A stretch of DNA of 64,000 nucleotides from Parvibaculum sp. Its GTDB lineage: Bacteria > Pseudomonadota > Alphaproteobacteria > Parvibaculales > Parvibaculaceae. The DNA lies in contig JAUSMV010000030.1 of NCBI GenBank assembly GCA_030645235.1, positions 186,001 to 250,000 on the forward strand, written 5' to 3'. Under the pieces are notes generated by a model. That model did not search any database. It had not been told where the DNA came from and worked only from the letters and a program-made list of their open reading frames with translations. Below, piece by piece: positions 1 through 64,000 of this stretch (within the stretch, counting starts at the first letter, position 1; the number at the start of each line of letters is the position of its first letter). The position numbers were made by a program, and so were the translations under genes.

Positions 1-1681
1 CGTGATCAATTTCTTCTCGAATATGTTCCAGCAATTTCGGACGCAGACTGACCGGTGAGACCGAGAGGAGATTGAGGTACTTGGGCTCGGCATAGCCGGT
101 GATGAAATTGAAGATTTGCGAGACATCAGCGGCGAGCAGCGGATCGCAGGTGAACATCGACAAGTCGGTGTAAATCTTGGCCGTGACGGGATGGTAGTTA
201 CCCGTGCCGAAATGGACGTAAGAGCGCAGGGTGCCACCTTCGCGGCGCACAACAAGCGACAATTTGGCGTGGGTTTTCAACTCGATAAAACCGAAAACAA
301 CCTGCACGCCTGCGCGCTCCAGATTGCGCGCCCAGACGATGTTGGCGGCTTCGTCAAAACGGGCTTTCAATTCGACAAGCGCTGTGACGGACTTGCCCGC
401 TTCGGCGGCTTCGATGAGCGCCTGCACGATGGGGCTGTCTTTTGACGTGCGGTAGAGTGTCTGCTTAATCGCCACGACATCGGGATCGGCAGCGGCCTGA
501 CGGATGAACTGCACCACCACGTCGAAGCTCTCGAAAGGATGGTGGACGATGATGTCTTTGGAGCGGATGGCGGCAAGGCAATCTCCGCCGTGGTCGCGGA
601 TACGCTCCGGGAAGCGGGCATTGTAGGGCAGGAATTTTAATTCCGGACGCTCATCGACGATAAGCTGCGCGGTTTGCGCGAGTCCCAACAATCCATCGAC
701 CAATGCAAATTCGTTTTCGCCGACACCTAGCTCACTGATGACGAGTTTGCGCAGGGACAAGGGTGTCTTGGTCTGCATCTTCAGACGAATGACGCTGCCG
801 CGACGGCGGCGCTTTAGTGCGCTTTCAAAAAAGCGCACGAGATCTTCGGCTTCTTCTTCGATTTCAATATCGCTGTCACGCAGGAGACGGAAAGCCCCCT
901 GCCCGATCACATCGTAACCGGGGAACAAGCGGCTCAGGAAAAGACCGATCATGTCTTCGAGTGCGATGAAATGGATGACCTTGCTGTCGTCGCGGTCGGG
1001 CAGTCGCACGAAGCGCTCGACCTGCGTGGGGATGGGGAGCAACGCATCCATCGACTTGCCATCGGTCTGGCGGCGCAGTTGCAGCGCCAGTGCAAAACCG
1101 AGATTGGGAATGAAAGGGAACGGATGGGCGGGGTCGATCGCGAGCGGCGTCAGGACCGGAAAGACCTGTTCCAGAAAACGCGTTTCGAGCCATGAAAATT
1201 CTTCGGGCGTGACTTCCTTCGCATCGAGCACGGAGATGCCGGCTTCGCGCAGTTCCGCGCTGATCGAAAGCCAGAGACGCTGCTGCTCCTGAATGAGGGC
1301 ATTGGCGCTGGCATTCACACGGTCGAGTTGCTGGCTAGGTGTGAGACCGTCCTGAGAGAGCGTATCGACACCGGCACGGACCTGACCGCGCAGGCCTGCG
1401 ACGCGGACCATGTAGAACTCATCAAGGTTCGACGCGGAGATCGACAGGAAGCGCAGACGCTCCAAAAGCGGATGATTGGGGTTGGTTGTTTCTTCGAGCA
1501 CACGGGCATTGAAGGCGAGCCATGACAATTCGCGGTTGATGAAACGCTCCGGTGCGTTTGCATTGATGGCGGGCAAGTCCGCAAGCGCGGACGTCAGAGA
1601 GGCTACGGGCGCAACAGATGTTGCAGCACCCTCATGGGGAGCGACGCTGGGTAGCGGATTAAGACGCGGGGTCGTGCTCAT
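1..1681 (-). CDS. ppk1: Polyphosphate kinase 1 (partial, C-terminus beyond window)
   Basis: Makes inorganic polyphosphate from ATP reversibly through a phosphohistidine intermediate. About 560 N-terminal residues are visible and the frame runs open off base 1. The N-terminal domain has the family signature [12 protein letters not shown] near residue 45. The catalytic core shows THAKLSLVV with His471, and 19 residues later [11 protein letters not shown] with His490. The 19-residue spacing equals that between His435 and His454 of E. coli PPK, so His471 is the likely phosphorylated residue. ATG at 1679-1681 opens the protein. It is the last visible gene of a minus-strand group with hda and an AI-2E permease, an order common in Alphaproteobacteria. 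Identity is firm; only the C-terminal domain cannot be inspected. Confidence 0.95.
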
Positions 1682-1781
1682 CGGCTTGGCTCACAGGCGG
1701 GAGGCGGATTGGTCCAGCAATCTTGTCGCCTGACTCTATGTCAAAGATATGACTGAGTCATTTCTGAGGGATAAAAAAGCC

Positions 1782-2456
1782 TTACGAATGGCCCAAATCG
1801 TCCAGAACCTGCGCCGCGAGCGGGACCGTGATCGGTCTTTTGCCCGACAGCGAGGCGCGGTCCAAGGCTTCTACTGTGTCGCGGGCTATAGCGATGCTGC
1901 GTTCGATGCGTGATGCCAGATAGGTGATGAGGGGTTCGCCGACGCGGAGTTGGCGGTCGTCGAAAAATTTAACAAGGACGCCGGCCAAGAGCGCGTCGTC
2001 GGGGACGCCCAGCGCGGCATGAGGCAAGGCTTTGAGGCGCGAGGCGAGATCGGGCAAACGCGTAGCGAGGTGTGCGGGAGCGTCGCGCGAGGTCAGCAGC
2101 ATTGAGGCCTGATCTTCTTTCACCAGATTGAGCAGATGGAAGAGTGTGCGTTCGGCGAGATCAGACAGCGCGCCTATGTCTTCGATGATGAGTTTGCCGT
2201 GAGCGACCAATGCAGGCACGTCGCCGCCTTCGAGCACGGAGGCGTCGAAGCGCGCCGCACCGCTCATCTGATGCCAGACTTCGGCGAGGTGTGTTTTGCC
2301 GCTGCCTTGGGGGCCGGAGAGCGCCACCGTGGGCGCGGGCCAGGCGGGCCAGGCATCGATGAGGGCGACGGCAAGTTCGTTCGACGGTGCGACGAGAAAA
2401 TCATCGCGCCCATGCGCGCTGCGATGGCCGAGTTCAAAGACGAGCTGGCGGGTCAT
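1782..2456 (-). CDS. hdaA: DnaA-related regulatory ATPase Hda/HdaA
   Basis: Small AAA+ protein of the Hda family, which with the loaded beta clamp promotes ATP hydrolysis by DnaA and so limits re-initiation. The 224-residue protein begins MTRQLVFEL; the QLVFEL segment resembles the N-terminal clamp-binding motif of Hda (QLxLPL type). Walker A GPQGSGKT lies at 48-55 and a Walker B-like IIEDIG near 91. A C-terminal helix with SIAIARDTVEAL fits the sensor II region. It has no DNA-binding domain IV, which separates it from DnaA. Its ATG directly abuts the TGA of the upstream permease gene, so the two are probably cotranscribed. The window also carries DnaA boxes ahead of dnaB, although no physical link is implied. 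Confidence 0.85.
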   Translation of the reverse strand: MTRQLVFELGHRSAHGRDDFLVAPSNELAVALIDAWPAWPAPTVALSGPQGSGKTHLAEVWHQMSGAARFDASVLEGGDVPALVAHGKLIIEDIGALSDLAERTLFHLLNLVKEDQASMLLTSRDAPAHLATRLPDLASRLKALPHAALGVPDDALLAGVLVKFFDDRQLRVGEPLITYLASRIERSIAIARDTVEALDRASLSGKRPITVPLAAQVLDDLGHS

Positions 2457-3563
2457 TCAGACATCGGGCCCGTCCTGGGGGCTGATCACGGGTGCGCCGA
2501 GATCGGCATATTTACCGAGATGGAGTTTGCTTCGCTCGTAGCGCGCAATGGCAAAGCGCGCGATGACACCGATGGCGGCGGCCAGAGGCAGAGCGAGCAA
2601 CGCACCGACAAAGCCGAAGAGCGTGCCAAATGCCAAAATGGAAAACATGACCCAGACAGGATGGAGCCGTACTTTTTTGCCGATAAGTTTCGGCTGCAAA
2701 ATATTGCCTTCGATGAATTGGCCCATCACGAAGACCGCAATGACAACCGCGATCATTCTGTATTCGGGCCAGAACTGGAAGCAGGCGATGGCCACGGAAC
2801 CGACAAAGCCGACGATGGAGCCGAGGTAAGGCACGAAGCTGAGAATGCCGGTGACGATGCCGATGACAAGGCCGAAACGCAGACCGACAAGCGTCAGGCC
2901 CGCTGCATAGAACACGCCGAGAAAAAGACAGAGAAGCCCCTGCCCCCGCAAGAAGCCTGACAGTACTTCATTGATTTCAGTGGCAAGACTACGGATCACT
3001 TCGGCATGATCGGCAGGTAGAAGCTCGTTGATGCGGTCCACCATATTATCCCAATCAAGGAGCAGGTAGAAGGCAACAACGGGTGTGATGAAGATGAGTG
3101 ACAGAAGCCCGATGAAAGCAAGCCCCTGCGTGCCGATGGTGGGAAGATAACTCAATACCCATGAAAGGCCGCCGCCTGTGACGCCGCTCATGGCTTTTTT
3201 GATTTCGGCACTCTCGCCGAACAAATTCGCGAGCTTGCCCTTGCTCGCCTCGACCAGCAAAGCGCGGGCGCCGCGTCCGATTTCGGGAGCTACTTCAATG
3301 AAGGCGACGGTTTGCTGATAGAGAAGCGGAAAAATGACAATGGCAACGGCGACGAAGCCAATGAGCGATACAATCGAAATGATGGTGACGGCACTCAATC
3401 GTGAAAGCCCAAGCGCTTCCAGCCGGTCGGCCAGCGGATCGAGAAAATAAGCAAGTGCAAGGCCTGCGACGAAGGGCAGGAGAATGCCCGAGAGCAACCA
3501 CAAGAGGATGAGGCAAAGAAAGGTGACGCCGATCCAGATCATCGTTTGGCGTTGAAGTATCAT
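2457..3563 (-). CDS. AI-2E family transporter / PerM-like permease
   Basis: Integral membrane protein of 368 residues with the AI-2E transporter family layout: two N-terminal helices, a helix-rich soluble stretch (about 85-160), then a cluster of hydrophobic segments ending near 335. The stretches FVPYLGSIVGF and GFVGALLALPLAAAIGVIAR are typical of family C-terminal helices. Members have been linked to autoinducer-2 export or Na+/H+ exchange; the substrate here cannot be read from sequence. It sits between a DUF2066 gene and hda, where alphaproteobacterial genomes commonly keep it. ATG at 3561-3563 was chosen; it leaves 27 bases to the DUF2066 stop. Family assignment is strong, function unknown. 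Confidence 0.85.
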   Translation of the reverse strand: MILQRQTMIWIGVTFLCLILLWLLSGILLPFVAGLALAYFLDPLADRLEALGLSRLSAVTIISIVSLIGFVAVAIVIFPLLYQQTVAFIEVAPEIGRGARALLVEASKGKLANLFGESAEIKKAMSGVTGGGLSWVLSYLPTIGTQGLAFIGLLSLIFITPVVAFYLLLDWDNMVDRINELLPADHAEVIRSLATEINEVLSGFLRGQGLLCLFLGVFYAAGLTLVGLRFGLVIGIVTGILSFVPYLGSIVGFVGSVAIACFQFWPEYRMIAVVIAVFVMGQFIEGNILQPKLIGKKVRLHPVWVMFSILAFGTLFGFVGALLALPLAAAIGVIARFAIARYERSKLHLGKYADLGAPVISPQDGPDV

Positions 3564-3590
3564 CCTCGAAGTCCTCTTGTCGCGGAAAAC

Positions 3591-4640
3591 TCAGTTGGAC
3601 CGAATGGTCCAGCCGTCTGCCGACTGCTCAAGAACAACATTGGATTGTGCCAATGATAGGGCGAGCTTTTCAGGCGTGCCGCGATAGCTGATCTGCACTT
3701 CGGCACCACTGGCGGTGATGCCTTCGACCTGTAAACCGTTGACGAGCGGCGTTGCACCGAGGCCGCGACGAATGGATTCCCACTGACCGAGGCCGGAGAA
3801 GATGACGGCGGCCGTCAGGTGCGATTGCTCACCGGGCGCAACGACAGTTTCGCGCTTCCACTGATCCCCCAGCACGTCAATCAGGCCGGAGGCGGCGGCA
3901 TCAAGGTTTTGATAGGTGCGCTTGACGGGCGTGAGATCGCCCAGACCATAGCGATTAATTGTGAGACCGACGCTTTCGCCATTTGTTTTGGCTATGGCTA
4001 CGACCACATCATCGACGCCATAGCGTTCGCCCAGGGCGGCGATGGCAGCTTTATCACCGGAAACGGCCTGCGCGGTGGTGAGGATTACAAACTCCTGCAC
4101 GTCGCCCACCGGCATTAGCAGCGGCGTGATCGCTCCGTCGAGATCCTGCTTGGCTATGGCATCTCGCCAGGGGTTTGCGTCTTCCCAGAACACGGGCTCG
4201 CCACCCTTATCGTAGATAGCAAGCACGAGCGCGGGCTTGGCCTGCGTTTCGCCATAGAGGATGCCGCTTCGCTTCAGGAGATTGCGCACGGTGGCGGGCT
4301 GAAAGCTCACATTGAGGACGGCGATATAGCGCGTGGAGCTGGCCTTCTCGGAGGCGACCTGAAAACCGCGCACGGCATCCTGCGCGGTGTTGTCATCGAC
4401 CTGCGGCAGGCGCGGCCAATCGGCGGCGAGCGTCAGGCGCTGCATCAACTCCATCAGGGCAATTTTTTGACCTTTGGCCTGTGCGGTGGTGCGCGCCGCC
4501 GTGGCGCTGGCAGCAGTCTCGTCCACATGCACACCCCTGATCGTGTAGAGGTCGGCGGCGACAGCTTTTTCCACAGAAAAAACGCCAAAGACACTCAAAA
4601 CCAGCCCTGTCAGAACTGCCAGCCGGAAAGCACCCATCAT
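3591..4640 (-). CDS. DUF2066 domain-containing exported protein
   Basis: 349-residue protein with a signal peptide (hydrophobic core LAVLTGLVLSVFGVFSV, cleavage probably after AVA near residue 29). The mature part begins with YTIRGVHVDETAASATAAR, matching the start of the DUF2066 family, followed by a long alanine-rich alpha/beta region. No enzyme motif is evident. Function is unknown; the periplasmic location is inferred from the signal. Two adjacent ATG codons (4638-4640 and 4635-4637) are possible starts. The gene is first in the minus-strand group with the AI-2E permease, hda and ppk1, and is divergent from purM across a 209-bp gap that should hold both promoters. Confidence 0.7.
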   Translation of the reverse strand: MMGAFRLAVLTGLVLSVFGVFSVEKAVAADLYTIRGVHVDETAASATAARTTAQAKGQKIALMELMQRLTLAADWPRLPQVDDNTAQDAVRGFQVASEKASSTRYIAVLNVSFQPATVRNLLKRSGILYGETQAKPALVLAIYDKGGEPVFWEDANPWRDAIAKQDLDGAITPLLMPVGDVQEFVILTTAQAVSGDKAAIAALGERYGVDDVVVAIAKTNGESVGLTINRYGLGDLTPVKRTYQNLDAAASGLIDVLGDQWKRETVVAPGEQSHLTAAVIFSGLGQWESIRRGLGATPLVNGLQVEGITASGAEVQISYRGTPEKLALSLAQSNVVLEQSADGWTIRSN

Positions 4641-4849
4641 TCGCCAGACCCTTGATCCGTCACACGTTTAGCCGGACCCGGGGTCCGATTTCTCGTGCAG
4701 ACTATAGCACGGGCTGCAACCCGCGAAGGGGAGCGGCGCAGATTTTCAGAACATTAGGCTCTGCTTCCTTATGGCCGCTTGCTTATGAGCGCATTTTCAT
4801 GTGTTTTGTGCCCAAATAGTCCCACGATTCCTAAAGTCTGGACCTTCGC

Positions 4850-5931
<1,082 letters not shown>

Positions 5932-5935
<4 letters not shown>

Positions 5936-6549
5936 AAGTCGGCGTCCTCATTTCAGGTCGCGGCACTAATCTCAAATCGCTGATCGATGCCTGCGCTGCG
6001 GATGATTTTCCGGCTGAGATTGTTTTGGTTATTTCTAACAAAGCGGATGCGGGCGGACTTGAGATTGCGCGTGCAGCGGGTATTGCAACGCATGTGGTGA
6101 GCCACAAGAACTTTGCCACGCGTGAGGAATTTGACCGCGCAATGACGGCGAAACTCAATGCGGCGGACGTTGATTTTGTTTGCAGCGCGGGTTTCATGCG
6201 GATTCTGTCCGATGAATTTGTGGACGCGTGGCGCGACCGGCAACTCAATATTCACCCCTCGCTGCTGCCTTCGTTCAAAGGTCTCAATGTGTATCAGCGT
6301 GTGCTGGACGCGGGTTGCAAGGTGAGCGGCTGCACGGTGCATTTTGTCCGCGCGGCGATGGATGAGGGTCCGATTGTGGCGCAGGCGGCTGTACCTGTGC
6401 TGGAGGATGATACGCCGGAGACGCTGAGCGCACGCATTCTGGAAGCGGAGCATAAGCTCTATCCGCACGCCTTGCGTTTGGTGGCCGAAGGCCGCGTGAC
6501 AATTGTGGATGAGCGTTGTGTAATTGAAGGCGATACGACGGTAGCCTAG
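5932..6549 (+). CDS. purN: Phosphoribosylglycinamide formyltransferase
   Basis: Transfers a formyl group from 10-formyl-THF to GAR, the third purine step. 205 residues. N-terminal [13 protein letters not shown] binds the substrate phosphate. The catalytic triad is visible at the E. coli numbering: Asn106 and His108 in NIHPSLLP, and Asp144 in MDEGPIVAQ. The start overlaps the purM stop (ATGA). A 31-bp piece of this gene around the Asp144 codons (6355-6385) recurs at 7748-7778 in the gap behind the next gene, with two differences that are both synonymous; see the findings. Confidence 0.97.
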
Positions 6550-6592
6550 GGTTAGTGCAGAATTGTTCCGTGATATAATCCGGGAGGTCTTC

Positions 6593-7723
6593 ATGCGCAT
6601 CGTACTTTATGCCCTCGTGTCCATTCTGCTTGCTGCGACGGTTGCAAATGCAGATGAGGTCATTTCCACCGAAAAGATAAAAATCAAGGTCGAGACTTTT
6701 GCCGGTGGATTGGAACATCCGTGGGGCTTCGTTTTTCTGCCTGACGGACGCTCACTCGTCACTGAGCGAGAGGGACGGCTCAGGATCGTTTCACCAAAGG
6801 GAACACTTTCCGCGCCGCTCAATGGGGTACCGAAAGTTGACGCACGCGGACAAGGCGGGTTGCTGGACGTGGCAATTGACCCCGATTTTGCAAAGAACAA
6901 TTTTGTCTATCTGAGTTTTTCCGAACCTGGCGACAACGGCACGAACAGCACGGCGGTGGCGCGTGGCGTACTGACGGAGACAGGACTCGGCGATGTAAAA
7001 GTGATTTTCTCGCAATCCCCGAAAGTTGCCAGTACTTTGCACTTCGGTTCACGCATCGTTTTTGACCACGACGGACATATGTTCATTTCGCTGGGTGAGC
7101 GTTCCAAATCCGAGTTTCGCAAACAAGCGCAAGATCTCAGCTCCGATCTTGGCAAAGTCATACGGCTCAACCGCGACGGGACGATCCCGAAGGACAATCC
7201 TTTTCTGGGCAAGCAAGGCATGAGGCCGGAGATATGGTCCTACGGCCACCGCAACCAACAGGGTGCGGCGATGAACCCATGGACGCACGAACTGTGGACC
7301 AATGAACACGGGCCAAAAGGCGGCGATGAAATCAACATCACAAGGGCCGGAAAGAATTACGGCTGGCCGGTCGTGTCCCACGGCGTCAATTATGACGGCA
7401 CACCTGTCGGCAAGGGGGAGAGGACGGGACCTGCCTATGTCGATCCGGTCCACTATTGGGTGCCATCCATCGGCGTGTCGGGCATGGCGTTTTATACAGG
7501 CGACGCTATAGCGCCGTGGAAAGGCAATCTGTTTGTCGGCGGATTGTCGATCCCCAAGCTCGTGCGGCTGGAACTCGACGGTGACAAGATCGTGCATGAA
7601 GAATCGCTGCTGGCGGATATCGGGTCACGTATCCGGACCGTCAAACAAGGGCCTGATGGCGCACTGTATCTGCTGACGGATGACGGCGAAGATTCAATTT
7701 TACGCGTGAGCGCGGCGGATTAA
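6593..7723 (+). CDS. PQQ-dependent aldose sugar dehydrogenase family protein
   Basis: Exported six-bladed beta-propeller of the soluble glucose/aldose sugar dehydrogenase (Asd, YliI) type, oxidising sugars in the periplasm with PQQ. Starting at ATG 6593, preceded by GGGAGG at 6582-6587, the protein has 376 residues and a signal peptide MRIVLYALVSILLAATVANA. Propeller motifs include HPWGFVFLPDG, GGLLDVAIDP, WSYGHRNQQGAAMNP, NEHGPKGGDEIN and NYGWPVVSHG, the last three surrounding the PQQ and calcium site in the family. A longer frame upstream to 6563 would remove the signal and was rejected. No PQQ synthesis genes are in the window. The natural substrate is unknown. Confidence 0.88.
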   Translation: MRIVLYALVSILLAATVANADEVISTEKIKIKVETFAGGLEHPWGFVFLPDGRSLVTEREGRLRIVSPKGTLSAPLNGVPKVDARGQGGLLDVAIDPDFAKNNFVYLSFSEPGDNGTNSTAVARGVLTETGLGDVKVIFSQSPKVASTLHFGSRIVFDHDGHMFISLGERSKSEFRKQAQDLSSDLGKVIRLNRDGTIPKDNPFLGKQGMRPEIWSYGHRNQQGAAMNPWTHELWTNEHGPKGGDEINITRAGKNYGWPVVSHGVNYDGTPVGKGERTGPAYVDPVHYWVPSIGVSGMAFYTGDAIAPWKGNLFVGGLSIPKLVRLELDGDKIVHEESLLADIGSRIRTVKQGPDGALYLLTDDGEDSILRVSAAD

Positions 7724-7747
7724 TGCTGCCTCGCGAAGCTCCCCGAC

Positions 7748-7778
7748 GCGATGGATGAAGGTCCGATTGTGGCACAGG
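7748..7778 (+). repeat. Intergenic fragment of purN coding sequence
   Basis: 31 bp that match purN 6355-6385 at 29 positions in the same orientation. The reading MDEGPIVAQ is retained and both differences fall on third codon positions (GAG to GAA, GCG to GCA). It has no start context or continuing purN homology and lies 25 bp behind the dehydrogenase stop. A perfect 7-bp GAAA-loop hairpin follows it. It is a gene fossil or a repeat that captured coding sequence, not a gene. Confidence 0.75.
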
Positions 7779-7784
7779 GGCGGT

Positions 7785-7825
7785 TATTTCCGAAAGGAAA
7801 TAGAACCCTCTCTCACAGGGAGGGG
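7785..7825. repeat. Two hairpins in convergent gap (GAAA-loop stem and CCCTCTC-type palindrome)
   Basis: The first hairpin pairs TATTTCC (7785-7791) with GGAAATA (7796-7802) around GAAA. The second, near 7806-7823, pairs CCCTCTCT with AGGGAGGG around a short loop with one mismatch, and resembles the palindrome at 12275-12293. They lie between convergent genes (dehydrogenase and channel) and could end transcription from either side, although no long T-tract follows. Confidence 0.5.
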
Positions 7826-7827
7826 AT

Positions 7828-8601
7828 TCAGTTGCCGTCGTTCTTGATCCGTACCGATGTGCCGCAATGTTTACAGTGGATGGCATCGGGTTCATGGCGC
7901 GTAAGGCCACAGGTCAAGCAATCGAATTGTACTTTGGTCGGGCGGAACAGAACTTGCGCAAGGCGCAAAAACAAAGTTACGCCTGCTATCATTATAATCA
8001 CGGCGAGAAGGCGACCGGCTGTGCCGGTGAGGATCACATCACCAAAACCGGTGGTTGTGAGCGTCGTCACAGTGAAGTAGAGCGCATCGGCATAATTGGA
8101 GATGCTCGCATTGGCATAGTGCTGCGTTTCATAGACGATGCCGGTCATCACGAAAATAAAGACAGAAAGATGCGTGGCGGCGATGAATATTTCTTCATGG
8201 CGACGAAAGTAAGGAAAGTCGGTGCGCAGCAATTTGATCGTGTGAAAAGCACGCATCATACGCAAGGTGCGCAATATGCGCAGGAAGCCGAAGCCTTCGC
8301 CTACCATTGGTGCCAAAAATGAAATAATGACAATGGCATCAATGACGTTCATGGGGTGAAGAAGGGCGCGCAGACGATTCCGGGCGACAAGGATGCGCGC
8401 GACGCAATCGGCGAGCATGTAGATACCGATGAAGGCGTCGGCAACTTCAACAAAAATTGTACGTGGCAGAAATGATGTGACGATGATGAATAAAATCGTC
8501 AGCAGATCGAATGCCAGAAGGCCATAGCGGAAGGTCTTTGCCTCCGGCGTCATGCCTTCATAATAGTGTTGCAGTGTAACCGTGAGCGCGTTGATATTCA
8601 T
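7828..8601 (-). CDS. Voltage-gated-type ion channel with C-terminal zinc ribbon
   Basis: 257-residue six-helix cation channel. Hydrophobic segments lie near 28-45, 52-70, 84-100, 140-156 and 195-215. A voltage-sensor-like S4 helix with repeated arginines (FLRILRTLRMMRAFHTIKLLR region, 107-126) precedes the pore. The selectivity filter is TTTGFGD at 182-188, a potassium-type signature with Phe replacing the usual Tyr. After S6 a short tail holds CxxC at 228-231 and CxxC at 243-246, a zinc ribbon that is unusual for channels. The start codon overlaps the stop of the sterol-desaturase gene (ATGA), so the two are translationally coupled. Potassium selectivity is inferred from the filter; gating and the role of the ribbon are unknown. 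Confidence 0.82.
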   Translation of the reverse strand: MNINALTVTLQHYYEGMTPEAKTFRYGLLAFDLLTILFIIVTSFLPRTIFVEVADAFIGIYMLADCVARILVARNRLRALLHPMNVIDAIVIISFLAPMVGEGFGFLRILRTLRMMRAFHTIKLLRTDFPYFRRHEEIFIAATHLSVFIFVMTGIVYETQHYANASISNYADALYFTVTTLTTTGFGDVILTGTAGRLLAVIIMIAGVTLFLRLAQVLFRPTKVQFDCLTCGLTRHEPDAIHCKHCGTSVRIKNDGN

Positions 8602-9449
8602 AGCGGCGCGGTCGTGAACGGGATTTTCAACTGGCCGAAGAACGTCGCGGGCATCGGATGGCTGATGCCAATGTCAGCCGGTGGGCGTCTGTCGACCGCG
8701 TTGAAATACGTGCCGAAGAGCATATCGAAGATAACGATGTTTTCGCCATAGTTGCGATTGCCTTCGGTGAGCACTTTGGAATGGTGCCAGCGATGCAGTT
8801 CCGGTGTGTTGAAGATGTAGTTGAGCCAGGTGTTTCGCATTTCGATATTGCAGTGAGTGAGGATGCCAATGATCGCGGTGATGGCGCTCACAAGCAACAA
8901 CACATCTTGCGGCGCGCCGAGAATGAGCAGCACGGGCATGCCGACGGCGAGACCTGTCACTGTGTCGACAAGGTGAAAGCGGCCGGTGTTAAAAAACCAA
9001 AGACGCGTGACACTGTGATGGACCGCGTGAAAACGCCAGAGCCACGACCATTCATGTGCAAAACGGTGTTTCCAGTAGAGGCCGAATTCGGCGACGGCGA
9101 GACCCAGTGCCACCTGCGCGACGAGCGGCCATGACGAGGGCCACCAGCCGCCGTCGCGTGGCTCAAGCCATTCGGCGATCCCCATGAACACCATGAAGGT
9201 GATGAGCACCTGCGCGAAGCCTTTGCTCAGGACCGTATGGGCGAGGTCCGGCAACATCTGACCATCATTGGAGAGCCATGTGCGCTCATGCGGCATCACG
9301 CGTTCGAGAGCAGCGATGGTGAGTGCGAGCGTGAGATACGTAAGATTGAACGCGAGGACGCCGTGTCCTGTATGCATGCCTGCAACGGTTGCAGCAACGG
9401 CAGCACTGAACAATATGGGCCAGAGAAAATAGGACAGAACACGTTGCAT
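8598..9449 (-). CDS. Sterol desaturase / fatty acid hydroxylase superfamily protein
   Basis: 283-residue membrane di-iron oxygenase family member. Hydrophobic spans lie near 5-25, 32-48, 75-93, 108-125 and 165-200. The histidine clusters that bind the di-iron centre are KHRFAH (127-132), HAVHH (141-145) and HRWHH (219-223), with a further His199. These enzymes hydroxylate or desaturate sterols, carotenoids, fatty acids or ether lipids; the substrate cannot be set from sequence. The downstream channel gene overlaps by four bases, a pairing that may be lineage-specific. ndk lies upstream behind a strong terminator, so this gene should have its own promoter in 9450-9505. Confidence 0.85.
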   Translation of the reverse strand: MQRVLSYFLWPILFSAAVAATVAGMHTGHGVLAFNLTYLTLALTIAALERVMPHERTWLSNDGQMLPDLAHTVLSKGFAQVLITFMVFMGIAEWLEPRDGGWWPSSWPLVAQVALGLAVAEFGLYWKHRFAHEWSWLWRFHAVHHSVTRLWFFNTGRFHLVDTVTGLAVGMPVLLILGAPQDVLLLVSAITAIIGILTHCNIEMRNTWLNYIFNTPELHRWHHSKVLTEGNRNYGENIVIFDMLFGTYFNAVDRRPPADIGISHPMPATFFGQLKIPFTTAPL

Positions 9450-9505
9450 TGGTCCTCCTCCGAATGGGGGACATCACGTTAACACGGATGAAGCCCAAGA
9501 AAAAA

Positions 9506-9525
9506 CCCCGCTTTCGCAAGCGGGG
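9506..9525 (-). terminator. Rho-independent terminator of ndk
   Basis: Perfect 8-bp stem CCCCGCTT/AAGCGGGG with a 4-base loop. Read on the minus strand it is followed by six T residues. It lies 29 bp beyond the ndk stop and separates ndk from the sterol-desaturase/channel pair. Confidence 0.88.
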
Positions 9526-9553
9526 TTCTCGTCTCATACCGACTTTCGGAAAA

Positions 9554-9976
9554 TCAACCGACGATTTCGGCGTCCGTGAAGAAGTATTTGATTTCTTCGG
9601 CTGCGGTTTCGGGAGCGTCGGACCCATGCACGGAATTGGCTTCGATCGACTCGGCGAATTCCTTACGGATCGTGCCGGCGTCGGCATTGGCGGGGTTGGT
9701 TGCGCCCATGACTTCGCGGTTCTTCGCGATGGCGTTTTCGCCTTCGAGGACCTGCACGACCACGGGGCCGGAGATCATGAATGACACGAGGTCATTGAAG
9801 AAAGGACGCTCTTTGTGGACGGCGTAGAAGCCTTCGGCCTGGGCCTTGGTCATGTGGATACGCTTGGAGGCGACGATGCGCAGACCGGCATCCTCAAACT
9901 TGGCGATAATCTTGCCGGTGAGGTTGCGGCGTGTTGCGTCCGGCTTAATGATCGAGAATGTGCGCTGGATGGCCAT
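9554..9976 (-). CDS. ndk: Nucleoside diphosphate kinase
   Basis: Balances nucleoside triphosphate pools by phosphate transfer from ATP through a phosphohistidine. 140 residues from ATG 9976, the typical length. N-terminal [11 protein letters not shown] and the active-site motif NSVHGSD with His117 are canonical, as is [15 protein letters not shown] frame extension upstream of 9976 lacks homology and was not used. The gene is single, flanked by its own terminator and by the divergent ABC-F gene 91 bp away. Confidence 0.98.
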
Positions 9977-10067
9977 GTCGGTCTTCCTAAAAATGTTATC
10001 GGGATTGGGCCGGGTTATAGCCGGGCTTAATGACGGCGGCAACGGGCTGTGTTAGAGAACCGGCATC

Positions 10068-11984
10068 ATGTTGCACATAAACGATCTCACCTTCCGTATG
10101 GAGGGCCGCCTGCTCCTCGACCATGTTACCGCCGCTTTGCCGCCGGGGCAGAAGATTGGCTTTGTCGGCCGCAACGGCACAGGCAAATCCACGCTTTTAA
10201 AGGTCATAACGGGCGAATACATCACGGAAACCGGGGGCGTGAGCTACCCGAAGAACTGGCGCGTCGGCATGGTCCGCCAAGAGGTTCTGGCCGGGCCCAC
10301 CACCCTTCTGGACACGGTTCTGGCCGCCGACCTGGAACGCGCTTCGCTGCTCACCGAGGCCGAAACGGCGACTGATCCGAACCGGATTGCCGAGATTCAC
10401 ACCCGATTGTCCGACATGGGCGCACATGCCGCACCCGCGCGGGCGGCGGAAATTCTGGCCGGTCTCGGGTTTGACGAGGTCGCACAAGCCAAACCCTGCT
10501 CCGATTTCTCGGGTGGCTGGCGTATGCGCGTGGCGCTGGCGGCGGTTCTGTTCTCGGAACCGGACCTGCTGCTGCTCGACGAACCGACCAACTATCTCGA
10601 CCTGGAAGGCACAATCTGGCTTGAGGATTACCTCAAATCTTACCCCTATACCGTCCTCATCGTCAGCCATGACCGCGATCTGTTGAACAACGTCGCGGAA
10701 GGCATTCTGCATCTGGAGCACAAGAAGCTCACCTTCTATAGCGGCAACTATGACCGCTTCGACCGCACGCGGCGCGAAAAGCTGATGCTGCAAATGTCGA
10801 TGAAGAAGAAGCAGGAAGACGCACGCCGCCATATGGAGGAGTTCGTCGAACGCTTCAAGGCGAAGGCCTCAAAGGCCCGTCAGGCGCAAAGCCGCATGAA
10901 GGCGCTGGCCAAGATGGAACCGATTGCGGACATCTTAAACGAGCGCGTGATGCCGTTCCGCTTCCCTGCCCCCGACAAGCCGCTTGCCTCACCGATCATC
11001 CGGCTTGAGCACGCGAGCGTCGGCTATGATCCCGAAAAGCCGGTGCTGACGAAGCTTGATCTGCGCATTGATCAGGACGACCGCATCGCCCTTCTCGGCG
11101 CGAATGGCAACGGCAAATCGACTTTTGCCAAATTGCTTTGCGACCGTTTGCAGGTGTCGGCGGGCAACAAATACGATTCAAAGAAGCTGCGCATCGCTTA
11201 TTTCGCGCAGCATCAGCTCGACGAACTGGGCATGGCCGAAACGCCCTATGAACATTTTCGCACTCTGGTCCCGACCGCCACGCAGGCGCAGACACGCGCT
11301 ATTGCGGGCTCTTATGGCTTCGGTGCGGACAAGGCGGACACGCCGGTTGAAAAGCTGTCGGGCGGCGAGAAGGCGCGTCTCCTGTTTGCTATCGCGACCT
11401 ATCACAAGCCGCATATGATCATTCTCGACGAACCGACAAACCATCTGGACGTCGATAGTCGCGAAGCGCTCGTCATGGCGATCAACGATTATGACGGCGC
11501 CTTCATCCTTATCAGCCACGATCGCCATCTGGTTGAGACCTGCGCGGATCGTCTCTGGCTTGTCGCTGACGGCACTGTGTCGCCTTACGATGGCGATCTT
11601 GACGATTATCGCAAATGGTTGCTCGATCCCGCGCGTCGTATTCGTCCGATGGCACCGGATGAAGAAGGTTCGGAAGATTCCGAACCCGCCGCGCCGCGTC
11701 CATCGAACGACAAGAAGGAAGCCCGTCGCATTGCGGCCCAGAAGCGTGAGCAGAATGCACCTCTGAAAAAGAAGGCGCAGGCGCTCGAAAAGGAAGTCGA
11801 AAAACTACAGGCCGACATAGCAAAGCTCGATGCAAAACTGGCAGATGGCGCGGCGCTGGAAGGCAAAGCGGACGAAGCCTCAAAGCTCGCGAAGGCACGT
11901 GCCGACACTCTACGCGCCTTGGCGGCAGCCGAGGATAAGTGGCTTGAAGCGGTCGCGGCTTACGATGAAGCGATGGCGAGCTAG
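10068..11984 (+). CDS. ABC-F family ATPase (ribosome-associated type)
   Basis: 638-residue soluble protein with two ABC ATPase domains and no membrane segments. Domain 1: Walker A GRNGTGKST near 34, signature FSGGWRMRVALA near 149, Walker B LLLLDEPTNYLDLE near 170. A charged linker (about 235-285) corresponds to the P-site interaction motif of translational ABC-F factors. Domain 2: Walker A GANGNGKST near 346, LSGGEKARLLFA near 430, Walker B IILDEPTNHLD near 453. The C-terminus from about 540 is a charged coiled coil, as in Uup/YheS-type members. Likely acts on stalled or initiating ribosomes. The repeat directly behind its stop carries a fragment of a different ABC-F gene. Confidence 0.9.
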   Translation: MLHINDLTFRMEGRLLLDHVTAALPPGQKIGFVGRNGTGKSTLLKVITGEYITETGGVSYPKNWRVGMVRQEVLAGPTTLLDTVLAADLERASLLTEAETATDPNRIAEIHTRLSDMGAHAAPARAAEILAGLGFDEVAQAKPCSDFSGGWRMRVALAAVLFSEPDLLLLDEPTNYLDLEGTIWLEDYLKSYPYTVLIVSHDRDLLNNVAEGILHLEHKKLTFYSGNYDRFDRTRREKLMLQMSMKKKQEDARRHMEEFVERFKAKASKARQAQSRMKALAKMEPIADILNERVMPFRFPAPDKPLASPIIRLEHASVGYDPEKPVLTKLDLRIDQDDRIALLGANGNGKSTFAKLLCDRLQVSAGNKYDSKKLRIAYFAQHQLDELGMAETPYEHFRTLVPTATQAQTRAIAGSYGFGADKADTPVEKLSGGEKARLLFAIATYHKPHMIILDEPTNHLDVDSREALVMAINDYDGAFILISHDRHLVETCADRLWLVADGTVSPYDGDLDDYRKWLLDPARRIRPMAPDEEGSEDSEPAAPRPSNDKKEARRIAAQKREQNAPLKKKAQALEKEVEKLQADIAKLDAKLADGAALEGKADEASKLAKARADTLRALAAAEDKWLEAVAAYDEAMAS

Positions 11985-11991
11985 CTCGAAA

Positions 11992-12137
11992 CAGTCAGCA
12001 TTTCTTGCAAGAGATCGAGTGTTTCCATGCAGAGATTGCTAGTCGGTTCGTCGAGTGTCTGATTTTTGGGCGCGACAAGAAATCCCCTGATGGGGATTTC
12101 TTTGTTTTGGGCGAAAATAAAGTTATGCGCGGGGTGA
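11992..12137 (-). repeat. 146-bp structured intergenic repeat, copy A (ABC-F Walker-B fossil plus hairpin)
   Basis: Starts 7 bp behind the ABC-F stop. Aligns without gaps over 146 bp to 46546-46691. Bases 11992-12057 match copy B at 64 of 66 positions; read on the minus strand they give LDEPTSNLCMETLDLLQEML, an ABC-F Walker B/D-loop segment in which the usual N and D (DEPTNxLD) are S and C. A perfect 11-bp stem (12077-12087 with 12092-12102, loop TGAT) follows, then a conserved AAAATAAAGTTATG block at 12114-12127. It lies between convergent genes and encodes no intact protein. Confidence 0.85.
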
Positions 12138-12200
12138 TCGGGCAACACACGGGCAAATCGGGTGTTTTGTTTATCCCCCGCTTTTGTGAGTCCCCCCACC

Positions 12201-12293
12201 CAAAAAATCCAAGACGATTTTTTGACCTCCCCACAAGGGGGAGGTGAAAGTAAGGCAGAAGACCCTCACCCAACCCTCTCCCAGAGGGAGAGG
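12201..12293. repeat. Cluster of three palindromes in the ABC-F/MBL gap
   Basis: Three successive inverted repeats: CAAAAAATC (12201-12209) with GATTTTTTG (12216-12224); ACCTCCCC (12225-12232) with GGGGAGGT (12238-12245); CCTCTCCC (12275-12282) with GGGAGAGG (12286-12293). The last resembles the palindrome near 7806-7823. The whole gap 11985-12310 (326 bp) is made of this cluster plus repeat copy A; I see no gene in it. The first stem could act as a terminator for the minus-strand MBL gene. Confidence 0.6.
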
Positions 12294-12310
12294 ACCAAGA
12301 AGAATAAGAA

Positions 12311-13231
12311 TTATTCAAAACCCTTCGAGAGCACGCCTTCACTCAGGAGCGATGCCATCACCATGCCGTCGTGACCCGGCACGATGGCGATGTTCGGTTC
12401 TGCCACGTCAAGCTCCGACAGCGCTTTTAACTGACCGAAGACGGCTTTGCGATCTTCGTACAAAAAGAACTGTGTCACGAGACGCGCGCGTTCGCGCAGG
12501 ACTTCGATATTGCGAAAGTGCCATGCGACGTCGCCGAGGAAGAGGACTTCGCGGCCATCGGCTTTGCGCACATAGACCATCTGGCTGCCCGGCGAATGGC
12601 CCGGCGATTTGATGAGCACGACGCCTGGTGCAATGGCTTTGTATTTGTCATAGACAACCGGCGTGAGGAGCTTGCTGTTTTCGGCGCTCAAGGCCGCGAC
12701 GCCTGAGCGTTCGGGATGGTCGATCTGTTCCTGCGACAAAGCAACGACCGGCGCGATCTGCGCAAAGTCGGGATAGGCTGAAATGCCGCCCATATGGTCC
12801 ATATGCTCATGTGTGATGATGACAAAGCGTGCGGCACCGAGCGCCTTGCTCATGCGGGCATAGGCATCCGCGTCAAAGCCGCCAAGATTTTCGCCGCCCT
12901 GCTCTTTGCTCAATGCCGTGTCGATGATGCCGGTTTTGCCATCGGGAAAAACGAGCTGATAGGAGAAGACAGGCATTGCTGTTTGCTTCCAACCGTCGCC
13001 CGCAACAACGGCGGTCGAGGGAAAGGAGAAAGCCCCGATCTGTTCGACCTGAATTTTTGCAGGCTTGTTACCCGGCATTTCATCGGCGAGGCGGCGCACT
13101 TCATTGATGTCGAGCTCAAAGGCCGCGTCAGACGGCATGTGACTTTCAACGACGAACCAATAGTAAGCGCCGCCGCCTATGGCGACGAGAACAGCAAGCA
13201 CGACCAGGATATTTCGTTTCCAGACTGACAA
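12311..13231 (-). CDS. MBL-fold metallo-hydrolase, membrane-anchored
   Basis: Metallo-beta-lactamase-fold hydrolase of about 306 residues with an N-terminal membrane anchor or uncleaved signal (ILVVLAVLVAIGGGAYYWFVV). The metal site is shown by THEHMDHMGG (HxHxDH) in the middle, SPGHSPGSQMV with a third His, a bridging Asp in LFLGDVAWH, and VPGHDG near the end. The layout is like lactonase or N-acyl homoserine lactonase-type MBL proteins, but the substrate is unknown. I chose TTG 13229-13231, which has GGGGGA 7 bases upstream; TTG at 13246 is in frame but has no such site. The stop lies at the edge of a repeat-rich gap. Confidence 0.75.
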   Translation of the reverse strand: MSVWKRNILVVLAVLVAIGGGAYYWFVVESHMPSDAAFELDINEVRRLADEMPGNKPAKIQVEQIGAFSFPSTAVVAGDGWKQTAMPVFSYQLVFPDGKTGIIDTALSKEQGGENLGGFDADAYARMSKALGAARFVIITHEHMDHMGGISAYPDFAQIAPVVALSQEQIDHPERSGVAALSAENSKLLTPVVYDKYKAIAPGVVLIKSPGHSPGSQMVYVRKADGREVLFLGDVAWHFRNIEVLRERARLVTQFFLYEDRKAVFGQLKALSELDVAEPNIAIVPGHDGMVMASLLSEGVLSKGFE

Positions 13232-13250
13232 TTTCGCATCCCCCAATTAA

Positions 13251-13340
13251 GTGCCGCCACGGCACCTGGCCCCAAATTTTGTACCGACACGGCATTTATG
13301 CGTTTCGGGTGCCAGTATCAATGGCCCAAATCTAATACCG
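13251..13340. promoter_or_regulatory. Palindrome and imperfect direct repeats upstream of the MBL gene
   Basis: A small palindrome GTGCCG-CCA-CGGCAC lies at 13251-13265. Two related stretches, 13267-13286 and 13322-13340, both start TGGCCC, continue AAAT and end TACCG, 55 bp apart. They are the only notable structure in the 198-bp gap ahead of the MBL gene and could be regulator sites, but no regulator is known. Confidence 0.35.
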
Positions 13341-13378
13341 GCCCTACAAATTCGTATAACGATATTTGAACACGAAAA

Positions 13379-13410
13379 CGGGGCCGAACACCCGAAGGTA
13401 TGCGGCCCCG
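13379..13410 (-). terminator. Terminator of the fasciclin gene
   Basis: Perfect 8-bp stem CGGGGCCG (13379-13386) with CGGCCCCG (13403-13410), with a further partly paired loop. On the minus strand it is followed by TTTTC. It lies 19 bp behind the fasciclin stop. Confidence 0.7.
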
Positions 13411-13429
13411 CCATGCATCCAGTCACCTG

Positions 13430-14110
13430 TTACGGCTGGAGAACCGTATCAACGACATGAATGACGCCGTTCGACTGATTGACATCAGCAATCGTGACAT
13501 GGGCTTTGTTGCCCTTGGCATCTTTCACGACAATGTCTTTGCCCATCATAGAGAGCGAAAGATTTTCACCTTCGACCGTTGTGAGCTCGGCTTTGGCACC
13601 ATCTTTGACGATGAGCGCCGTGAGGTCTTCCGCGCTGTGCTTGCCTGCGACCACGTGATAGGTCAGCACTTTGGTGAGCGTTTCTTTGCTTTCAGGTTTC
13701 AGAAGTGTATCGACTGTGCCTTTGGGCAGCTTGTCGAATGCCGCGTTGGTCGGCGCGAACAGGGTGAACGGACCGGGACCTGAAAGCGTCTCGACGAGAC
13801 CGGCTGCCTTAACAGCGGTGACGAGCGTCGTGTGGTCTTTAGAATTGACGGCGTTTTCGATGATATTCTTGCTGGAATACATTTCTGCACCGCCAACCAT
13901 CTTCATATCGCCCTGAAGGGCCGCGTCGACTTTGCCCACAGCTTTGTTATCGGCATCGACGCTCATTGCCGAACCGGCACCAATGGAAATGTTCGAGTCA
14001 TTCTCAATCGTGGTGCTGCTGTCGGGTGTCATCTTGGAGTCTGCCGATGCGGCACCCACGATGGCAGTCGAAGCGAGCAAAGCGGCGGCAAAATAATTCA
14101 ATTTACGCAT
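13430..14110 (-). CDS. Secreted fasciclin (FAS1) domain protein
   Basis: 226-residue exported protein. Signal peptide MRKLNYFAAALLASTAIVGAASA with cleavage before DSK. A Ser/Asp/Asn-rich linker (about 24-85) precedes one FAS1 domain: NIIENAVNSKDHTTLVTAVKA region near 84, then TLFAPTNAAFDKLP near 116, YHVVAGKHSAEDL near 150 and a C-terminal NGVIHVVDTVLQP. FAS1 proteins mediate adhesion or act in the periplasm. A GGGAGA site precedes ATG 14110. The gene is monocistronic with its own terminator. Domain call is firm; role is unknown. Confidence 0.9.
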   Translation of the reverse strand: MRKLNYFAAALLASTAIVGAASADSKMTPDSSTTIENDSNISIGAGSAMSVDADNKAVGKVDAALQGDMKMVGGAEMYSSKNIIENAVNSKDHTTLVTAVKAAGLVETLSGPGPFTLFAPTNAAFDKLPKGTVDTLLKPESKETLTKVLTYHVVAGKHSAEDLTALIVKDGAKAELTTVEGENLSLSMMGKDIVVKDAKGNKAHVTIADVNQSNGVIHVVDTVLQP

Positions 14111-14339
14111 AATTGTCTCCCTTGTTGTTTTCTCCAGAGTGGAGGTTACGAAGGGATACGGGCCGCACTACGGCGAGGATGTAAAAAAAACCAATAAATT
14201 CAGTATCTTTTCAATGACACGTGATGGCCTTACTTACGCCTCATATGGCGTCTCGCGCTCCGTGAGCATGATGTGTCAAAAATTGGTCCGTATAGAGATT
14301 TTATTCCTGAGATTCGAAAGGCTCACGGGGCAGACAGAC

Positions 14340-14789
14340 TCAGGCTTTCTTTTCCCATTTGCCTTCGTCACTTTGCTGCCAGTAGGTCGCGTCATGACCT
14401 GCGGCTTTGAGCGACTTCCACCGGGCGCGGGCGGCATTGAGCGCCTCTTCGTCACGCCCGTCAAACATCAGCACGCAGCGTGTATAGGGTTCAATGCCGA
14501 CGGGTTCGGCTCCATGCACAAGAAACAGGACCTGAGCGGCATTCGGGTTTTCGTCTTTGGACGTCAGATAGACGGGTTGCATTTCGGCGGGGCCGTCATC
14601 CGCCGTGCCGTGCGGCAGGAAGCTTTCGGCACGGTAGGTCCAGAGCTGATTGGTGAGGTCTTCGAGACGCTCGGGCGCACCGACCTTGACCACAGCACGC
14701 CAGTCGCGCTTGAGCGAGGCTTCCAGCAATTGCGGAAGCACCTGCTCAAGCGGGGCGTTTTGCATGTGGTAGAAAAGGACTTCGGTCAT
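14340..14789 (-). CDS. holC: DNA polymerase III chi subunit
   Basis: 149-residue HolC, the clamp-loader-associated subunit that contacts SSB through psi/chi. The start MTEVLFYHMQNAPLEQVLPQ and the central WTYRAESFLPHG match the family. The C-terminal FDGRDEEALNAARARWK is typical for chi. No holD is nearby. It lies downstream of pepA on the same strand across a 201-bp gap with palindromic repeats; pepA-holC adjacency is the usual order. The 229 bp between its stop and the fasciclin gene hold no gene that I can see. Confidence 0.92.
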   Translation of the reverse strand: MTEVLFYHMQNAPLEQVLPQLLEASLKRDWRAVVKVGAPERLEDLTNQLWTYRAESFLPHGTADDGPAEMQPVYLTSKDENPNAAQVLFLVHGAEPVGIEPYTRCVLMFDGRDEEALNAARARWKSLKAAGHDATYWQQSDEGKWEKKA

Positions 14790-14881
14790 TTGGTGTTCTG
14801 GTTAGAGCTATCCTTCGAGACGGCCAAATGGTCCTCCTCAGGATGAGGTTATTTTGTAATTCAGCACCCACCACACCGTCT

Positions 14882-14955
14882 TCGCCCGACTTGATCGGGC
14901 GATCCACCTTCATCCAGCAACGGACGCAAGATGGATGCCCCGGTCAAGCCGGGGC
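14882..14955. repeat. Pair of REP-like palindromes with TCAAG/CTTGA loops
   Basis: First palindrome: TCGCCCGA (14882-14889) with TCGGGCGA (14895-14902), loop CTTGA. Second: GCCCCGG (14937-14943) with CCGGGGC (14949-14955), loop TCAAG, the reverse complement of the first loop. The same loop occurs in the palindrome at 46743-46765. They form a small dispersed palindrome family in the pepA-holC gap and may stall or end transcription. Confidence 0.65.
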
Positions 14956-14990
14956 AAGGCGGTTTTATTTTGGTGGTTGGATGAAGTGAC

Positions 14991-16478
14991 TCACCCTTCG
15001 TAGTTGTCGGCGACGAGGCGGTTGAGGAGGCGGACGCCCCAGCCTGAACCCCATGAGTGGTTGATCGAGGACTTGGGCGAGTTCATCGCGGTGCCGGCAA
15101 TGTCCAGATGCGCCCATTTGGTGTTTTTCACGAAACGCTGAAGGAATTGCGCTGCTGTGATCGAACCGCCATGCGGGCCGACGGAGTTTTTCATGTCGGC
15201 AAATTGCGAATTGATCAGCTTGTCGTAAGTCGGGCCCATGGGCATGCGCCAGACTTTTTCGTTTTCAGCTTCGCCTGCCGTTGCCAATTGCTCGGAGAGC
15301 TTGTTGTCGTTGGAAAAGAGGCCTGCATACTCTTTGCCAAGGGCGACCATGATGGCGCCGGTGAGGGTGGCCAGATCGATCATGAATTTCGGCTCGAAGC
15401 GCTTTTCGGTGTAATGCAGCGCGTCGGCCAGCACGAGACGACCTTCGGCATCGGTGTTGATGATTTCGATGGTCTGGCCTGACATCGACTTCACGATATC
15501 GCCGGGGCGCTGGGCGTTGCCGTCCGGCATGTTTTCAACAATACCGATAACGCCGACAGCGTTGACTTTGGCTTTACGCGCCGCAAGCGCATACATGAGG
15601 CCGGTGACGCAGGCGGCCCCCCCCATGTCGCCCTTCATGTCTTCCATGCCTGATGGTGGCTTCAGCGAGATACCGCCTGTGTCAAAGCAGACGCCTTTGC
15701 CGACAAAGGCGACGGGCTTGTCACCTGTCTTGCCGCCGTTCCAGCGCATGACGACGAGCTGGCTTTCGCGCACGCTGCCCTGCCCCACGCCGAGAAGCGA
15801 GCCCATGCCGAGTTTCAGCATTTGCGTTTCGCCGAGCACTTCGACTTTGACACCGACTTTAACGAGACCCCTGGCACGGCGGGCGAACTCAACCGGATAG
15901 AGAATGTTCGGCGGCTCGTTGACGAGATCGCGTGTGAGGAACATGCCATCGGCGATTTTTTCGAGTGTCGCGTAATTCTTGCGGGCAGGCGCGGCGGCTT
16001 TTGTGCCGACAGTGAGCGTCTTCACTTCGCCTGTTTCGTCTTTCTTTTTGGTTTTGTATTTGTCGAAACGATAGGAGCGAAGCTTCGCACCGAAGGCGAC
16101 GCGGGCAGCGGCTTCGCCTGCCGTGATCTTGCTGTTGGCAATGTCGTTGAGAATGACGGTGGCCGAAGCTTCCTTCGCCTTCTCAAGTTTGCCGATGAGT
16201 TCGCCGCCGATGTTTTCCATGCCCGTTGCCGAGAGGTCGGCTGTCTTGCCAGCGCCCATGAATATGATGCGGCTCAGGGTGAGGCCATGCGGCGCGACGA
16301 GATCAAGGACCGAACCTGACTTGCCGGTGAAGCCTGCGGCCTTCATGGCGCGTTTGACCGCGCCGCCGGTTTTTTTGTCGAGATCGGCGGCGACACCTGA
16401 AGGGGTGGCCCCTTCGGTCACAATGAGGGCCAGAGCACCGGATTTGCCGAGTGAGATGTCGGCGAAGGAAATTTTCAT
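14991..16478 (-). CDS. pepA: Leucyl aminopeptidase (cytosol aminopeptidase, M17)
   Basis: Two-metal M17 aminopeptidase removing N-terminal residues from peptides; in some bacteria PepA also binds DNA. From ATG 16478 the protein has 495 residues, close to the family norm of about 500, starting [17 protein letters not shown]. The catalytic domain shows [16 protein letters not shown] (metal-binding Lys/Asp), MKGDMGGAA and the signature [14 protein letters not shown]. The frame stays open upstream to 16616 through an 18-bp tandem repeat that would add a Pro/Val/Ala-rich stretch; that extension has no family counterpart, so the shorter start was taken. Identity is firm, the exact start less so. 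Confidence 0.93.
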
Positions 16479-16493
16479 GGATGCGTCTTTCTT

Positions 16494-16565
16494 AGGAACA
16501 AGAGCGGGCATAGGAACAAGAGCGGACATAGGAACAGGAGCAGGCACAGAAACAAGAACATTCTC
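16494..16565 (-). repeat. 18-bp tandem repeats just upstream of pepA
   Basis: Consecutive 18-bp units at 16494-16511, 16512-16529, 16530-16547 and a more diverged unit 16548-16565. The first two differ at one base. On the minus strand the first two units each contain an in-frame ATG and would encode hexapeptides of the type MxALVP, so they multiply potential pepA start codons. Confidence 0.8.
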
Positions 16566-16792
16566 GCAAGCAGGATCAGGTGCCGAATCGGTCGGCCGTT
16601 TTCTTATGGCGGACATTCTGATGTTTTTTCGGCGTCACGGGCCGTTAAACACAGAAAACCATTCCTAAATTCGGTTCAACCCGCGTATCCTAGCGCAATC
16701 GCTTGAAAGGAAAAGCCATCTGGCCTTCCAAGTCGCCGGGACCCTCGCTTCTGTCCGGCTTGTATTGACCCAAGGACCGAAGGCCAGAACTG
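16566..16792. other. Divergent pepA/lptF intergenic region
   Basis: With the tandem repeats, 314 bp separate the chosen pepA start from lptF. The region should contain both divergent promoters. I see no convincing -35/-10 pair, no gene and no other repeat. Confidence 0.4.
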
Positions 16793-17959
16793 ATGTTTCC
16801 CGTCTTGACGCGATATATTTTCTTGCAGGCTGCAGTGCCTCTTGCGCTGTCCACATTCGTGCTGACCGGCATCATCTGGCTGACGCAGGCCCTGCGGATG
16901 CTCGACCTGCTGATCACGCAGGGGCAGACACTCGGAACCTTCTTTCAACTCAGCGTTCTGGCTTTGCCGACGGCGGTGAATACCGTGCTACCGATCGCGC
17001 TTTTTTGTGCGTTGCTTTACACGCTGAACAAGCTCATCAGCGACAGCGAACTCGTGGTTATTTTTTCGGCGGGCATCAGCCGCTGGTCGGTCGCCTATCC
17101 GGTCATGCTGCTTGTCAGCATCACAATGATCATTGTGTTGTTCCTCAACATTTATCTTATGCCTGCAGGGATGCGCGAGTTGCGCTATCGCCTTTTCCAA
17201 ATCCGCGGCGATATTGCGACATCCATGATCCGCGAAGGAGCTTTTACCAATCCTGTGAGCGGGCTCACTGTTTATGTGCGTTCACGTACGCCCAATGGCA
17301 GCATCAAAGGTATTCTCGTGCATGATGAGCGCGTGCCCGGAAAAGCGATCACCTATATGGCCGAAAGCGGCGAGATGGTGCGCACGGAGGACGGCCCGCG
17401 CCTCGTGATGTATAATGGCAATATCGAGCGCGTGTCGGAAACGCAGGGGCCAAAGCAAAGCCCGGTGTCGATTCTGTACTTCGCCAAATACACTTATGAT
17501 CTGTCGCAATACAATACTGCAAGTACTGTGACCGAATATGAAGCCCGCGAACGCTTTTTACCTGATCTGTTCAATCCGGCGAGCAACGATTTTTACGGCC
17601 AGCAATTCAAAAATAAACTGCGCGCGGAAGGCCATGACCGGCTTGTGGCCGCACTCTATCCGGCCATGTTTGCACTGATTGCGCTGGCCTGTCTGTTGCC
17701 TGCACCGTTTAACCGGCGCGGCTATACGCTGCGCATTGCAACGGGCGCTGTGGCGGCAATCCTCGCGCGGCTTGTGGGCTTCAGCCTCTATAATCTTTCG
17801 ACGGCACAGCCTTCGATGATACCGTTTGTCTATCTCCTGCCCGTCGGTGTCAGTCTTATCTGTTGCGCGATGATCGGCGGCATGACGTTTGACAGTGTCA
17901 AACGGCGTGTTCTCAGTCTGGTGTCGGCAGCACCGCAAGCGCGGGGGATCGGGCGATGA
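16793..17959 (+). CDS. lptF: LPS export ABC transporter permease LptF
   Basis: One of the two permeases of the LptB2FG complex that pulls lipopolysaccharide out of the inner membrane. 388 residues with N-terminal helices near 10-30 and 55-80, a third near 100-120, a large periplasmic beta-jellyroll domain (about 125-275) and three C-terminal helices. The N-terminus MFPVLTRYIFLQAAVPLALS is typical of YjgP/YjgQ proteins. Its stop overlaps the lptG start (ATGA). lptD and surA follow, so this is an outer-membrane assembly operon. lptB is not in the window. Confidence 0.93.
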   Translation: MFPVLTRYIFLQAAVPLALSTFVLTGIIWLTQALRMLDLLITQGQTLGTFFQLSVLALPTAVNTVLPIALFCALLYTLNKLISDSELVVIFSAGISRWSVAYPVMLLVSITMIIVLFLNIYLMPAGMRELRYRLFQIRGDIATSMIREGAFTNPVSGLTVYVRSRTPNGSIKGILVHDERVPGKAITYMAESGEMVRTEDGPRLVMYNGNIERVSETQGPKQSPVSILYFAKYTYDLSQYNTASTVTEYEARERFLPDLFNPASNDFYGQQFKNKLRAEGHDRLVAALYPAMFALIALACLLPAPFNRRGYTLRIATGAVAAILARLVGFSLYNLSTAQPSMIPFVYLLPVGVSLICCAMIGGMTFDSVKRRVLSLVSAAPQARGIGR

Positions 17960-19059
17960 CCTCCGTTAATGTTTCATGGACGCTGTCGCGTTATCTCGGA
18001 CGGCAATTTTTTGTCACCGTGGCGATCACCTTCGGCATCTTCCTGTGCCTGATTTATATGATCGACCTTGTTGAACTGGCGCGGCGGTCGTCAGGCCAGG
18101 AAGAAGTGTCGTTTGGTATTCTGGCGTCGATGGCTTTGCTGAAGCTGCCGACGACGGGCAGCGACTTTCTGCCCTTTGCGGTATTGTTCGGCGGCATGGC
18201 CTCTTTTATGCGCGTCACCCGCAATAATGAACTTGTGATTGCGCGCGCGGCCGGTGTTTCGGTCTGGCAATTTATGATGCCCGCCGTGGTCGTCGCCTTC
18301 ATCATCGGCTCGTTTATCACGACGATTTACAATCCTGTGGCCTCTGCCATGTCGGCGCGGCATGACGAACTCGAAGCGAAATATCTGCGCGGGCAAACGA
18401 GCCTTGTCGCGGTGTCGTCCAACGGGCTATGGCTGCGGCAGGCGGACGATGACGGCCAATCGGTCGTCCATGCGCTGCGCGTCAGCGAGCTGGGGCTGCG
18501 CCTCAGCGACGTGACGATCTTTCTTTATGATAACAGCGACCGCTTCACGGGGCGCATTGACGCCAAGCAGGCTAATCTTGAAGACGGGTATTGGGACCTG
18601 AGCGATGCATGGGTCAGTCAGGTGAATGATCAGCCGCGCCATCATGACACCTATAAACAGCCGACAACGCTGACACTGACCAAGGTGCAGGAGAGCTTCG
18701 CCAACGAGGACACGATTTCGTTCTGGGATCTGCCACATTTCATCGAGATGGCGGAAGCTGCCGGTTTTTCAGCCAAACGCTACCGGCTGCATTTCTATGC
18801 CGTGCTGGCGACTCCCGTTCTTCTGTGCACGATGGTGCTGGTCGGCGGGGTGTTTTCGCTGCGGACATCACGGCTCGGCGGCCTTGTGCAACTGGTGATG
18901 GGCGGCGTTCTGGCCGGGTTCCTGCTCTATTTCCTCGGCGATCTGGCGCTGGCTTTGGGCAAGTCGGGTGTGCTGCCCCCCTTCCTTGCGGCCTGGGCCC
19001 CTGCGATTGTGGCCATGCTTTTAGGCCTTTCGGTGCTTTTCCACCTTGAGGATGGTTAA
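17956..19059 (+). CDS. lptG: LPS export ABC transporter permease LptG
   Basis: Partner permease of LptF, 367 residues with the same fold: N-terminal LSRYLGRQFFVTVAITFGIFL helix, two more helices, a periplasmic jellyroll (about 130-260) and C-terminal helices including VLATPVLLCTMVLVGGVFSLR. The motif YLGRQF is seen in many LptG N-termini. It starts on the ATGA overlap with lptF and ends 67 bp before lptD. The two permeases are paralogs but differ enough to be told apart by position and N-terminus. Confidence 0.93.
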   Translation: MTSVNVSWTLSRYLGRQFFVTVAITFGIFLCLIYMIDLVELARRSSGQEEVSFGILASMALLKLPTTGSDFLPFAVLFGGMASFMRVTRNNELVIARAAGVSVWQFMMPAVVVAFIIGSFITTIYNPVASAMSARHDELEAKYLRGQTSLVAVSSNGLWLRQADDDGQSVVHALRVSELGLRLSDVTIFLYDNSDRFTGRIDAKQANLEDGYWDLSDAWVSQVNDQPRHHDTYKQPTTLTLTKVQESFANEDTISFWDLPHFIEMAEAAGFSAKRYRLHFYAVLATPVLLCTMVLVGGVFSLRTSRLGGLVQLVMGGVLAGFLLYFLGDLALALGKSGVLPPFLAAWAPAIVAMLLGLSVLFHLEDG

Positions 19060-19126
19060 CAGTCCTGACAAATTCGGGGTTGATTTGGTTTGAGCTGGTA
19101 ACGGGTTGGTCGGGGGACGTCGGAAT

Positions 19127-21496
19127 ATGAAGTTTGGAATGAGGTCAGGCCGCGCCTTCAAGCACGCTGCGACGGCTATCGTCCTCATTCTGGGGCTCGG
19201 CCTTAACGGCACGGCGAAGGCCGCCGAACCCGCAGCCGGGGCGCAAGCCAAATATCCCCAATCCGGCGAAGTGCTGATGCAGGCTGACAACCTGACCTAT
19301 AACAGCGACACCGAAACCGTGACCGCGCTCGGCCATGTTGAGATCGCCTATGACGGGCGCATCCTGCTGGCCGACAAAGTGACCTATGATCAGCGTCAGG
19401 ACATCGTGACCGCTGACGGCAATGTCTCGCTGCTGGAGCCGACGGGCGAAGTGGCTTTTGCCGATCACCTCATTCTGCGCAACAAGATGAAAGACGGTGT
19501 GGTGCAGACGCTGTCTGTGCTGCTGACCGACAAGTCGCGCCTTGCGGGCAATGACGCTGTGCGCACCAACGGCACCGTCACGACGCTGCATCGTGGCGTC
19601 TATAGCCCCTGCAAGGTTTGCAAAGAAGAAGGCAAGACGACGCCGCTGTGGCAGATCAAAGCTTTCCGCGTCATCCACAATACCGAGACCAAGCGCATCA
19701 TCTATGAAGATGCCTATATGGAAATGTTCGGCGTGCCGGTCGCCTATCTGCCGTTCTTCTCGCATCCCGATCCGACGGTGAAGCGTCAATCGGGTTTCCT
19801 GATGCCGTCCTTCGCCAGTTCCAGCGATCTTGGTCAGGAAGTCACAACACCTTATTACTGGGCGATCCAGCCCAATATGGACGTGACGCTGGCGCCGCGC
19901 TTCACGACGGAAGAAGGCCTTGTCTATCAGGGCGAATACCGCCACCGGATTGAATCGGGCTCCTATAATTTCTTCGGCACCGGCACATGGCCGAAGACGC
20001 AGACAGTCGGCACACCGGGGGACGCGGATTTCCGCGGCAGTCTGTTTGGTGACGGTCGCTTCAATATCGCGCCGCAATGGGACTGGGGCTTCAAGGCCGA
20101 GCTTGTGTCGGACACGACCTATTTGCGCAAATACGGATTGTCGGATGCGACGGACCTGACCAACAGGCTTTATGTTGAACATTTCAACGGGCGCAGCAGT
20201 GTCACCGCTGACGGCTATTATTTCCGCGGGTTGCTGCCCGGCGTTGTGCGCGGTGATACGCCCTGGGTCGCGCCGCTGATCAATATCGATCAGGATTTCG
20301 GCGATATTCTGGGCGACGGACGCCTGACATTTAACGCCAATATGATGATCCTCGGCACGCCGAACGGTCTCAACAGCAACCGTCTGTCCACGTCATTCAA
20401 TTGGGAAAAATCGGTCACATCGAAAGCCGGTCAGGTCTATCGCCTCTTCGCCAATATGCGCGGCGATATTTATCAGACCGATCAGGCGCCGATGACCGCT
20501 GTGCCCGGCGCGATTTATGACGAAGAGACCGTGGTGCGCGGGTTGCCGCTGGCCGGTGTTGAAGTGAGCTATCCTTTCGTCAACAGCAGTACGGCCATCC
20601 GTCAGGTGCTGGAGCCGATTGCGGAAGTCATCGTTGCGCCGCTTGTCAAAAATACCGACAAGATTCCCAATGAGGATTCGCTCAACGTCGAATTTGACGA
20701 CACCAATCTCTTTTCTGAAAACCGCTTTCCCGGCTATGACCGCTGGGAATCCGGCTCACGCGCCAGTGCCGGTGTGCGCTACTCGCTCTATGGCAAAGAC
20801 GGCGCGCAGGCGAGCTTTCTGTTCGGCCAGAGCTTCCGTCTGGAAGAAGACAGCAGCTTCTCGGCCTCCAGCGGTTTGCGTGACCAGAAGTCGGACTATG
20901 TGGGCTCAACGCAGGTCGCTCCCAATGACAATATCCTCGTCGTGCATCGCTATCGCCTCGACCAGGGCAATTTCAAATTCAAGCGCAACGAATTTGACGT
21001 GATCGCACGGACCGGCCCGCTGGCGACGCAGCTTGGTTATGCTTATTTTGCACAGGATCCGCTTGTGACGGCCACCACCCAGTCACGCGAAGAAATCAAT
21101 CTCGGCGCGATCCTGAAACTCAGCGAATTCTGGCGTCTGTTCGGCAGCACCACGCGCGATCTCTCCAACAAAGAGACGATCTCGAATCGCTTCGGTATAG
21201 GCTATCAGGATGAATGTTTCGGTCTGGCCGTCGGCTATTACAACTCGAACATCAATTATCAGGACATCGAGAAGTCGAAAACGATTCTGGTTGAACTGAC
21301 CTTCAAGAATCTCGGCTCGGCAGGCACAGGCGCGGCGTCGGGCAATGCAAATGCCGGCGTGATCAATCCCGGTCCGGCGCTGTTCGGGCCGCAAAAGAAC
21401 ACAATTTTCGGTGATCCGGCAGGCTGGGCCAGCGAGAAAGAGTCCCGTCCGCAAAATCCCACAAACACCACCTACCCTGCGCCTGCAAAAGAGTGA
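19127..21496 (+). CDS. lptD: LPS-assembly protein LptD
   Basis: Outer-membrane beta-barrel that inserts LPS in the outer leaflet. ATG 19127 with GGGGGAC upstream gives 789 residues with a signal peptide ending near AKA-AEP; a TTG at 19106 is in frame but would only lengthen the N-terminus. The N-terminal OstA/LptA-like jellyroll begins near QADNLTYNSDTETVTALGHV. The rest is a barrel with many alternating aromatic strands. Cysteines at 162 and 165 (CKVC) and 697 (DECFG) are candidates for the inter-domain disulfides known in LptD. The next gene, surA, encodes the chaperone LptD depends on. Confidence 0.94.
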   Translation: MKFGMRSGRAFKHAATAIVLILGLGLNGTAKAAEPAAGAQAKYPQSGEVLMQADNLTYNSDTETVTALGHVEIAYDGRILLADKVTYDQRQDIVTADGNVSLLEPTGEVAFADHLILRNKMKDGVVQTLSVLLTDKSRLAGNDAVRTNGTVTTLHRGVYSPCKVCKEEGKTTPLWQIKAFRVIHNTETKRIIYEDAYMEMFGVPVAYLPFFSHPDPTVKRQSGFLMPSFASSSDLGQEVTTPYYWAIQPNMDVTLAPRFTTEEGLVYQGEYRHRIESGSYNFFGTGTWPKTQTVGTPGDADFRGSLFGDGRFNIAPQWDWGFKAELVSDTTYLRKYGLSDATDLTNRLYVEHFNGRSSVTADGYYFRGLLPGVVRGDTPWVAPLINIDQDFGDILGDGRLTFNANMMILGTPNGLNSNRLSTSFNWEKSVTSKAGQVYRLFANMRGDIYQTDQAPMTAVPGAIYDEETVVRGLPLAGVEVSYPFVNSSTAIRQVLEPIAEVIVAPLVKNTDKIPNEDSLNVEFDDTNLFSENRFPGYDRWESGSRASAGVRYSLYGKDGAQASFLFGQSFRLEEDSSFSASSGLRDQKSDYVGSTQVAPNDNILVVHRYRLDQGNFKFKRNEFDVIARTGPLATQLGYAYFAQDPLVTATTQSREEINLGAILKLSEFWRLFGSTTRDLSNKETISNRFGIGYQDECFGLAVGYYNSNINYQDIEKSKTILVELTFKNLGSAGTGAASGNANAGVINPGPALFGPQKNTIFGDPAGWASEKESRPQNPTNTTYPAPAKE

Positions 21497-21619
21497 CGGA
21501 AAGGCGAAAATGCCCACCGTTTTCAGGCTCTGATTGGTTGATTAGCCCTCCGATTGCAGTATTCTGTGCGCCTCAGGCCGGGGGCGTCCAGGCCTTACGG
21601 GAGCGTCCGGCGTAGTATC

Positions 21620-22969
21620 ATGAAGTCAGAAAAGCTCGCGTGTTCGTTCACGCCTGCACGTGTTGGTTTGTTTCAGAGCCTCGCAGCAAAAGTTGAGGCA
21701 GGCCTTCTGGGTCTGTGCATTATGGCAGCTCTTGCGGTCGGCCTGATACAGGCTGCCTCCCCTGCACATGCCGCTGATGATAGTCAGCAAGGTATCGCTG
21801 CTGTCGTCAATGACCAGCTCATCTCGCGCTTTGACCTTGATCAGCGCGTCAAGCTCATCATGGCCACATCAGGCATTGCGGACACACCGGAGAACAGGGC
21901 GCGTATCGAGCCGCAGGTTCTGCGCGCGCTTGTTGATGAAACACTGGAATTGCAGGAAGCCAAACGCCTCGGCATCAAGAGCGAGCAGAAAGATATTGAT
22001 GCCCAGCTTGAGGGCATTGCCAAACGCGCCAATATGACCTCGGCGCAAATCGATGCTTTCCTCGAAGAGAACAATGTGTCGAAGGCATCGCTGGTCAATC
22101 AGATCAGCGCGGAAATCGTCTGGAACAAAGTGGTGAGCCAGCAATTCGGCCCGCTGATTACGGTGAGCGACGAAGAGATCAACGGCATTCTCGAACGCCT
22201 CAAGACAGAGGCCGATCAGCCGCGCTATCTCCTGTCGGAAATTCTGCTGACCTTCGACACCGACGTGCAAGAACGCGAAATGTATGACGGCGCCGGTCGC
22301 CTTGCCGAACAGATCCGCATGGGCGCCCCCTTCGCGGCGGTCGCCCAGCAATTCAGCCGCGCCGCCAGCGCGCGCAATGGCGGCGATATTGGCTGGGTCT
22401 ATCTGAGCCAACTGTCGCCGGAAATCAGTGAAGGCGTGAAAGACCTCGGCATCGGCGCTGTGTCTGACCCCATCAAAACGCTCAATGGCATCTACCTGTT
22501 TGAACTGCGCAACAAGCAGACGGCGGCCGGCGTTGACCCGATGAAGGATAAATGGACACTCGTTAAAGTGTTCATGCCGCTGACACCGGATGCGCCTGCC
22601 GCTGCCGTGGAACGCCGCGCATCGGAAGCCACGAAATTCAAAAACGAGTTCAAGTCCTGCACGGATATTGACACGATCATCAAACCCTTCATCGGGGCCA
22701 CAGCCGATGCACCGCAGACTGTTGTGTTCGGCAATCTGCCGCCCCAGTTGAAAGAGCTTGTGTCCAAGAGCCAGCCCGGCGGTGTGTTGCCACCTGTCCG
22801 CACCAAGGAAGGCATCGAGATTGTGGCTGTCTGCGACCATGTCGTTGACAATGCACAAGCACCGACACGCGATCAGATCGAGGATAGTCTTTACTCACAA
22901 CAGCTTTCGATGATGTCGCGCCGCCATCTGCGCGATCTGCGTCGCGATGCTGTGATTGAGATGCGTTGA
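21620..22969 (+). CDS. surA: Periplasmic chaperone / peptidyl-prolyl isomerase SurA
   Basis: Periplasmic chaperone for outer-membrane proteins. From ATG 21620 the protein has 449 residues with a long N-terminal leader ending in a hydrophobic segment and ASPAHA-ADD cleavage. The SurA N-terminal domain (IAAVVNDQLISRFDLDQRV, then ALVDETLELQEAKRLGI) is canonical. One parvulin domain is clear (LSEILLTFDTD ... GGDIGWVYLSQLSPEI); the second is degenerate, as often in Alphaproteobacteria. A TTG at 21554 is in frame but unlikely. lptD upstream and pdxA-rsmA downstream reproduce the order lptD-surA-pdxA-rsmA known in E. coli. Confidence 0.93.
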   Translation: MKSEKLACSFTPARVGLFQSLAAKVEAGLLGLCIMAALAVGLIQAASPAHAADDSQQGIAAVVNDQLISRFDLDQRVKLIMATSGIADTPENRARIEPQVLRALVDETLELQEAKRLGIKSEQKDIDAQLEGIAKRANMTSAQIDAFLEENNVSKASLVNQISAEIVWNKVVSQQFGPLITVSDEEINGILERLKTEADQPRYLLSEILLTFDTDVQEREMYDGAGRLAEQIRMGAPFAAVAQQFSRAASARNGGDIGWVYLSQLSPEISEGVKDLGIGAVSDPIKTLNGIYLFELRNKQTAAGVDPMKDKWTLVKVFMPLTPDAPAAAVERRASEATKFKNEFKSCTDIDTIIKPFIGATADAPQTVVFGNLPPQLKELVSKSQPGGVLPPVRTKEGIEIVAVCDHVVDNAQAPTRDQIEDSLYSQQLSMMSRRHLRDLRRDAVIEMR

Positions 22970-23008
22970 CACCGCGATCCCTGAACGCCCGACACGCGGG
23001 GTGACGAC

Positions 23009-24001
23009 ATGACCGCTCCGACCCGACCTGATATGCCCCTTGCCCTCACGATGGGCGAGCCTGCGGGTATTGGCCCTGAGATCACCGTCAAAGCATGGGA
23101 AGCACGGCGCGACGAGAAACTGCCACCTTTCCTTGTCATTGGTGCGCCGTCGCTTTATGCCGGTGTGCGCGTGAAAGAAATCTCGAAGCCGGAAGAGGCC
23201 CTGAGCGTCTTTGCCGAGGCCCTGCCCGTGCTGCCCATCGAGCTGGCTGCCGGTGTTGTGGCGGGCACGCTCGCCCCTGCCAATGCGGGCGCTGTCATGC
23301 GGTCCATCGACATGGCGTGCGACTTCGCCATGCGCGGCGAGGTTGCCGGACTTGTGACCAATCCGATCCACAAGCGCGCGCTTTATGAGGCCGGTCTCAA
23401 TGTGCCCGGCCATACGGAATATCTCGCTGAGCGGAGCGGCGGCGCGACACCCGTAATGATGCTGTCGTGCCCCGGCCTGCGCGTTGTGCCTGTCACGGTG
23501 CATGACGCTCTTGCAAGCGTGCCCTCCAAGCTCACTCGCGACATGATCGTGGAAAAGGGATTGATCCTTGCGCGGGCATTGAAGCGCGATCTTGGTATTG
23601 ATGCCCCGCGCATTGCGGTGGCGGGACTTAATCCGCATGCGGGCGAGGAAGGCCATATCGGGCGCGAGGAGATCGACATTATTGCACCGGCCATGGCGAT
23701 CATTGCGCGCGAAGGCGTGACGCTGACGGGTCCTATGCCGCCTGACACGATGTTTCATGCCGCCGCTCGTGCCCGCTACGATGCGGCGCTCTGCATGTAT
23801 CACGATCAGGCTTTGATACCGATCAAGACCATCGACTTTGAGCGCGGCGTCAACACGACGCTGGGTCTCAGCATTGTGCGCACATCACCCGACCACGGCA
23901 CGGCGCTCGACATTGCCGGTCGCGGGATTGCGAGCGCATTGAGCCTTGTTGAGGCCATCAAACTCGCACATGTGATTGCTGCAAACAGAGCGCGCGCATG
24001 A
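23009..24001 (+). CDS. pdxA: 4-hydroxythreonine-4-phosphate dehydrogenase
   Basis: NAD-dependent enzyme of the DXP-dependent pyridoxal phosphate pathway. 330 residues, usual length. [15 protein letters not shown] at the N-terminus is the family signature. Metal-binding histidines are seen in [20 protein letters not shown] and MYHDQALIP. The stop overlaps the rsmA start (ATGA). A GTG at 23001 is out of frame, so ATG 23009 is the start. Confidence 0.96.
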
Positions 24002-24852
24002 GCGAGGATGTGAGCTCTGACGGGTTGCCGCCGCTGCGTGATGTGATTGCGAAGCATGGTCTGGCCGCACAAAAATCACTTGGACAGAATTTTCTGCTCG
24101 ACCTCAATCTCACGCGGCGCATTGCGCGCGCGGCGGGCGCGCTCGACACACATCATATTGTGGAAGTCGGGCCCGGACCCGGAGGCCTCACGCGCGCATT
24201 GCTGATGGAAGGTGCCAAGCACGTCACCGTGGTTGAGCGCGACAGGCGCTGCCTGCCTGCGCTGGAAGAGATTGCCGCCGCTTATCCCGGTCGTCTCACC
24301 ATCATTGAAGGTGATGCGCTTGAAACCGATCTCAAGTTACTTGTCAGCGGCCCTGCCCGTATCTGCGCGAACCTGCCTTACAATATCGCGACGCCGCTGC
24401 TCATCGGCTGGTTGCAAACCGAACCTGAGCGACCCTGGTATGACAGTCTGACGCTGATGTTTCAGAAGGAAGTGGCCGAGCGCATCACGGCGGCTCCCGG
24501 CGACAAGGCCTATGGGCGGCTCGGCATTGCCGCGCAATGGCGGATGAAAGCGCGGATGCTTTTTGATATCAATCGCAGCGCCTTCACACCACCGCCATCG
24601 ATCACCTCCACTGTTGTTGAACTCATCCCACGTGATCAGCCGCTCGCCCCTGCTGATGCCCGTGCGCTGGAGCTTGTGACCGCGGCAGCCTTTGGTCAGC
24701 GCCGCAAGATGCTGCGGGCGAGCCTCAAATCGCTGGTAGGGGACGCCACGGCGCTGCTGGAGGCCGCCGGCATTGACGGGACAAAGCGTGCCGAGGAATT
24801 GAGTATTGAGCAATTTTGCGCCCTTGCGAGAGCGTTTAAAAGTAAAGCCTGA
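23998..24852 (+). CDS. rsmA: 16S rRNA dimethyladenosine transferase
   Basis: Also known as ksgA. Dimethylates A1518 and A1519 of 16S rRNA late in 30S assembly using SAM. 284 residues. Motifs: [13 protein letters not shown] near 23, SAM motif [15 protein letters not shown] near 57, the catalytic [10 protein letters not shown] near 125. A C-terminal helical domain follows. The start overlaps pdxA by four bases, giving coupled translation. Confidence 0.96.
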
Positions 24853-24938
24853 CGCGGCAGATTTGCACATTGGCCACCCTCCCCGCTTATGCGACATTGT
24901 CGCCCAAACTGATGTCGAAACCATGAGGAGATGCCCCG

Positions 24939-25985
24939 ATGAAATCACAAGCCATTACCGAATATGGCCAGCCGCTGACGCTGGTGGAGAGCGAAACACC
25001 GAAGCCGCAAGGTTCGGAAATCCTGCTCAAAGTGACCCATTGCGGCGTCTGCCATTCGGACGTGCATATCCATGACGGTCATTTTGACATGGGCGGCGAC
25101 AATAAACTCGACGTGCGCGCGGGCCGGAAACTCCCCTTCACGCTCGGCCATGAAATCGAAGGCGAAGTTGTCGCCATCGGTCCCGATGTTACGGATGTCA
25201 AAGTGGGTGATCTGCGTGTGGCCTATCCGTGGATCGGTTGCGGCGATTGCCCGACCTGCAACCGCGGCGAAGAACAGCTTTGCAACAAGCCGCGCAATCT
25301 CGGCATTCAGGTGGCCGGTGGCTACGCGACACATGCGCTCATACCGCATCAGCGCTATCTGCTCGATTATACGGGCGTCAAAAAAGGCCTCGCGGCCACT
25401 TACATGTGCTCCGGCCTCACCGCTTACGGCGCGATGAAGAAGCTTGATGTATCGGATGAAGAACGTGTGCTGATCGTCGGTCTCGGCGGCGTCGGCATGA
25501 TGGGTTTGCAGTTTGCCAAGGCGATGTTCAAGCAGGCACCGCTCGGGGCTGATGTGGACGCGCAGAAGTTGCAAGCCGCGAAAGGCGCTGGCGCACACGA
25601 AGTTTACAATCCGAAGGACGCGGACGCGCTGAAGAAGTTGCTGGCCGACACCAATGGCGGCGTGCCTGCGGCTGTTGACTTTGTGGGTTCGGAAGCCTCG
25701 CTCAAATTTGCGATGGGTTCTGTGCGCAAGGGTGGTCAGGTTGTGATCGTCGGCCTCTTCGGCGGTGCGTTCTCCATGCCGATCCCGCTCTTCCCGATGC
25801 GCGCGATTTCCATCGGCGGTTCTTATGTCGGTTCGCTCAGTGAAACACACGAAATGATGGAACTTGTCAAAGCCGGCAAGATCGATCCGATCCCCGTTGA
25901 AGAACGCCCGCTCGATGCAGCTTCAAAGTCGCTCGACGATCTGCGCAAGGGCACAGTGATGGGCCGTGTGGTTCTGAAGCCGTAA
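24939..25985 (+). CDS. Zinc-dependent alcohol dehydrogenase
   Basis: 348-residue medium-chain dehydrogenase. Catalytic zinc ligands are in HCGVCHSDVHIHD near 36 and GHEIEGEVVAIG near 66. The structural zinc loop is CGDCPTCNRGEEQLC near 100. The nucleotide-binding fold contains VLIVGLGGVGMMGLQFAK near 175. Resembles AdhP/AdhA-type enzymes that oxidise short alcohols, but substrate is not certain. A GAGGAG site precedes the ATG. The gene stands alone and ends at a strong terminator; it is convergent with DUF1003. Confidence 0.9.
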   Translation: MKSQAITEYGQPLTLVESETPKPQGSEILLKVTHCGVCHSDVHIHDGHFDMGGDNKLDVRAGRKLPFTLGHEIEGEVVAIGPDVTDVKVGDLRVAYPWIGCGDCPTCNRGEEQLCNKPRNLGIQVAGGYATHALIPHQRYLLDYTGVKKGLAATYMCSGLTAYGAMKKLDVSDEERVLIVGLGGVGMMGLQFAKAMFKQAPLGADVDAQKLQAAKGAGAHEVYNPKDADALKKLLADTNGGVPAAVDFVGSEASLKFAMGSVRKGGQVVIVGLFGGAFSMPIPLFPMRAISIGGSYVGSLSETHEMMELVKAGKIDPIPVEERPLDAASKSLDDLRKGTVMGRVVLKP

Positions 25986-26010
25986 GCTCAGAAAACTAAA
26001 AATAGAAAAA

Positions 26011-26036
26011 CCCGCTCACGATTGAGCGGGTTTTTT
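26011..26036. terminator. Bidirectional terminator between adh and DUF1003
   Basis: Perfect 8-bp stem CCCGCTCA (26011-26018) with TGAGCGGG (26023-26030), loop CGAT, followed by TTTTTT on the plus strand and preceded by AAAAA, so it works in both directions. The DUF1003 stop codon lies inside the left arm of the stem. Confidence 0.92.
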
Positions 26037-26525
26037 GTTTTCAGTCTCGTCGAGACGGTTGCAGAGATTTTCGATCAGCGCTGTCAGTTTAAGAATTTCA
26101 ACTTCGCGCAGGATGTCGAGCTTTTGGTGCAGCTCTTCGATTTCAAGCTCCGCCTTGATGTTGATGTCGAAATCGTGCTGCTGATCGGCCCTGTCGCGCT
26201 CGGCCTGCCTGTTCTGGCTCATCATGATGATGGGTGCCGTGAACGCCGCCTGAAAAGACAGAACGAGATTGAGCAGGATGAAGGGATAGGGATCCCAACG
26301 GTAATACACCATCATCACATTCACGATCATCCAGAGAACCAGAAGCCCTGACTGGATGAGGATGAAGGTCCAAGAACCAACACTCATGGCCACAGCATCG
26401 CTGATGCGCTGGCCGAAGCTGCGCTGTGCTGCTTCCGACACTTTCTTTTTGTGAAGGCGCGCGGGTCGCTGCTTCCGCAACTCTTGCAGCAGGACGCGTT
26501 CTTCGTCTGTCAATCTGGCGGCCAT
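26016..26525 (-). CDS. DUF1003 domain-containing membrane protein
   Basis: 169-residue protein with two transmembrane segments near 52-73 and 80-108 (SWTFILIQSGLLVLWMIVNV; PYPFILLNLVLSFQAAFTAPIIMMSQ), the core of DUF1003. The motif QAAFTAPIIMMSQNRQAERDR is characteristic. The N-terminus is basic and the C-terminus is a predicted coiled coil (IKAELEIEELHQKLDIL). No function is established. Its stop codon is inside the shared terminator stem, so gene end and terminator are merged. It is 43 bp downstream of gmk on the same strand and may share its transcript. Confidence 0.85.
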   Translation of the reverse strand: MAARLTDEERVLLQELRKQRPARLHKKKVSEAAQRSFGQRISDAVAMSVGSWTFILIQSGLLVLWMIVNVMMVYYRWDPYPFILLNLVLSFQAAFTAPIIMMSQNRQAERDRADQQHDFDINIKAELEIEELHQKLDILREVEILKLTALIENLCNRLDETENKKPAQS

Positions 26526-26568
26526 CCGTATCCTCGTTCAGCAACGGCGGCTTTGCTTGCAGCCGCAA

Positions 26569-27225
26569 TTAAAGTGCGTCGCGCAGACGCTTTACGAAAT
26601 TCGACAGGCCGGTCTGGCGACTAAAGCGCAGGCGCTCGGCGCGCAGAATCGACTGCAATTCACTGAAGGACTTGTTCGCATCATCATTGATGATGACGTA
26701 ATCATATTCAGAATAGTGGCTGATCTCGTCAGACGCTTTTGCCATGCGCCTGGCCACCACTTCGGCACTGTCCTGCGCGCGCGTATGAAGACGACGCTCA
26801 AGCTCATGAGCTGACGGCGGCAAAATGAAAACTTTGACGAGATCGCCCTTGGCACTTTCGGTGAGTTGCTGTGTGCCCTGCCAGTCAATGTCGAACAAAA
26901 CATCGCGGCCTGCGGCCAGCGCCGCTTCGACGGGCGCGCGCGGTGTGCCGTAATAGTTTTCGAAAACTTTGGCGCTTTCAAGGAACTCGTCCTTGTTACG
27001 CATGATGCCGAAATCTTCGGTCGTCAGAAAATAATAGTCCACGCCATGCACCTCACCCGGACGCGGGTGGCGCGTGGTGGCCGACACCGACATGATGACG
27101 TTGGGATCCGCATAAAGCAGGCGGCGCGACAGGGTGGTCTTGCCAGCACCCGAGGGCGAGGACAGAGCCAGCATCAAGCCGCGGCGATGGATATTGCTCT
27201 CGTCGGTCATTCGCTCACTCGACAT
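26569..27225 (-). CDS. gmk: Guanylate kinase
   Basis: Phosphorylates GMP to GDP. 218 residues from ATG 27225. P-loop SSPSGAGKTTLSRRLL near 22, then VSATTRHPRPGEVHGVDYYF for GMP binding and FDIDWQGTQQL. The start overlaps the yicC 3' end by 11 bp; a second ATG at 27210, just outside yicC, is also possible and is preceded by GAGTGAG. yicC-gmk pairing is conserved widely. Identity is firm, start is ambiguous by five codons. Confidence 0.96.
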   Translation of the reverse strand: MSSERMTDESNIHRRGLMLALSSPSGAGKTTLSRRLLYADPNVIMSVSATTRHPRPGEVHGVDYYFLTTEDFGIMRNKDEFLESAKVFENYYGTPRAPVEAALAAGRDVLFDIDWQGTQQLTESAKGDLVKVFILPPSAHELERRLHTRAQDSAEVVARRMAKASDEISHYSEYDYVIINDDANKSFSELQSILRAERLRFSRQTGLSNFVKRLRDAL

Positions 27226-28102
27226 TCTGAATTTGCTCGCGCAACTGGTCGATCACAGCTTTCAATTCCAGACCGATGCGCGTCAAGGCCACATCGGCGG
27301 CCTTTGAGCATAGCGTGTTGGCTTCGCGATTGAACTCCTGCGTCAGGAAATCGAGGCGGCGGCCTGCTGGCTCGGAGCCCGCCAAAAGCTCGCGCGCCTG
27401 CGACACATGGGCGGTGAGGCGGTCAATCTCTTCGCGCACATCGGCTTTGGTGGCGAGCAGAGCCGCTTCCTGCGCGAGGCGATCTTCGGACAAGGCGGGA
27501 GATGCGCCGAGCAATTCGGCGACCTGTATTTTGAGACGCGCACGGAGCGCGTCAACACTCGCCGCCGGCGACGATGCCGCTTCACCGGTGAGGCGTTCGA
27601 TTGTGTTCACTTGTGCCACGAGCAGAGCTTCGAGCTTCGCACCTTCCTCGGCACGGGCGCGAGCGAGCGCGGCGGAGGCTTCAGCGAAAGACGCAATCAG
27701 CAGCTTTTCAAAGCCCTCCTGATCTTCCACTTCGTCTTCGATGTCGGCGGTTTCGAGCACGCCTTTCAGGGCCAGCACGCCTTCGGGCCGCGGCGGCATC
27801 AGCTCGATACGTTCGCCCAATGATTGCATGGCGGCGATGACGACATTGAGCGCATCTTCGTTGACTCGGAGATTGGAGGCTCCACGCTGGCGGTCGAGCG
27901 TGAGGGCAGCCTGGACATTGCCGCGCTTCATGTGGCGCGATGCTTCTTCGCGCAGGCGCACCTCCATGCCTTCAAAGCCCTGCGGCAGCCGGAAGCGCAC
28001 ATCGAGGCCTTTGCCGTTGACGCTGCGGAGTTCCCAATGCCAACGGGCTGTCCCCTTCTCGCCGTCGGCGCGGCCGAAACCTGTCATGCTGATAAGCGAC
28101 AT
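27215..28102 (-). CDS. yicC: YicC family endoribonuclease
   Basis: 295 residues starting MSLISMTGFGRADGEKG, the YicC signature. The C-terminal DUF1732 part ends with GRRLDFLTQEFNREANTLCSKA followed by LKAVIDQLREQIQNVE, also characteristic. E. coli YicC is reported as an endoribonuclease acting on the small RNA RyhB. The middle is rich in alanine and glutamate and probably helical. Located between mltG and gmk in the conserved cluster. Confidence 0.94.
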   Translation of the reverse strand: MSLISMTGFGRADGEKGTARWHWELRSVNGKGLDVRFRLPQGFEGMEVRLREEASRHMKRGNVQAALTLDRQRGASNLRVNEDALNVVIAAMQSLGERIELMPPRPEGVLALKGVLETADIEDEVEDQEGFEKLLIASFAEASAALARARAEEGAKLEALLVAQVNTIERLTGEAASSPAASVDALRARLKIQVAELLGASPALSEDRLAQEAALLATKADVREEIDRLTAHVSQARELLAGSEPAGRRLDFLTQEFNREANTLCSKAADVALTRIGLELKAVIDQLREQIQNVE

Positions 28103-28138
28103 AGGGAGACTTTCTGAAATACAAAAAACAAACTTAGA

Positions 28139-29209
28139 TTAGTCCGGCGCTTTGTCTTTACCGGGCTCTTCAGCTTTAGGAGCTCTTTCGATCTTACGCC
28201 ATTCTCTGACATTGCGTTCGTGACCGGCGAGCGATGGTGCAAATGCGTGACCGCCTGTGCCGTCGGCGACAAAGTAGAGATCTTTGGTGGCGGGCGGATT
28301 GAGCACGGCCTCAATCGACGCGCGGCCCGGATTGGAAATGGGTGTCGGGGGCAGACCGTCGATCTGATAGGTGTTGTAGGGTGTTACGCGGTCGATCTCA
28401 CTGCGGCGGATGGGGCGACCCAAGGGACCTGCGCCCAGCGTGATGCCATAGACAATCGTGGGATCGGACTGAAGGCGCATCGGGATTCTGAGGCGGTTCA
28501 CAAAGACGGCGGCGACTTGCGGACGCTCGGATTTGAGGCCTGTTTCTTTTTCAACGATAGAGGCGAGGATGAGCGCCTCCTGCGGGGTTTTCACAGGCAG
28601 ATCAGCGGCACGGTTCGGCCAGAGCCCCGTCATCAGTTCGGTCTGGGCGCGCTGCATGCGCGCGACAATCTCGCTGCGCGTGGTGCCGCGCGTGAAATTA
28701 TAGGTCTCGGGCAGAAGAACGCCTTCGGATGGCAGCATGGGCAGGTCGCCGACAAGAACGGGATCGGCCTTCACAATCGCCATGACTTGCTGCGTGGTGA
28801 GGCCTTCGGGAATGGTGATCCTGTGCAGGATGGATTTGCCGCCTTTCAGCATACGGACGATTTCGGCCATGCTGACGCGGGCCGGAAATTCATACTCGCC
28901 TGCCTTGAGCGAGGCGGACGCGCCCGACAGGCGCGTGGCGAGGCGGAAGATCAGAGGCTGTGAGATAACGCCCGCTTCGTTCAGACGGGCCGTGATGGCG
29001 TTGAGACCCAGGCCTTTTTCGAGCCAGACAATTTTGGGTTCAGTGAGCGGGCCTTCAGCCACAAATATCGATTTGCCCATGAGATAGACGCCGCCTGCAA
29101 GGGCGACGGCAAGCATGGGCAGAATGAGCGAGAGGACGAGCAAGGCGCGGAGGAAGCGCCGCCCTTTGGGCTTTGGCGCCTCTTCCGGCTTATCCGTGTC
29201 CTGCGACAA
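28139..29209 (-). CDS. mltG: Endolytic murein transglycosylase MltG
   Basis: Inner-membrane lytic transglycosylase that cuts nascent glycan strands. 356 residues. A short cytoplasmic basic N-terminus precedes one membrane helix (ALLVLSLILPMLAVALAGGVYLM). A LysM-like region follows, then the YceG domain with the catalytic Glu in ASIVEKETGLKSERP near 215 and TYNTYQIDGLPPTPISNPG near 285. The start is TTG 29207-29209, immediately after the fabF TGA, with AGAAGG about 8 bases upstream; no nearby in-frame ATG precedes the helix. Cotranscribed with fabF. Confidence 0.94.
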   Translation of the reverse strand: MSQDTDKPEEAPKPKGRRFLRALLVLSLILPMLAVALAGGVYLMGKSIFVAEGPLTEPKIVWLEKGLGLNAITARLNEAGVISQPLIFRLATRLSGASASLKAGEYEFPARVSMAEIVRMLKGGKSILHRITIPEGLTTQQVMAIVKADPVLVGDLPMLPSEGVLLPETYNFTRGTTRSEIVARMQRAQTELMTGLWPNRAADLPVKTPQEALILASIVEKETGLKSERPQVAAVFVNRLRIPMRLQSDPTIVYGITLGAGPLGRPIRRSEIDRVTPYNTYQIDGLPPTPISNPGRASIEAVLNPPATKDLYFVADGTGGHAFAPSLAGHERNVREWRKIERAPKAEEPGKDKAPD

Positions 29210-30463
29210 TCAAACGACCTTCTTCATCACCAGCGACGCATTCGTGCCGCCGAAGCCGAAGGAGTTGGACAGCGCGTAATTGACCTCTTTGGCGTGCGCT
29301 TTAAGCGGCACGAGATCCATCTCGGTTTCGACCGACGGATTGTCGAGATTGAGTGTCGGCGGCAACATGCTGTCACGCATGGCGAGCAGACAGAAGATCG
29401 CCTCAACCGCACCGGCAGCACCAAGCAAATGGCCGATGGAGGATTTGGTCGATGACATCGAGACGGTGTTGACCGCATTGCCGAGCATGCGCGTCACGGC
29501 GCCAAGCTCGATTGTGTCGGCCATGGTGGATGTGCCATGCGCGTTCACATAGTCAAGGTCGGAGGGCGAAATGCCAGCGCGTTTCAGCGCGGCCTGCATG
29601 GAGCGGAAACCGCCATCGCCGTCTTCGGCGGGTGCCGTGATGTGATAGGCATCGCCCGAGAGACCATAGCCGACGACTTCGCCATAGATTTTCGCGCCGC
29701 GTGCTTTGGCATGTTCGTATTCTTCGAGCACGACAACGCCCGCCCCTTCGCCCATGACGAAACCATCGCGGTCCTTGTCATAAGGACGCGAGGCTTTTTC
29801 CGGCGTGTCGTTATATTCCGTGGACAGAGCACGGCAGGCGGCAAAGCCTGCAATGCCAATGCGGCAGATGGCGCTTTCGGCACCACCGGCGACCATCACG
29901 TCAGCATCATCAAGCGCGATCAGGCGTGCGGCATCGCCGATGGCGTGTGCGCCGGTCGAGCAGGCCGTGACGACAGAATGGTTCGGGCCTTTGAGACCGT
30001 GTTTGATCGAGACATAGCCCGATGCAAGATTGATGAGGCGACCTGTGATGAAGAAGGGGCTGACGCGGCGCGGGCCTTTTTCATGCAGGATCAGAGCTGT
30101 CTCGGCGATGCCTTCGAGGCCGCCGATGCCTGAACCGATCATGGTGCCGGTGCGGCATTTTTCTTCTTCGGTTGAGGGATGCCAATTGGCATCGTTCAGC
30201 GCCTGTGTGGCGGCTGACATGGCAAAGACGATGAAATCGTCAACGCGTTTGGATTCTTTGGGATCCATCCAATCATCCTGGATGAACGCGCCCACGCCTT
30301 CGCGCGGAACCGGCATGGCGATCTTGCAAGGCAGGTCGTCAACCTGAAATTTTTCGATTTTGCGGGCGCCAGACTCTCCTTTGAGAATCCGCGACCACGT
30401 TGTTTCAACATCGCCGCCGAGAGGCGACACCATGCCAATACCTGTGACGACTACACGTCTCAT
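29210..30463 (-). CDS. fabF: Beta-ketoacyl-ACP synthase II
   Basis: Condensing enzyme elongating acyl-ACP with malonyl-ACP. 417 residues. Starts MRRVVVTGIGMVSPLGGD. Catalytic Cys in VTACSTGAHAIGDA near 168, His in NAHGTSTMADTIE near 308 and SSIGHLLGAAGAVEA near 343; C-terminal NSFGFGGTNASLV. Lies 105 bp behind acpP and directly before mltG. That 105-bp gap has a small hairpin (CACGCT/AGCGTG near 30521). Confidence 0.97.
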   Translation of the reverse strand: MRRVVVTGIGMVSPLGGDVETTWSRILKGESGARKIEKFQVDDLPCKIAMPVPREGVGAFIQDDWMDPKESKRVDDFIVFAMSAATQALNDANWHPSTEEEKCRTGTMIGSGIGGLEGIAETALILHEKGPRRVSPFFITGRLINLASGYVSIKHGLKGPNHSVVTACSTGAHAIGDAARLIALDDADVMVAGGAESAICRIGIAGFAACRALSTEYNDTPEKASRPYDKDRDGFVMGEGAGVVVLEEYEHAKARGAKIYGEVVGYGLSGDAYHITAPAEDGDGGFRSMQAALKRAGISPSDLDYVNAHGTSTMADTIELGAVTRMLGNAVNTVSMSSTKSSIGHLLGAAGAVEAIFCLLAMRDSMLPPTLNLDNPSVETEMDLVPLKAHAKEVNYALSNSFGFGGTNASLVMKKVV

Positions 30464-30568
30464 CCGCTCTTATCCTCACCCAATTACCTGAAGAGCAAAC
30501 CCGTAGCGGACAAACGAGGCCCACGCTCAAAAGCGTGTGCCCCGCTTTCCACAAACCGGATCAGGGCA

Positions 30569-30808
30569 TTAGCCCTTCGCGTTCGCCTTAACGAAATCGA
30601 TCGCGTCTTTGACCGTCAGGATTTTCTCAGCAGCATCGTCAGGAATTTCGACGCCAAATTCTTCCTCAAACGCCATGACCAGTTCGACGTTGTCGAGGCT
30701 GTCTGCGCCGAGATCGTCGATGAAGCTCGCGTTTTCGCTAACTTTCTCAGCGTCCACACCGAGATGTTCGACGACGATCTTCTTCAGGCGTTCTCCGATA
30801 TCACTCAT
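30569..30808 (-). CDS. acpP: Acyl carrier protein
   Basis: 79-residue acidic carrier of fatty-acid intermediates. The 4'-phosphopantetheine attachment serine is Ser37 in [17 protein letters not shown]. Length and sequence are canonical. It is 257 bp downstream of fabG and probably has its own promoter in that gap as well, since ACP is needed in large amounts; I see no clear -35/-10 there. fabF follows. Confidence 0.98.
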
Positions 30809-31065
30809 TTTAAGTCCTCAGATCCTTGGTTTTAAGACCGACCCCGCGCCGCCCCTTCGTGCATCAGCACCTCAGAAACAACGCGATTAAATTCGGCGGA
30901 AAGACTGCCCCTCTTCTGGCCCATTTGAACCAGAGACCGCAAGCCAAATCGAGCGCCTAGTTAACACAGATTTGTCCAGCGTACCAGAAGTTGAAGTGCA
31001 GTCTATTTCATCGTTAGAAGTCTGTTTTCGCTCAGTTTTTCCGAATAAAAACAGGCATTTACACG

Positions 31066-31803
31066 TCAGATCATCACCATGCCACCGTTAACATGGATGG
31101 TCTGGCCGGTCACATAGGCCGCTTCATTGCTCGAAAGAAACACGGTTGCTGCGGCAATTTCGCTGGCTTCGCCCAGTCTTCCGGCGGGAATCGTTGCCAT
31201 GATGCGGGCTTTTTGCTCGTCATTCAGTGCGTCTGTCATGGCCGAACGGATGAAGCCCGGGGCGATGCAGTTGCAGGTGATGTTGCGGCTGGCGACTTCC
31301 TGCGCGAGCGATTTCATCATGCCGATCATGCCGGCCTTGGAGGCGGCATAGTTACCCTGGCCCGGATTGCCCATGACGCCGACAACGGAGGTGATTCCGA
31401 TGATGCGGCCATGGCGGCGCTTCATCATGCCGCGAAGGCTGGCACGCGACAGGCGGAAGCCTGCTGTGAGGTTGACGCGAATGACCTCGTCCCACTCTTC
31501 GTCCTTCATGCGCATGAAGAGATTGTCGCGCGTGAGGCCCGCATTGTTGACGAGAATGTCGAGGCTACCCATCGCTTCTTCGGCTTGCTTGGGAAGTGCA
31601 TCAACCGCTGCGCCATCAGAGAGATTGCAGGGCAGCACATGCGTGCGGCCCCCAAGCTCTGAGGCCAACGCATCGAGCGCTTCTTTGCGTGTGCCGGAAA
31701 GCGCAACCGTTGCGCCTTGCGCATGGAGCGCGCGGGCAATGTCGGAGCCGATGCCGCCTGAGGCACCTGTGACAAGGGCTGTTTTGCCGGTGAGGTCAAA
31801 CAT
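31066..31803 (-). CDS. fabG: 3-oxoacyl-ACP reductase
   Basis: NADPH-dependent SDR that reduces beta-ketoacyl-ACP. 245 residues. Cofactor motif ALVTGASGGIGSDIA near 8, NNAG near 86, catalytic Ser in GITSVVGVMGNPGQ near 137, and YAASKAGM near 152. The C-terminal YVTGQTIHVNGGMVMI is typical. Its position between fabD and acpP distinguishes it from other SDRs, including the one at 45814. Confidence 0.96.
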   Translation of the reverse strand: MFDLTGKTALVTGASGGIGSDIARALHAQGATVALSGTRKEALDALASELGGRTHVLPCNLSDGAAVDALPKQAEEAMGSLDILVNNAGLTRDNLFMRMKDEEWDEVIRVNLTAGFRLSRASLRGMMKRRHGRIIGITSVVGVMGNPGQGNYAASKAGMIGMMKSLAQEVASRNITCNCIAPGFIRSAMTDALNDEQKARIMATIPAGRLGEASEIAAATVFLSSNEAAYVTGQTIHVNGGMVMI

Positions 31804-31830
31804 GGTGTGGTCCTTCAGAGCCGAATAAAA

Positions 31831-32772
31831 TCAGAGAGACGAGAGAAAAGTTTCGACATCGGCAGGTGTGCCGACGGAGGCGAGCTTGGGTTCAGTGGCG
31901 ATGCGCTTGACCATACCGGCTAGTGCTTTACCTGCGCCGAGTTCGATGTAAGCAGTGACGCCCTGCGCTTCCATATAGAGCACGCTTTCACGCCAACGGA
32001 CCATGCCGGTGACCTGCTCAACGAGAAGTTTGCGGATGGTGTCGGCATCAGCCACACGCGAGGCGGTGACATTGGCCACGAGCGCGACAGAGGGCGCGGT
32101 GATGGCGAGACCTTCGAGCGCCTTTGCCATTTCGTCGGCGGCAGGTTGCATCAAGGCGCAATGGAACGGTGCGCTGACCGGCAGCAGCATCGAGCGCTTG
32201 GCCCCTTTGGTTTTTGCAATTTCGATGGCGCGCTCAACGGCGGCTTTGGCACCCGACACGACGACCTGTCCGCCGCCATTGTCATTGGCCGCCTGACAGA
32301 CTTCGTCCTGGGCGGCTTCCTTTGCGACTTCGGCGGCGGCATCAAATTCAAGACCGAGCAACACCGCCATCGCACCCTGCCCCACGGGCACAGCGCGCTG
32401 CATGGCCTGACCGCGCAGTTTCAGGATGCGCGCTGTGTCGGCCAGTGTGAAGGCACCGGCAGCGGCAAGTGCGGAATATTCACCGAGCGAATGACCGGCC
32501 ACAAATTTGGCTTTGTCGGCGAGTTTAAAGTTGCCTTCTTTTTCGAGCGTGCGTGCGACGGCAAGGCTCACAGCCATGATGGCGGGCTGCGCATTTTCCG
32601 TGAGTTGCAGATCCTCGGCAGGACCTTCCCACATAAGCTTCGTGAGCTTCTGGCCAAGCGCCTCGTCAACTTCCTGAAAGACCTCACGTGCGGTCGCGAA
32701 GTTTTCGGCGAGCTCTTTGCCCATGCCGACCGCCTGCGAACCTTGTCCGGGGAAAATGAAAGCCCTGCTCAT
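31831..32772 (-). CDS. fabD: Malonyl-CoA:ACP transacylase
   Basis: Loads malonyl onto ACP. 313 residues. AFIFPGQGSQAVGMGKEL at the N-terminus, the nucleophile Ser in AGHSLGEYSALAAAG near 93, Arg in LRGQAMQRAVP near 118 and His in SAPFHCALM near 200. First gene of the fab cluster, with the promoter expected in the 172-bp gap shared with the divergent GFA gene. Confidence 0.97.
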   Translation of the reverse strand: MSRAFIFPGQGSQAVGMGKELAENFATAREVFQEVDEALGQKLTKLMWEGPAEDLQLTENAQPAIMAVSLAVARTLEKEGNFKLADKAKFVAGHSLGEYSALAAAGAFTLADTARILKLRGQAMQRAVPVGQGAMAVLLGLEFDAAAEVAKEAAQDEVCQAANDNGGGQVVVSGAKAAVERAIEIAKTKGAKRSMLLPVSAPFHCALMQPAADEMAKALEGLAITAPSVALVANVTASRVADADTIRKLLVEQVTGMVRWRESVLYMEAQGVTAYIELGAGKALAGMVKRIATEPKLASVGTPADVETFLSSL

Positions 32773-32944
32773 TACCGTTTCCTTAGTTTCTTACCTTTGG
32801 GTCTCATGTCCCTGGCGGACAACCGATTTGAAGCCGCAACAGATAACGGGTCATGGAGTCGAGTCAAGACGAAGGCAGGATTCCAAGCAACCCGGATATG
32901 CAGCTATATTCGGGTCAGCGTTACCAAAGTAAAAGCGATGAACC

Positions 32945-33355
32945 ATGACCAAGCACTTCACCGGCGGCTGCCTCTGCGGCGCCCTGCGCTATGAGGCCGT
33001 AGGTGAGCCCCTGAATATGGGGCATTGCTATTGTGCGGATTGCCGCAAGGCGTCGGGGTCAGGCTTTATTCCTTTTATGGGGTTTGCGGCGAGTGCTCTC
33101 AAAATTACCGGGCCTGCGCGCCAGACCGTCACCCCGTCGGCGCGGGGGACGGATTCCACGCGAAATTTCTGTGCGAAATGCTCGAGCCTCGTTTTTGGCG
33201 GGGTTTTGGGCGAGAGCGACAGTTTCACGATTTATGCGGGTTCACTCGACGACCCCACCGGCTTTAAGCCGAAAATTGCGATCTTTACGGCCGGACGACC
33301 GGACTGGGCTGTCATTCCTGAAGGTTTGACGGTTTTTGAGCGTTTGCCTGAATAA
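32945..33355 (+). CDS. GFA family (glutathione-dependent formaldehyde-activating-like) protein
   Basis: 136-residue zinc protein. Three cysteine clusters bind zinc: GGCLCGALRY at 8-17, MGHCYCADCRKASGSGF near 25, and FCAKCSSLVF near 77. This is the GFA/CENP-V fold. The name overstates the function for most members; the substrate is unknown. ATG 32945 follows another ATG 7 bp upstream that is out of frame. Divergent from fabD and single. Confidence 0.87.
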   Translation: MTKHFTGGCLCGALRYEAVGEPLNMGHCYCADCRKASGSGFIPFMGFAASALKITGPARQTVTPSARGTDSTRNFCAKCSSLVFGGVLGESDSFTIYAGSLDDPTGFKPKIAIFTAGRPDWAVIPEGLTVFERLPE

Positions 33356-33397
33356 TGCGGCGAATTGGCTTTGACTCTTCTCAGAGCCTCCTAAGCC

Positions 33398-33425
33398 TTG
33401 CATCCGGCTTCGATTTCCGTATATT
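33398..33425 (+). promoter_or_regulatory. Candidate sigma70 promoter of the rpsF operon
   Basis: TTGCAT (33398-33403), a 16-base spacer and TATATT (33420-33425). It would start transcription near 33432, giving a leader of about 165 nt before rpsF that includes the structured region 33461-33510. Confidence 0.5.
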
Positions 33426-33460
33426 CCGCCCCTTCTGGAAGGCCTTGGTTGGGGGCTGAA

Positions 33461-33510
33461 CGGGATGCCGCGCCTCAAAACGCGGTCAGGACAAGAGGTC
33501 CGTTATCCCG
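33461..33510 (+). promoter_or_regulatory. Possible three-way-junction leader of the S6-S18-L9 operon
   Basis: Closing stem CGGGAT (33461-33466) with ATCCCG (33505-33510); inside it CCGCG (33468-33472) with CGCGG (33481-33485), and GGAC (33489-33492) with GTCC (33498-33501). A further hairpin GAGCC/GGGCTC follows near 33537-33552. Ribosomal operons are often autoregulated through such leaders, and S6:S18-binding leaders are known. Whether this is one is an inference. Confidence 0.4.
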
Positions 33511-33597
33511 GTGTCTCCGCTTCTTTGGTGGTCCTTTCGAGCCTTTTCGGGCTCAAAGGGGGCTTTGCGCCGAGGCTGGATTAAAAAGGAAAAGGCA

Positions 33598-34059
33598 ATG
33601 GCTCTATACGAGCATATTCTCATTGCGCGACAAGACGTGTCGCAGCAACAGGTTGAAACGCTGGTCGAACAGCTCACAACCATTCTCAAAGAAAACGGCG
33701 GTTCGGTCACGAAGAACGAATATTGGGGTCTGCGTAACCTCGCGTTCAAAGTGAAGAAAAACCGTAAAGGCCATTACGCGCTCATGAACATTGATGCGCC
33801 GCACGCTGCGGTTGCTGAAATGGAACGCCAGGAAGGCCTCAACGAAGACGTACTTCGTTTCCTCACCACACGCGTTGAAGAGCATGAAGAAGGCCAGTCG
33901 GCCATGCTGTCCAACCGTGGCGGCGGACGCGAAGAGCGTCCGGGCGGCGGTGGCCGCTTCGATCGTGGTGATCGCCCCGATCGTGGTGACCGTGGCGATC
34001 GCCCGCGTGGCGACCGTCCCCGTTTCTCACGTGACGACGCGCCTGCAGGAGACTTCTGA
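33598..34059 (+). CDS. rpsF: 30S ribosomal protein S6 with long RGD-rich tail
   Basis: 153 residues from ATG 33598, which has AAAAGGA upstream. Residues 1-100 are a normal S6 ([15 protein letters not shown], then [26 protein letters not shown]). After about residue 103 comes a low-complexity tail of Gly, Arg and Asp with repeated DRGDRP units. E. coli S6 is 131-135 residues with a glutamate tail, so the tail here differs in composition. Two bases separate its stop from the rpsR start. An upstream in-frame extension to 33511 lacks homology. Confidence 0.96.
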
Positions 34060-34061
34060 AA

Positions 34062-34307
34062 ATGAACACAACAGCATCACCTGCGCGCCGGCCGTTCTTT
34101 CGCCGTCGTAAGACATGCCCCTTCTCCGGCGCCAACGCCCCGAAGATTGATCACAAGGACACGAAGCTTTTGCAGCGCTACATCTCTGAGCGCGGCAAGA
34201 TCGTCCCGAGCCGCATCACGGCGGTATCTGCAAAGAAGCAGCGTGAACTCGCCCGTGCCATCAAGCGTGCGCGTTTCCTCGCTCTCCTGCCATACGTCAT
34301 CGGCTAA
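34062..34307 (+). CDS. rpsR: 30S ribosomal protein S18
   Basis: 81 residues, basic. The core [22 protein letters not shown] (near 30-50) and [21 protein letters not shown] are canonical. S18 pairs with S6 on the platform of the 30S subunit, and the genes are adjacent. One Cys at position 19 (KTCPFSG) could bind metal only in combination with other residues, so this looks like the zinc-free form. Confidence 0.98.
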
Positions 34308-34330
34308 GCCCGGAAAAAGGAAAGAGACTC

Positions 34331-34921
34331 ATGCAAGTCGTACTTCTGGAACGGGTCGAAAAGCTCGGCCAAATGGGCGAAGTCGTCAAAGTGAAAGACG
34401 GTTACGCCCGTAACTTCCTTCTGCCCCGCAAAAAAGCTTTGCGTGCCACGAAGGAAAATCTCGTTCGCTTCGAAGCGCAGCGCGCGCAGCTCGAAGCCCG
34501 CAATCTTGAACTTCGCTCGGAGGCCGAAAAGGTCCAGGCGAAAATCGAAGGTCTGACGATCACCGTTCTTCGTCAGGCAGGTGACACCGGCCAGCTCTAT
34601 GGTTCGGTCACAACACGCGACATCGCCGATGGTGTCACCACCAGCGGCTTCTCGATCAACCGTAATCAGGTTGCTCTGGAACACCCGATCAAAAATATCG
34701 GCCTCCACAAGGTACGTGTGGCACTTCATCCTGAAGTGATATCGATCATCACCGTCAACGTTGCCCGTACGGACGAAGAAGCTCTCCGTCAGGCTGCCGG
34801 TGAAGACCTCACACGCCGCGATCGCGACGACGACATCGACGCTGCTGATTTCTTCGAAAAAGAAGAGGATGCTGCCGAAGTTGAAGCGGAAGCTGAAGAA
34901 GTTGCAGAAACAGAAGCCTAA
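34331..34921 (+). CDS. rplI: 50S ribosomal protein L9 with acidic C-terminal extension
   Basis: 196 residues versus 149 in E. coli. N-terminal [19 protein letters not shown] and [15 protein letters not shown] are canonical; the C-terminal domain includes [15 protein letters not shown]. From about residue 150 a glutamate/aspartate/alanine-rich extension runs to the end. Some extension is common in Alphaproteobacteria. Last gene of the operon, followed by a strong terminator. Confidence 0.97.
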
Positions 34922-34953
34922 TCTTTAGGCAGAACGTTTCACCGGAATGATGG

Positions 34954-34982
34954 ACGCCGCCCTTCACGGGGCGGCGTTTTTC
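34954..34982 (+). terminator. Rho-independent terminator of rpsF-rpsR-rplI
   Basis: Stem ACGCCGCCC (34954-34962) with GGGCGGCGT (34969-34977), followed by a T-rich tract. It lies 33 bp after the rplI stop. Confidence 0.93.
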
Positions 34983-34985
34983 TTT

Positions 34986-35010
34986 GCCCGATTGGTGCCA
35001 CAAATCGGGC
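34986..35010. repeat. 8-bp hairpin behind the rplI terminator
   Basis: GCCCGATT (34986-34993) pairs with AATCGGGC (35003-35010). It starts a few bases after the terminator T-tract, and has no T-tract of its own. It may help block read-through into the cfa gene or be a regulator site. Confidence 0.4.
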
Positions 35011-35040
35011 ACCGTGCTTCCCCATTGTTATCGGAGACTT

Positions 35041-35070
35041 TTGTCTGTTAGCCTCATGGAGGGGTACTAA
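35041..35070 (+). promoter_or_regulatory. Possible cfa promoter
   Basis: TTGTCT (35041-35046), 18-base spacer, TACTAA (35065-35070), 67 bp ahead of the cfa start. Weak match, no independent support. Confidence 0.3.
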
Positions 35071-35136
35071 TCGGCTCGGTCCGGCGGCGTACCATACGGA
35101 CCTGCGCACGTGTCAACTCTGTTATCCGGAGGTTGC

Positions 35137-36381
35137 ATGCTGTTCGGTATATTACTCGACCAAATCGTCAAACAAGGATCGCTCACAGCGATTGCCCTGG
35201 ACGGAAGCGCAAAAACATACGGAGACGGGACGGGCGAGCGGATCACGCTGCGACTGCATGATCGCGGGCCGCATTTTGCGCTGGCGCTCAACCCTTATCT
35301 CAAACTCGGCGAAGCCTATATGGACGGAAAACTGACCATTGATCCGCCGCACACCATTTATGATTTCCTTGAGCTTGTCCTGAGCAATCTCGGCACGAGC
35401 TATACGAGCCGCCCGATGCAGCTCTATGCCGCCCTACGCCGCTGGAAGCGCCGGTTTGATCAGCGCAATCCCATCGGCAAAGCGCAGGCCAATGTTGCGC
35501 ATCACTATGATCTCGACGGCGGCATCTATGATCTGTTCCTTGACATCGACAAGCAGTATTCGTGCGCCTATTACGCGCGCGATGACATGAGCCTTGAAGA
35601 GGCCCAGCGCGCGAAGAAGCATCACATTATTGCCAAGCTCGCTATTAAGCCCGGCATGCGCGTGCTCGACATCGGCTGTGGTTGGGGCGGGCTGGCACTG
35701 ACCATTGCCGAGGAGACCGGCGCACAGGTTGTCGGCGTCACACTCAGCAAAGAGCAGCATAAAGTGGCGGTGGAGCGCGCGCAGGAACGCGGCCTTTCTG
35801 AACGCGTGGAATTTCGACTGCAAGACTACCGGTTACTCGAGGCAGGCTTTGACCGCATTGTTTCAGTCGGCATGTTTGAGCATGTCGGCGTTGGTCACTA
35901 TGCGGAATATTTTGATCATGTACAGAGATTGCTCAACCCAGACGGGGTGGCGCTCATCCACACCATCGGCAGGCTTGACCCGCCGGCCGCAACGAACCCG
36001 TGGATTGCCAAGTATATTTTCCCCGGCGGCTATATTCCGGCTCTGAGCGAGATGTCAGCATCGGTCGAGCGCAGCGACTTGCTGATGACTGACCTCGAAA
36101 TCCTGCGGTTGCATTATGCAAAGACGCTCCGCGAATGGCGGCGACGCTTCATAGCGCGGCGCGCGGAGGCGCTCGAAATTTATGACGAGCGTTTCTGCCG
36201 GATGTGGGAATACTACCTCGCCGGATCGGAGACCTCGTTCCGCTATGAAGGGATGGTCAACTTTCAGTTGCAGCTTACCCGTAAGATCGATGCCCTGCCG
36301 CTCACACGCGACTATATGGCCGATGGCGAAGACCGCGCCGAAGAAGCATCCGAGCGGCGACAATTGCTGGCGGGTGACTGA
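35137..36381 (+). CDS. cfa: Cyclopropane-fatty-acyl-phospholipid synthase family methyltransferase
   Basis: Uses SAM to add a methylene bridge to unsaturated acyl chains of membrane phospholipids. ATG 35137 with CCGGAGG 4 bases upstream gives 414 residues; an in-frame GTG at 35110 was rejected. N-terminal domain about 1-105. Motifs: VAHHYDLDGGIYDLFLD near 118, SCAYYARDDMSLEEAQ near 142, SAM motif VLDIGCGWGGLAL near 178, and VGMFEHVGVGHY near 246. Length and motifs fit Cfa. Single gene, with its own promoter after the rplI terminator. Confidence 0.92.
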   Translation: MLFGILLDQIVKQGSLTAIALDGSAKTYGDGTGERITLRLHDRGPHFALALNPYLKLGEAYMDGKLTIDPPHTIYDFLELVLSNLGTSYTSRPMQLYAALRRWKRRFDQRNPIGKAQANVAHHYDLDGGIYDLFLDIDKQYSCAYYARDDMSLEEAQRAKKHHIIAKLAIKPGMRVLDIGCGWGGLALTIAEETGAQVVGVTLSKEQHKVAVERAQERGLSERVEFRLQDYRLLEAGFDRIVSVGMFEHVGVGHYAEYFDHVQRLLNPDGVALIHTIGRLDPPAATNPWIAKYIFPGGYIPALSEMSASVERSDLLMTDLEILRLHYAKTLREWRRRFIARRAEALEIYDERFCRMWEYYLAGSETSFRYEGMVNFQLQLTRKIDALPLTRDYMADGEDRAEEASERRQLLAGD

Positions 36382-36391
36382 AGGAAAGAAT

Positions 36392-36424
36392 GAGGCGGCA
36401 GACGAATTGCCCGCCCGCCGCCTC
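36392..36424. terminator. Possible hairpin terminator between convergent cfa and doxX
   Basis: GAGGCGGC (36392-36399) pairs with GCCGCCTC (36417-36424) across a 17-base loop. There is no T-tract, so intrinsic termination is doubtful; the place between convergent genes is suggestive. Confidence 0.35.
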
Positions 36425-36465
36425 CTGTCCGATGCCTTCGTCTGTTTGGGCGCAGGATATAAACG

Positions 36466-36855
36466 TCAGCCCCTACGCGCGTCGATGCTCAGGGCACCCG
36501 CGCCATGCGCGCCGAGGATGAAGAATCCGCCTGCGATGGCGAGGTTCTTGAGGAACATGGTCATCTGAACCTGATCCGCGAAATTGTTGTGGAAGAACAC
36601 AGCCGTCGCAATGGTGAAGATCGCCATGAGCGGCGCGATGAGACGCGTCTGGTAGCCCACGAGAATGAGCAAACCACCGCCGATTTCAGCGGCGAGCGCG
36701 ATGGCGTAGCCTACTTCGGCAAGCGGCAGACCTGCCGACTGAATATATTGAATGGTGCCTGCGGGATTGGCGGCCTTGCCGAAACCTGCGAGCAAAAAGA
36801 GGGTCGCCAGAAGCAAGCGGCCGAGCGGTACCGAATAGGTTGAGAGCTTGTCCAT
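36466..36855 (-). CDS. DoxX family membrane protein
   Basis: 129 residues from ATG 36855 with four hydrophobic segments. PLGRLLLATLFLLAGFGKAANP near the N-terminus and GGGLLILVGYQTRLIA are typical of DoxX/DoxD-like proteins. FLKNLAIAGGFFIL near the end is also typical. Role unknown; family members are often redox-associated. An in-frame TTG at 36870 is an alternative start. The 84-bp convergent gap to cfa has a GC-rich hairpin. Confidence 0.85.
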   Translation of the reverse strand: MDKLSTYSVPLGRLLLATLFLLAGFGKAANPAGTIQYIQSAGLPLAEVGYAIALAAEIGGGLLILVGYQTRLIAPLMAIFTIATAVFFHNNFADQVQMTMFLKNLAIAGGFFILGAHGAGALSIDARRG

Positions 36856-36991
36856 TGTCTTGATCCCCAAATCTCGCCGGAGAAGTCCGGCTTGTCATTG
36901 GGATAAACTTTAGGCGAGTCTCTGCGGCGCTGACTATGGGAAGTTCCGCATCAGATTGTTCTCTCCTTGCGACAATCGGGGAGTGAGACAA

Positions 36992-37513
36992 TCAAACCGC
37001 GTCGCAAGACCAGATGGGGCCGGTCCAGTGGATGCCATCGCCCTCTTTGCGCGTGAGGCCAGACACATTGGAAGCTGACGCCAAAGCGCGGGGCCAGAAG
37101 GCCTGGGCGGCGTGATTGCGGGCCATGACGGCGAACTCCCAGTGCCCCGGATAGGCTTTCAGGATTTGGCATAAGGCCTCACCTGCGATGCCGGAACGGC
37201 GGAATTTTCGGGCGACGTAGAACTCGCCCATGTTGTGCTCGACCGTGCCACCGAAATGGGAATGAGTGTTGAGCAACGCGAAGCCTGCGGGTTTGCTGCC
37301 AACAAGGATGATAAGTGCCACGCGGTCAGGCTCGCTCCAGTATTCATCGAAATGAGGCATGGGACCGAAGGTGCCGTCGGCTTCAAAGTCGAAGTCATCG
37401 GGCGGCACGGGATGCATGTCGGAAAAGTCGTAGATGTAGAATTGCGCCATACCCGCGAGCATCGGTTTTTCGGCAAGCGTTGCGATGCGGATGCTGACTT
37501 CACTCTCCATCAT
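36992..37513 (-). CDS. GNAT family N-acetyltransferase
   Basis: 173 residues from ATG 37513. SIRIATLAEKPMLAGMAQFYIYDFSD at the N-terminus; acetyl-CoA loop RKFRRSGIAGEAL near 115 and NHAAQAFWPRAL near 142 are diagnostic of GNAT. GGAGCGGGG lies just upstream. The frame continues to 37624 but that would place DnaA-box sequences within the gene and has no homology support. Resembles acetyltransferases with unknown small-molecule substrates. Divergent from dnaB. Confidence 0.83.
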   Translation of the reverse strand: MMESEVSIRIATLAEKPMLAGMAQFYIYDFSDMHPVPPDDFDFEADGTFGPMPHFDEYWSEPDRVALIILVGSKPAGFALLNTHSHFGGTVEHNMGEFYVARKFRRSGIAGEALCQILKAYPGHWEFAVMARNHAAQAFWPRALASASNVSGLTRKEGDGIHWTGPIWSCDAV

Positions 37514-37583
37514 CCCCGCTCCCGCCGATTGCCTGTCTTTTGAATGCCTGAAGCCGCGCTCGCGAATCGGTTTAATATCTTCA

Positions 37584-37592
37584 TTATCCACA
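37584..37592 (+). promoter_or_regulatory. DnaA box 1 (perfect consensus)
   Basis: TTATCCACA, exactly the consensus R-type DnaA box, 149 bp ahead of the dnaB start in the GNAT/dnaB intergenic region. Confidence 0.7.
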
Positions 37593-37659
37593 TGAGATTC
37601 GCGATCAAATTCGTTTCTATGCAATGCGTTAGCGACCGAATCTGAGAGTTATTCGAACC

Positions 37660-37668
37660 TGTGGAAAA
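37660..37668 (-). promoter_or_regulatory. DnaA box 2
   Basis: TGTGGAAAA, the complement of TTTTCCACA, which fits TTWTNCACA. It is inverted relative to box 1, with 67 bases between, and 72 bp ahead of the dnaB start. Confidence 0.5.
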
Positions 37669-37740
37669 GTAAGCTGTAGACTCAAAATTTCGGAACGAGT
37701 TATCGCTATTCATTGTTGCGTCTTCGCGTAAAAACACATC

Positions 37741-39240
37741 ATGGAAAACATTTCTTCGGCCTTTGCCACACTACCGGACGACGAGACGACATCAAACTAT
37801 CGCGTTGCCCCTCATAACATTGAGGCCGAGCAGGCGCTGATCGGTGCTGTGCTTATCAACAATGAGGCCTATGACCGGCTGTCGAGTTTTCTGGAGCCGC
37901 GCCATTTCTTTGATCCGCTGCATGGTCGCATCTATGAGGCGTCTGCCAAGCTCATCACCGGCGGGCATCTGGCCTCACCTGTGACGCTCAAGAATTTCTT
38001 TGAACGCGACGAAGCTCTGTCTGAAATCGGCGGGCCGCAATATCTCGCGCGTCTTGCCGGTGCGGCGACCACCATCATCAATGTCGAGGCCTATGGCCGC
38101 ACGATTTACGATCTGTCGATCCGCCGCGAGCTGATCCAGGTCGGCACGGACATGCATTCGCGCGCCTATGACGCGCCGATTGACGATACACCCGCTGCCC
38201 AGATTCTTGATGCCGAACAGGCGCTCTATCAACTGGCCGAAAGCGGCAAATATGAAGGCGGGTTTCAGAATTTTTACGAGTCGCTCAAAGGCGCCATCGA
38301 TATGGCGGCAGCGGCCTATGAACGCGACGGGGGGCTGTCCGGCATTTCGTCGGGCCTGCGCGATCTCGATCACAAGATGGGCGGCTTGCAGCCTTCCGAT
38401 CTGATCATCCTTGCCGGTCGCCCCTCGATGGGCAAAACGGCACTGGCCACCAATATCGCGTTCAATGCAGCGAAAGCCTACAAGGCCGAACACCTGACGG
38501 ACGGCACGGTGAAAGTGAATGACGGTGCGATTGTCGGTTTCTTCTCACTCGAAATGTCCGCCGAACAGCTCGCCACGCGTCTGCTGGCCGAACAATCCGG
38601 CGTACCGTCGGAGCGCATCCGGCGCGGCAATATTCATGAGGATGAATTTCACCGCCTCGTTGATGCCTCACGCGATCTGCAATCGATCCCGCTTTACATC
38701 GACGATACGGGCGGGTTGAGCATTGCGACACTCGCGGCGCGGGCGCGCCGGTTGAAGCGTCAGCGCGGGCTTGGTCTGCTGGTCATCGACTATTTGCAGC
38801 TTCTATCCGGCTCCGGCAAATCGGGTGAAAACCGTGTGCAGGAAATCACGCAGATCACGACGGGTCTGAAGGCCCTTGCCAAAGAACTCAACGTGCCGAT
38901 CCTCGCACTATCGCAGCTGTCGCGTCAGGTCGAAGCGCGCGACGACAAGCGGCCGCAGCTTTCAGATTTGCGTGAATCGGGTTCGATTGAACAGGACGCC
39001 GACGTGGTGATGTTTGTGTTTCGCGAGGAATATTACCTCCAGCGCAAAGAGCCCCGCGAAGGCACGCCGGAGCATCTGACATGGCAGGCTGAAATGGAGC
39101 AGCTTTACGGTCTCGCCGAAGTCATTATCGGCAAGCAACGCCATGGTCCGACCGGCACCGTACGCCTGCAATTCCAGGCCGATGTCACGCGCTTCAGCGA
39201 CCATGCGCAGGGCGATGTTCATGTCGAGGACCGGTACTAA
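37741..39240 (+). CDS. dnaB: Replicative DNA helicase DnaB
   Basis: Hexameric 5'-3' helicase of the replisome. 499 residues. N-terminal domain starts at HNIEAEQALIGAVLINNEAYDRL near 22. C-terminal RecA-like domain: Walker A LAGRPSMGKTALATN near 223, FSLEMSAEQLATRLLAEQ near 265, Walker B LLVIDYLQLL near 345, and SQLSRQVEARDDKRPQLSDLRESG near 390. C-terminal KQRHGPTGTV is canonical. No intein. The upstream region carries DnaA boxes and GANTC sites, which points to control by DnaA and methylation state. Confidence 0.98.
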   Translation: MENISSAFATLPDDETTSNYRVAPHNIEAEQALIGAVLINNEAYDRLSSFLEPRHFFDPLHGRIYEASAKLITGGHLASPVTLKNFFERDEALSEIGGPQYLARLAGAATTIINVEAYGRTIYDLSIRRELIQVGTDMHSRAYDAPIDDTPAAQILDAEQALYQLAESGKYEGGFQNFYESLKGAIDMAAAAYERDGGLSGISSGLRDLDHKMGGLQPSDLIILAGRPSMGKTALATNIAFNAAKAYKAEHLTDGTVKVNDGAIVGFFSLEMSAEQLATRLLAEQSGVPSERIRRGNIHEDEFHRLVDASRDLQSIPLYIDDTGGLSIATLAARARRLKRQRGLGLLVIDYLQLLSGSGKSGENRVQEITQITTGLKALAKELNVPILALSQLSRQVEARDDKRPQLSDLRESGSIEQDADVVMFVFREEYYLQRKEPREGTPEHLTWQAEMEQLYGLAEVIIGKQRHGPTGTVRLQFQADVTRFSDHAQGDVHVEDRY

Positions 39241-39336
39241 AGAAGCCACATTTCGGAGTGACTTTTAGCGGGCTTTGTTCACCATCTTGCGCCATTATCG
39301 GGGCCAAGTGACCTGTTGGATTTGCCTCGTTTGACC

Positions 39337-40488
39337 ATGACCGTTTTCCCGCCTTTGGCCTCTGCCGACCTTGCCGCCCATGATGCATTGCTAACCATCG
39401 ATCTTGATGCGCTGGCGGTGAATTACGGGCGCTACCGGGCGCTTGCCGTGGGCGCGGATGTGGCGGGCGTTGTCAAAGCCAATGCCTATGGGCTGGGGCT
39501 TGCCCCTGTCGCCCGCGCGCTAGCAAGAGAAGGCTGCAGGACATTCTTTGTCGCCAATGTGCATGAAGGCGAAAAACTCCGCGCGGCTTTGCCCGGTACG
39601 ACGATCTACACGCTCAATGGTTTGACCGAAGAGGCCGCAAAGATTTGCGCAAGGTTCGACCTGCGCCCCTGTCTCGGTTCGCTGCGTGATGTTGACATTC
39701 TCGCGCACCTTGCAAAGTCGCTTAGCCGCACTCTGCCCGCTGCCCTGCATTTTGATACGGGGCTCAGCCGCCTCGGCTTTGATCGCACTGAAACCGCAAA
39801 ACTCATTGCAGACAAAACACTTCTCAACGGCATCGACGTGTCGCTCGTGATGAGCCATCTCGCACGTTCGGATGAACCCGATGAAGCACTCAACGGATTG
39901 CAGCTTTCACGCTTCAAGGCGATCCGCGCGGCTTTCCCTGATGTGCCTGCGAGCCTTGCCAATTCGGCCGGTGTCCTGCTCGCACGCGACTATGCGTTTG
40001 ATCTCGTGCGGCCGGGCTTTGCCATTTATGGCGGCACGCCGGTTGACGGACGGGTAAGCCCTGTTCTGCCTGTCCTCAAGGCTGAAGCGCGCGTGCTCCA
40101 CATCCGCGATATCGAGGCCGGCGACAGCGCGGGCTATAATTCCACATGGACGGCCAAAGCCCCTGCCCGCCTCGCCATACTCGCCGTGGGCTATGCTGAC
40201 GGCTATCCGCGCGTCTTAAGCTCCGACAAGAATGCGGGCCGCGTCTGGCTTGGCGGACACTATGCGCCGGTCGCGGGCCGCGTCTCAATGGACCTCCTCA
40301 TCGTCGATGTGAGCCATATTCCGGTGGGGGCGTTCCAATGCGGCGACATGGCCGAACTCATCGGACCGCATGTGACGCTTGATGAGATGGCCGCGAAGGC
40401 TAAAACCAACGGATATGAGGTTCTCACGCGACTGGGAGAACGCTACAAGCGGCATTACACTGGCAAAGCGGCGACCGCAGAATCATAA
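39337..40488 (+). CDS. alr: Alanine racemase
   Basis: PLP enzyme making D-alanine for peptidoglycan. 383 residues from ATG 39337; an in-frame TTG lies at 39316. The PLP lysine is in VAGVVKANAYGLGL near 43. The second catalytic residue, Tyr, is in DSAGYNSTWTA near 262. RLGFD near 148 and AVGYADGYPR are also conserved. Follows dnaB by 96 bp and precedes mlaE by 10 bp. Confidence 0.95.
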   Translation: MTVFPPLASADLAAHDALLTIDLDALAVNYGRYRALAVGADVAGVVKANAYGLGLAPVARALAREGCRTFFVANVHEGEKLRAALPGTTIYTLNGLTEEAAKICARFDLRPCLGSLRDVDILAHLAKSLSRTLPAALHFDTGLSRLGFDRTETAKLIADKTLLNGIDVSLVMSHLARSDEPDEALNGLQLSRFKAIRAAFPDVPASLANSAGVLLARDYAFDLVRPGFAIYGGTPVDGRVSPVLPVLKAEARVLHIRDIEAGDSAGYNSTWTAKAPARLAILAVGYADGYPRVLSSDKNAGRVWLGGHYAPVAGRVSMDLLIVDVSHIPVGAFQCGDMAELIGPHVTLDEMAAKAKTNGYEVLTRLGERYKRHYTGKAATAES

Positions 40489-40498
40489 GGGAGCGATC

Positions 40499-41272
40499 TT
40501 GAATTTCCTAGCAATCATCGGACGGGTGGTCCTCGCCCTGTTTGCCGAAATCGGGCGGCTCTCATTGTTTACATGGGGCGCGGTCAGTCACATTTTCCGT
40601 CCGCCCTTTTTCTGGCGTCTGCTGTTTCAGCAGATGATGCGGATCGGTTATTTCTCGCTGCCGGTTGTGGCCCTCACCGCCTTCTTTACCGGCGGCGCGC
40701 TGGCGCTGCAAATTTACTATGGCGGCAACAATATCAATTCGGAATCCATTGTCTCTACCATCGTGGCACTTGGCATCACCCGTGAACTTGGTCCCGTGCT
40801 GGGCGGGTTGATGGTTGCCGGTCGTGTGGCTGCCGCCATCGCCGCCGAGCTTGGCACGATGCGCGTCACTGAACAGATCGATGCACTGACCACGCTGTCC
40901 ACTAACCCGATTAAATATCTCGTCGTGCCGCGCCTCGTTGCCGCCGTCATCACACTACCGATCCTCGTTCTCATTGCCGACATTATCGGTGTCATGGGCG
41001 GCTTCGTCGCGGGTACCGCAAGCCTCAATTTCAATCCCGGCGTTTACATCAATACGACGGTGAATTTCCTCAAGGCGGACGACGTGACCTCCGGCCTCAT
41101 CAAGGCGGGTGTATTCGGTTTCATCATCGCGCTGATGGGTTGCTTCCACGGCTTCCATTCCAAGGGTGGCGCACAAGGCGTTGGCCGCGCGACGACCAAT
41201 GCGGTGGTGAGCGCTTCTGTTCTCATTCTGGCGTCAAACTATGTGATGACGTCGCTCCTGTTTGCGAAGTGA
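40499..41272 (+). CDS. mlaE: MlaE-type lipid asymmetry ABC permease
   Basis: Permease of the Mla system that moves phospholipids between the membranes. Start is TTG 40499 with AGGGAG upstream; a longer in-frame extension lies inside alr and was rejected. 257 residues with an amphipathic N-terminus and five or six helices. Family motifs: PVVALTAFFTGGALALQIYYGG near 58, ELGPVLGGLMVAGRVAAAIAAELG near 96, and VIGVMGGFVAG-like in the middle. mlaF follows by 10 bp. mlaD and other Mla parts are not in the window. Confidence 0.9.
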   Translation: MNFLAIIGRVVLALFAEIGRLSLFTWGAVSHIFRPPFFWRLLFQQMMRIGYFSLPVVALTAFFTGGALALQIYYGGNNINSESIVSTIVALGITRELGPVLGGLMVAGRVAAAIAAELGTMRVTEQIDALTTLSTNPIKYLVVPRLVAAVITLPILVLIADIIGVMGGFVAGTASLNFNPGVYINTTVNFLKADDVTSGLIKAGVFGFIIALMGCFHGFHSKGGAQGVGRATTNAVVSASVLILASNYVMTSLLFAK

Positions 41273-41282
41273 GGGCAAAGAC

Positions 41283-42059
41283 ATGACCGATACGCCCAAG
41301 ATTGAACTTCGCAATGTCAGCAAACGCTTTGGCTCCAAAGTGGTGCTCGACAATCTCTCGCTCACCGTGCAACCGGGAAAATCGCTGATCGTGATCGGCG
41401 GCTCCGGTTCCGGAAAATCTGTGATGCTGAAATGCATTCTCGGAATCATACGTCCCGACAAAGGCGAAATCTTTGTCGATGGTAAAAATGTGCTGAAAAT
41501 GGGATCAGGCGAGCGCGAAGAAACTTTGCGCAAATTCGGCATGTTGTTTCAGGGCGGTGCCTTGTTCGACAGTCTGAGCGTTTGGGAGAATGTTGCCTTC
41601 GGCCTTATTCAGGGTCGTAAGATGAAGCGGATCAAGGCCAAAGACATAGCAATTGAAAAACTTGCAAAAGTCGGTCTCGGCGCGGAAGTCGGCGCGCTTT
41701 ACCCTGCCGAACTTTCGGGTGGCATGCAAAAACGTGTAGGCCTTGCGCGCGCCATTGCGGCTGATCCTGAAATCATCTTTTTCGATGAGCCGACAACGGG
41801 CCTTGATCCGATCATGGCCGACGTCATCAACAATCTGATTATTGCGAGTGTGAAAGAGCTTGGCGCCACGACACTTTCGATCACGCATGACATGATGAGC
41901 GCGCGCAAGATCTCAGATGAATTGGCGATGATTTATAAAGGCAAAATCATCTGGAAGGGCCCGCATGACAAGATTGACCATAGCGGTAATGATTATGTGG
42001 ATCAGTTCATCAACGGGCGCGCCGAAGGTCCGATCAAAATGGAAATTCTGAAACCCTGA
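41283..42059 (+). CDS. mlaF: MlaF-type ABC transporter ATP-binding protein
   Basis: ATPase partner of MlaE. 258 residues from ATG 41283. Walker A GGSGSGKSVMLK near 40, Q-loop FGMLFQGGALFDSLSV near 88, signature LSGGMQKRVGLARAIA near 144, Walker B IIFFDEPTTGLDPI near 165, and the switch His in SITHDM. The GGMQKR signature is typical of Mla ATPases. Its TGA shares one base with the radA ATG. Confidence 0.93.
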   Translation: MTDTPKIELRNVSKRFGSKVVLDNLSLTVQPGKSLIVIGGSGSGKSVMLKCILGIIRPDKGEIFVDGKNVLKMGSGEREETLRKFGMLFQGGALFDSLSVWENVAFGLIQGRKMKRIKAKDIAIEKLAKVGLGAEVGALYPAELSGGMQKRVGLARAIAADPEIIFFDEPTTGLDPIMADVINNLIIASVKELGATTLSITHDMMSARKISDELAMIYKGKIIWKGPHDKIDHSGNDYVDQFINGRAEGPIKMEILKP

Positions 42060-43477
42060 TGGCACGCCAGAGCAAATCATTCACCTGTCAATCCTGCGGT
42101 GCCGTCACGTCGCGCTGGGCTGGACGTTGCGAGAGTTGCGGTGAGTGGAACACGATCACGGAAGAAGCCGGTGAAAGCTCAGGCGTTGCCGGCGGGCCCC
42201 TAACGCTTGTGGGCAAGACCAAAGGCCGCAATATTCAACTTGTAGCGATGGCGGGTGAGACGGCAGAGCCGCCGCGTCTCATCACGGGCGTTGCTGAGTT
42301 TGACCGCGTGTGCGGCGGCGGTCTCGTGCCGGGATCGGCTGTGCTCATCGGCGGCGATCCGGGTATCGGCAAATCGACATTGCTGTTGCAGGCCATGGCA
42401 GCCTTGAGCCGACGCGGGCAATCGGTGGTCTATATCTCCGGCGAAGAAGCAATTGCGCAAGTGCGGATGCGGGCGAAACGCCTGGGCCTTGCTGATGCAC
42501 CTGTGCAGCTTGGCGCAGAGACAAATCTCAAAGACATTATCGCGACGCTCGAAAGCGGTACACCGCCTGCGGCTGTTGTCATCGACTCCATTCAGACGAT
42601 GTGGACGGAGGCGCTCGAAAGTGCGCCGGGCACGGTGACGCAAGTGCGCGCGACCGCGCAGGATCTCGTGCGCTTTGCCAAGCGGCGTGGCACGGCGGTG
42701 ATCCTTGTCGGGCATGTGACAAAAGACGGGCAGATCGCCGGTCCGCGCGTTGTTGAACATATGGTCGATGCGGTTATTTATTTTGAAGGCGAGCGCGGGC
42801 ATCAGTTCCGCATTTTGCGCGCGGTGAAAAACCGTTTCGGGCCGGCCAATGAAATCGGCGTCTTCGAGATGGGCGAACTCGGATTGCAGGAAGTGCCGAA
42901 CCCGTCGGCGCTGTTTCTCGGCGAGCGCGATGGTGACAGCAACGGCTCGGCGGTCTTTGCAGGCATTGAAGGCACGCGGCCAGTGCTTGTTGAAATTCAG
43001 GCGCTCGTCGCCCAAAGCACACTCGGCACGCCACGTCGCGCCGTGGTGGGCTGGGACTCAGGTCGCCTGTCGATGGTGCTTGCCGTGCTCGATGCGCGCT
43101 GCGGGCTGTCGCTTGGCGGGCAGGACACCTATCTCAATGTCGCGGGCGGTTTACGAATCAATGAACCGGCTGCCGACCTTGCCGTGGCGGGGGCTTTGGT
43201 CTCATCGATCACAGGTGTTCCGCTCCCTGCCGATTGCGTGATCTTCGGCGAAATCAGCCTTTCCGGCGCGATCCGGCCTGTGAGCCAGACCGAGGCGCGG
43301 CTAAAAGAGGCCGAAAAGCTCGGCTTCAAACGGGCGATTTTGCCTGCTTTTGCGGCGCGCCAGCGGCCTTCGACCGGGCTCGAGCTGATTGAGATTTCCG
43401 ATCTGGCCGGTCTCGTGGCAAAATTGGCGGCGGGGGCGAAGCCGCGCATCCGTACCGTCTCTGAGGACGAGATGTGA
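42059..43477 (+). CDS. radA: DNA repair protein RadA
   Basis: RecA-like branch-migration helicase for recombination intermediates (Sms). 472 residues. N-terminal C4 zinc finger FTCQSCGAVTSRWAGRCESC near 7-26; Walker A GGDPGIGKSTLLLQ near 97; the KNRFG motif in AVKNRFGPANEIGVF near 258; and a C-terminal Lon-like domain. Usual length. Starts on the last base of mlaF and is followed by cvpA after 24 bp. Confidence 0.96.
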   Translation: MARQSKSFTCQSCGAVTSRWAGRCESCGEWNTITEEAGESSGVAGGPLTLVGKTKGRNIQLVAMAGETAEPPRLITGVAEFDRVCGGGLVPGSAVLIGGDPGIGKSTLLLQAMAALSRRGQSVVYISGEEAIAQVRMRAKRLGLADAPVQLGAETNLKDIIATLESGTPPAAVVIDSIQTMWTEALESAPGTVTQVRATAQDLVRFAKRRGTAVILVGHVTKDGQIAGPRVVEHMVDAVIYFEGERGHQFRILRAVKNRFGPANEIGVFEMGELGLQEVPNPSALFLGERDGDSNGSAVFAGIEGTRPVLVEIQALVAQSTLGTPRRAVVGWDSGRLSMVLAVLDARCGLSLGGQDTYLNVAGGLRINEPAADLAVAGALVSSITGVPLPADCVIFGEISLSGAIRPVSQTEARLKEAEKLGFKRAILPAFAARQRPSTGLELIEISDLAGLVAKLAAGAKPRIRTVSEDEM

Positions 43478-43501
43478 TGGCTTCGATCAAGGAGATACAA
43501 A

Positions 43502-44182
43502 TTGACGCTCTTTGACGGCATCGTCATAGCGGTACTGGTGATTTCAGGCGGGCTCGCTTTCTTGCGGGGCTTCATCAACGAGGTCTTGTCGATTCTCGCC
43601 TGGGTCATCGGCGCGGTCGCTGCGATCACGCTATCGCGCTTCGTCACGCCCATGTTCCAGGAGTTCCTCGCGCCTGATTGGCTGGCGTCCGTCGTCGCCG
43701 CCGTGTCGGTCTTTGTGCTCGCCTATTTTGTCGCCACGATGTTTACGGTGCGCTGGGCCGGCAATCTGCTCGATATATTTGAGCAGGCTGAAACGATGGA
43801 CCGGACGCTGGGTCTCGTCTTTGGGCTGCTGCGCGGGCTTCTGATCGTCACCATCGCCTATCTCTTTTTCGCATGGCTGGTGCCGCTGCCGTCCGAACAG
43901 CCCGACTGGATTCGCAATGCCAAATTGCGCCCGCTGGTCGAAAAATCTGCAGCCACGCTCTTTTCACTGGCACCGAGCGAGAGTGGCGTTAAGCCACGCA
44001 CGGAGCGTGAACCCTTGATTTACCAAGAAAAGCGCCCCACATCCGAGGCGCCTGCGGCTAAACCGCCCGCATCACCCCCAACCGATTCACGAGACAATTC
44101 GGGCGCTGACACGGACAAAGCGCCAAGCTATAACTCCTCCGAACGCAAAGGGCTCGATCGCTTGTTTGAAAGCGCCGAGTGA
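43502..44182 (+). CDS. cvpA: CvpA family membrane protein
   Basis: 226 residues from TTG 43502, preceded by AAGGAG 8 bases upstream. Four hydrophobic segments cover residues 5-150 (VIAVLVISGGLAFLRGFINE, WVIGAVAAITLSRF, VVAAVSVFVLAYFVATMF, GLLRGLLIVTIAYLFFAW). The tail is hydrophilic and Pro/Ser/Asp-rich. CvpA is needed for colicin V production in E. coli; the general role is not settled. Located ahead of purF, as in E. coli and Alphaproteobacteria. Confidence 0.92.
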   Translation: MTLFDGIVIAVLVISGGLAFLRGFINEVLSILAWVIGAVAAITLSRFVTPMFQEFLAPDWLASVVAAVSVFVLAYFVATMFTVRWAGNLLDIFEQAETMDRTLGLVFGLLRGLLIVTIAYLFFAWLVPLPSEQPDWIRNAKLRPLVEKSAATLFSLAPSESGVKPRTEREPLIYQEKRPTSEAPAAKPPASPPTDSRDNSGADTDKAPSYNSSERKGLDRLFESAE

Positions 44183-44216
44183 GCGGTTCGTCGGAACGTA
44201 ACTTTCCATTCGGAGC

Positions 44217-45803
44217 ATGGCCCTGATCGGAGCACGTCGTATGCAGAATCAGTTGTCTTTCCCTCTTCTCGATGAAGCGTCGGACAGGGACGTCAGCAGC
44301 TCCGCCTCCTACGGTCTCGACCCTGCCGCCACCCAAGCCGCTCTCCCCTCCCGCGACGATGACGACCTCTATGCCGATACGCTGCGCGAAGAATGCGGCG
44401 TGTTTGGTGTGTTCGGTCATCCGGACGCGGCGGCGCTCACCGCCCTCGGTCTCCACGCCCTCCAGCATCGCGGACAGGAAGCGGCGGGCATTGTCAGCTT
44501 CGACGATGCCACGTTCCATTCGGAGCGCCGCATGGGTCACGTCGGTGATCATTTCTCCAGCGGCAAAGTGATGGAGCGCCTCAAGGGCGACCTCTGCGTC
44601 GGCCATGTGCGCTACTCGACCACGGGCGAAACGATCCTACGCAACGTACAGCCGCTCTTTGCTGAACTCTGGGGCGGCGGCATTGCCATCGCGCATAACG
44701 GCAATCTCACCAATGCCATGACAATCCGCAACGAACTCGTTCGCGCCGGTTCGATCTTCCAGTCCACATCGGACACTGAAACCATTCTCCAACTCATCGC
44801 GCGCTCACGCGCACCGCGCATCATGGACCGCTTCGTTGAAGCGCTTGGCCAGATCGAAGGCGCTTACGCGCTGGTCGCCATGACACCGAAAAAACTGATC
44901 GGTGCGCGCGACCCGCTTGGCATTCGCCCGCTCATTCTCGGCACACTCAACGGCGCGCCGATCCTCTGCTCAGAAACCGTCGCGCTTGATATTATCGGCG
45001 CAGAGTTTGTGCGCGAAATCGAACCCGGCGAAATCGTCATCTGCACGCGCGAAGGCATTGAGTCACTCCGCCCCTTCCCGCCGCAGCATCCGCGCCCCTG
45101 CGTGTTTGAGTATATTTATTTCGCGCGTCCCGACAGCATTGTCGGTGGTCGCTCAGTTTACAATGTGCGCAAGTCGCTCGGTCAGGAACTCGCACGCGAA
45201 AGCGGCGTTGACGCCGACGTTGTGATCCCTGTGCCGGATTCAGGCGTACCTGCCGCTATCGGTTACGCCACAGAGAGCGGCATTCCGTTTGAGCTTGGCA
45301 TCATCCGCAATCATTATGTGGGCCGCACGTTCATTGAACCGACGCAACACATCCGTCAGCTTGGCGTGAAGCTCAAACACAACGCCAATCGCGCCGTTGT
45401 TGAAGGCAAGCGCATCATTCTCATTGATGACTCGATTGTGCGCGGCACGACATCGGTCAAGATCGTGAAAATGATGTATGAGGCCGGTGCCAAAGAAGTG
45501 CATATGCGCATTGCAAGCCCGCCCATCACACATTCCGATTACTATGGCATCGATACGCCGGAGCGCGACGCCCTGCTCGCCGCGCAGTATGACCTCGAAG
45601 GCATGCGCGCCTATATCGGCGTTGACAGTCTTGCCTTCATTACGGTGGACGGGCTTTACCGCGCGATGGGCTACGCCAAGCGCGATAATGTGAATCCGCA
45701 ATTCACCGACCATTGCTTCACGGGCGAATATCCGACGCCCCTCACCGACAGGAACGGCGAACCACGCACGCGACAGTTGTCGCTGCTCGCCGAGATCGCA
45801 TAG
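44217..45803 (+). CDS. purF: Amidophosphoribosyltransferase
   Basis: First committed enzyme of purine synthesis. 528 residues. The N-terminal Ntn glutaminase Cys is in REECGVFGVFGHPDA near 60, after an N-terminal stretch that would be removed as a propeptide in related enzymes. The PRPP motif is IILIDDSIVRGTTSVKIV near 400. A second ATG at 44241 is possible. Ten bases separate it from the downstream SDR. Confidence 0.97.
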   Translation: MALIGARRMQNQLSFPLLDEASDRDVSSSASYGLDPAATQAALPSRDDDDLYADTLREECGVFGVFGHPDAAALTALGLHALQHRGQEAAGIVSFDDATFHSERRMGHVGDHFSSGKVMERLKGDLCVGHVRYSTTGETILRNVQPLFAELWGGGIAIAHNGNLTNAMTIRNELVRAGSIFQSTSDTETILQLIARSRAPRIMDRFVEALGQIEGAYALVAMTPKKLIGARDPLGIRPLILGTLNGAPILCSETVALDIIGAEFVREIEPGEIVICTREGIESLRPFPPQHPRPCVFEYIYFARPDSIVGGRSVYNVRKSLGQELARESGVDADVVIPVPDSGVPAAIGYATESGIPFELGIIRNHYVGRTFIEPTQHIRQLGVKLKHNANRAVVEGKRIILIDDSIVRGTTSVKIVKMMYEAGAKEVHMRIASPPITHSDYYGIDTPERDALLAAQYDLEGMRAYIGVDSLAFITVDGLYRAMGYAKRDNVNPQFTDHCFTGEYPTPLTDRNGEPRTRQLSLLAEIA

Positions 45804-45813
45804 AGTTTAAGTT

Positions 45814-46533
45814 ATGAGTAAACGACTTCAGGACCGCATCGCGGTCATCACGGGCGCATCGCGCGGCATCGGTCGCGCTGTGGCGCTGGGATATGCTGCT
45901 GAAGGCGCGCATGTCATTCTCGTTGCACGCACGGTTGGCGGGCTTGAAGAAGTCGATGATGAAATCCGCAAGATCGGCGGCAAGGCAACGCTTGTGCCGC
46001 TTGATCTTACCGACTTCGATGCGATTGATCGTCTCGGTGCGAACATTTTTGAGCGCTGGGGCAAGCTCGACATTCTCGTTGCCAATGCAGGTACGCTTGG
46101 TGTGCTGACACCTGTGTCACATCTCGAAGTCAAAGCATGGGATAAGCTCGTCAACACCAACATGACAGCGAACTGGCGTTTAATCCGTTCGTTTGATCCG
46201 CTGCTCAAACGCTCCGATGCGGGCCGCGCAATTTTTGTGACGTCGGGTGCCGCGCAGAAGAACACGCCCTATTGGGGTGGCTATGCGATGACGAAAGCAG
46301 CGATGGAAGCGCTTGTGAAAACATGGGCGGCGGAAAACGCAAACACCAATGTGCGCGCGAACCTGTTGAGCCCCGGTCCCACACGCACCGCGATGCGCAA
46401 ACAAGCGATGCCGGGTGAGGATCAGACGACGCTGACGAAGCCTGCCGAGCTCGTTCCGCTGTTCATTGAAATGGCGATGCCGGGCTATACCAAGAACGGC
46501 GAAGTCGTCCGCTATGAGCGCGTGAAGGCATAA
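45814..46533 (+). CDS. SDR family oxidoreductase
   Basis: 239-residue short-chain dehydrogenase. Cofactor motif AVITGASRGIGRAVALGYA near 11, VANAGTLG near 88, catalytic Ser in FVTSGAAQKNTPYWGGYAMTKAAM near 143-165 where Tyr and Lys form YxxxK. Substrate unknown. cvpA-purF-SDR is a recurring alphaproteobacterial order, so the gene may be conserved there. Its stop is 12 bp before repeat copy B. Confidence 0.9.
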   Translation: MSKRLQDRIAVITGASRGIGRAVALGYAAEGAHVILVARTVGGLEEVDDEIRKIGGKATLVPLDLTDFDAIDRLGANIFERWGKLDILVANAGTLGVLTPVSHLEVKAWDKLVNTNMTANWRLIRSFDPLLKRSDAGRAIFVTSGAAQKNTPYWGGYAMTKAAMEALVKTWAAENANTNVRANLLSPGPTRTAMRKQAMPGEDQTTLTKPAELVPLFIEMAMPGYTKNGEVVRYERVKA

Positions 46534-46545
46534 ACAGGCTCTGAG

Positions 46546-46691
46546 CAGTCAGAATTTCTTGCAAGAGATCGAGTGTTTCCATGCAGAGATCGCTAGTCGG
46601 TTCGTCGAGTGATTGAGCGGCGGGCGCGGAGGCCTATCCCCGGGTGGGGATAGAGATGTTATCCCGCAAAATAAAGTTATGCCCGTGGTGA
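46546..46691 (-). repeat. 146-bp structured intergenic repeat, copy B
   Basis: Aligns without gaps to 11992-12137. Bases 46546-46611 match copy A at 64 of 66 positions and encode LDEPTSDLCMETLDLLQEIL on the minus strand. The hairpin CTATCCCC (46634-46641) with GGGGATAG (46646-46653) has loop GGGT; compared with copy A the core ATCCCC/GGGGAT is kept and two adjacent base pairs have changed on both sides. AAAATAAAGTTATG is at 46668-46681. As with copy A, it follows a plus-strand stop and lies between convergent genes. A palindromic-repeat-like stretch (GCTTCGCTGTGCTCGCAATG, near 46700) follows. Confidence 0.85.
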
Positions 46692-46742
46692 AGGTGGACC
46701 GCTTCGCTGTGCTCGCAATGCGGGAGTAAGGAAAAGACGTGG

Positions 46743-46765
46743 ATGGCCGGATCAAGTCCGGCCAT
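46743..46765. repeat. REP-like palindrome with TCAAG loop
   Basis: ATGGCCGGA (46743-46751) pairs with TCCGGCCAT (46757-46765), loop TCAAG. Same loop and related flanks as the palindromes at 14882-14955. It is 27 bp behind the der stop and may help end its transcript. The gap 46534-46791 holds only repeats. Confidence 0.65.
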
Positions 46766-46791
46766 GACGGGGTTTGCAAGCGCAACCCCCG

Positions 46792-48216
46792 TCAGTTGTT
46801 CCGCTTCTTCTTGTCGGCGAAGGGGTTTTTCCGTGCACGGAGGAAAAGGCGGATCGGGACGGCCGGAAGGTCGAAGGCTTCGCGCAGGCCGTTGACCAGA
46901 TAGCGCTTGTAGGCGGTCGGGACTTCTTCGGCGCGGCTCGAAAAGACCGCAAAGGTCGGCGGGCGGGTTTTGACCTGCGCCATGTATTTCAGATTGATCG
47001 CGCGACCCTTCGCGGCAGGCGGCGGATGGCGCGTGATGGCGTCTTCGAGCCAGCGGTTGAGCTTGGCTGTCGAGACGCGCGCGTTCCACAATGTATGCAC
47101 ACGATCAATCGCGGGCATCAGCTTTTCGGTGCCGCGTCCGGTCAGCGCCGAAAGTGTAACGATGGGCAGACCGCGGACCTGCGGAAGGAGACGTTCGAGT
47201 TCTTCTTTCAACCCGCGCAATTTTTCCTGCGGGTTTTCAACCGTGTCCCATTTGTTGACGACGATGATCATGGCGCGGCCTTCGCGCTCGACCAAATCGG
47301 CGATGTGCAAATCCTGACGCTCGAAGGGGATGCTGGCATCCAATGTGATCGCCACGACTTCGGCAAAGCGGATGGCGCGCAATGTGTCGGCGACCGAGAG
47401 CTTCTCGAGTTTGTGGATCACGCGGGCGCGGCGGCGCATGCCGGCTGTGTCGAAAAGTTTGACGCGGCGACCGTTCCACATCCACTCAACGCCGATGGCG
47501 TCGCGCGTGATGCCGGCTTCCGGTCCCGTCATCATACGGTCTTCGCCGAGCAGCAAATTGACGAGTGTGGACTTGCCGACATTGGGGCGACCGACAACGG
47601 CGATGCGCAGGGGCGCGGTGCGATCCGGCTCCCAGGGCGCGTCGGGATCGAACGGGCCTTCAAACACTTCGCCATCGGCTTCGGCATCTTCGCGGGCCTG
47701 ACGCGCATCTTCGGCATCAATCGCATCGGCGTAGGGCTGCAATTCCTGATAGAGCGCGGAGAGGCCTTCGCCATGTTCAGCCGAGAGCGGGATCGGCGCA
47801 CCGAGGCCCAACTCGTAAGCTTCCATGCGGCCCGCCTCGCCTGCCCCGCCTTCGCATTTATTGGCGGCGAGGATCACGGGTGTCGGGAACTTGCGCAAAA
47901 TTTGCGCAAAGCGTTTGTCGAGCGGCGTCACACCGGCGCGGGCATCCATGAGCAGGAGGCAGACGTCGGCATCCAGAATGGCGGCGTCGGTCTGGCGGCG
48001 CATACGCGCTTCGAGACTTTCGTCATTTGCCTCTTCGAGACCGGCTGTGTCGATGACGGTGAATGTGAGGTCGCCAAGATGCGCCTCACCCTCGCGGCGG
48101 TCACGCGTGACGCCGGGTGTGTCGTCCACAAGCGCCAGCTTTTTGCCGACGAGACGATTGAACAATGTGGACTTGCCGACATTCGGCCGTCCCACAATGG
48201 CGACCTTGAATGGCAC
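46792..48216 (-). CDS. der: Ribosome biogenesis GTPase Der
   Basis: Two-GTPase-domain protein needed for 50S assembly. 474 residues from GTG 48216 with GAGG 7-8 bases upstream. G-domain 1: [14 protein letters not shown] near 8, DTPGVT, and NKCE. G-domain 2: [14 protein letters not shown] near 210, [11 protein letters not shown], and VNKWDTV. C-terminal KH-like domain ends in [15 protein letters not shown]. Cotranscribed with bamB (50 bp upstream). Confidence 0.97.
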
Positions 48217-48266
48217 CTTGTAGCCTCACTTGATAATCTTCTGCGGGCGGGAAATCCCGCCAGACC

Positions 48267-49643
48267 TTATTGCAACGCTTCGAGCGTGCCGTTGTCGGAC
48301 AGAATGTAAACAATGCCGCCCGCGCTGATCGGCGCGATCAGCGTCGTGTCGGGCAAATCAAACTTCGCGCCGACTTTTCCGGTCAGCGGATCAATCGTGA
48401 CGCCTTCGCCAAGCGTCGATACCAGAACCAGCTTGCTGTTCACGAGCAAGGGACCGCTCCACTCAATCGGGCCGGACTTGTCTTCGGGGTCTTCCCAACG
48501 ATCAAGCTTGGCGAGCCAGTGGATGCGACCATCGCGGCTCGACATGCCGACGACTTCCTGATCGGAGGTCACGACGAAAATATAGTCGCCCGCGACAACC
48601 GGCGTCTGCACGCCCGGCACGTCACGCGTCCAGACGCGTTCGCCCGTGCGCAGGTCAATCGAGACGAAGCGGCCTGAATGGCTGATCGCATAGACGCGCT
48701 CGCCTGAGACGACCGGACGACCGGCAATATCGTTCAGCTCACTGAGCGATGTGAGATTGCCCGTGCGCGTCAGCGAGTCTGACCACAACACCGTACCGTT
48801 TTCAGCGCGCAGCGCGAAAAGCTCACCCGACGAATAAGGGACAATGACGACAGAGCCTGTGACAGCGGGGCTGGTCGCGGCGAGGATGCCTGCGGCTTCT
48901 GTGATGCCGCGATGACGCCACAAAATCTTACCGTCATTCTGGTCGATGCAGATCATCTGATTGTCGGAGGTAATGGCATAGACATTGCCGTTTGACGCTG
49001 TGGGCGAAGCACGGAAGGGCACGACCGCATTGGTGGTCCACAAGACTTTGCCGCTGGCGGGATCAAGCGCATGAACAAGACCGAAGCCTGTGGCAGCGAA
49101 AATCTTGCCATTGTCGAAAGCAATGCCGCCGCCGCGCGCCTTGTCGCTGTCCTGATCTTCCGGTGTCAGATCGGCGGTCCAGAGCTTGTTGCCGGATTTG
49201 GCATCAAAGGCCCGGACCGTTGCTGCAGCGTCGAGCACAAATACTTTGCCGCCTGCAACGATGGGCGAGGCAACGAGACGCGCTGTGCTGCCTGAACCTG
49301 AACCCGCATCGGCGGTCCAGAGTCTTTTGAGCGTGCCGGGGGCTTCGAGATTGGCATAGGAGTTGGTGGCATTGCCGCCGGGCTGGGCCCAATCGGCGTT
49401 GGCCTCGGGATCGGGCAAAGTGATTTCTTCTTCTGCCAGATCGGGGTCCACGATGAGATTGGTTTCAAGTTCCATCACCGACAGACGTTCGCCGGGGAGC
49501 TTCGGCTTTTTCTGCGAGTCAAACATGTCGCCGACCGTGGTGCAGCCGCCAAGACCAAGCGCCGTCATGACCACAAGCAACAATCCCAGAGTACGCAAGC
49601 GCGCGATGGGGGTCGCGCTACGCATATCAAACTCAGCAGCCAT
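48267..49643 (-). CDS. bamB: Outer membrane assembly lipoprotein BamB (PQQ-like propeller)
   Basis: Lipoprotein of the BAM complex. From ATG 49643, with GGAG 8 bases upstream, 458 residues; an overlapping GTG at 49652 and an ATG at 49625 are alternatives. Lipobox LGLGGC near residue 34. Eight-bladed PQQ-like repeats are visible: GKVFVLDAAATVRAFDAKSG, NGKIFAATGFGLVHALDPAS, GERVYAISHSGRFVSIDLRT. The neighbours der (below) and a YfgM-like gene (above) are the standard order (yfgM-bamB-der). lptD and surA in this window act in the same pathway. Confidence 0.93.
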   Translation of the reverse strand: MAAEFDMRSATPIARLRTLGLLLVVMTALGLGGCTTVGDMFDSQKKPKLPGERLSVMELETNLIVDPDLAEEEITLPDPEANADWAQPGGNATNSYANLEAPGTLKRLWTADAGSGSGSTARLVASPIVAGGKVFVLDAAATVRAFDAKSGNKLWTADLTPEDQDSDKARGGGIAFDNGKIFAATGFGLVHALDPASGKVLWTTNAVVPFRASPTASNGNVYAITSDNQMICIDQNDGKILWRHRGITEAAGILAATSPAVTGSVVIVPYSSGELFALRAENGTVLWSDSLTRTGNLTSLSELNDIAGRPVVSGERVYAISHSGRFVSIDLRTGERVWTRDVPGVQTPVVAGDYIFVVTSDQEVVGMSSRDGRIHWLAKLDRWEDPEDKSGPIEWSGPLLVNSKLVLVSTLGEGVTIDPLTGKVGAKFDLPDTTLIAPISAGGIVYILSDNGTLEALQ

Positions 49644-49648
49644 AAAGT

Positions 49649-50425
49649 TCACTCCGATTTCGCTTCCGGGGACTTAGCGTCCGGAGCCGCTTGCGCGGGC
49701 GTTTCTGTTTTTTGGTCTGTTTTTGGTGTATCTGATTTCGGTGTCGCGTCTGTGGCGGGCGTTACTGTCGGCAGCGGAATATGCGGTGCGATGAGCGCCT
49801 GCATCACATGGGCGCGGTCACGCAGGCCTGCTGACGCTGACTGATCGGCGATGATGGCGGCAAAGGCGGTTTGGGCTTCGACATATTTGCCCGCCTTGTA
49901 GGCCGAGAGGCCGAGAAGCTCGCGCGCATTGTTGCGCCATGCGTTCGCGTTATCATCAAGCATGGCGACGCGGCCGCGCATCTCATCATATGAAGCTGTA
50001 TCGACAAGCAGGAGACCTGCCTTCACACGCGCCATGCCCTGCATGACCGGCGAGACGCCGCCGTCATTGGCAATCTTGTCGAGGGCGGCAATCGCGCCTT
50101 CCTTGTCGCCCGCTTTCAGCAAAAACCCGGCCTGCTGAAAACGCGCCAGCGCGGCATAGCCACCCGTTGTCGTGTCGGCGAAAGCGGCGAGCGCGGCGGC
50201 GGCTTCTTCGGGCTTGTCTTCGGTGGTGGCGGCGAGCACCGTGTCATAGGCGGCAGATGCGGCCTCGGCCTGCGAGGCCTGCCAGGCACGCCAGCCGACA
50301 AAGGCCGAGGCAATGAGCACAATCGCGACGGCCAGACCGACGAGATAGATGCCATATTTTTCCCAGAGTTTATTCGCTTGTTCGCGGCGAAGATCTTGTT
50401 CGATTTCGCTGAAAATATCGGTCAA
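49649..50425 (-). CDS. yfgM: YfgM-like TPR protein (SecYEG ancillary subunit)
   Basis: 258 residues from TTG 50425 (GGAG upstream). MTDIFSEIEQDLRREQANKLWEKYG, one membrane helix (IYLVGLAVAIVLIASAFVGW), then TPR-like helices across 45-210 and a Pro/Thr/Lys/Glu-rich tail. E. coli YfgM links SecYEG with periplasmic chaperones. The position ahead of bamB-der supports the assignment. The C-terminal tail after about 215 is low complexity. Identity rests partly on context. Confidence 0.85.
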   Translation of the reverse strand: MTDIFSEIEQDLRREQANKLWEKYGIYLVGLAVAIVLIASAFVGWRAWQASQAEAASAAYDTVLAATTEDKPEEAAAALAAFADTTTGGYAALARFQQAGFLLKAGDKEGAIAALDKIANDGGVSPVMQGMARVKAGLLLVDTASYDEMRGRVAMLDDNANAWRNNARELLGLSAYKAGKYVEAQTAFAAIIADQSASAGLRDRAHVMQALIAPHIPLPTVTPATDATPKSDTPKTDQKTETPAQAAPDAKSPEAKSE

Positions 50426-50586
50426 GTGAGCACTCCGAGAGGGATAGTTGGCAAAACCTAAGGGATGCGCCCGCTCGCGCGAAACCTCCCCCGTGACACC
50501 TGCGGATGCAGGCGCCGTAAAATAGCCCGTGAGACTGGCAATGGCAACAAGGGGCGCGGCTTCAAAACGCCGCTAACACCTGAAAA

Positions 50587-51411
50587 TTATTTAACTTTTT
50601 TCATGCCATAGGTGTTTTCGACCGCCGGAAAGGTGCGGGCGCGGACTTCACGGGCATAGGCCTCGGCAGCGCCTGCGATCTGGGCCCCAAGGGTCGCGAA
50701 TTCCTTGACGAATTTTGGGGCTTTGGGGGAGAGGCCCAGCATGTCCTCCAGCACCAGAATCTGACCGTCGCATTCCGCCGATGCGCCGATGCCGATGGTG
50801 GGAATGGAAATCTGGTGGGTGATGCGGGCGGCGAGAGGCTCGGCCATGCCTTCCAGCACAACGGCGAAAGCCCCTGCCCCGGCAATGGCGGCGGCGTCTT
50901 CTTCAATCGCAGCCCATTCTTCTTCGACACGACCCTGCGTTTTGAAGCCGCCCATGGTCTGGATCGACTGGGGCGTCAAACCGATATGCGCCATCACGGG
51001 GATGCCGCGTTCGTTCAAATAACGGATGGTTTCGGCAAGGCGCTTGCCGCCTTCGAGTTTAACCGCTGTGCAGCCTGTTTCTTTGATGATGCGCACCGCG
51101 TTGCGAAACGCGACTTCGGGGCTTTCTTCATACGAGCCGAAGGGCATATCGACCACGACCAATGCGCGATCTGTGCCGCGCATAACGGCGGTGCCGTGCG
51201 CGATCATCATGTCGATGGTGACGCCCAGCGTTGTTTCCATGCCGTACATCACCATGCCGAGGCTGTCGCCGACGAGGATCACATCGACATAGGGGTCGAT
51301 GAAACGGGCTGTATGCGCATGATAGGAGGTGAGGCAGACGACCGGCTCGCCACCCTTGCGGGCGCGGATTTCTGGCACGGTGATGCGTTTGATTTTGGGC
51401 TGAACGGACAT
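50587..51411 (-). CDS. panB: 3-methyl-2-oxobutanoate hydroxymethyltransferase
   Basis: First enzyme of pantothenate synthesis, making ketopantoate with methylene-THF. 274 residues from ATG 51411 with AAGGA 8 bases upstream; an in-frame TTG at 51429 was not used. [23 protein letters not shown] near the start, [10 protein letters not shown] near 46, [12 protein letters not shown] near 112, and [11 protein letters not shown] near 176 are canonical. panC is not in the window. The 161-bp gap to yfgM contains a small hairpin near 50508. Confidence 0.95.
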
Positions 51412-51517
51412 AGGACCATCCTTACTCAATGCGGCACGGTCCCATACATAGGATCACGCGCGGGGATTTGCGACTGTGGCTTTCACCCATGACGAAACGT
51501 CCTGGCGCCACGACGAA

Positions 51518-51540
51518 AAGGTCTTGCATATCAAGACCTT
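51518..51540 (-). terminator. Palindrome/terminator behind the membrane-protein array
   Basis: AAGGTCTTG (51518-51526) and CAAGACCTT (51532-51540), perfect 9-bp arms around CATAT. On the minus strand it is followed by TTTTC, so it may terminate the array transcript ending at 51615. It could also be a dyad operator for panB. Confidence 0.55.
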
Positions 51541-51614
51541 AGATACCTCCCGGCACCTTCCCTGATCCTTATGGGCGGACTTTAGCCGATGGGGGGGCGA
51601 TGTGCAAACGGGGG

Positions 51615-52499
51615 TCAGGCGGGGGTGGGTGTCGGGGTGGCGTCGGGAGTGGTGTCGCCCTGCCCGTCGGCGTCGTCGGCGGTGTCGCTATCGGGGAGGC
51701 CGATGATCTCGCGATAGGCGACGGAGAGCATGGTGATGCTCAGCATCAATGTTACGACATAGACCGGCAGGCCGACCAGAACGGACGCCAGCGGTGAGAG
51801 GCCTGTCGCGACATAGGACGTGGCAATCAACGCACCGATGGGCACAAAGACGAGAATGAAATAGGCGAGCAGGCGCAGGCCGTTGCCGCGTGTTGCCTGC
51901 CAGATGAATTTCAGGCTGCTCGGATAGCCCAGAGCGACATGCGGCAACAGCAACATCCAGCGCGCGAAGAAGACGCCGCTGAAAGCGACGGCCGACATAC
52001 CCACGGTCAATCCGGTGAGCAATCTTTCCATCGACGGCGACAGATCGAAAACATGCGCCGACAGCAGCAGCGTCGCGCCGTAGCTTGCGCCCACAAAGGA
52101 CAGGCCGACCGGGATGGACAACGCGATGCCGACGAGAATGCCCGCCCAGAGATAGGCAAGTTCCGGACGACCAAACCGAAAGCCCGAACCAAACAAGCCG
52201 CGCCGTTTTTCACCCAGCAGCACAAACCTGTGAAAGCCGACTGCCATAATGGGTGCGCAGAGCGCCACCAAAAGAACAAGCACCGCCAGTGTGGGACCAT
52301 AGTGATTTGTAAGCTGCGCGATGCGCCGGTCCGAATATTCACCCAGCGGCTCTGTGCCCGTATCGGCCCATACAGAAAAAATCTGAAATGAAATGACGAT
52401 GAGCAAAGGCAGCCATGTCAGACGACACAGCTCAAGAAAATGCGTGGCGACACCCGCATAGACTTCGCGCGCAGATTTCAGAACCGGCAATTTTTTCAT
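51615..52499 (-). CDS. Array membrane protein 1 (unrecognised family)
   Basis: 294 residues, about six transmembrane segments. I do not recognise the family. N-terminal KLPVLKSAREVYAGVATHFLEL precedes the first helix. The loop after the second helix pair has GFHRFVLLGEKRRGLFG. Later motifs are RWMLLLPHVALG, RGNGLRLLAYF and, near the C-terminus, LSVAYREIIGLPD, followed by an acidic Thr/Pro tail (ending TPTPTPA). All five motifs recur in the three following paralogs. Last gene of the minus-strand array, 13 bp behind member 2. A distant relation to GPDPase membrane-domain or YciC-like proteins is possible but unproven. Confidence 0.75.
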   Translation of the reverse strand: MKKLPVLKSAREVYAGVATHFLELCRLTWLPLLIVISFQIFSVWADTGTEPLGEYSDRRIAQLTNHYGPTLAVLVLLVALCAPIMAVGFHRFVLLGEKRRGLFGSGFRFGRPELAYLWAGILVGIALSIPVGLSFVGASYGATLLLSAHVFDLSPSMERLLTGLTVGMSAVAFSGVFFARWMLLLPHVALGYPSSLKFIWQATRGNGLRLLAYFILVFVPIGALIATSYVATGLSPLASVLVGLPVYVVTLMLSITMLSVAYREIIGLPDSDTADDADGQGDTTPDATPTPTPA

Positions 52500-52512
52500 G
52501 CGTGTTGCTCCA

Positions 52513-53409
52513 TCAGACTGATGCGCTTTCGGCGTCGGGTGCAGTCGCTGCAGGCAAGCCGATGATCTCGCGATAGGCGACGGAGAGGATCGTCACACCC
52601 AGCATCATGACGTAAATGTCGAGCGGCACAGATACCAAATCCCAAATGAAACTTACGGTTGAAACATATTCGCTTTGCGGCTGCAGAACTTTTGAAGGCA
52701 GGGCAAGCCGTCCGATGTGGGCGAATATCCAATTGAACACCCAATAAAGAAGGCCGGCAAAAAGCTGGATGAGAAGTGTCGCGCCGAGGAGACGCCATGA
52801 ATTGCCCTCCGATTTATCCCACACAGACACGATGCTGCGGGAACTGCTCAAGGCGGCTTGTGGCAACGCAAGTGACGCGCGCACGAGCCAAAGCAAGACG
52901 GCGAGATAAATGCCAAAGACAAGACAAACGGCAATGACGATCCCGTAGATGCTCAAACCGAGTTGCAGAATGCTGGAGAAGGGGAAATAGGTCATGACGA
53001 GGCCGCCAGAGAGCATTAGGGACGCGAAGACGACGAGTTTCACGCTGGTCAAAAGGTAGGCGATCTTGAATTCACCGAACAACGACCCGTCACGCTCGCC
53101 GAGCAAGATGAAGCGATGCCAATGCACCGCTGCTGCAACGATCGACACAAACAGCACAATGAGCGCAAGGAAAAACACGCCAATGTTTGACCAGGAACTA
53201 AGCCAACTCGCAGGCATGCCAACCTTCAATACACCGACTGACATGGACCGCATACCGGCCGGGCCGCCTGTGTTGTTCAGGAGGATCGCAATATAGGCGG
53301 CAACATAGACACAGAGCGGGACGCGCGCGATCCAGATCAGATCAAGAAAATGCCGCGTGACGCCGGAGAAGACTTCGCCGACCGATTTAAAAACAGGAAA
53401 TTTCTTCAC
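52513..53409 (-). CDS. Array membrane protein 2 (unrecognised family)
   Basis: 298 residues from GTG 53409, about six transmembrane segments. Shares with its neighbours the N-terminus KKFPVFKSVGEVFSGVTRHF, the loop VHWHRFILLGERDGSLFG, RASLALPQAAL, EGNSWRLLGATLL and ILSVAYREIIGLPA. Closest to member 3 in the motifs. A longer loop (about 45-80) between helices 1 and 2 is rich in Gly, Ser and Met. Function unknown; membrane location is evident. Confidence 0.75.
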   Translation of the reverse strand: MKKFPVFKSVGEVFSGVTRHFLDLIWIARVPLCVYVAAYIAILLNNTGGPAGMRSMSVGVLKVGMPASWLSSWSNIGVFFLALIVLFVSIVAAAVHWHRFILLGERDGSLFGEFKIAYLLTSVKLVVFASLMLSGGLVMTYFPFSSILQLGLSIYGIVIAVCLVFGIYLAVLLWLVRASLALPQAALSSSRSIVSVWDKSEGNSWRLLGATLLIQLFAGLLYWVFNWIFAHIGRLALPSKVLQPQSEYVSTVSFIWDLVSVPLDIYVMMLGVTILSVAYREIIGLPAATAPDAESASV

Positions 53410-53453
53410 GTGTTCCCCCCCGAAATTAAATCAGACAAAGCACACATAAGATA

Positions 53454-54353
53454 TCAGGCTGCAACCGCATGATCACCGGCGCCACCCTGCGGCAAGCCGA
53501 TGATCTCGCGATAGGCGACGGAGAGCATGGTGATCTGCGCCATCAGGAAATAGAGGTAGATGCCGAGATAGGCGACGGCGGCGACAGCCAGAGCGGCTGG
53601 AGAGGTTGTGAACCCGATGCCAAGCACGCTCACGACGAGGCCGATGACCAGCGCAATGACAAGCATGATTGCTATCATCGAAAGCCCGACGAGCAGCACA
53701 AGGCCAAGTAAACGCCAGCTGTTTCCCGCGCTCTGCCGAAACACAGCAAAGACCCGTCCACCCTGCCCGACCGATGCATCCGGCAAGGCCAGCATGAGAC
53801 GGAAGATCACGAGATAGGCCCAGAAGGCGACAATGACAGCGATCAGGCCGAGCGCCAAATTCGCTGTCTCCGGCAATTTCATCGCCGCAACTGTCATCAC
53901 CAAAAAGATGAAGGCAAGAAGAGCCACAAACATCAGTGCAAGAACCTTGATGGTGGTCCAGATATACAGGCCGTCTTCCTTGCGCAGAAGTTTGATGCCG
54001 CCGAACCCGTTTGCGCCTTCGCCGAACAACACAAAGCGATGCCAGCGCACGGCAGCGACAGCGCTTGCCAACATCAAACCAAGTTGTGCGGTCCAGCTCA
54101 GGGCCTGCACTTCAGGAGCCGCAAGTTTTTCCTGTGCGGCGAGTATCGCGGCCAAATCCGGGGCGCCATTGTTGGCGACATAGGCCTGAAAGACACCGGC
54201 TTCGTAATACTGCCAGCCCAAGGCAAATGCAGCGGCCAGAATGATGATGACCGCTGGCCACGCCACCGCGAGCAATTGGAAATAATGGCGCGTGACACCG
54301 CTGAGGACTTCACCCAGCGATGCGAAAACCGGCAATTTTCTGGTATCTGACAT
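53454..54353 (-). CDS. Array membrane protein 3 (unrecognised family)
   Basis: 299 residues from ATG 54353, which has GGGGGAG upstream; a GTG at 54389 is in frame but weaker. Motifs: KLPVFASLGEVLSGVTRHYF, AVRWHRFVLFGEG, RLMLALPDASVG, AGNSWRLLGLVLL, and MLSVAYREIIGLPQ. About six helices, with a hydrophilic loop rich in Ala and Glu (about 55-85) after the first. Same orientation and similar length as the neighbours, so tandem duplication is likely. Confidence 0.75.
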   Translation of the reverse strand: MSDTRKLPVFASLGEVLSGVTRHYFQLLAVAWPAVIIILAAAFALGWQYYEAGVFQAYVANNGAPDLAAILAAQEKLAAPEVQALSWTAQLGLMLASAVAAVRWHRFVLFGEGANGFGGIKLLRKEDGLYIWTTIKVLALMFVALLAFIFLVMTVAAMKLPETANLALGLIAVIVAFWAYLVIFRLMLALPDASVGQGGRVFAVFRQSAGNSWRLLGLVLLVGLSMIAIMLVIALVIGLVVSVLGIGFTTSPAALAVAAVAYLGIYLYFLMAQITMLSVAYREIIGLPQGGAGDHAVAA

Positions 54354-54446
54354 TTGGCTCCCCCCAGAGCAAAAAGATGTGTTTGACACACTAGGGGGAG
54401 CGGGACGATTCAGACAAGCTCAATTCAGGCCTGAGCAAAATAAGGA

Positions 54447-55286
54447 TTAGATCGTATCCGGACGATCAAGGTCTGCCGCCATGGCGCCGGGCGGGCCGAT
54501 GAGTTCGCGATAGGCGATGGCAAGCACCGCGATGTTGACGATGTTGAAGAAGATCGACACGAGCGTTTGCAGGAAGATAGCGACCTCTTCGGGCAGAAAG
54601 AGCGCGGCTGTGACGGCCAGAATGAGCGCATAGACAATCATCACCGGCACGCTCGACAAGAGCGTCAGCAAGACCAGACGCCAGAAATTGCCGCGCGTGC
54701 GCTCCAGCACCATGCGCACATTGACCGGCTCGTCAATCGACACGGCCGGCAGAAGCAGGAGGAGGCGCACGAGAAAATAGAGACCGACAAAGGCAAGCAG
54801 CAGGCCGAAAAACTCAATCAGGGAGGCGGCAGACCCTGTGGACGCCAGAGCCGATTTCATGGCGGCGGAGGGGGGAAACTCCGGCGGGCCACCAAAGAGC
54901 ATGATCGGCAAAGCGAGCAGGACAAGCGCGATCAGCACCAGAAGATAACGCGCTTCACGCCGTCCGAAATTGATCTGATAGGACCCGGCGGGCTTTTCGT
55001 TGAGCAGAATGTAGCGATACCAGGCGACCGAAATGATCGCCCATAAAAACAGGGATGCGGCCTGCAGCGCGAGGGTCAGCAGAACATTGTTATCCGCCGG
55101 GAGCAGGAGGACGACGATGCTCAATACAAGATTGAGCACCACCGGCAGCCAGATGAGGCGCACCATCTCGCCCAGATTTGCCCATGCGCCTTTATAGGCC
55201 TCGGTGAGCGCGGCGACGACGTCGAGCTTCTTGGGGTTGAATTCATCGTGCAGATCGGTCATCGGGCCTCTCGGATGGTCAGTCAT
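54447..55286 (-). CDS. Array membrane protein 4 (divergent paralog)
   Basis: 279 residues from ATG 55286 with GAGGAG upstream. The most diverged member: the N-terminus NPKKLDVVAALTEAYKGAWANL replaces the PVF motif, the loop is VAWYRYILLNEKPAGSYQ, then RLLLLLPAVSI, RGNFWRLVLLTLL and VLAIAYRELIGPPG. About six helices. First of the four in transcription order, 44 bp behind a TPR gene. Function unknown. Confidence 0.72.
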   Translation of the reverse strand: MTDHPRGPMTDLHDEFNPKKLDVVAALTEAYKGAWANLGEMVRLIWLPVVLNLVLSIVVLLLPADNNVLLTLALQAASLFLWAIISVAWYRYILLNEKPAGSYQINFGRREARYLLVLIALVLLALPIMLFGGPPEFPPSAAMKSALASTGSAASLIEFFGLLLAFVGLYFLVRLLLLLPAVSIDEPVNVRMVLERTRGNFWRLVLLTLLSSVPVMIVYALILAVTAALFLPEEVAIFLQTLVSIFFNIVNIAVLAIAYRELIGPPGAMAADLDRPDTI

Positions 55287-55330
55287 GGTCGCTCCTCAAA
55301 AAGGCCGCTTCCTCAAATTTATTTTACGGC

Positions 55331-55912
55331 TTAGTGCCGCTTTGTTTTGGTCTCTTGCGCGATCTTGTCGTCGAGTAACAGGATCTTCTTCTGGTACTCC
55401 ATGTTGGACGGCGCAAGCGACAGGGCCATCATATAGTCCTTGCGCGCATTGTCATACCGGCCTGCGGCTTCCAGCACCGCGCCGCGGGTATAAAATGAGG
55501 CGGGACGCGTGGCGTCGAGGGACACAGCGCGGTCAGCGTCGGCCAGCGCCGATTTCAGCTCGCCAAGCTCGCGCCGCGCATTGGCGCGGTTGGCATAGAT
55601 CATGGCGTCGTCGGGGGCATATTTGAGGGCGGCGGAATAGTCCGTCACGGCGCGCTGATATTCGCCCAGGTTCCGGAAGGCGACGCCGCGATTGATGTAA
55701 GCCCCGATGAGTTCGTCGCCCGTGAGCTCGCCCGAGGCGATGGCGCGTGTACAAAATGTGACAGCGGCCTTCATGTCGCCGCTGCGAAACTGATCGTAGC
55801 AATCAAGGCTGTCGCGGATACCCTGCCCTTCGCCCTCTCCTAAAACAGGTTCGGCCTGAGCGGCGGATGAAAAACCAAAGGCAATAAGAGCAAGAAAGGC
55901 AAGACGCTTCAT
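55331..55912 (-). CDS. Exported TPR protein
   Basis: 193 residues. Signal peptide MKRLAFLALIAFGFSSAAQA. The mature part is three or four TPR units: LIGAYINRGVAFRNLGEYQR, APDDAMIYANRANARRELGE, ATRPASFYTRGAVLEAAGRY. Probably a periplasmic protein-interaction scaffold. It is the first gene of the transcript that continues into the four membrane proteins (44-bp gap), so a link between them is possible. Confidence 0.82.
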   Translation of the reverse strand: MKRLAFLALIAFGFSSAAQAEPVLGEGEGQGIRDSLDCYDQFRSGDMKAAVTFCTRAIASGELTGDELIGAYINRGVAFRNLGEYQRAVTDYSAALKYAPDDAMIYANRANARRELGELKSALADADRAVSLDATRPASFYTRGAVLEAAGRYDNARKDYMMALSLAPSNMEYQKKILLLDDKIAQETKTKRH

Positions 55913-55992
55913 CGGTACATTCCGAAATGATGGGCCAAAATGGCAGGAATGATCAGAGTAAACGTCTTTGTGTCAGGAGGGAATGGCGCTCC

Positions 55993-56157
55993 TCAGGGCA
56001 TTAAGAACACAACCAACAGGGCGGGTATGATCACCAGGCTCACCATCGCGGCGAAGAAAAACAACTTTAAACCCCGTGTACGGAGGATAATCACGCCCGA
56101 CCTTGCATCCTGAGTTGAAATGACCTGATGGCCCGTTTTGTCATAATGCTTGACCAT
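55993..56157 (-). CDS. Small single-span membrane protein (54 aa)
   Basis: Starts at ATG 56157 with AAGGAG 7 bases upstream, giving 54 residues: a basic/polar N-terminus (MVKHYDKTGHQVISTQDARSG region) and one C-terminal helix (KLFFFAAMVSLVIIPALLVVFLMP). The strong ribosome-binding site argues that it is real. A longer frame to 56223 is not needed. No known function. Confidence 0.6.
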   Translation of the reverse strand: MVKHYDKTGHQVISTQDARSGVIILRTRGLKLFFFAAMVSLVIIPALLVVFLMP

Positions 56158-56348
56158 AATGGACTCCTTTTCACTGGTGAATTGTGCAGGCCGTTCCGGC
56201 AATCGGGGAAATTTGCCCCTCAACTGTCAGGTTACCTGTGCAGAAGACGCAAATGCTGACATTGAATATTGCTTTTAATGAGGCACGGCCCATTGTGGCT
56301 TCGGGCTGCTTTCGGAAGGTTGGGGGGCCAACATGTCGGAGTATAGTT

Positions 56349-56573
56349 ATGTCAGACAAACCCACCGCGCAGCATAATCCCAATGCTCAGCAAAACCCCA
56401 ATGCGCAGCAGAACCGCAATCCGCAACAAAACGCCAACGCGCAACAAAACGCAGGCGACAAGCGCGGAGACCTCAACAAGAACGGCTTGAAAGGCGCACC
56501 AAAGCCCAATGCGGACAACAAGAACCAGCACGAACGCGAGAACGGTAAACAGGCTCACACATCACGCCCTTGA
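56349..56573 (+). CDS. Small Asn/Gln-repeat protein with DUF3008-like tail
   Basis: 74 residues from ATG 56349. Residues 8-36 are four or five six-residue repeats of the NxNAQQ type, coded by an 18-bp imperfect DNA repeat. Then comes KRGDLNKNGLKGAPK, very like KRGDIKKSELKGASK in the next gene (DUF3008). The end is Lys/Asn/Gln-rich. Probably a disordered hydrophilic protein. Divergent from the small membrane gene. No established function. Confidence 0.6.
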   Translation: MSDKPTAQHNPNAQQNPNAQQNRNPQQNANAQQNAGDKRGDLNKNGLKGAPKPNADNKNQHERENGKQAHTSRP

Positions 56574-56600
56574 TTAAATCATAGGCGCGATTGCCGCTTA

Positions 56601-56632
56601 CTCTGCCTTCTCTATGCTTTGAGAAGGCAGAG
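56601..56632. repeat. Perfect 12-bp inverted repeat upstream of the DUF3008 gene
   Basis: CTCTGCCTTCTC (56601-56612) pairs with GAGAAGGCAGAG (56621-56632), loop of eight bases. No T-tract. It is between two small plus-strand genes and may be a processing site, attenuator or weak terminator. Confidence 0.6.
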
Positions 56633-56663
56633 TGAGAGCACTCACAAAAATCGGAGTGACATC

Positions 56664-56852
56664 ATGCCAGCCAAATCCAAAGCGCAACAAAAAGCAGCGG
56701 GCGCGGCCCTTGCGGCCAAGCGCGGCGACATCAAAAAGAGCGAGTTGAAAGGCGCATCAAAGTCCATGGCGGAGAGCATGACCGAGAGCGAGCTTGAGGA
56801 CCTTGCCTCCACCAAACATAAGGGCAAGCCCGAACACGTTCCGCAGCGTTGA
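56664..56852 (+). CDS. DUF3008 family small protein
   Basis: 62 residues from ATG 56664 with GGAG 8 bases upstream. MPAKSKAQQKAAGAALAAKRGD followed by ELKGASKSMAESMTESELEDLA and ASTKHKGKPEHV is the DUF3008 pattern. Basic/acidic and without membrane segments. Function unknown; members are widespread in Proteobacteria. Five bases separate its stop from the end of the convergent SnoaL-like gene. Confidence 0.85.
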   Translation: MPAKSKAQQKAAGAALAAKRGDIKKSELKGASKSMAESMTESELEDLASTKHKGKPEHVPQR

Positions 56853-56857
56853 TCGCT

Positions 56858-57259
56858 TTATGAGAAGGCGGCGACGGCGACGGCTGTGTTCATGAAGTCG
56901 CGGAAGCGGAGCCAGCGCTCATTGCGCATCGTGATGACATGGACAAAGTCGCTGTCGATGATGCGGCCTGTCGAAAGCGCCTTGAGATTGAGATGGCCGG
57001 TCACGATCACCTTGTCTCCGGTGCCGTAGATTTCCTCGGCGTCGAACTGATTGATCTCAACAGATGACAACACCGTCTCGAAGAAGCGCCTCGCGTCGCT
57101 CATGCCGGAATAGAACCCTGCATAAGGAATGACGGAGGGGCCGTAGAACTCGATGCCGATCTCGGGATCGAGATAGGTCAGGATCGTCGGAATGTCCTTT
57201 GCGCCAAAGGCGGCAAAGAGCTTCTGCGTTGCTGCAATATTTTTTTCTACGGCCGACAT
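56858..57259 (-). CDS. SnoaL-like / NTF2-fold protein
   Basis: 133 residues. AATQKLFAAFGAKDIPTILTYLDPEI at the start and a central GHLNLKALSTGRIIDSDFVHVITMRNERWLRFRDF are typical of SnoaL-like (ketosteroid isomerase-related) domains. The ATG shares a base with the stop of the P450 gene, so translation is coupled. Possibly acts on the P450 product or substrate; unproven. Confidence 0.8.
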   Translation of the reverse strand: MSAVEKNIAATQKLFAAFGAKDIPTILTYLDPEIGIEFYGPSVIPYAGFYSGMSDARRFFETVLSSVEINQFDAEEIYGTGDKVIVTGHLNLKALSTGRIIDSDFVHVITMRNERWLRFRDFMNTAVAVAAFS

Positions 57260-58512
57260 TATTTTGCGTCCTTGTTCGTAATGTTAATCGTGAGTTTGTC
57301 ATAGCCGTGATTGAGCAGGCTGGCGCGTTGCGGCTCGGCGCTCGCAAGGCTCATATCCGACCAGTGATCGAGTGCGGCATTGATGAGCGAGCGGGCCTCC
57401 ATGCGGGCGAGCGCGCTTCCTAAGCAATGATGGATACCGACGCCGAAGGTCAGTTGCTTGTTGAGGTTGGGCCGGTCCATGTCAAACCGCTGGGGATCGG
57501 GAAAGACCGAGGCGTCGTGATTGGCGGCGGCATAAAAGAGCGCGACCCAATCACCTGCCTTGATCTCACGTCCGCCGACGGTCACGTCCTGCGTGGCCAT
57601 GCGGAAGAGGCGCTGCGGCGGGCCGCCGTGGCGCAGGCTCTCATCGATAAAGGCCGTGACCAGTTTGCGATCCTCGCGCAGGCGGGCGCGCACGTCCGGC
57701 ATAGTGGCGAGATTGTAAAGGAGATTGCCGAGCAAAAATGTCGTGGTCTCAGCGCCTGCCACGACGAGCGTGATGCAGAAGCGGATGACTTCGCCCAATG
57801 TCAGGCGGCCCTCTTCCGTCTCGGCTTGCAGCAAGGCCGCGATCAACCCGTCGGGCAGGCGCTCGCCCCGCAGCATGGCCTCATTGAGGTTGGTCACTGT
57901 TTCGGCAAAATACTGAAAGAGTTCGAGATTGGAGAGCTCACGCTCCTGCGGCGTCATGTCTGCCGACAACATGAAGGCTGTGCCCCAACCTCTGAAACGT
58001 TCGAAGATCAACTCGTCAAGGCCGAGCAAGCCCGCCATGACGCGGGCCGGGATCACCGAGGCCAAAACATCCATCATCTCATGCGGACCATCGCGAAGAT
58101 CCGCCACCATGTCATTCACGATGCCGCGCACCCAGGGGTCCATCGCCTCAATGCGCGGGCGCGAGAAGGCGAGATTGACGATATTGCGCAGACGATCATG
58201 TTCGGGATTGTCGTGGTTCACGAGCATCAACGTCGGGGCGGAGGACTGTTCCTGCAATTCATCGCGCGAGGAGAATGTGCGATGATCGCGCGAGGCGGCC
58301 GACACATGCTCATAGTCGAGCAGCACCCAGGCGTTTACCGCTTCATCCGCACCCGGCACTGTGCCCGGCGGATAGTCGCGATAGCCGGAGACCGGTGCAT
58401 GGGGGCGCAGCGCCTCATAAAGCGCATAGGGCGAGGCGATGGTGTCGCCCAGCGGAAGTCTGGCGACCAGTTCCGCAATATCAGGTGTTTCGTTTATCTG
58501 TGCAGCGCGCAT
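57259..58512 (-). CDS. Cytochrome P450
   Basis: 417-residue soluble bacterial P450. Heme-binding motif [15 protein letters not shown] with Cys363 as the axial ligand. I-helix AGAETTT near 256. K-helix ExxR in DESLRHGG near 295. The N-terminus lacks a membrane anchor, as in class I bacterial P450s that use ferredoxin. No ferredoxin or reductase is near. Substrate unknown. Divergent from the MarR gene with a possible operator in between, so MarR control is plausible. Confidence 0.95.
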
Positions 58513-58548
58513 CCGCCCCTCCCAAGGATCGTTTTGTTCAAATCATTT

Positions 58549-58580
58549 TCATCATAAACTGTTCACAAAGTAAACTATTT
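58549..58580. promoter_or_regulatory. Candidate MarR operator in the P450/MarR intergenic region
   Basis: Contains TTCATCATAAAC (58549-58560), similar to the arm TTCATCGTTAAAC upstream of the nitroreductase, then GTTCA (58561-58565) and TAAACTAT (58571-58578), which also occurs there as TAAACTAT (59201-59208). It is not a clean palindrome. Confidence 0.45.
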
Positions 58581-58639
58581 AATGAGAGAGAAACGAGAGG
58601 CCAGCCGCTAGACTGGCGGGCGAATCCTCATGCCGATTT

Positions 58640-59179
58640 TTGAAAGTTGCCCGCGTGGCCGAACCCAAAGCAAAACCGAAAAAGCCTGCCAAAAACCCCG
58701 TTGCAAAAGGGAGGGCGCCGAAAGATGCGGCGCGGCTGTTTCTGGAACACTATTATCCGATCCATTACAAGGCAGGCATCGGCGTCGAAGACGCTTTGCG
58801 CGGCGGGCTGCTCGGCCGTCATCAGGTGGCGATCCTGTGGCTCATACATTCGGAAGGACGGCAGGGCCGCGAGATGAACCGCAAGGCGATTGAGCAATCG
58901 CTCTCGACGTGGTTTGAAATTTCAGGTGCCGCGATCACCAAGGCCTTGCGCTTGATGGCACAAGCGCCGCTTGATCTCGTGACGCTCGTGGAAGACCCGG
59001 CATCGGGCCGCGAGAAAATCGTGAGCCTCACACCCAAAGGCGAAGCGCATCTCAAACGCATGATCGCGCAAGGCACGGCCTATGTGCAAAAGATCATCGA
59101 CCCGATGTCGGATGATGAAATCATCGGCGGGTTGCACTTCTTCGCGCGGATCGGAAGCATTGTCGATAAGATGAAATAG
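58640..59179 (+). CDS. MarR family transcriptional regulator (1)
   Basis: About 179 residues. A basic Lys/Ala/Pro-rich N-terminus precedes the winged-helix domain: LLGRHQVAILWLIHSEGRQGREMNRKAI, then WFEISGAAITKALRLMAQ as recognition helix and VEDPASGREKIVSLTPKGEAHL as the wing. Start uncertain: TTG 58640 or GTG 58655, neither with a good ribosome-binding site. Divergent from P450 and followed by the nitroreductase across a strong dyad, so it likely controls both. Confidence 0.82.
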   Translation: MKVARVAEPKAKPKKPAKNPVAKGRAPKDAARLFLEHYYPIHYKAGIGVEDALRGGLLGRHQVAILWLIHSEGRQGREMNRKAIEQSLSTWFEISGAAITKALRLMAQAPLDLVTLVEDPASGREKIVSLTPKGEAHLKRMIAQGTAYVQKIIDPMSDDEIIGGLHFFARIGSIVDKMK

Positions 59180-59192
59180 CCCGCTTGACTAG

Positions 59193-59225
59193 TTCATCGT
59201 TAAACTATAATTGTTTACCGTTGAA
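59193..59225. promoter_or_regulatory. Imperfect 13-bp palindrome upstream of the nitroreductase (probable MarR operator)
   Basis: TTCATCGTTAAAC (59193-59205) and GTTTACCGTTGAA (59213-59225) are inverted repeats matching at 11 of 13 positions, with a 7-bp spacer TATAATT that could serve as a -10 element. It ends 16 bp before the start codon, a position suited to repression. Confidence 0.65.
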
Positions 59226-59241
59226 CAAAATGAGGTGAGCC

Positions 59242-60396
59242 ATGGCGACGCGACGCGATTTTATCAAAATCATTGGCGGCGGCACAATCATCGCCGCAGG
59301 TGCTGCCATCGGGCTTGTGGCCTATCCGCCCGGTGTACCGGACGCGGCTGCGGCATGGCGCAATCCCGGCGCGGATGAAACGGATATACGCCGCAAGGCG
59401 CTGAGCTATGCCATTCTGGCGCCGAACCCGCACAATATGCAGCCATGGCTTGTCGATCTTTCGCAACCGGACGTTGTCACCCTGTCGCTCGATACGAGCC
59501 GCCTTCTGCCTGCGACCGATCCTTACGGGCGGCAAATCATTCTCGGCTGCGGGGCTTTTCTCGAATTGATGGTGCTGGCCGCCAACGTCTTCGGTGCGAA
59601 TGTCGATATCGCGCTTTGGCCGGAAGGCACACCGGAGCCAATGCTTGATAGCCGCCCTTTTGCGCGGGTGACTTTCAACACGGCGGTGCCGCGCAACGAT
59701 CCTCTGTTCGATCACATTCTCAACCGCCGCACCAATCGCGAGATTTACGATATGTCGCGTGTTCCGTCTCAGGATGATCTTGATCAGGTGATCCGTGCGA
59801 GTTCCATCTCTGACGGGCTCCATGGCGGATATGAGAACAGGCCGGAGGCCGTCGCTGCTTTGCGCGACATTGTCTGGCGCGGATGGGAACTTGAAATGCG
59901 CACGCCCGCGGCGCTGGCGGAGTCCGTCAATGTCATGCGCATCGGCGACCGCGCCATTGCCGCCCATCGCGACGGATTGACCCTTGGCGGTCCCCTGATG
60001 AACCTGATGGGCGCAACGGGGCTTGTGAGCCGCGAGGCGTTGCTCGACCCCGCCTCCAGCGCCAATGCGCAAGGTGCTGCCATGTGGAAAGAGAAGGCTG
60101 ACACGTCACCTGCCTTTGTCTGGATTTCGAGCGATGACAATTCACGCGTCACGCAGATTGAGGCCGGACGCTGCTATGCACGCATGAACCTTGCGGCCAC
60201 AGCGCAAGGTCTCTCCATGCATCCCTGGAGCATGGCGCTGCAGGAATATCCCGAGATGGCCGATCTCTATGCCGAGCAGCAGAGATATTTTGGCAAAACA
60301 AAAGACGCGCCTGTTCAGATGTTGGCGCGGATCGGTTACGCTCCGCCGATTCCACCTGCGCCGCGCCGCGGGCTTGATGCACAATTGAAAGTCTAA
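59242..60396 (+). CDS. Tat-exported nitroreductase-family (Acg-like) protein
   Basis: 384 residues. Twin-arginine signal MATRRDFIKIIGGG followed by a hydrophobic segment. The rest resembles nitroreductase-fold proteins of the Acg type: SYAILAPNPHNMQPWLVDL near 57, then DPYGRQIILGCGAFLELM near 95, NRRTNREIYDMSRVP near 160, and ARMNLAATAQGLSMHPWSMAL near 315. Probably binds a flavin. Substrate and periplasmic or lipid role unknown. GAGG lies 8 bases ahead of ATG. Stop and the next start are 4 bases apart. Confidence 0.85.
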   Translation: MATRRDFIKIIGGGTIIAAGAAIGLVAYPPGVPDAAAAWRNPGADETDIRRKALSYAILAPNPHNMQPWLVDLSQPDVVTLSLDTSRLLPATDPYGRQIILGCGAFLELMVLAANVFGANVDIALWPEGTPEPMLDSRPFARVTFNTAVPRNDPLFDHILNRRTNREIYDMSRVPSQDDLDQVIRASSISDGLHGGYENRPEAVAALRDIVWRGWELEMRTPAALAESVNVMRIGDRAIAAHRDGLTLGGPLMNLMGATGLVSREALLDPASSANAQGAAMWKEKADTSPAFVWISSDDNSRVTQIEAGRCYARMNLAATAQGLSMHPWSMALQEYPEMADLYAEQQRYFGKTKDAPVQMLARIGYAPPIPPAPRRGLDAQLKV

Positions 60397-60399
60397 TGG

Positions 60400-60876
60400 A
60401 TGCCCGACGGTTCACAGGATTCCGGTTTGCTTTGGTTTGAAGTCTTCAACGAAATCGGCATCATCGAACAACTTTCCCGCAATGCTTTTGAGCGCGTGAT
60501 GCCCGGCGGGTTGTCCCTGGCGGGCTTCACTGTTCTCAACCACTTCATACGGCTTGAAAAAACGCAAGCCACACCGAGTGAGCTCGCCTCGGCCTTTCAG
60601 ATCACCAAAGGCGCAATGACCAATACGCTGAAACGGCTGGAGGCTTTGGGCTACGCGACGCTGACGGCGAACCCTGACGACGGACGCGGCAAGATCGTTC
60701 GCATCACGGCCAAAGGCCGCAAGGCGCGCGACAAATCTATCGCGGCGCTCACGCCGCAATTGGCGGCTGTGGGTGCTGCTCTGCCGGAGCGCGAGGCGGC
60801 AGGTGCCCTGCCCTTTCTCAGGCAGTTGCGCCTCTTCCTCGATGAAGACCGTAATGTGCCTCACTCATCAGGCTGA
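60400..60876 (+). CDS. MarR family transcriptional regulator (2)
   Basis: 158 residues. GGLSLAGFTVLNHFIRLEKTQATPSELASAF, the recognition helix TKGAMTNTLKRLEALGYATL and the wing NPDDGRGKIVRITAKGRKARD are typical MarR. It follows the nitroreductase by three bases and is probably cotranscribed. The 3' end overlaps the convergent cupin gene by 16 bp. Ligand unknown. Confidence 0.87.
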   Translation: MPDGSQDSGLLWFEVFNEIGIIEQLSRNAFERVMPGGLSLAGFTVLNHFIRLEKTQATPSELASAFQITKGAMTNTLKRLEALGYATLTANPDDGRGKIVRITAKGRKARDKSIAALTPQLAAVGAALPEREAAGALPFLRQLRLFLDEDRNVPHSSG

Positions 60877-61259
60877 TAAATATCCATGGCGAGAATGGTG
60901 ACGGTTTCATCCCCGTCATTGCGCCACCAATGGCTCACCGTATGATCGGCGGATACCACGTCGCCCGCCTTGTAAACCGTCTCGACACCATCGCGCGTTT
61001 CTATCGTGGTGCCGGCAAGTACATATTCGATGGACGGGCGCGCATCATGTGCATGGAGCGCAACTACACCGCCCTTTTCCAGCGTCAGAATGCGCATCCG
61101 CATGTGGCGGTTGCCGGTTGTTTCAAATTCCGGCGCGAGCGGCATTTCGGCAAGAAGCTTACCCTTGAGGCCGACATTCGCCGTCGGTGCGTCCGCCGAC
61201 AGAACCGGCGTTGCCATCAGCAGACCGGCGACAAGGCCCGCTCTCAAAAAATGTCTCAT
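60861..61259 (-). CDS. Exported cupin-domain protein
   Basis: 132 residues. Signal peptide MRHFLRAGLVAGLLMATPVLSA. The cupin barrel shows GGVVALHAHDARPSIEYVLAG (metal His pair near 69-71 and Glu) and GDVVSADHTVSHWWRNDGDE. Single-domain cupin; enzymatic or binding role unknown. The 3' end overlaps MarR 2. The 158 bp to the next gene hold nothing I recognise. Confidence 0.85.
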   Translation of the reverse strand: MRHFLRAGLVAGLLMATPVLSADAPTANVGLKGKLLAEMPLAPEFETTGNRHMRMRILTLEKGGVVALHAHDARPSIEYVLAGTTIETRDGVETVYKAGDVVSADHTVSHWWRNDGDETVTILAMDIYQPDE

Positions 61260-61417
61260 CGTCTCTTCTCCCCCTGTCTCCCATTGTTCTTATACAATCA
61301 CTCCCGTCGGGTGCGCCACGCGGAAATGTTGTTGACGGGTTTATGTGAACCGCATGGTTGACAAGATTGCGAATGAGCAAAGGATGTCCTGATCAGTCAT
61401 GCGGGGTATCAGCCATT

Positions 61418-61960
61418 ATGAGAATTCTGAAACTGAGCAAAGCTTTCACGCTGATTGAACCGGGGCCGGTCGTCTTTATTACGACGAATGACGGACAAAA
61501 AAACAATGTAATGACCATCTCATGGACCATGGTGTTGGATTTTTCACCATGCTTTGCCATCACGACGGGCGCATGGAACTCTTCCTATGCCGCGCTTTCG
61601 AAATCGAAAGAATGTGTGATTTCAATTCCGACGGTGGACATGATCGACAAGATTGTCGACGTGGGAACGTGCTCCGGAGAAGATACAGACAAATTCGAGG
61701 CATTCGGTCTCACGGCCGTCAAGGCCAAGCATGTCCGCGCGCCGCTCATCAAAGAATGCCTTGCCAATATCGAATGCCGTGTCACCGATATCGTGAAGCG
61801 ACACAACATTGTCGTGCTGGAGGGTGTTGCTGCCCACATTGACAATTCCCGCAAGGAAAAGAGAACCATTCATGCTGTCGGAGACGGCACTTTCGTCGTG
61901 GACGGCAGAAAGATTGACCGGAAAAAGATGATGCGGTCCAAACTGCCGGACGGTCTATAG
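61418..61960 (+). CDS. Flavin reductase-like domain protein
   Basis: 180 residues from ATG 61418 (starts at 61373 and 61358 are in frame but add no homology). MRILKLSKAFTLIEPGPVVFITTNDG, then NVMTISWTMVLDFSPCFAITTG and ECVISIPTVDMIDKIVDVGTCSG are the flavin reductase-like (FMN-binding split barrel) pattern, here as in flavoredoxin-type proteins. Partner oxygenase not evident; the P450 is not a usual partner. Tail-to-tail with the CYTH-CHAD gene, three bases apart. Confidence 0.85.
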   Translation: MRILKLSKAFTLIEPGPVVFITTNDGQKNNVMTISWTMVLDFSPCFAITTGAWNSSYAALSKSKECVISIPTVDMIDKIVDVGTCSGEDTDKFEAFGLTAVKAKHVRAPLIKECLANIECRVTDIVKRHNIVVLEGVAAHIDNSRKEKRTIHAVGDGTFVVDGRKIDRKKMMRSKLPDGL

Positions 61961-61963
61961 ATT

Positions 61964-63424
61964 TCAAGCTCGCCAGAACCGTTTCGCTTCTATCAATGCG
62001 TCATATGAACCGGCCGCGGCATTCAGCGATGTCTTTTTTCTTCCTCTGGCCAAAAGCTTCACCGCTTCAGGATCGTCGGCTATTCCAAGCTCTGCCAGCA
62101 AGCACGATGCTGTCGCAAGATCATTCAGTTGACCGAGCTGATGCAGAAGCCCTTCGAGGGAGCCCATGAAGTTTCGATATCGCGGCTTTTCGGACTCATG
62201 GTCGAAAAGTCCTGCGAAGAACTCCGCCGCATAACGCAGCTTCTTGGCGTCCTTGCGCGTTTCATGCCGGGTTGCATCATCGGCATGGACGAGATCGCGC
62301 CCGTGTTTCTTCACTTTGCGGCGAAAGCGACTGAGCGCAGCAATGGCAAATTCACGTGCCGACTGATCGTGATCCACGCCGGTGTCGGGCGCGTTCAGCC
62401 AGTCGTCGCCCGCGGTCCATTCCGCAAGATCCAACAACAGCGACCGCACCCGCGACGATGCCAGCACATCCCCGACCCGGACATAGGCAGCTTCATGCGC
62501 CGTCACGATACGGTCATGCAATGCGCTGGTTGTCGCAAGTTCGAGCAGAACATCGAGATTGCGCGCATCTCCCAGTTGCGAAGAAAGCCAGCGCAGTTCC
62601 CCGCTCAGTCTTGTCTTGGTATCCCCGCCGACCAATGGCTTGAAAATGGAGAAGGCTGATCGCAGGCGGCGCAGCGCCACGCGTGCCTGATGCAAGGCCG
62701 CGGCGTTCCGATCCGCCAGTAACAGAGCCTCGTTCAACCGGAATTGCCGCACACAATTATAGACGATATGACGGAACGCCTGATCTGCCGTCATGTCACC
62801 GGAGAGCGCCACCGGCTCGGCCTTAAACATTGTTGCAACCGGACCGGCAAGACGATAGCCCCGTTCGGATTTGGTCTGCACACCGAGACGGACGGGGACG
62901 ACCATGCCGATCCGACGCGCTAATCCGAACAGCGCTACGGGATCGCCTTCCTTCAATTCCAGTTCGATCTCGCAGATCGGGGATTTGCGATCGCCGACCA
63001 GCGCCTCGCCGCGGTCAAGAACCAGTTCGATCATCGCGCCGCCCTCACTGACGAGCCATTTATGCCGCGTTATCCGCACCTCAAAGACAGGCGCAATCGT
63101 ATCGACCGCATCGCCGAGCAATGCCCTGATCGGTGTCGTGTCGTCGAGGATCGGCTTGTCGCTCCTGAGAGCGCGTTCCCATTCGGAGCGCGTGAACAGA
63201 CCGGCCGCACAGGCACTGCTCACCTTCACGGTCTGGAGGCGTTTTCTGCCCGAACGGCGGATGCGGAGCGCCAAGCCGCGCGCGTTCAAGGCGTGATCGG
63301 GCGTGTCGAAATAGACTGATATATGCTCGGCCCTTTGCGGTTCGCCGAGCATTAATGAAGAAGCCTCAAACGCATTGGCGGCGTCCGGCGTCAGTTCGAG
63401 CTTCAGTTCGATTTCATCCGCCAT
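61964..63424 (-). CDS. CYTH and CHAD domain-containing protein
   Basis: 486 residues. N-terminal CYTH domain (1-200): MADEIELKLELTPDAA with the ExExK motif, LRIRRSGRKRLQTVKVS, and CEIELELKEG. C-terminal CHAD domain (about 215-486): histidine- and arginine-rich helices with ALHQARVALRRLRSAFSIFK, TRHETRKDAKKLRYAAEFFAG. CYTH proteins act on triphosphates, CHAD domains bind polyphosphate. ppk1 at the other end of the window makes polyphosphate, which is a thematic and not a genetic link. Confidence 0.93.
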   Translation of the reverse strand: MADEIELKLELTPDAANAFEASSLMLGEPQRAEHISVYFDTPDHALNARGLALRIRRSGRKRLQTVKVSSACAAGLFTRSEWERALRSDKPILDDTTPIRALLGDAVDTIAPVFEVRITRHKWLVSEGGAMIELVLDRGEALVGDRKSPICEIELELKEGDPVALFGLARRIGMVVPVRLGVQTKSERGYRLAGPVATMFKAEPVALSGDMTADQAFRHIVYNCVRQFRLNEALLLADRNAAALHQARVALRRLRSAFSIFKPLVGGDTKTRLSGELRWLSSQLGDARNLDVLLELATTSALHDRIVTAHEAAYVRVGDVLASSRVRSLLLDLAEWTAGDDWLNAPDTGVDHDQSAREFAIAALSRFRRKVKKHGRDLVHADDATRHETRKDAKKLRYAAEFFAGLFDHESEKPRYRNFMGSLEGLLHQLGQLNDLATASCLLAELGIADDPEAVKLLARGRKKTSLNAAAGSYDALIEAKRFWRA

Positions 63425-63650
63425 ACACGCCTGCTTTGTGGACGGGGCTGTGCTTCACGACTGTGAACATCAAGCCGCATCACTTTGCCCGATACATTAC
63501 TCAGTTATTCAGTTTCTGAAATGGGGGATATTGCGTCAAATGCAGCTGCTTAGGCTCAGGGAAACTACCTAGATCATCAGACAGAGACTTCAACTAAATA
63601 GGTTTTGCAACCTTCCTTCAGCGCATGGATGCTGCTTTTTATTTGTGCTT

Positions 63651-63666
63651 ATGCGCATTTCCGCAT
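63651..63666. promoter_or_regulatory. Small inverted repeat upstream of arsR
   Basis: ATGCG (63651-63655) and CGCAT (63662-63666), spacer six bases, 11 bp ahead of ATG 63678. ArsR proteins usually bind dyads over their own promoter, so this could be the operator. Confidence 0.4.
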
Positions 63667-63677
63667 GTAATGAAAGG

Positions 63678-63998
63678 ATGCCTCAAGCTTATTCCGCCGA
63701 CGATCTGATTTCTGCGCTTAACGATCCAACGCGACTGCGTGCTTTGCAGATCATCTGGGACGGCGACGAGCATTGCGTATGCGAATTGATGGACCTGCTT
63801 GATGTGACGCAGTCGAGAATGTCGCGGCACATGTCACGCCTGAAACAGATCGGCTTGCTGACCGACCGGCGCGATGCCCAATGGGTTCGCCATCGTCGCA
63901 ACCCCGACCTGCCGGCCAGTTGGGTCGCCATCGTTGATGCCGTGTTGGCAGCCCTGCCACCACGCACCAAACCCCATCGCAAGAAGAAGGCTGCTTAA
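63678..63998 (+). CDS. ArsR/SmtB family metalloregulator
   Basis: 106 residues from ATG 63678. LISALNDPTRLRALQII begins the winged helix; HCVCELMDLLDVTQSRMSRHMSRLKQIGLL contains the CxC pair at 33/35 in the alpha-3 helix position used for arsenite sensing, and the recognition helix. Basic Lys/Arg tail. GTG 63645 and ATG 63651 are in-frame alternatives, but they would put the possible operator inside the gene. The gene probably controls an ars operon past the window end. Confidence 0.85.
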   Translation: MPQAYSADDLISALNDPTRLRALQIIWDGDEHCVCELMDLLDVTQSRMSRHMSRLKQIGLLTDRRDAQWVRHRRNPDLPASWVAIVDAVLAALPPRTKPHRKKKAA

Positions 63999-64000
63999 GA

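Follow-up and report, generated by a model that had tools for sequence, protein, structure and literature searches.

What kind of sequence is a 146-bp intergenic stretch that occurs twice in one Parvibaculum contig and reads on its minus strand as a piece of an ABC-F protein? The window analysed here, a stretch of 64,000 nucleotides, corresponds to C58:186001-250000 of G000, a genome of 3.83 Mb. Within it, positions 11992-12137 (copy A) align with positions 46546-46691 (copy B) without a gap, with 115 of 146 positions identical overall and 64 of 66 in the near-identical first part, as originally predicted. Their minus-strand readings are LDEPTSNLCMETLDLLQEMLT and LDEPTSDLCMETLDLLQEILT, respectively, i.e. 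LDEPTS(N/D)LCMETLDLLQE, and the earlier observation that the normal N and D of the Walker B/D-loop are S and C is right for these two copies. Each copy lies between a plus-strand ORF, whose stop codon it follows, and a minus-strand ORF. The features of the two sites, in window coordinates and with R1 denoting the covariance model described below, are as follows.

10068..11984, plus strand: ABC-F gene adjoining site A, not the source; its stop lies 7 bp before stretch A
11980..12104 (G000:C58:197980-198104), plus strand: full covariance-model match of site A, R1 positions 1-125, 122.7 bits
12001..12038, plus strand: 38-nt core of site A, antisense of the Uup Walker B/D-loop, from core-pattern and covariance-model search
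12082..12097, plus strand: companion palindrome of site A, ATCCCCTGATGGGGAT, 72 bp after core index 0 (12010)
12114..12131, plus strand: 3' module of site A, AAAATAAAGTTATGCGCG
12172..12178, plus strand: distal TATCCCC half-site of site A, found by eye
12311-13246, minus strand: ORF after site A
46534..46658 (G000:C58:232534-232658), plus strand: full covariance-model match of site B, R1 positions 1-125, 124.4 bits
46555..46592, plus strand: 38-nt core of site B, from core-pattern and covariance-model search
46636..46651, plus strand: companion palindrome of site B, ATCCCCGGGTGGGGAT
46668..46685, plus strand: 3' module of site B, AAAATAAAGTTATGCCCG
46792..48216, minus strand: GTPase Der gene, convergent neighbour of site B

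By eye, further intergenic repeats adjoin the sites in the window (12180-12300 and 46700-46780) and at many other site loci; their types are CCCTCACCC...CTCTCCC, CCTCCCC...GGGGAGG and the palindrome GGCCGGATCAAGTCCGGCCATGACG.

Counted by nucleotide and covariance-model searches, as the original prediction had proposed, the site is present about 99 times in G000, which rules out that copies A and B are two decayed ABC-F genes. A core pattern allowing up to three mismatches gave 67 matches in the whole genome and, read backwards, none, excluding a chance origin; a second loop form, AGAGATTCGAGG, gave 25 more. The other patterns that we reversed as controls likewise had no match in G000. The covariance model R1, built from 50 aligned copies (alignment A1), found 95 places at E ≤ 0.001, uup included, and other searches supplied four further sites (C58:1101403, C55:344630, C58:1660679 and C58:347221). 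The 99 entries that we list consist of 94 core matches, with two tandem pairs counted twice, and five others. An exact 26-mer search of a genome-contig database, from which the window's own genome was possibly excluded, returned no named carrier. Two exact viral scans and a phage search gave no match, and the sole plasmid match was an ABC-F gene of a Rhizobium plasmid; a phage, plasmid or viral origin is not supported.

The sites share a composite anatomy. In ungapped columns of the 94 cores, a near-invariant block spans -9 to about +29, with weaker conservation up to about +45. The arm takes the form CAG (Cys) in 63 cores and TCG (Asp) in 18, and the 5-nt loop (A1 columns 37-41) is CGAGT in 55 of 94 and TCGAG in 24 of 94, forms that differ by a shift; all nine combinations of the three main loop forms with the three main arm forms are present. 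Exactly 72 bp after core index 0, 54 of the 99 entries carry the palindrome ATCCYC-N4-GGGGAT, for which the background is 0.0008 per 160 nt. More GRGGATA/TATCCYC half-sites lie upstream, mainly near -56, and also downstream, and tandem copies with a 21-bp period occur at some sites. In a scan of periods from 6 to 16 bp, GRGGATA offsets beyond +90 in G000 fitted best to 10.5 bp (R 0.63, n=29; 0.54 on distinct offsets). For the whole set of G000 half-sites, less those in the two main clusters, a period of 10.6 bp fitted best (R 0.36, n=81), and a jitter null equalled the observed R at 10.5 in 0.1% of cases; the strength of the phasing is only rough because the copies are related by descent. The periodicity of TATCCYC alone was weaker (R 0.30, n=41), and no 10.5-bp phasing was visible in the sister species G003 (R 0.21, n=47).

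The source of the core is G000's own uup gene, whose stretch C58:541801-541865 encodes LDEPTNDLDMETLDLLQEMLTDY; the core is antisense to the stretch coding for this ABC-F protein's second Walker B/D-loop. All 24 outgroup uup genes shown encode the same peptide, with E or D at one position, and we therefore take uup to be the founder. The ABC-F gene that adjoins site A scores best with a different ABC-F model from that of the source gene, in agreement with the earlier statement that it is not the source. A tree of 26 uup rows groups G000 with G003 with support of 100/100, and of the 26 shown these two alone carry, by eye, the stretch AATGCCCGGGCGAGGATAAG at +72 in uup. The nearest named Uup record, from the Parvibaculum MAG JAUSLL010000118.1, is 89% identical in amino acids, and the uup stretch of this MAG equals that of G003. 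The proposal that an ABC-F fragment has been multiplied therefore stands insofar as a Uup coding fragment is the founder of about 99 sites, most of them outside genes; its other half, that a small mobile or structured element simply multiplied, is not supported.

Among the genus genomes that we searched, dispersed sites are confined to two sister species. At E ≤ 0.001, R1 gave one match each, always uup, in 24 of the 25 genus genomes besides G000 and G003, and no match in the remaining one, G005 (71% complete). The sister species G003 has a word of its own, by eye TTTCCTGTCNNNTTTCGAG(TG/CC)TTTCCATGTCGAGGGT, and a model of this word (R2) gave 39 matches in G003 at E ≤ 0.05, a few of them from one tandem place, and 69 in G000. 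Across six other genomes R2 gave one match in five and two in G019, the second of these weak (E 0.02). Six 16-mers occur at four or more places in 396 kb of G003, all of them the motif, and none does so in 400 kb of the outgroup G006. A degenerate site in G003 (C8 near 104000) lies at the place orthologous to one G000 site (L038), and weak sites are therefore probably under-counted in G003. By eye, a second 3' module resembling GGGGAAATGTATTTATTTTGCGGGATA is common to L078 and L068 of G000 and L321, L328, L330 and L331 of G003.

A structured or antisense RNA family is one candidate for what the sites are, given that their plus strand is antisense to uup mRNA and that the core folds as a hairpin. 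In the 50 aligned G000 copies the proposed core pairs are formed in 99.9% of cells and the changes are G-U compatible in all cells but one, as such a family would have it. None of the 17 pairs, however, shows changes on both sides in the G000 copies, and the fold is not kept in G003, where pairing falls to 69.9% of cells and one of the pairs is disrupted in 13 of 13 cases. Together, these two results rule against a structured RNA family and against the structured element of the original prediction. Sites inside genes occur on either strand, and Rfam at the gathering score gave no match within the window, both of which also speak against an RNA, and we consider this reading most improbable.

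The sites are spread across the genome in a regular manner. The 99 entries comprise 50 in gaps between convergent genes, 17 and 12 in co-oriented gaps, 6 in divergent gaps and 14 that were flagged as lying in genes (four of them weakly). At a density of about one per 35 kb, their spacing in G000, to which this result applies, is more even than random, with a coefficient of variation of 0.63 versus ~0.97 and none of 10,000 simulations reaching it (98 sites on four contigs; the set includes C58:1436493, the second addB site, and excludes C22:50071, which is alone on its contig). A single gap of less than 5 kb was observed versus 12.8 expected. Orientations look mixed by eye along C58, and we rejected replication-strand polarity; a thinner zone near parB was likewise rejected, since 14 of the 49 C58 sites in its last 713 kb is not a firm departure. 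One site lies just downstream of the ParB_N match at G000:C58:1677494-1678498.

At least 10 G000 sites fall within genes; they occupy both strands and several frames. The genes, named by NCBIfam with some scores below the curated cut-off, are those for Uup, TlyA, PrmC, a QueD-like protein, an SDR, an RlmB/SpoU-like methyltransferase, AddB (two sites), RimP (in an N-terminal extension), ExbD and a PBP1C-like protein; AsmA-like and saccharopine-dehydrogenase-like (SacDH) genes, named by eye, also hold sites. Of the 14 flagged entries L167, L091, L010 and L059 are not counted here owing to low codon scores, and the flagging missed AddB and RimP, the PBP1C-like gene being outside its list. In addB (L069, G000:C58:1436400-1438200) the two sites are separated by about 0.8 kb and differ in frame, and one is a 21-bp tandem; that addB encodes part of a recombination nuclease is possibly a coincidence. 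When we compared six genes with four to six same-genus orthologues each, length was unchanged in four (QueD, SDR, SacDH and PrmC), whose sites arose without insertion, by codon-compatible change, contrary to a small mobile element. The two others are longer: TlyA by 7 codons (21 bp), solely in G000, and SpoU by 11 in G000 and 7 in G003. The G003 word stands at the same codons in QueD, SpoU and PrmC, is rearranged in SDR and weak in SacDH, and is absent from the codons of the G000 site in the TlyA of G003. In TlyA, G000 reads CTATCCTCCGGTGGGGATAG where its relatives encode other residues. By eye, the motif yields where a conserved residue would be broken, as at the DH of QueD, which we read from these alignments as pressure that would act on single changes.

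We found that sites stay in place while their sequence changes. Of 37 G003 sites, 29 pair with a G000 site on the basis of conserved neighbours at a similar distance, one of them weakly, leaving 28 solid pairs; the QueD, SpoU, SacDH and SDR sites of G003 came from an orthologue search, which makes their orthology automatic, and without them the fair count is 24 of 33. The 37 sites exclude the ExbD site L327, which is cut by a contig end, and some of the 39 R2 matches, and the weak pair dropped from the 29 is L323-L052, which has one weak hit. A column-by-column comparison of 21 solid pairs out of the 28 gave 62.3% identity for orthologous cores versus 62.0% for non-orthologous ones, while core identity is 89.7% within G000 and 73.3% within G003; the pairs were chosen by the start of the G003 word, and G003 counts at those columns are therefore biased. 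Words in G003 are looser than those in G000. Given shared loci and orthologous cores that are no more alike than others, the sites stay put and the word is replaced in concert, a pattern at odds with a small mobile or structured element. Together with the even spacing in G000, this behaviour of a ~40-letter word, at largely shared loci and changed in step per species, suggests a chromosome-wide signal and not ordinary repeat DNA.

A serious rival for the nature of this signal is that the sites organise the chromosome, each serving as an anchor for a nucleoid, segregation or division-control protein every ~35 kb and being held by selection for binding, as with Noc, SlmA and matS. This idea would call for what is seen, namely some 100 sites at even spacing, on either strand, in or between genes and in many cases at loci common to both species; a multimeric binder of double-stranded DNA is suggested in G000 by the 21-bp repeats and the 10.5-bp phasing. 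The sites of Noc, SlmA and matS number from tens to about a hundred over a chromosome and function on double-stranded DNA, and they resemble the present sites in number and chromosome-wide spread. They are, however, short palindromes of 12-16 bp, whereas the site here is long, asymmetric and composite, with a different word in each sister species, and concerted change between sisters is hard to obtain if every site is under selection for binding. There is also a single ParB_N match in G000, and so no ParB-family paralogue of the Noc type besides ParB itself, compared with four matches in G003. We regard this alternative as somewhat unlikely.

Concerted change and same-length change within genes could also come from templated patching, in which an abundant short single-stranded or reverse-transcribed copy of the core overwrites partly similar sites in place. 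This would account for in-gene sites of unaltered length and for concerted dialects that resemble each species' own uup, but it leaves the even spacing and the phased half-sites unexplained, and by eye in-gene words deviate from the consensus at positions where the protein requires different residues. We think such patching very unlikely.

A further alternative is a MITE-like or REP-like mobile repeat that carries the uup fragment, was inserted between genes and was then homogenised by gene conversion, with in-gene sites as conversion patches. Here the original prediction of a mobile element keeps some ground, as an insertional part is present: in 6 of 12 comparisons there is a short, matching but site-free gap in G003 or G006 and G000 is longer by roughly 200-350 bp, while three show a site or degenerate site in G003 and the other three are unreadable. 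Several intergenic units have, by eye, CGGGGATA-like inverted ends, with flanks too diverged to show a target-site duplication, and the presence of all nine loop and arm combinations is what recombination would give. In looking inserted and, by eye, in their short inverted ends these units resemble MITEs, but no autonomous partner is known here, many loci are shared and the sequence is replaced in concert. REP sequences mobilised by RAYT (Y1) proteins are mostly intergenic, palindromic and of high copy number, as are the present sites, which differ in their same-length occurrences within genes and in their concerted change at shared loci. The Y1 family PF01797, the sole transposase family searched, was absent from G000 and G003 and present in one of 27 genus genomes (G019), which speaks against a mobile element and led us to reject a RAYT-mobilised repeat. 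Rickettsia palindromic elements, too, occur both between and within genes, as in-frame insertions, whereas four of the six genes compared here keep their length. With shared loci (28 of 37, or 24 of 33 on the fair count) and the even spacing in G000 also against it, a homogenised mobile repeat seems unlikely to us.

Sites inside genes on either strand, the phasing and the 21-bp units point to double-stranded DNA that is read by a protein. The reading that we put forward, tentatively and as less than probable, is that the sites are signals on double-stranded DNA, founded by uup and spread by a drive like that of uptake sequences. Each site is a near-invariant core of ~38 bp derived from a piece of uup, often flanked by GGGGATA half-sites, and a putative sequence-specific protein or complex would read it on the DNA, whatever the transcription. 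A genome-wide drive would make all sites in a genome converge on its current word, permissive stretches within genes included; in the simplest form of such a drive, DNA that bears sites may be transferred or taken up preferentially and then recombine. The sites would then act much as DNA-uptake sequences do in Neisseriaceae and Pasteurellaceae. An uptake-type drive fits because of the concerted change at shared loci, the dialects, the in-gene sites and the even spacing; against it, several intergenic copies look like insertions of ~200-350 bp, no phasing is visible in G003, and G003 cores are only 73% alike.

Known uptake sequences are ~10-12 nt long, extended to ~30, and number more than 1,000 copies. 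The present sites resemble DUS and USS in being a genome-wide over-represented word, found between and inside genes, with species dialects (G000 versus G003), but differ in having a core of ~38 bp rather than 10-12 nt, about 99 sites in G000 and 39 matches in G003 rather than more than 1,000, a gene fragment as founder and, in G000, phased companion half-sites. Because length and number do not fit, we do not file the sites under DUS or USS. A published account of DUS (PMC3630211) describes dialects, sites within genes in permissive regions and intergenic pairs that form stem-loops. Among the literature records listed, none described the present site family. It is possible, and we say so with reserve, that a long, composite and helically phased site that derives from a housekeeping-gene fragment, occupies evenly spaced and largely shared loci, drifts in word between species yet stays unified within each genome and rewrites codons of conserved genes constitutes a new class of signal, whose reader could recognise self by homology or a guide and not by a fixed protein code; uptake, if shown, would place the sites better with a known kind.

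If true, this reading would mean that a DNA word derived from a gene fragment can come to hold about 100 loci at even spacing and change in concert, conserved genes included. Either an independent molecular drive of the uptake-sequence type would then exist among Alphaproteobacteria, or the sites would represent a chromosome-organising kind that is new. With two sister species that differ in dialect, direct tests can address the drive, the reader protein and what the in-gene sites cost.
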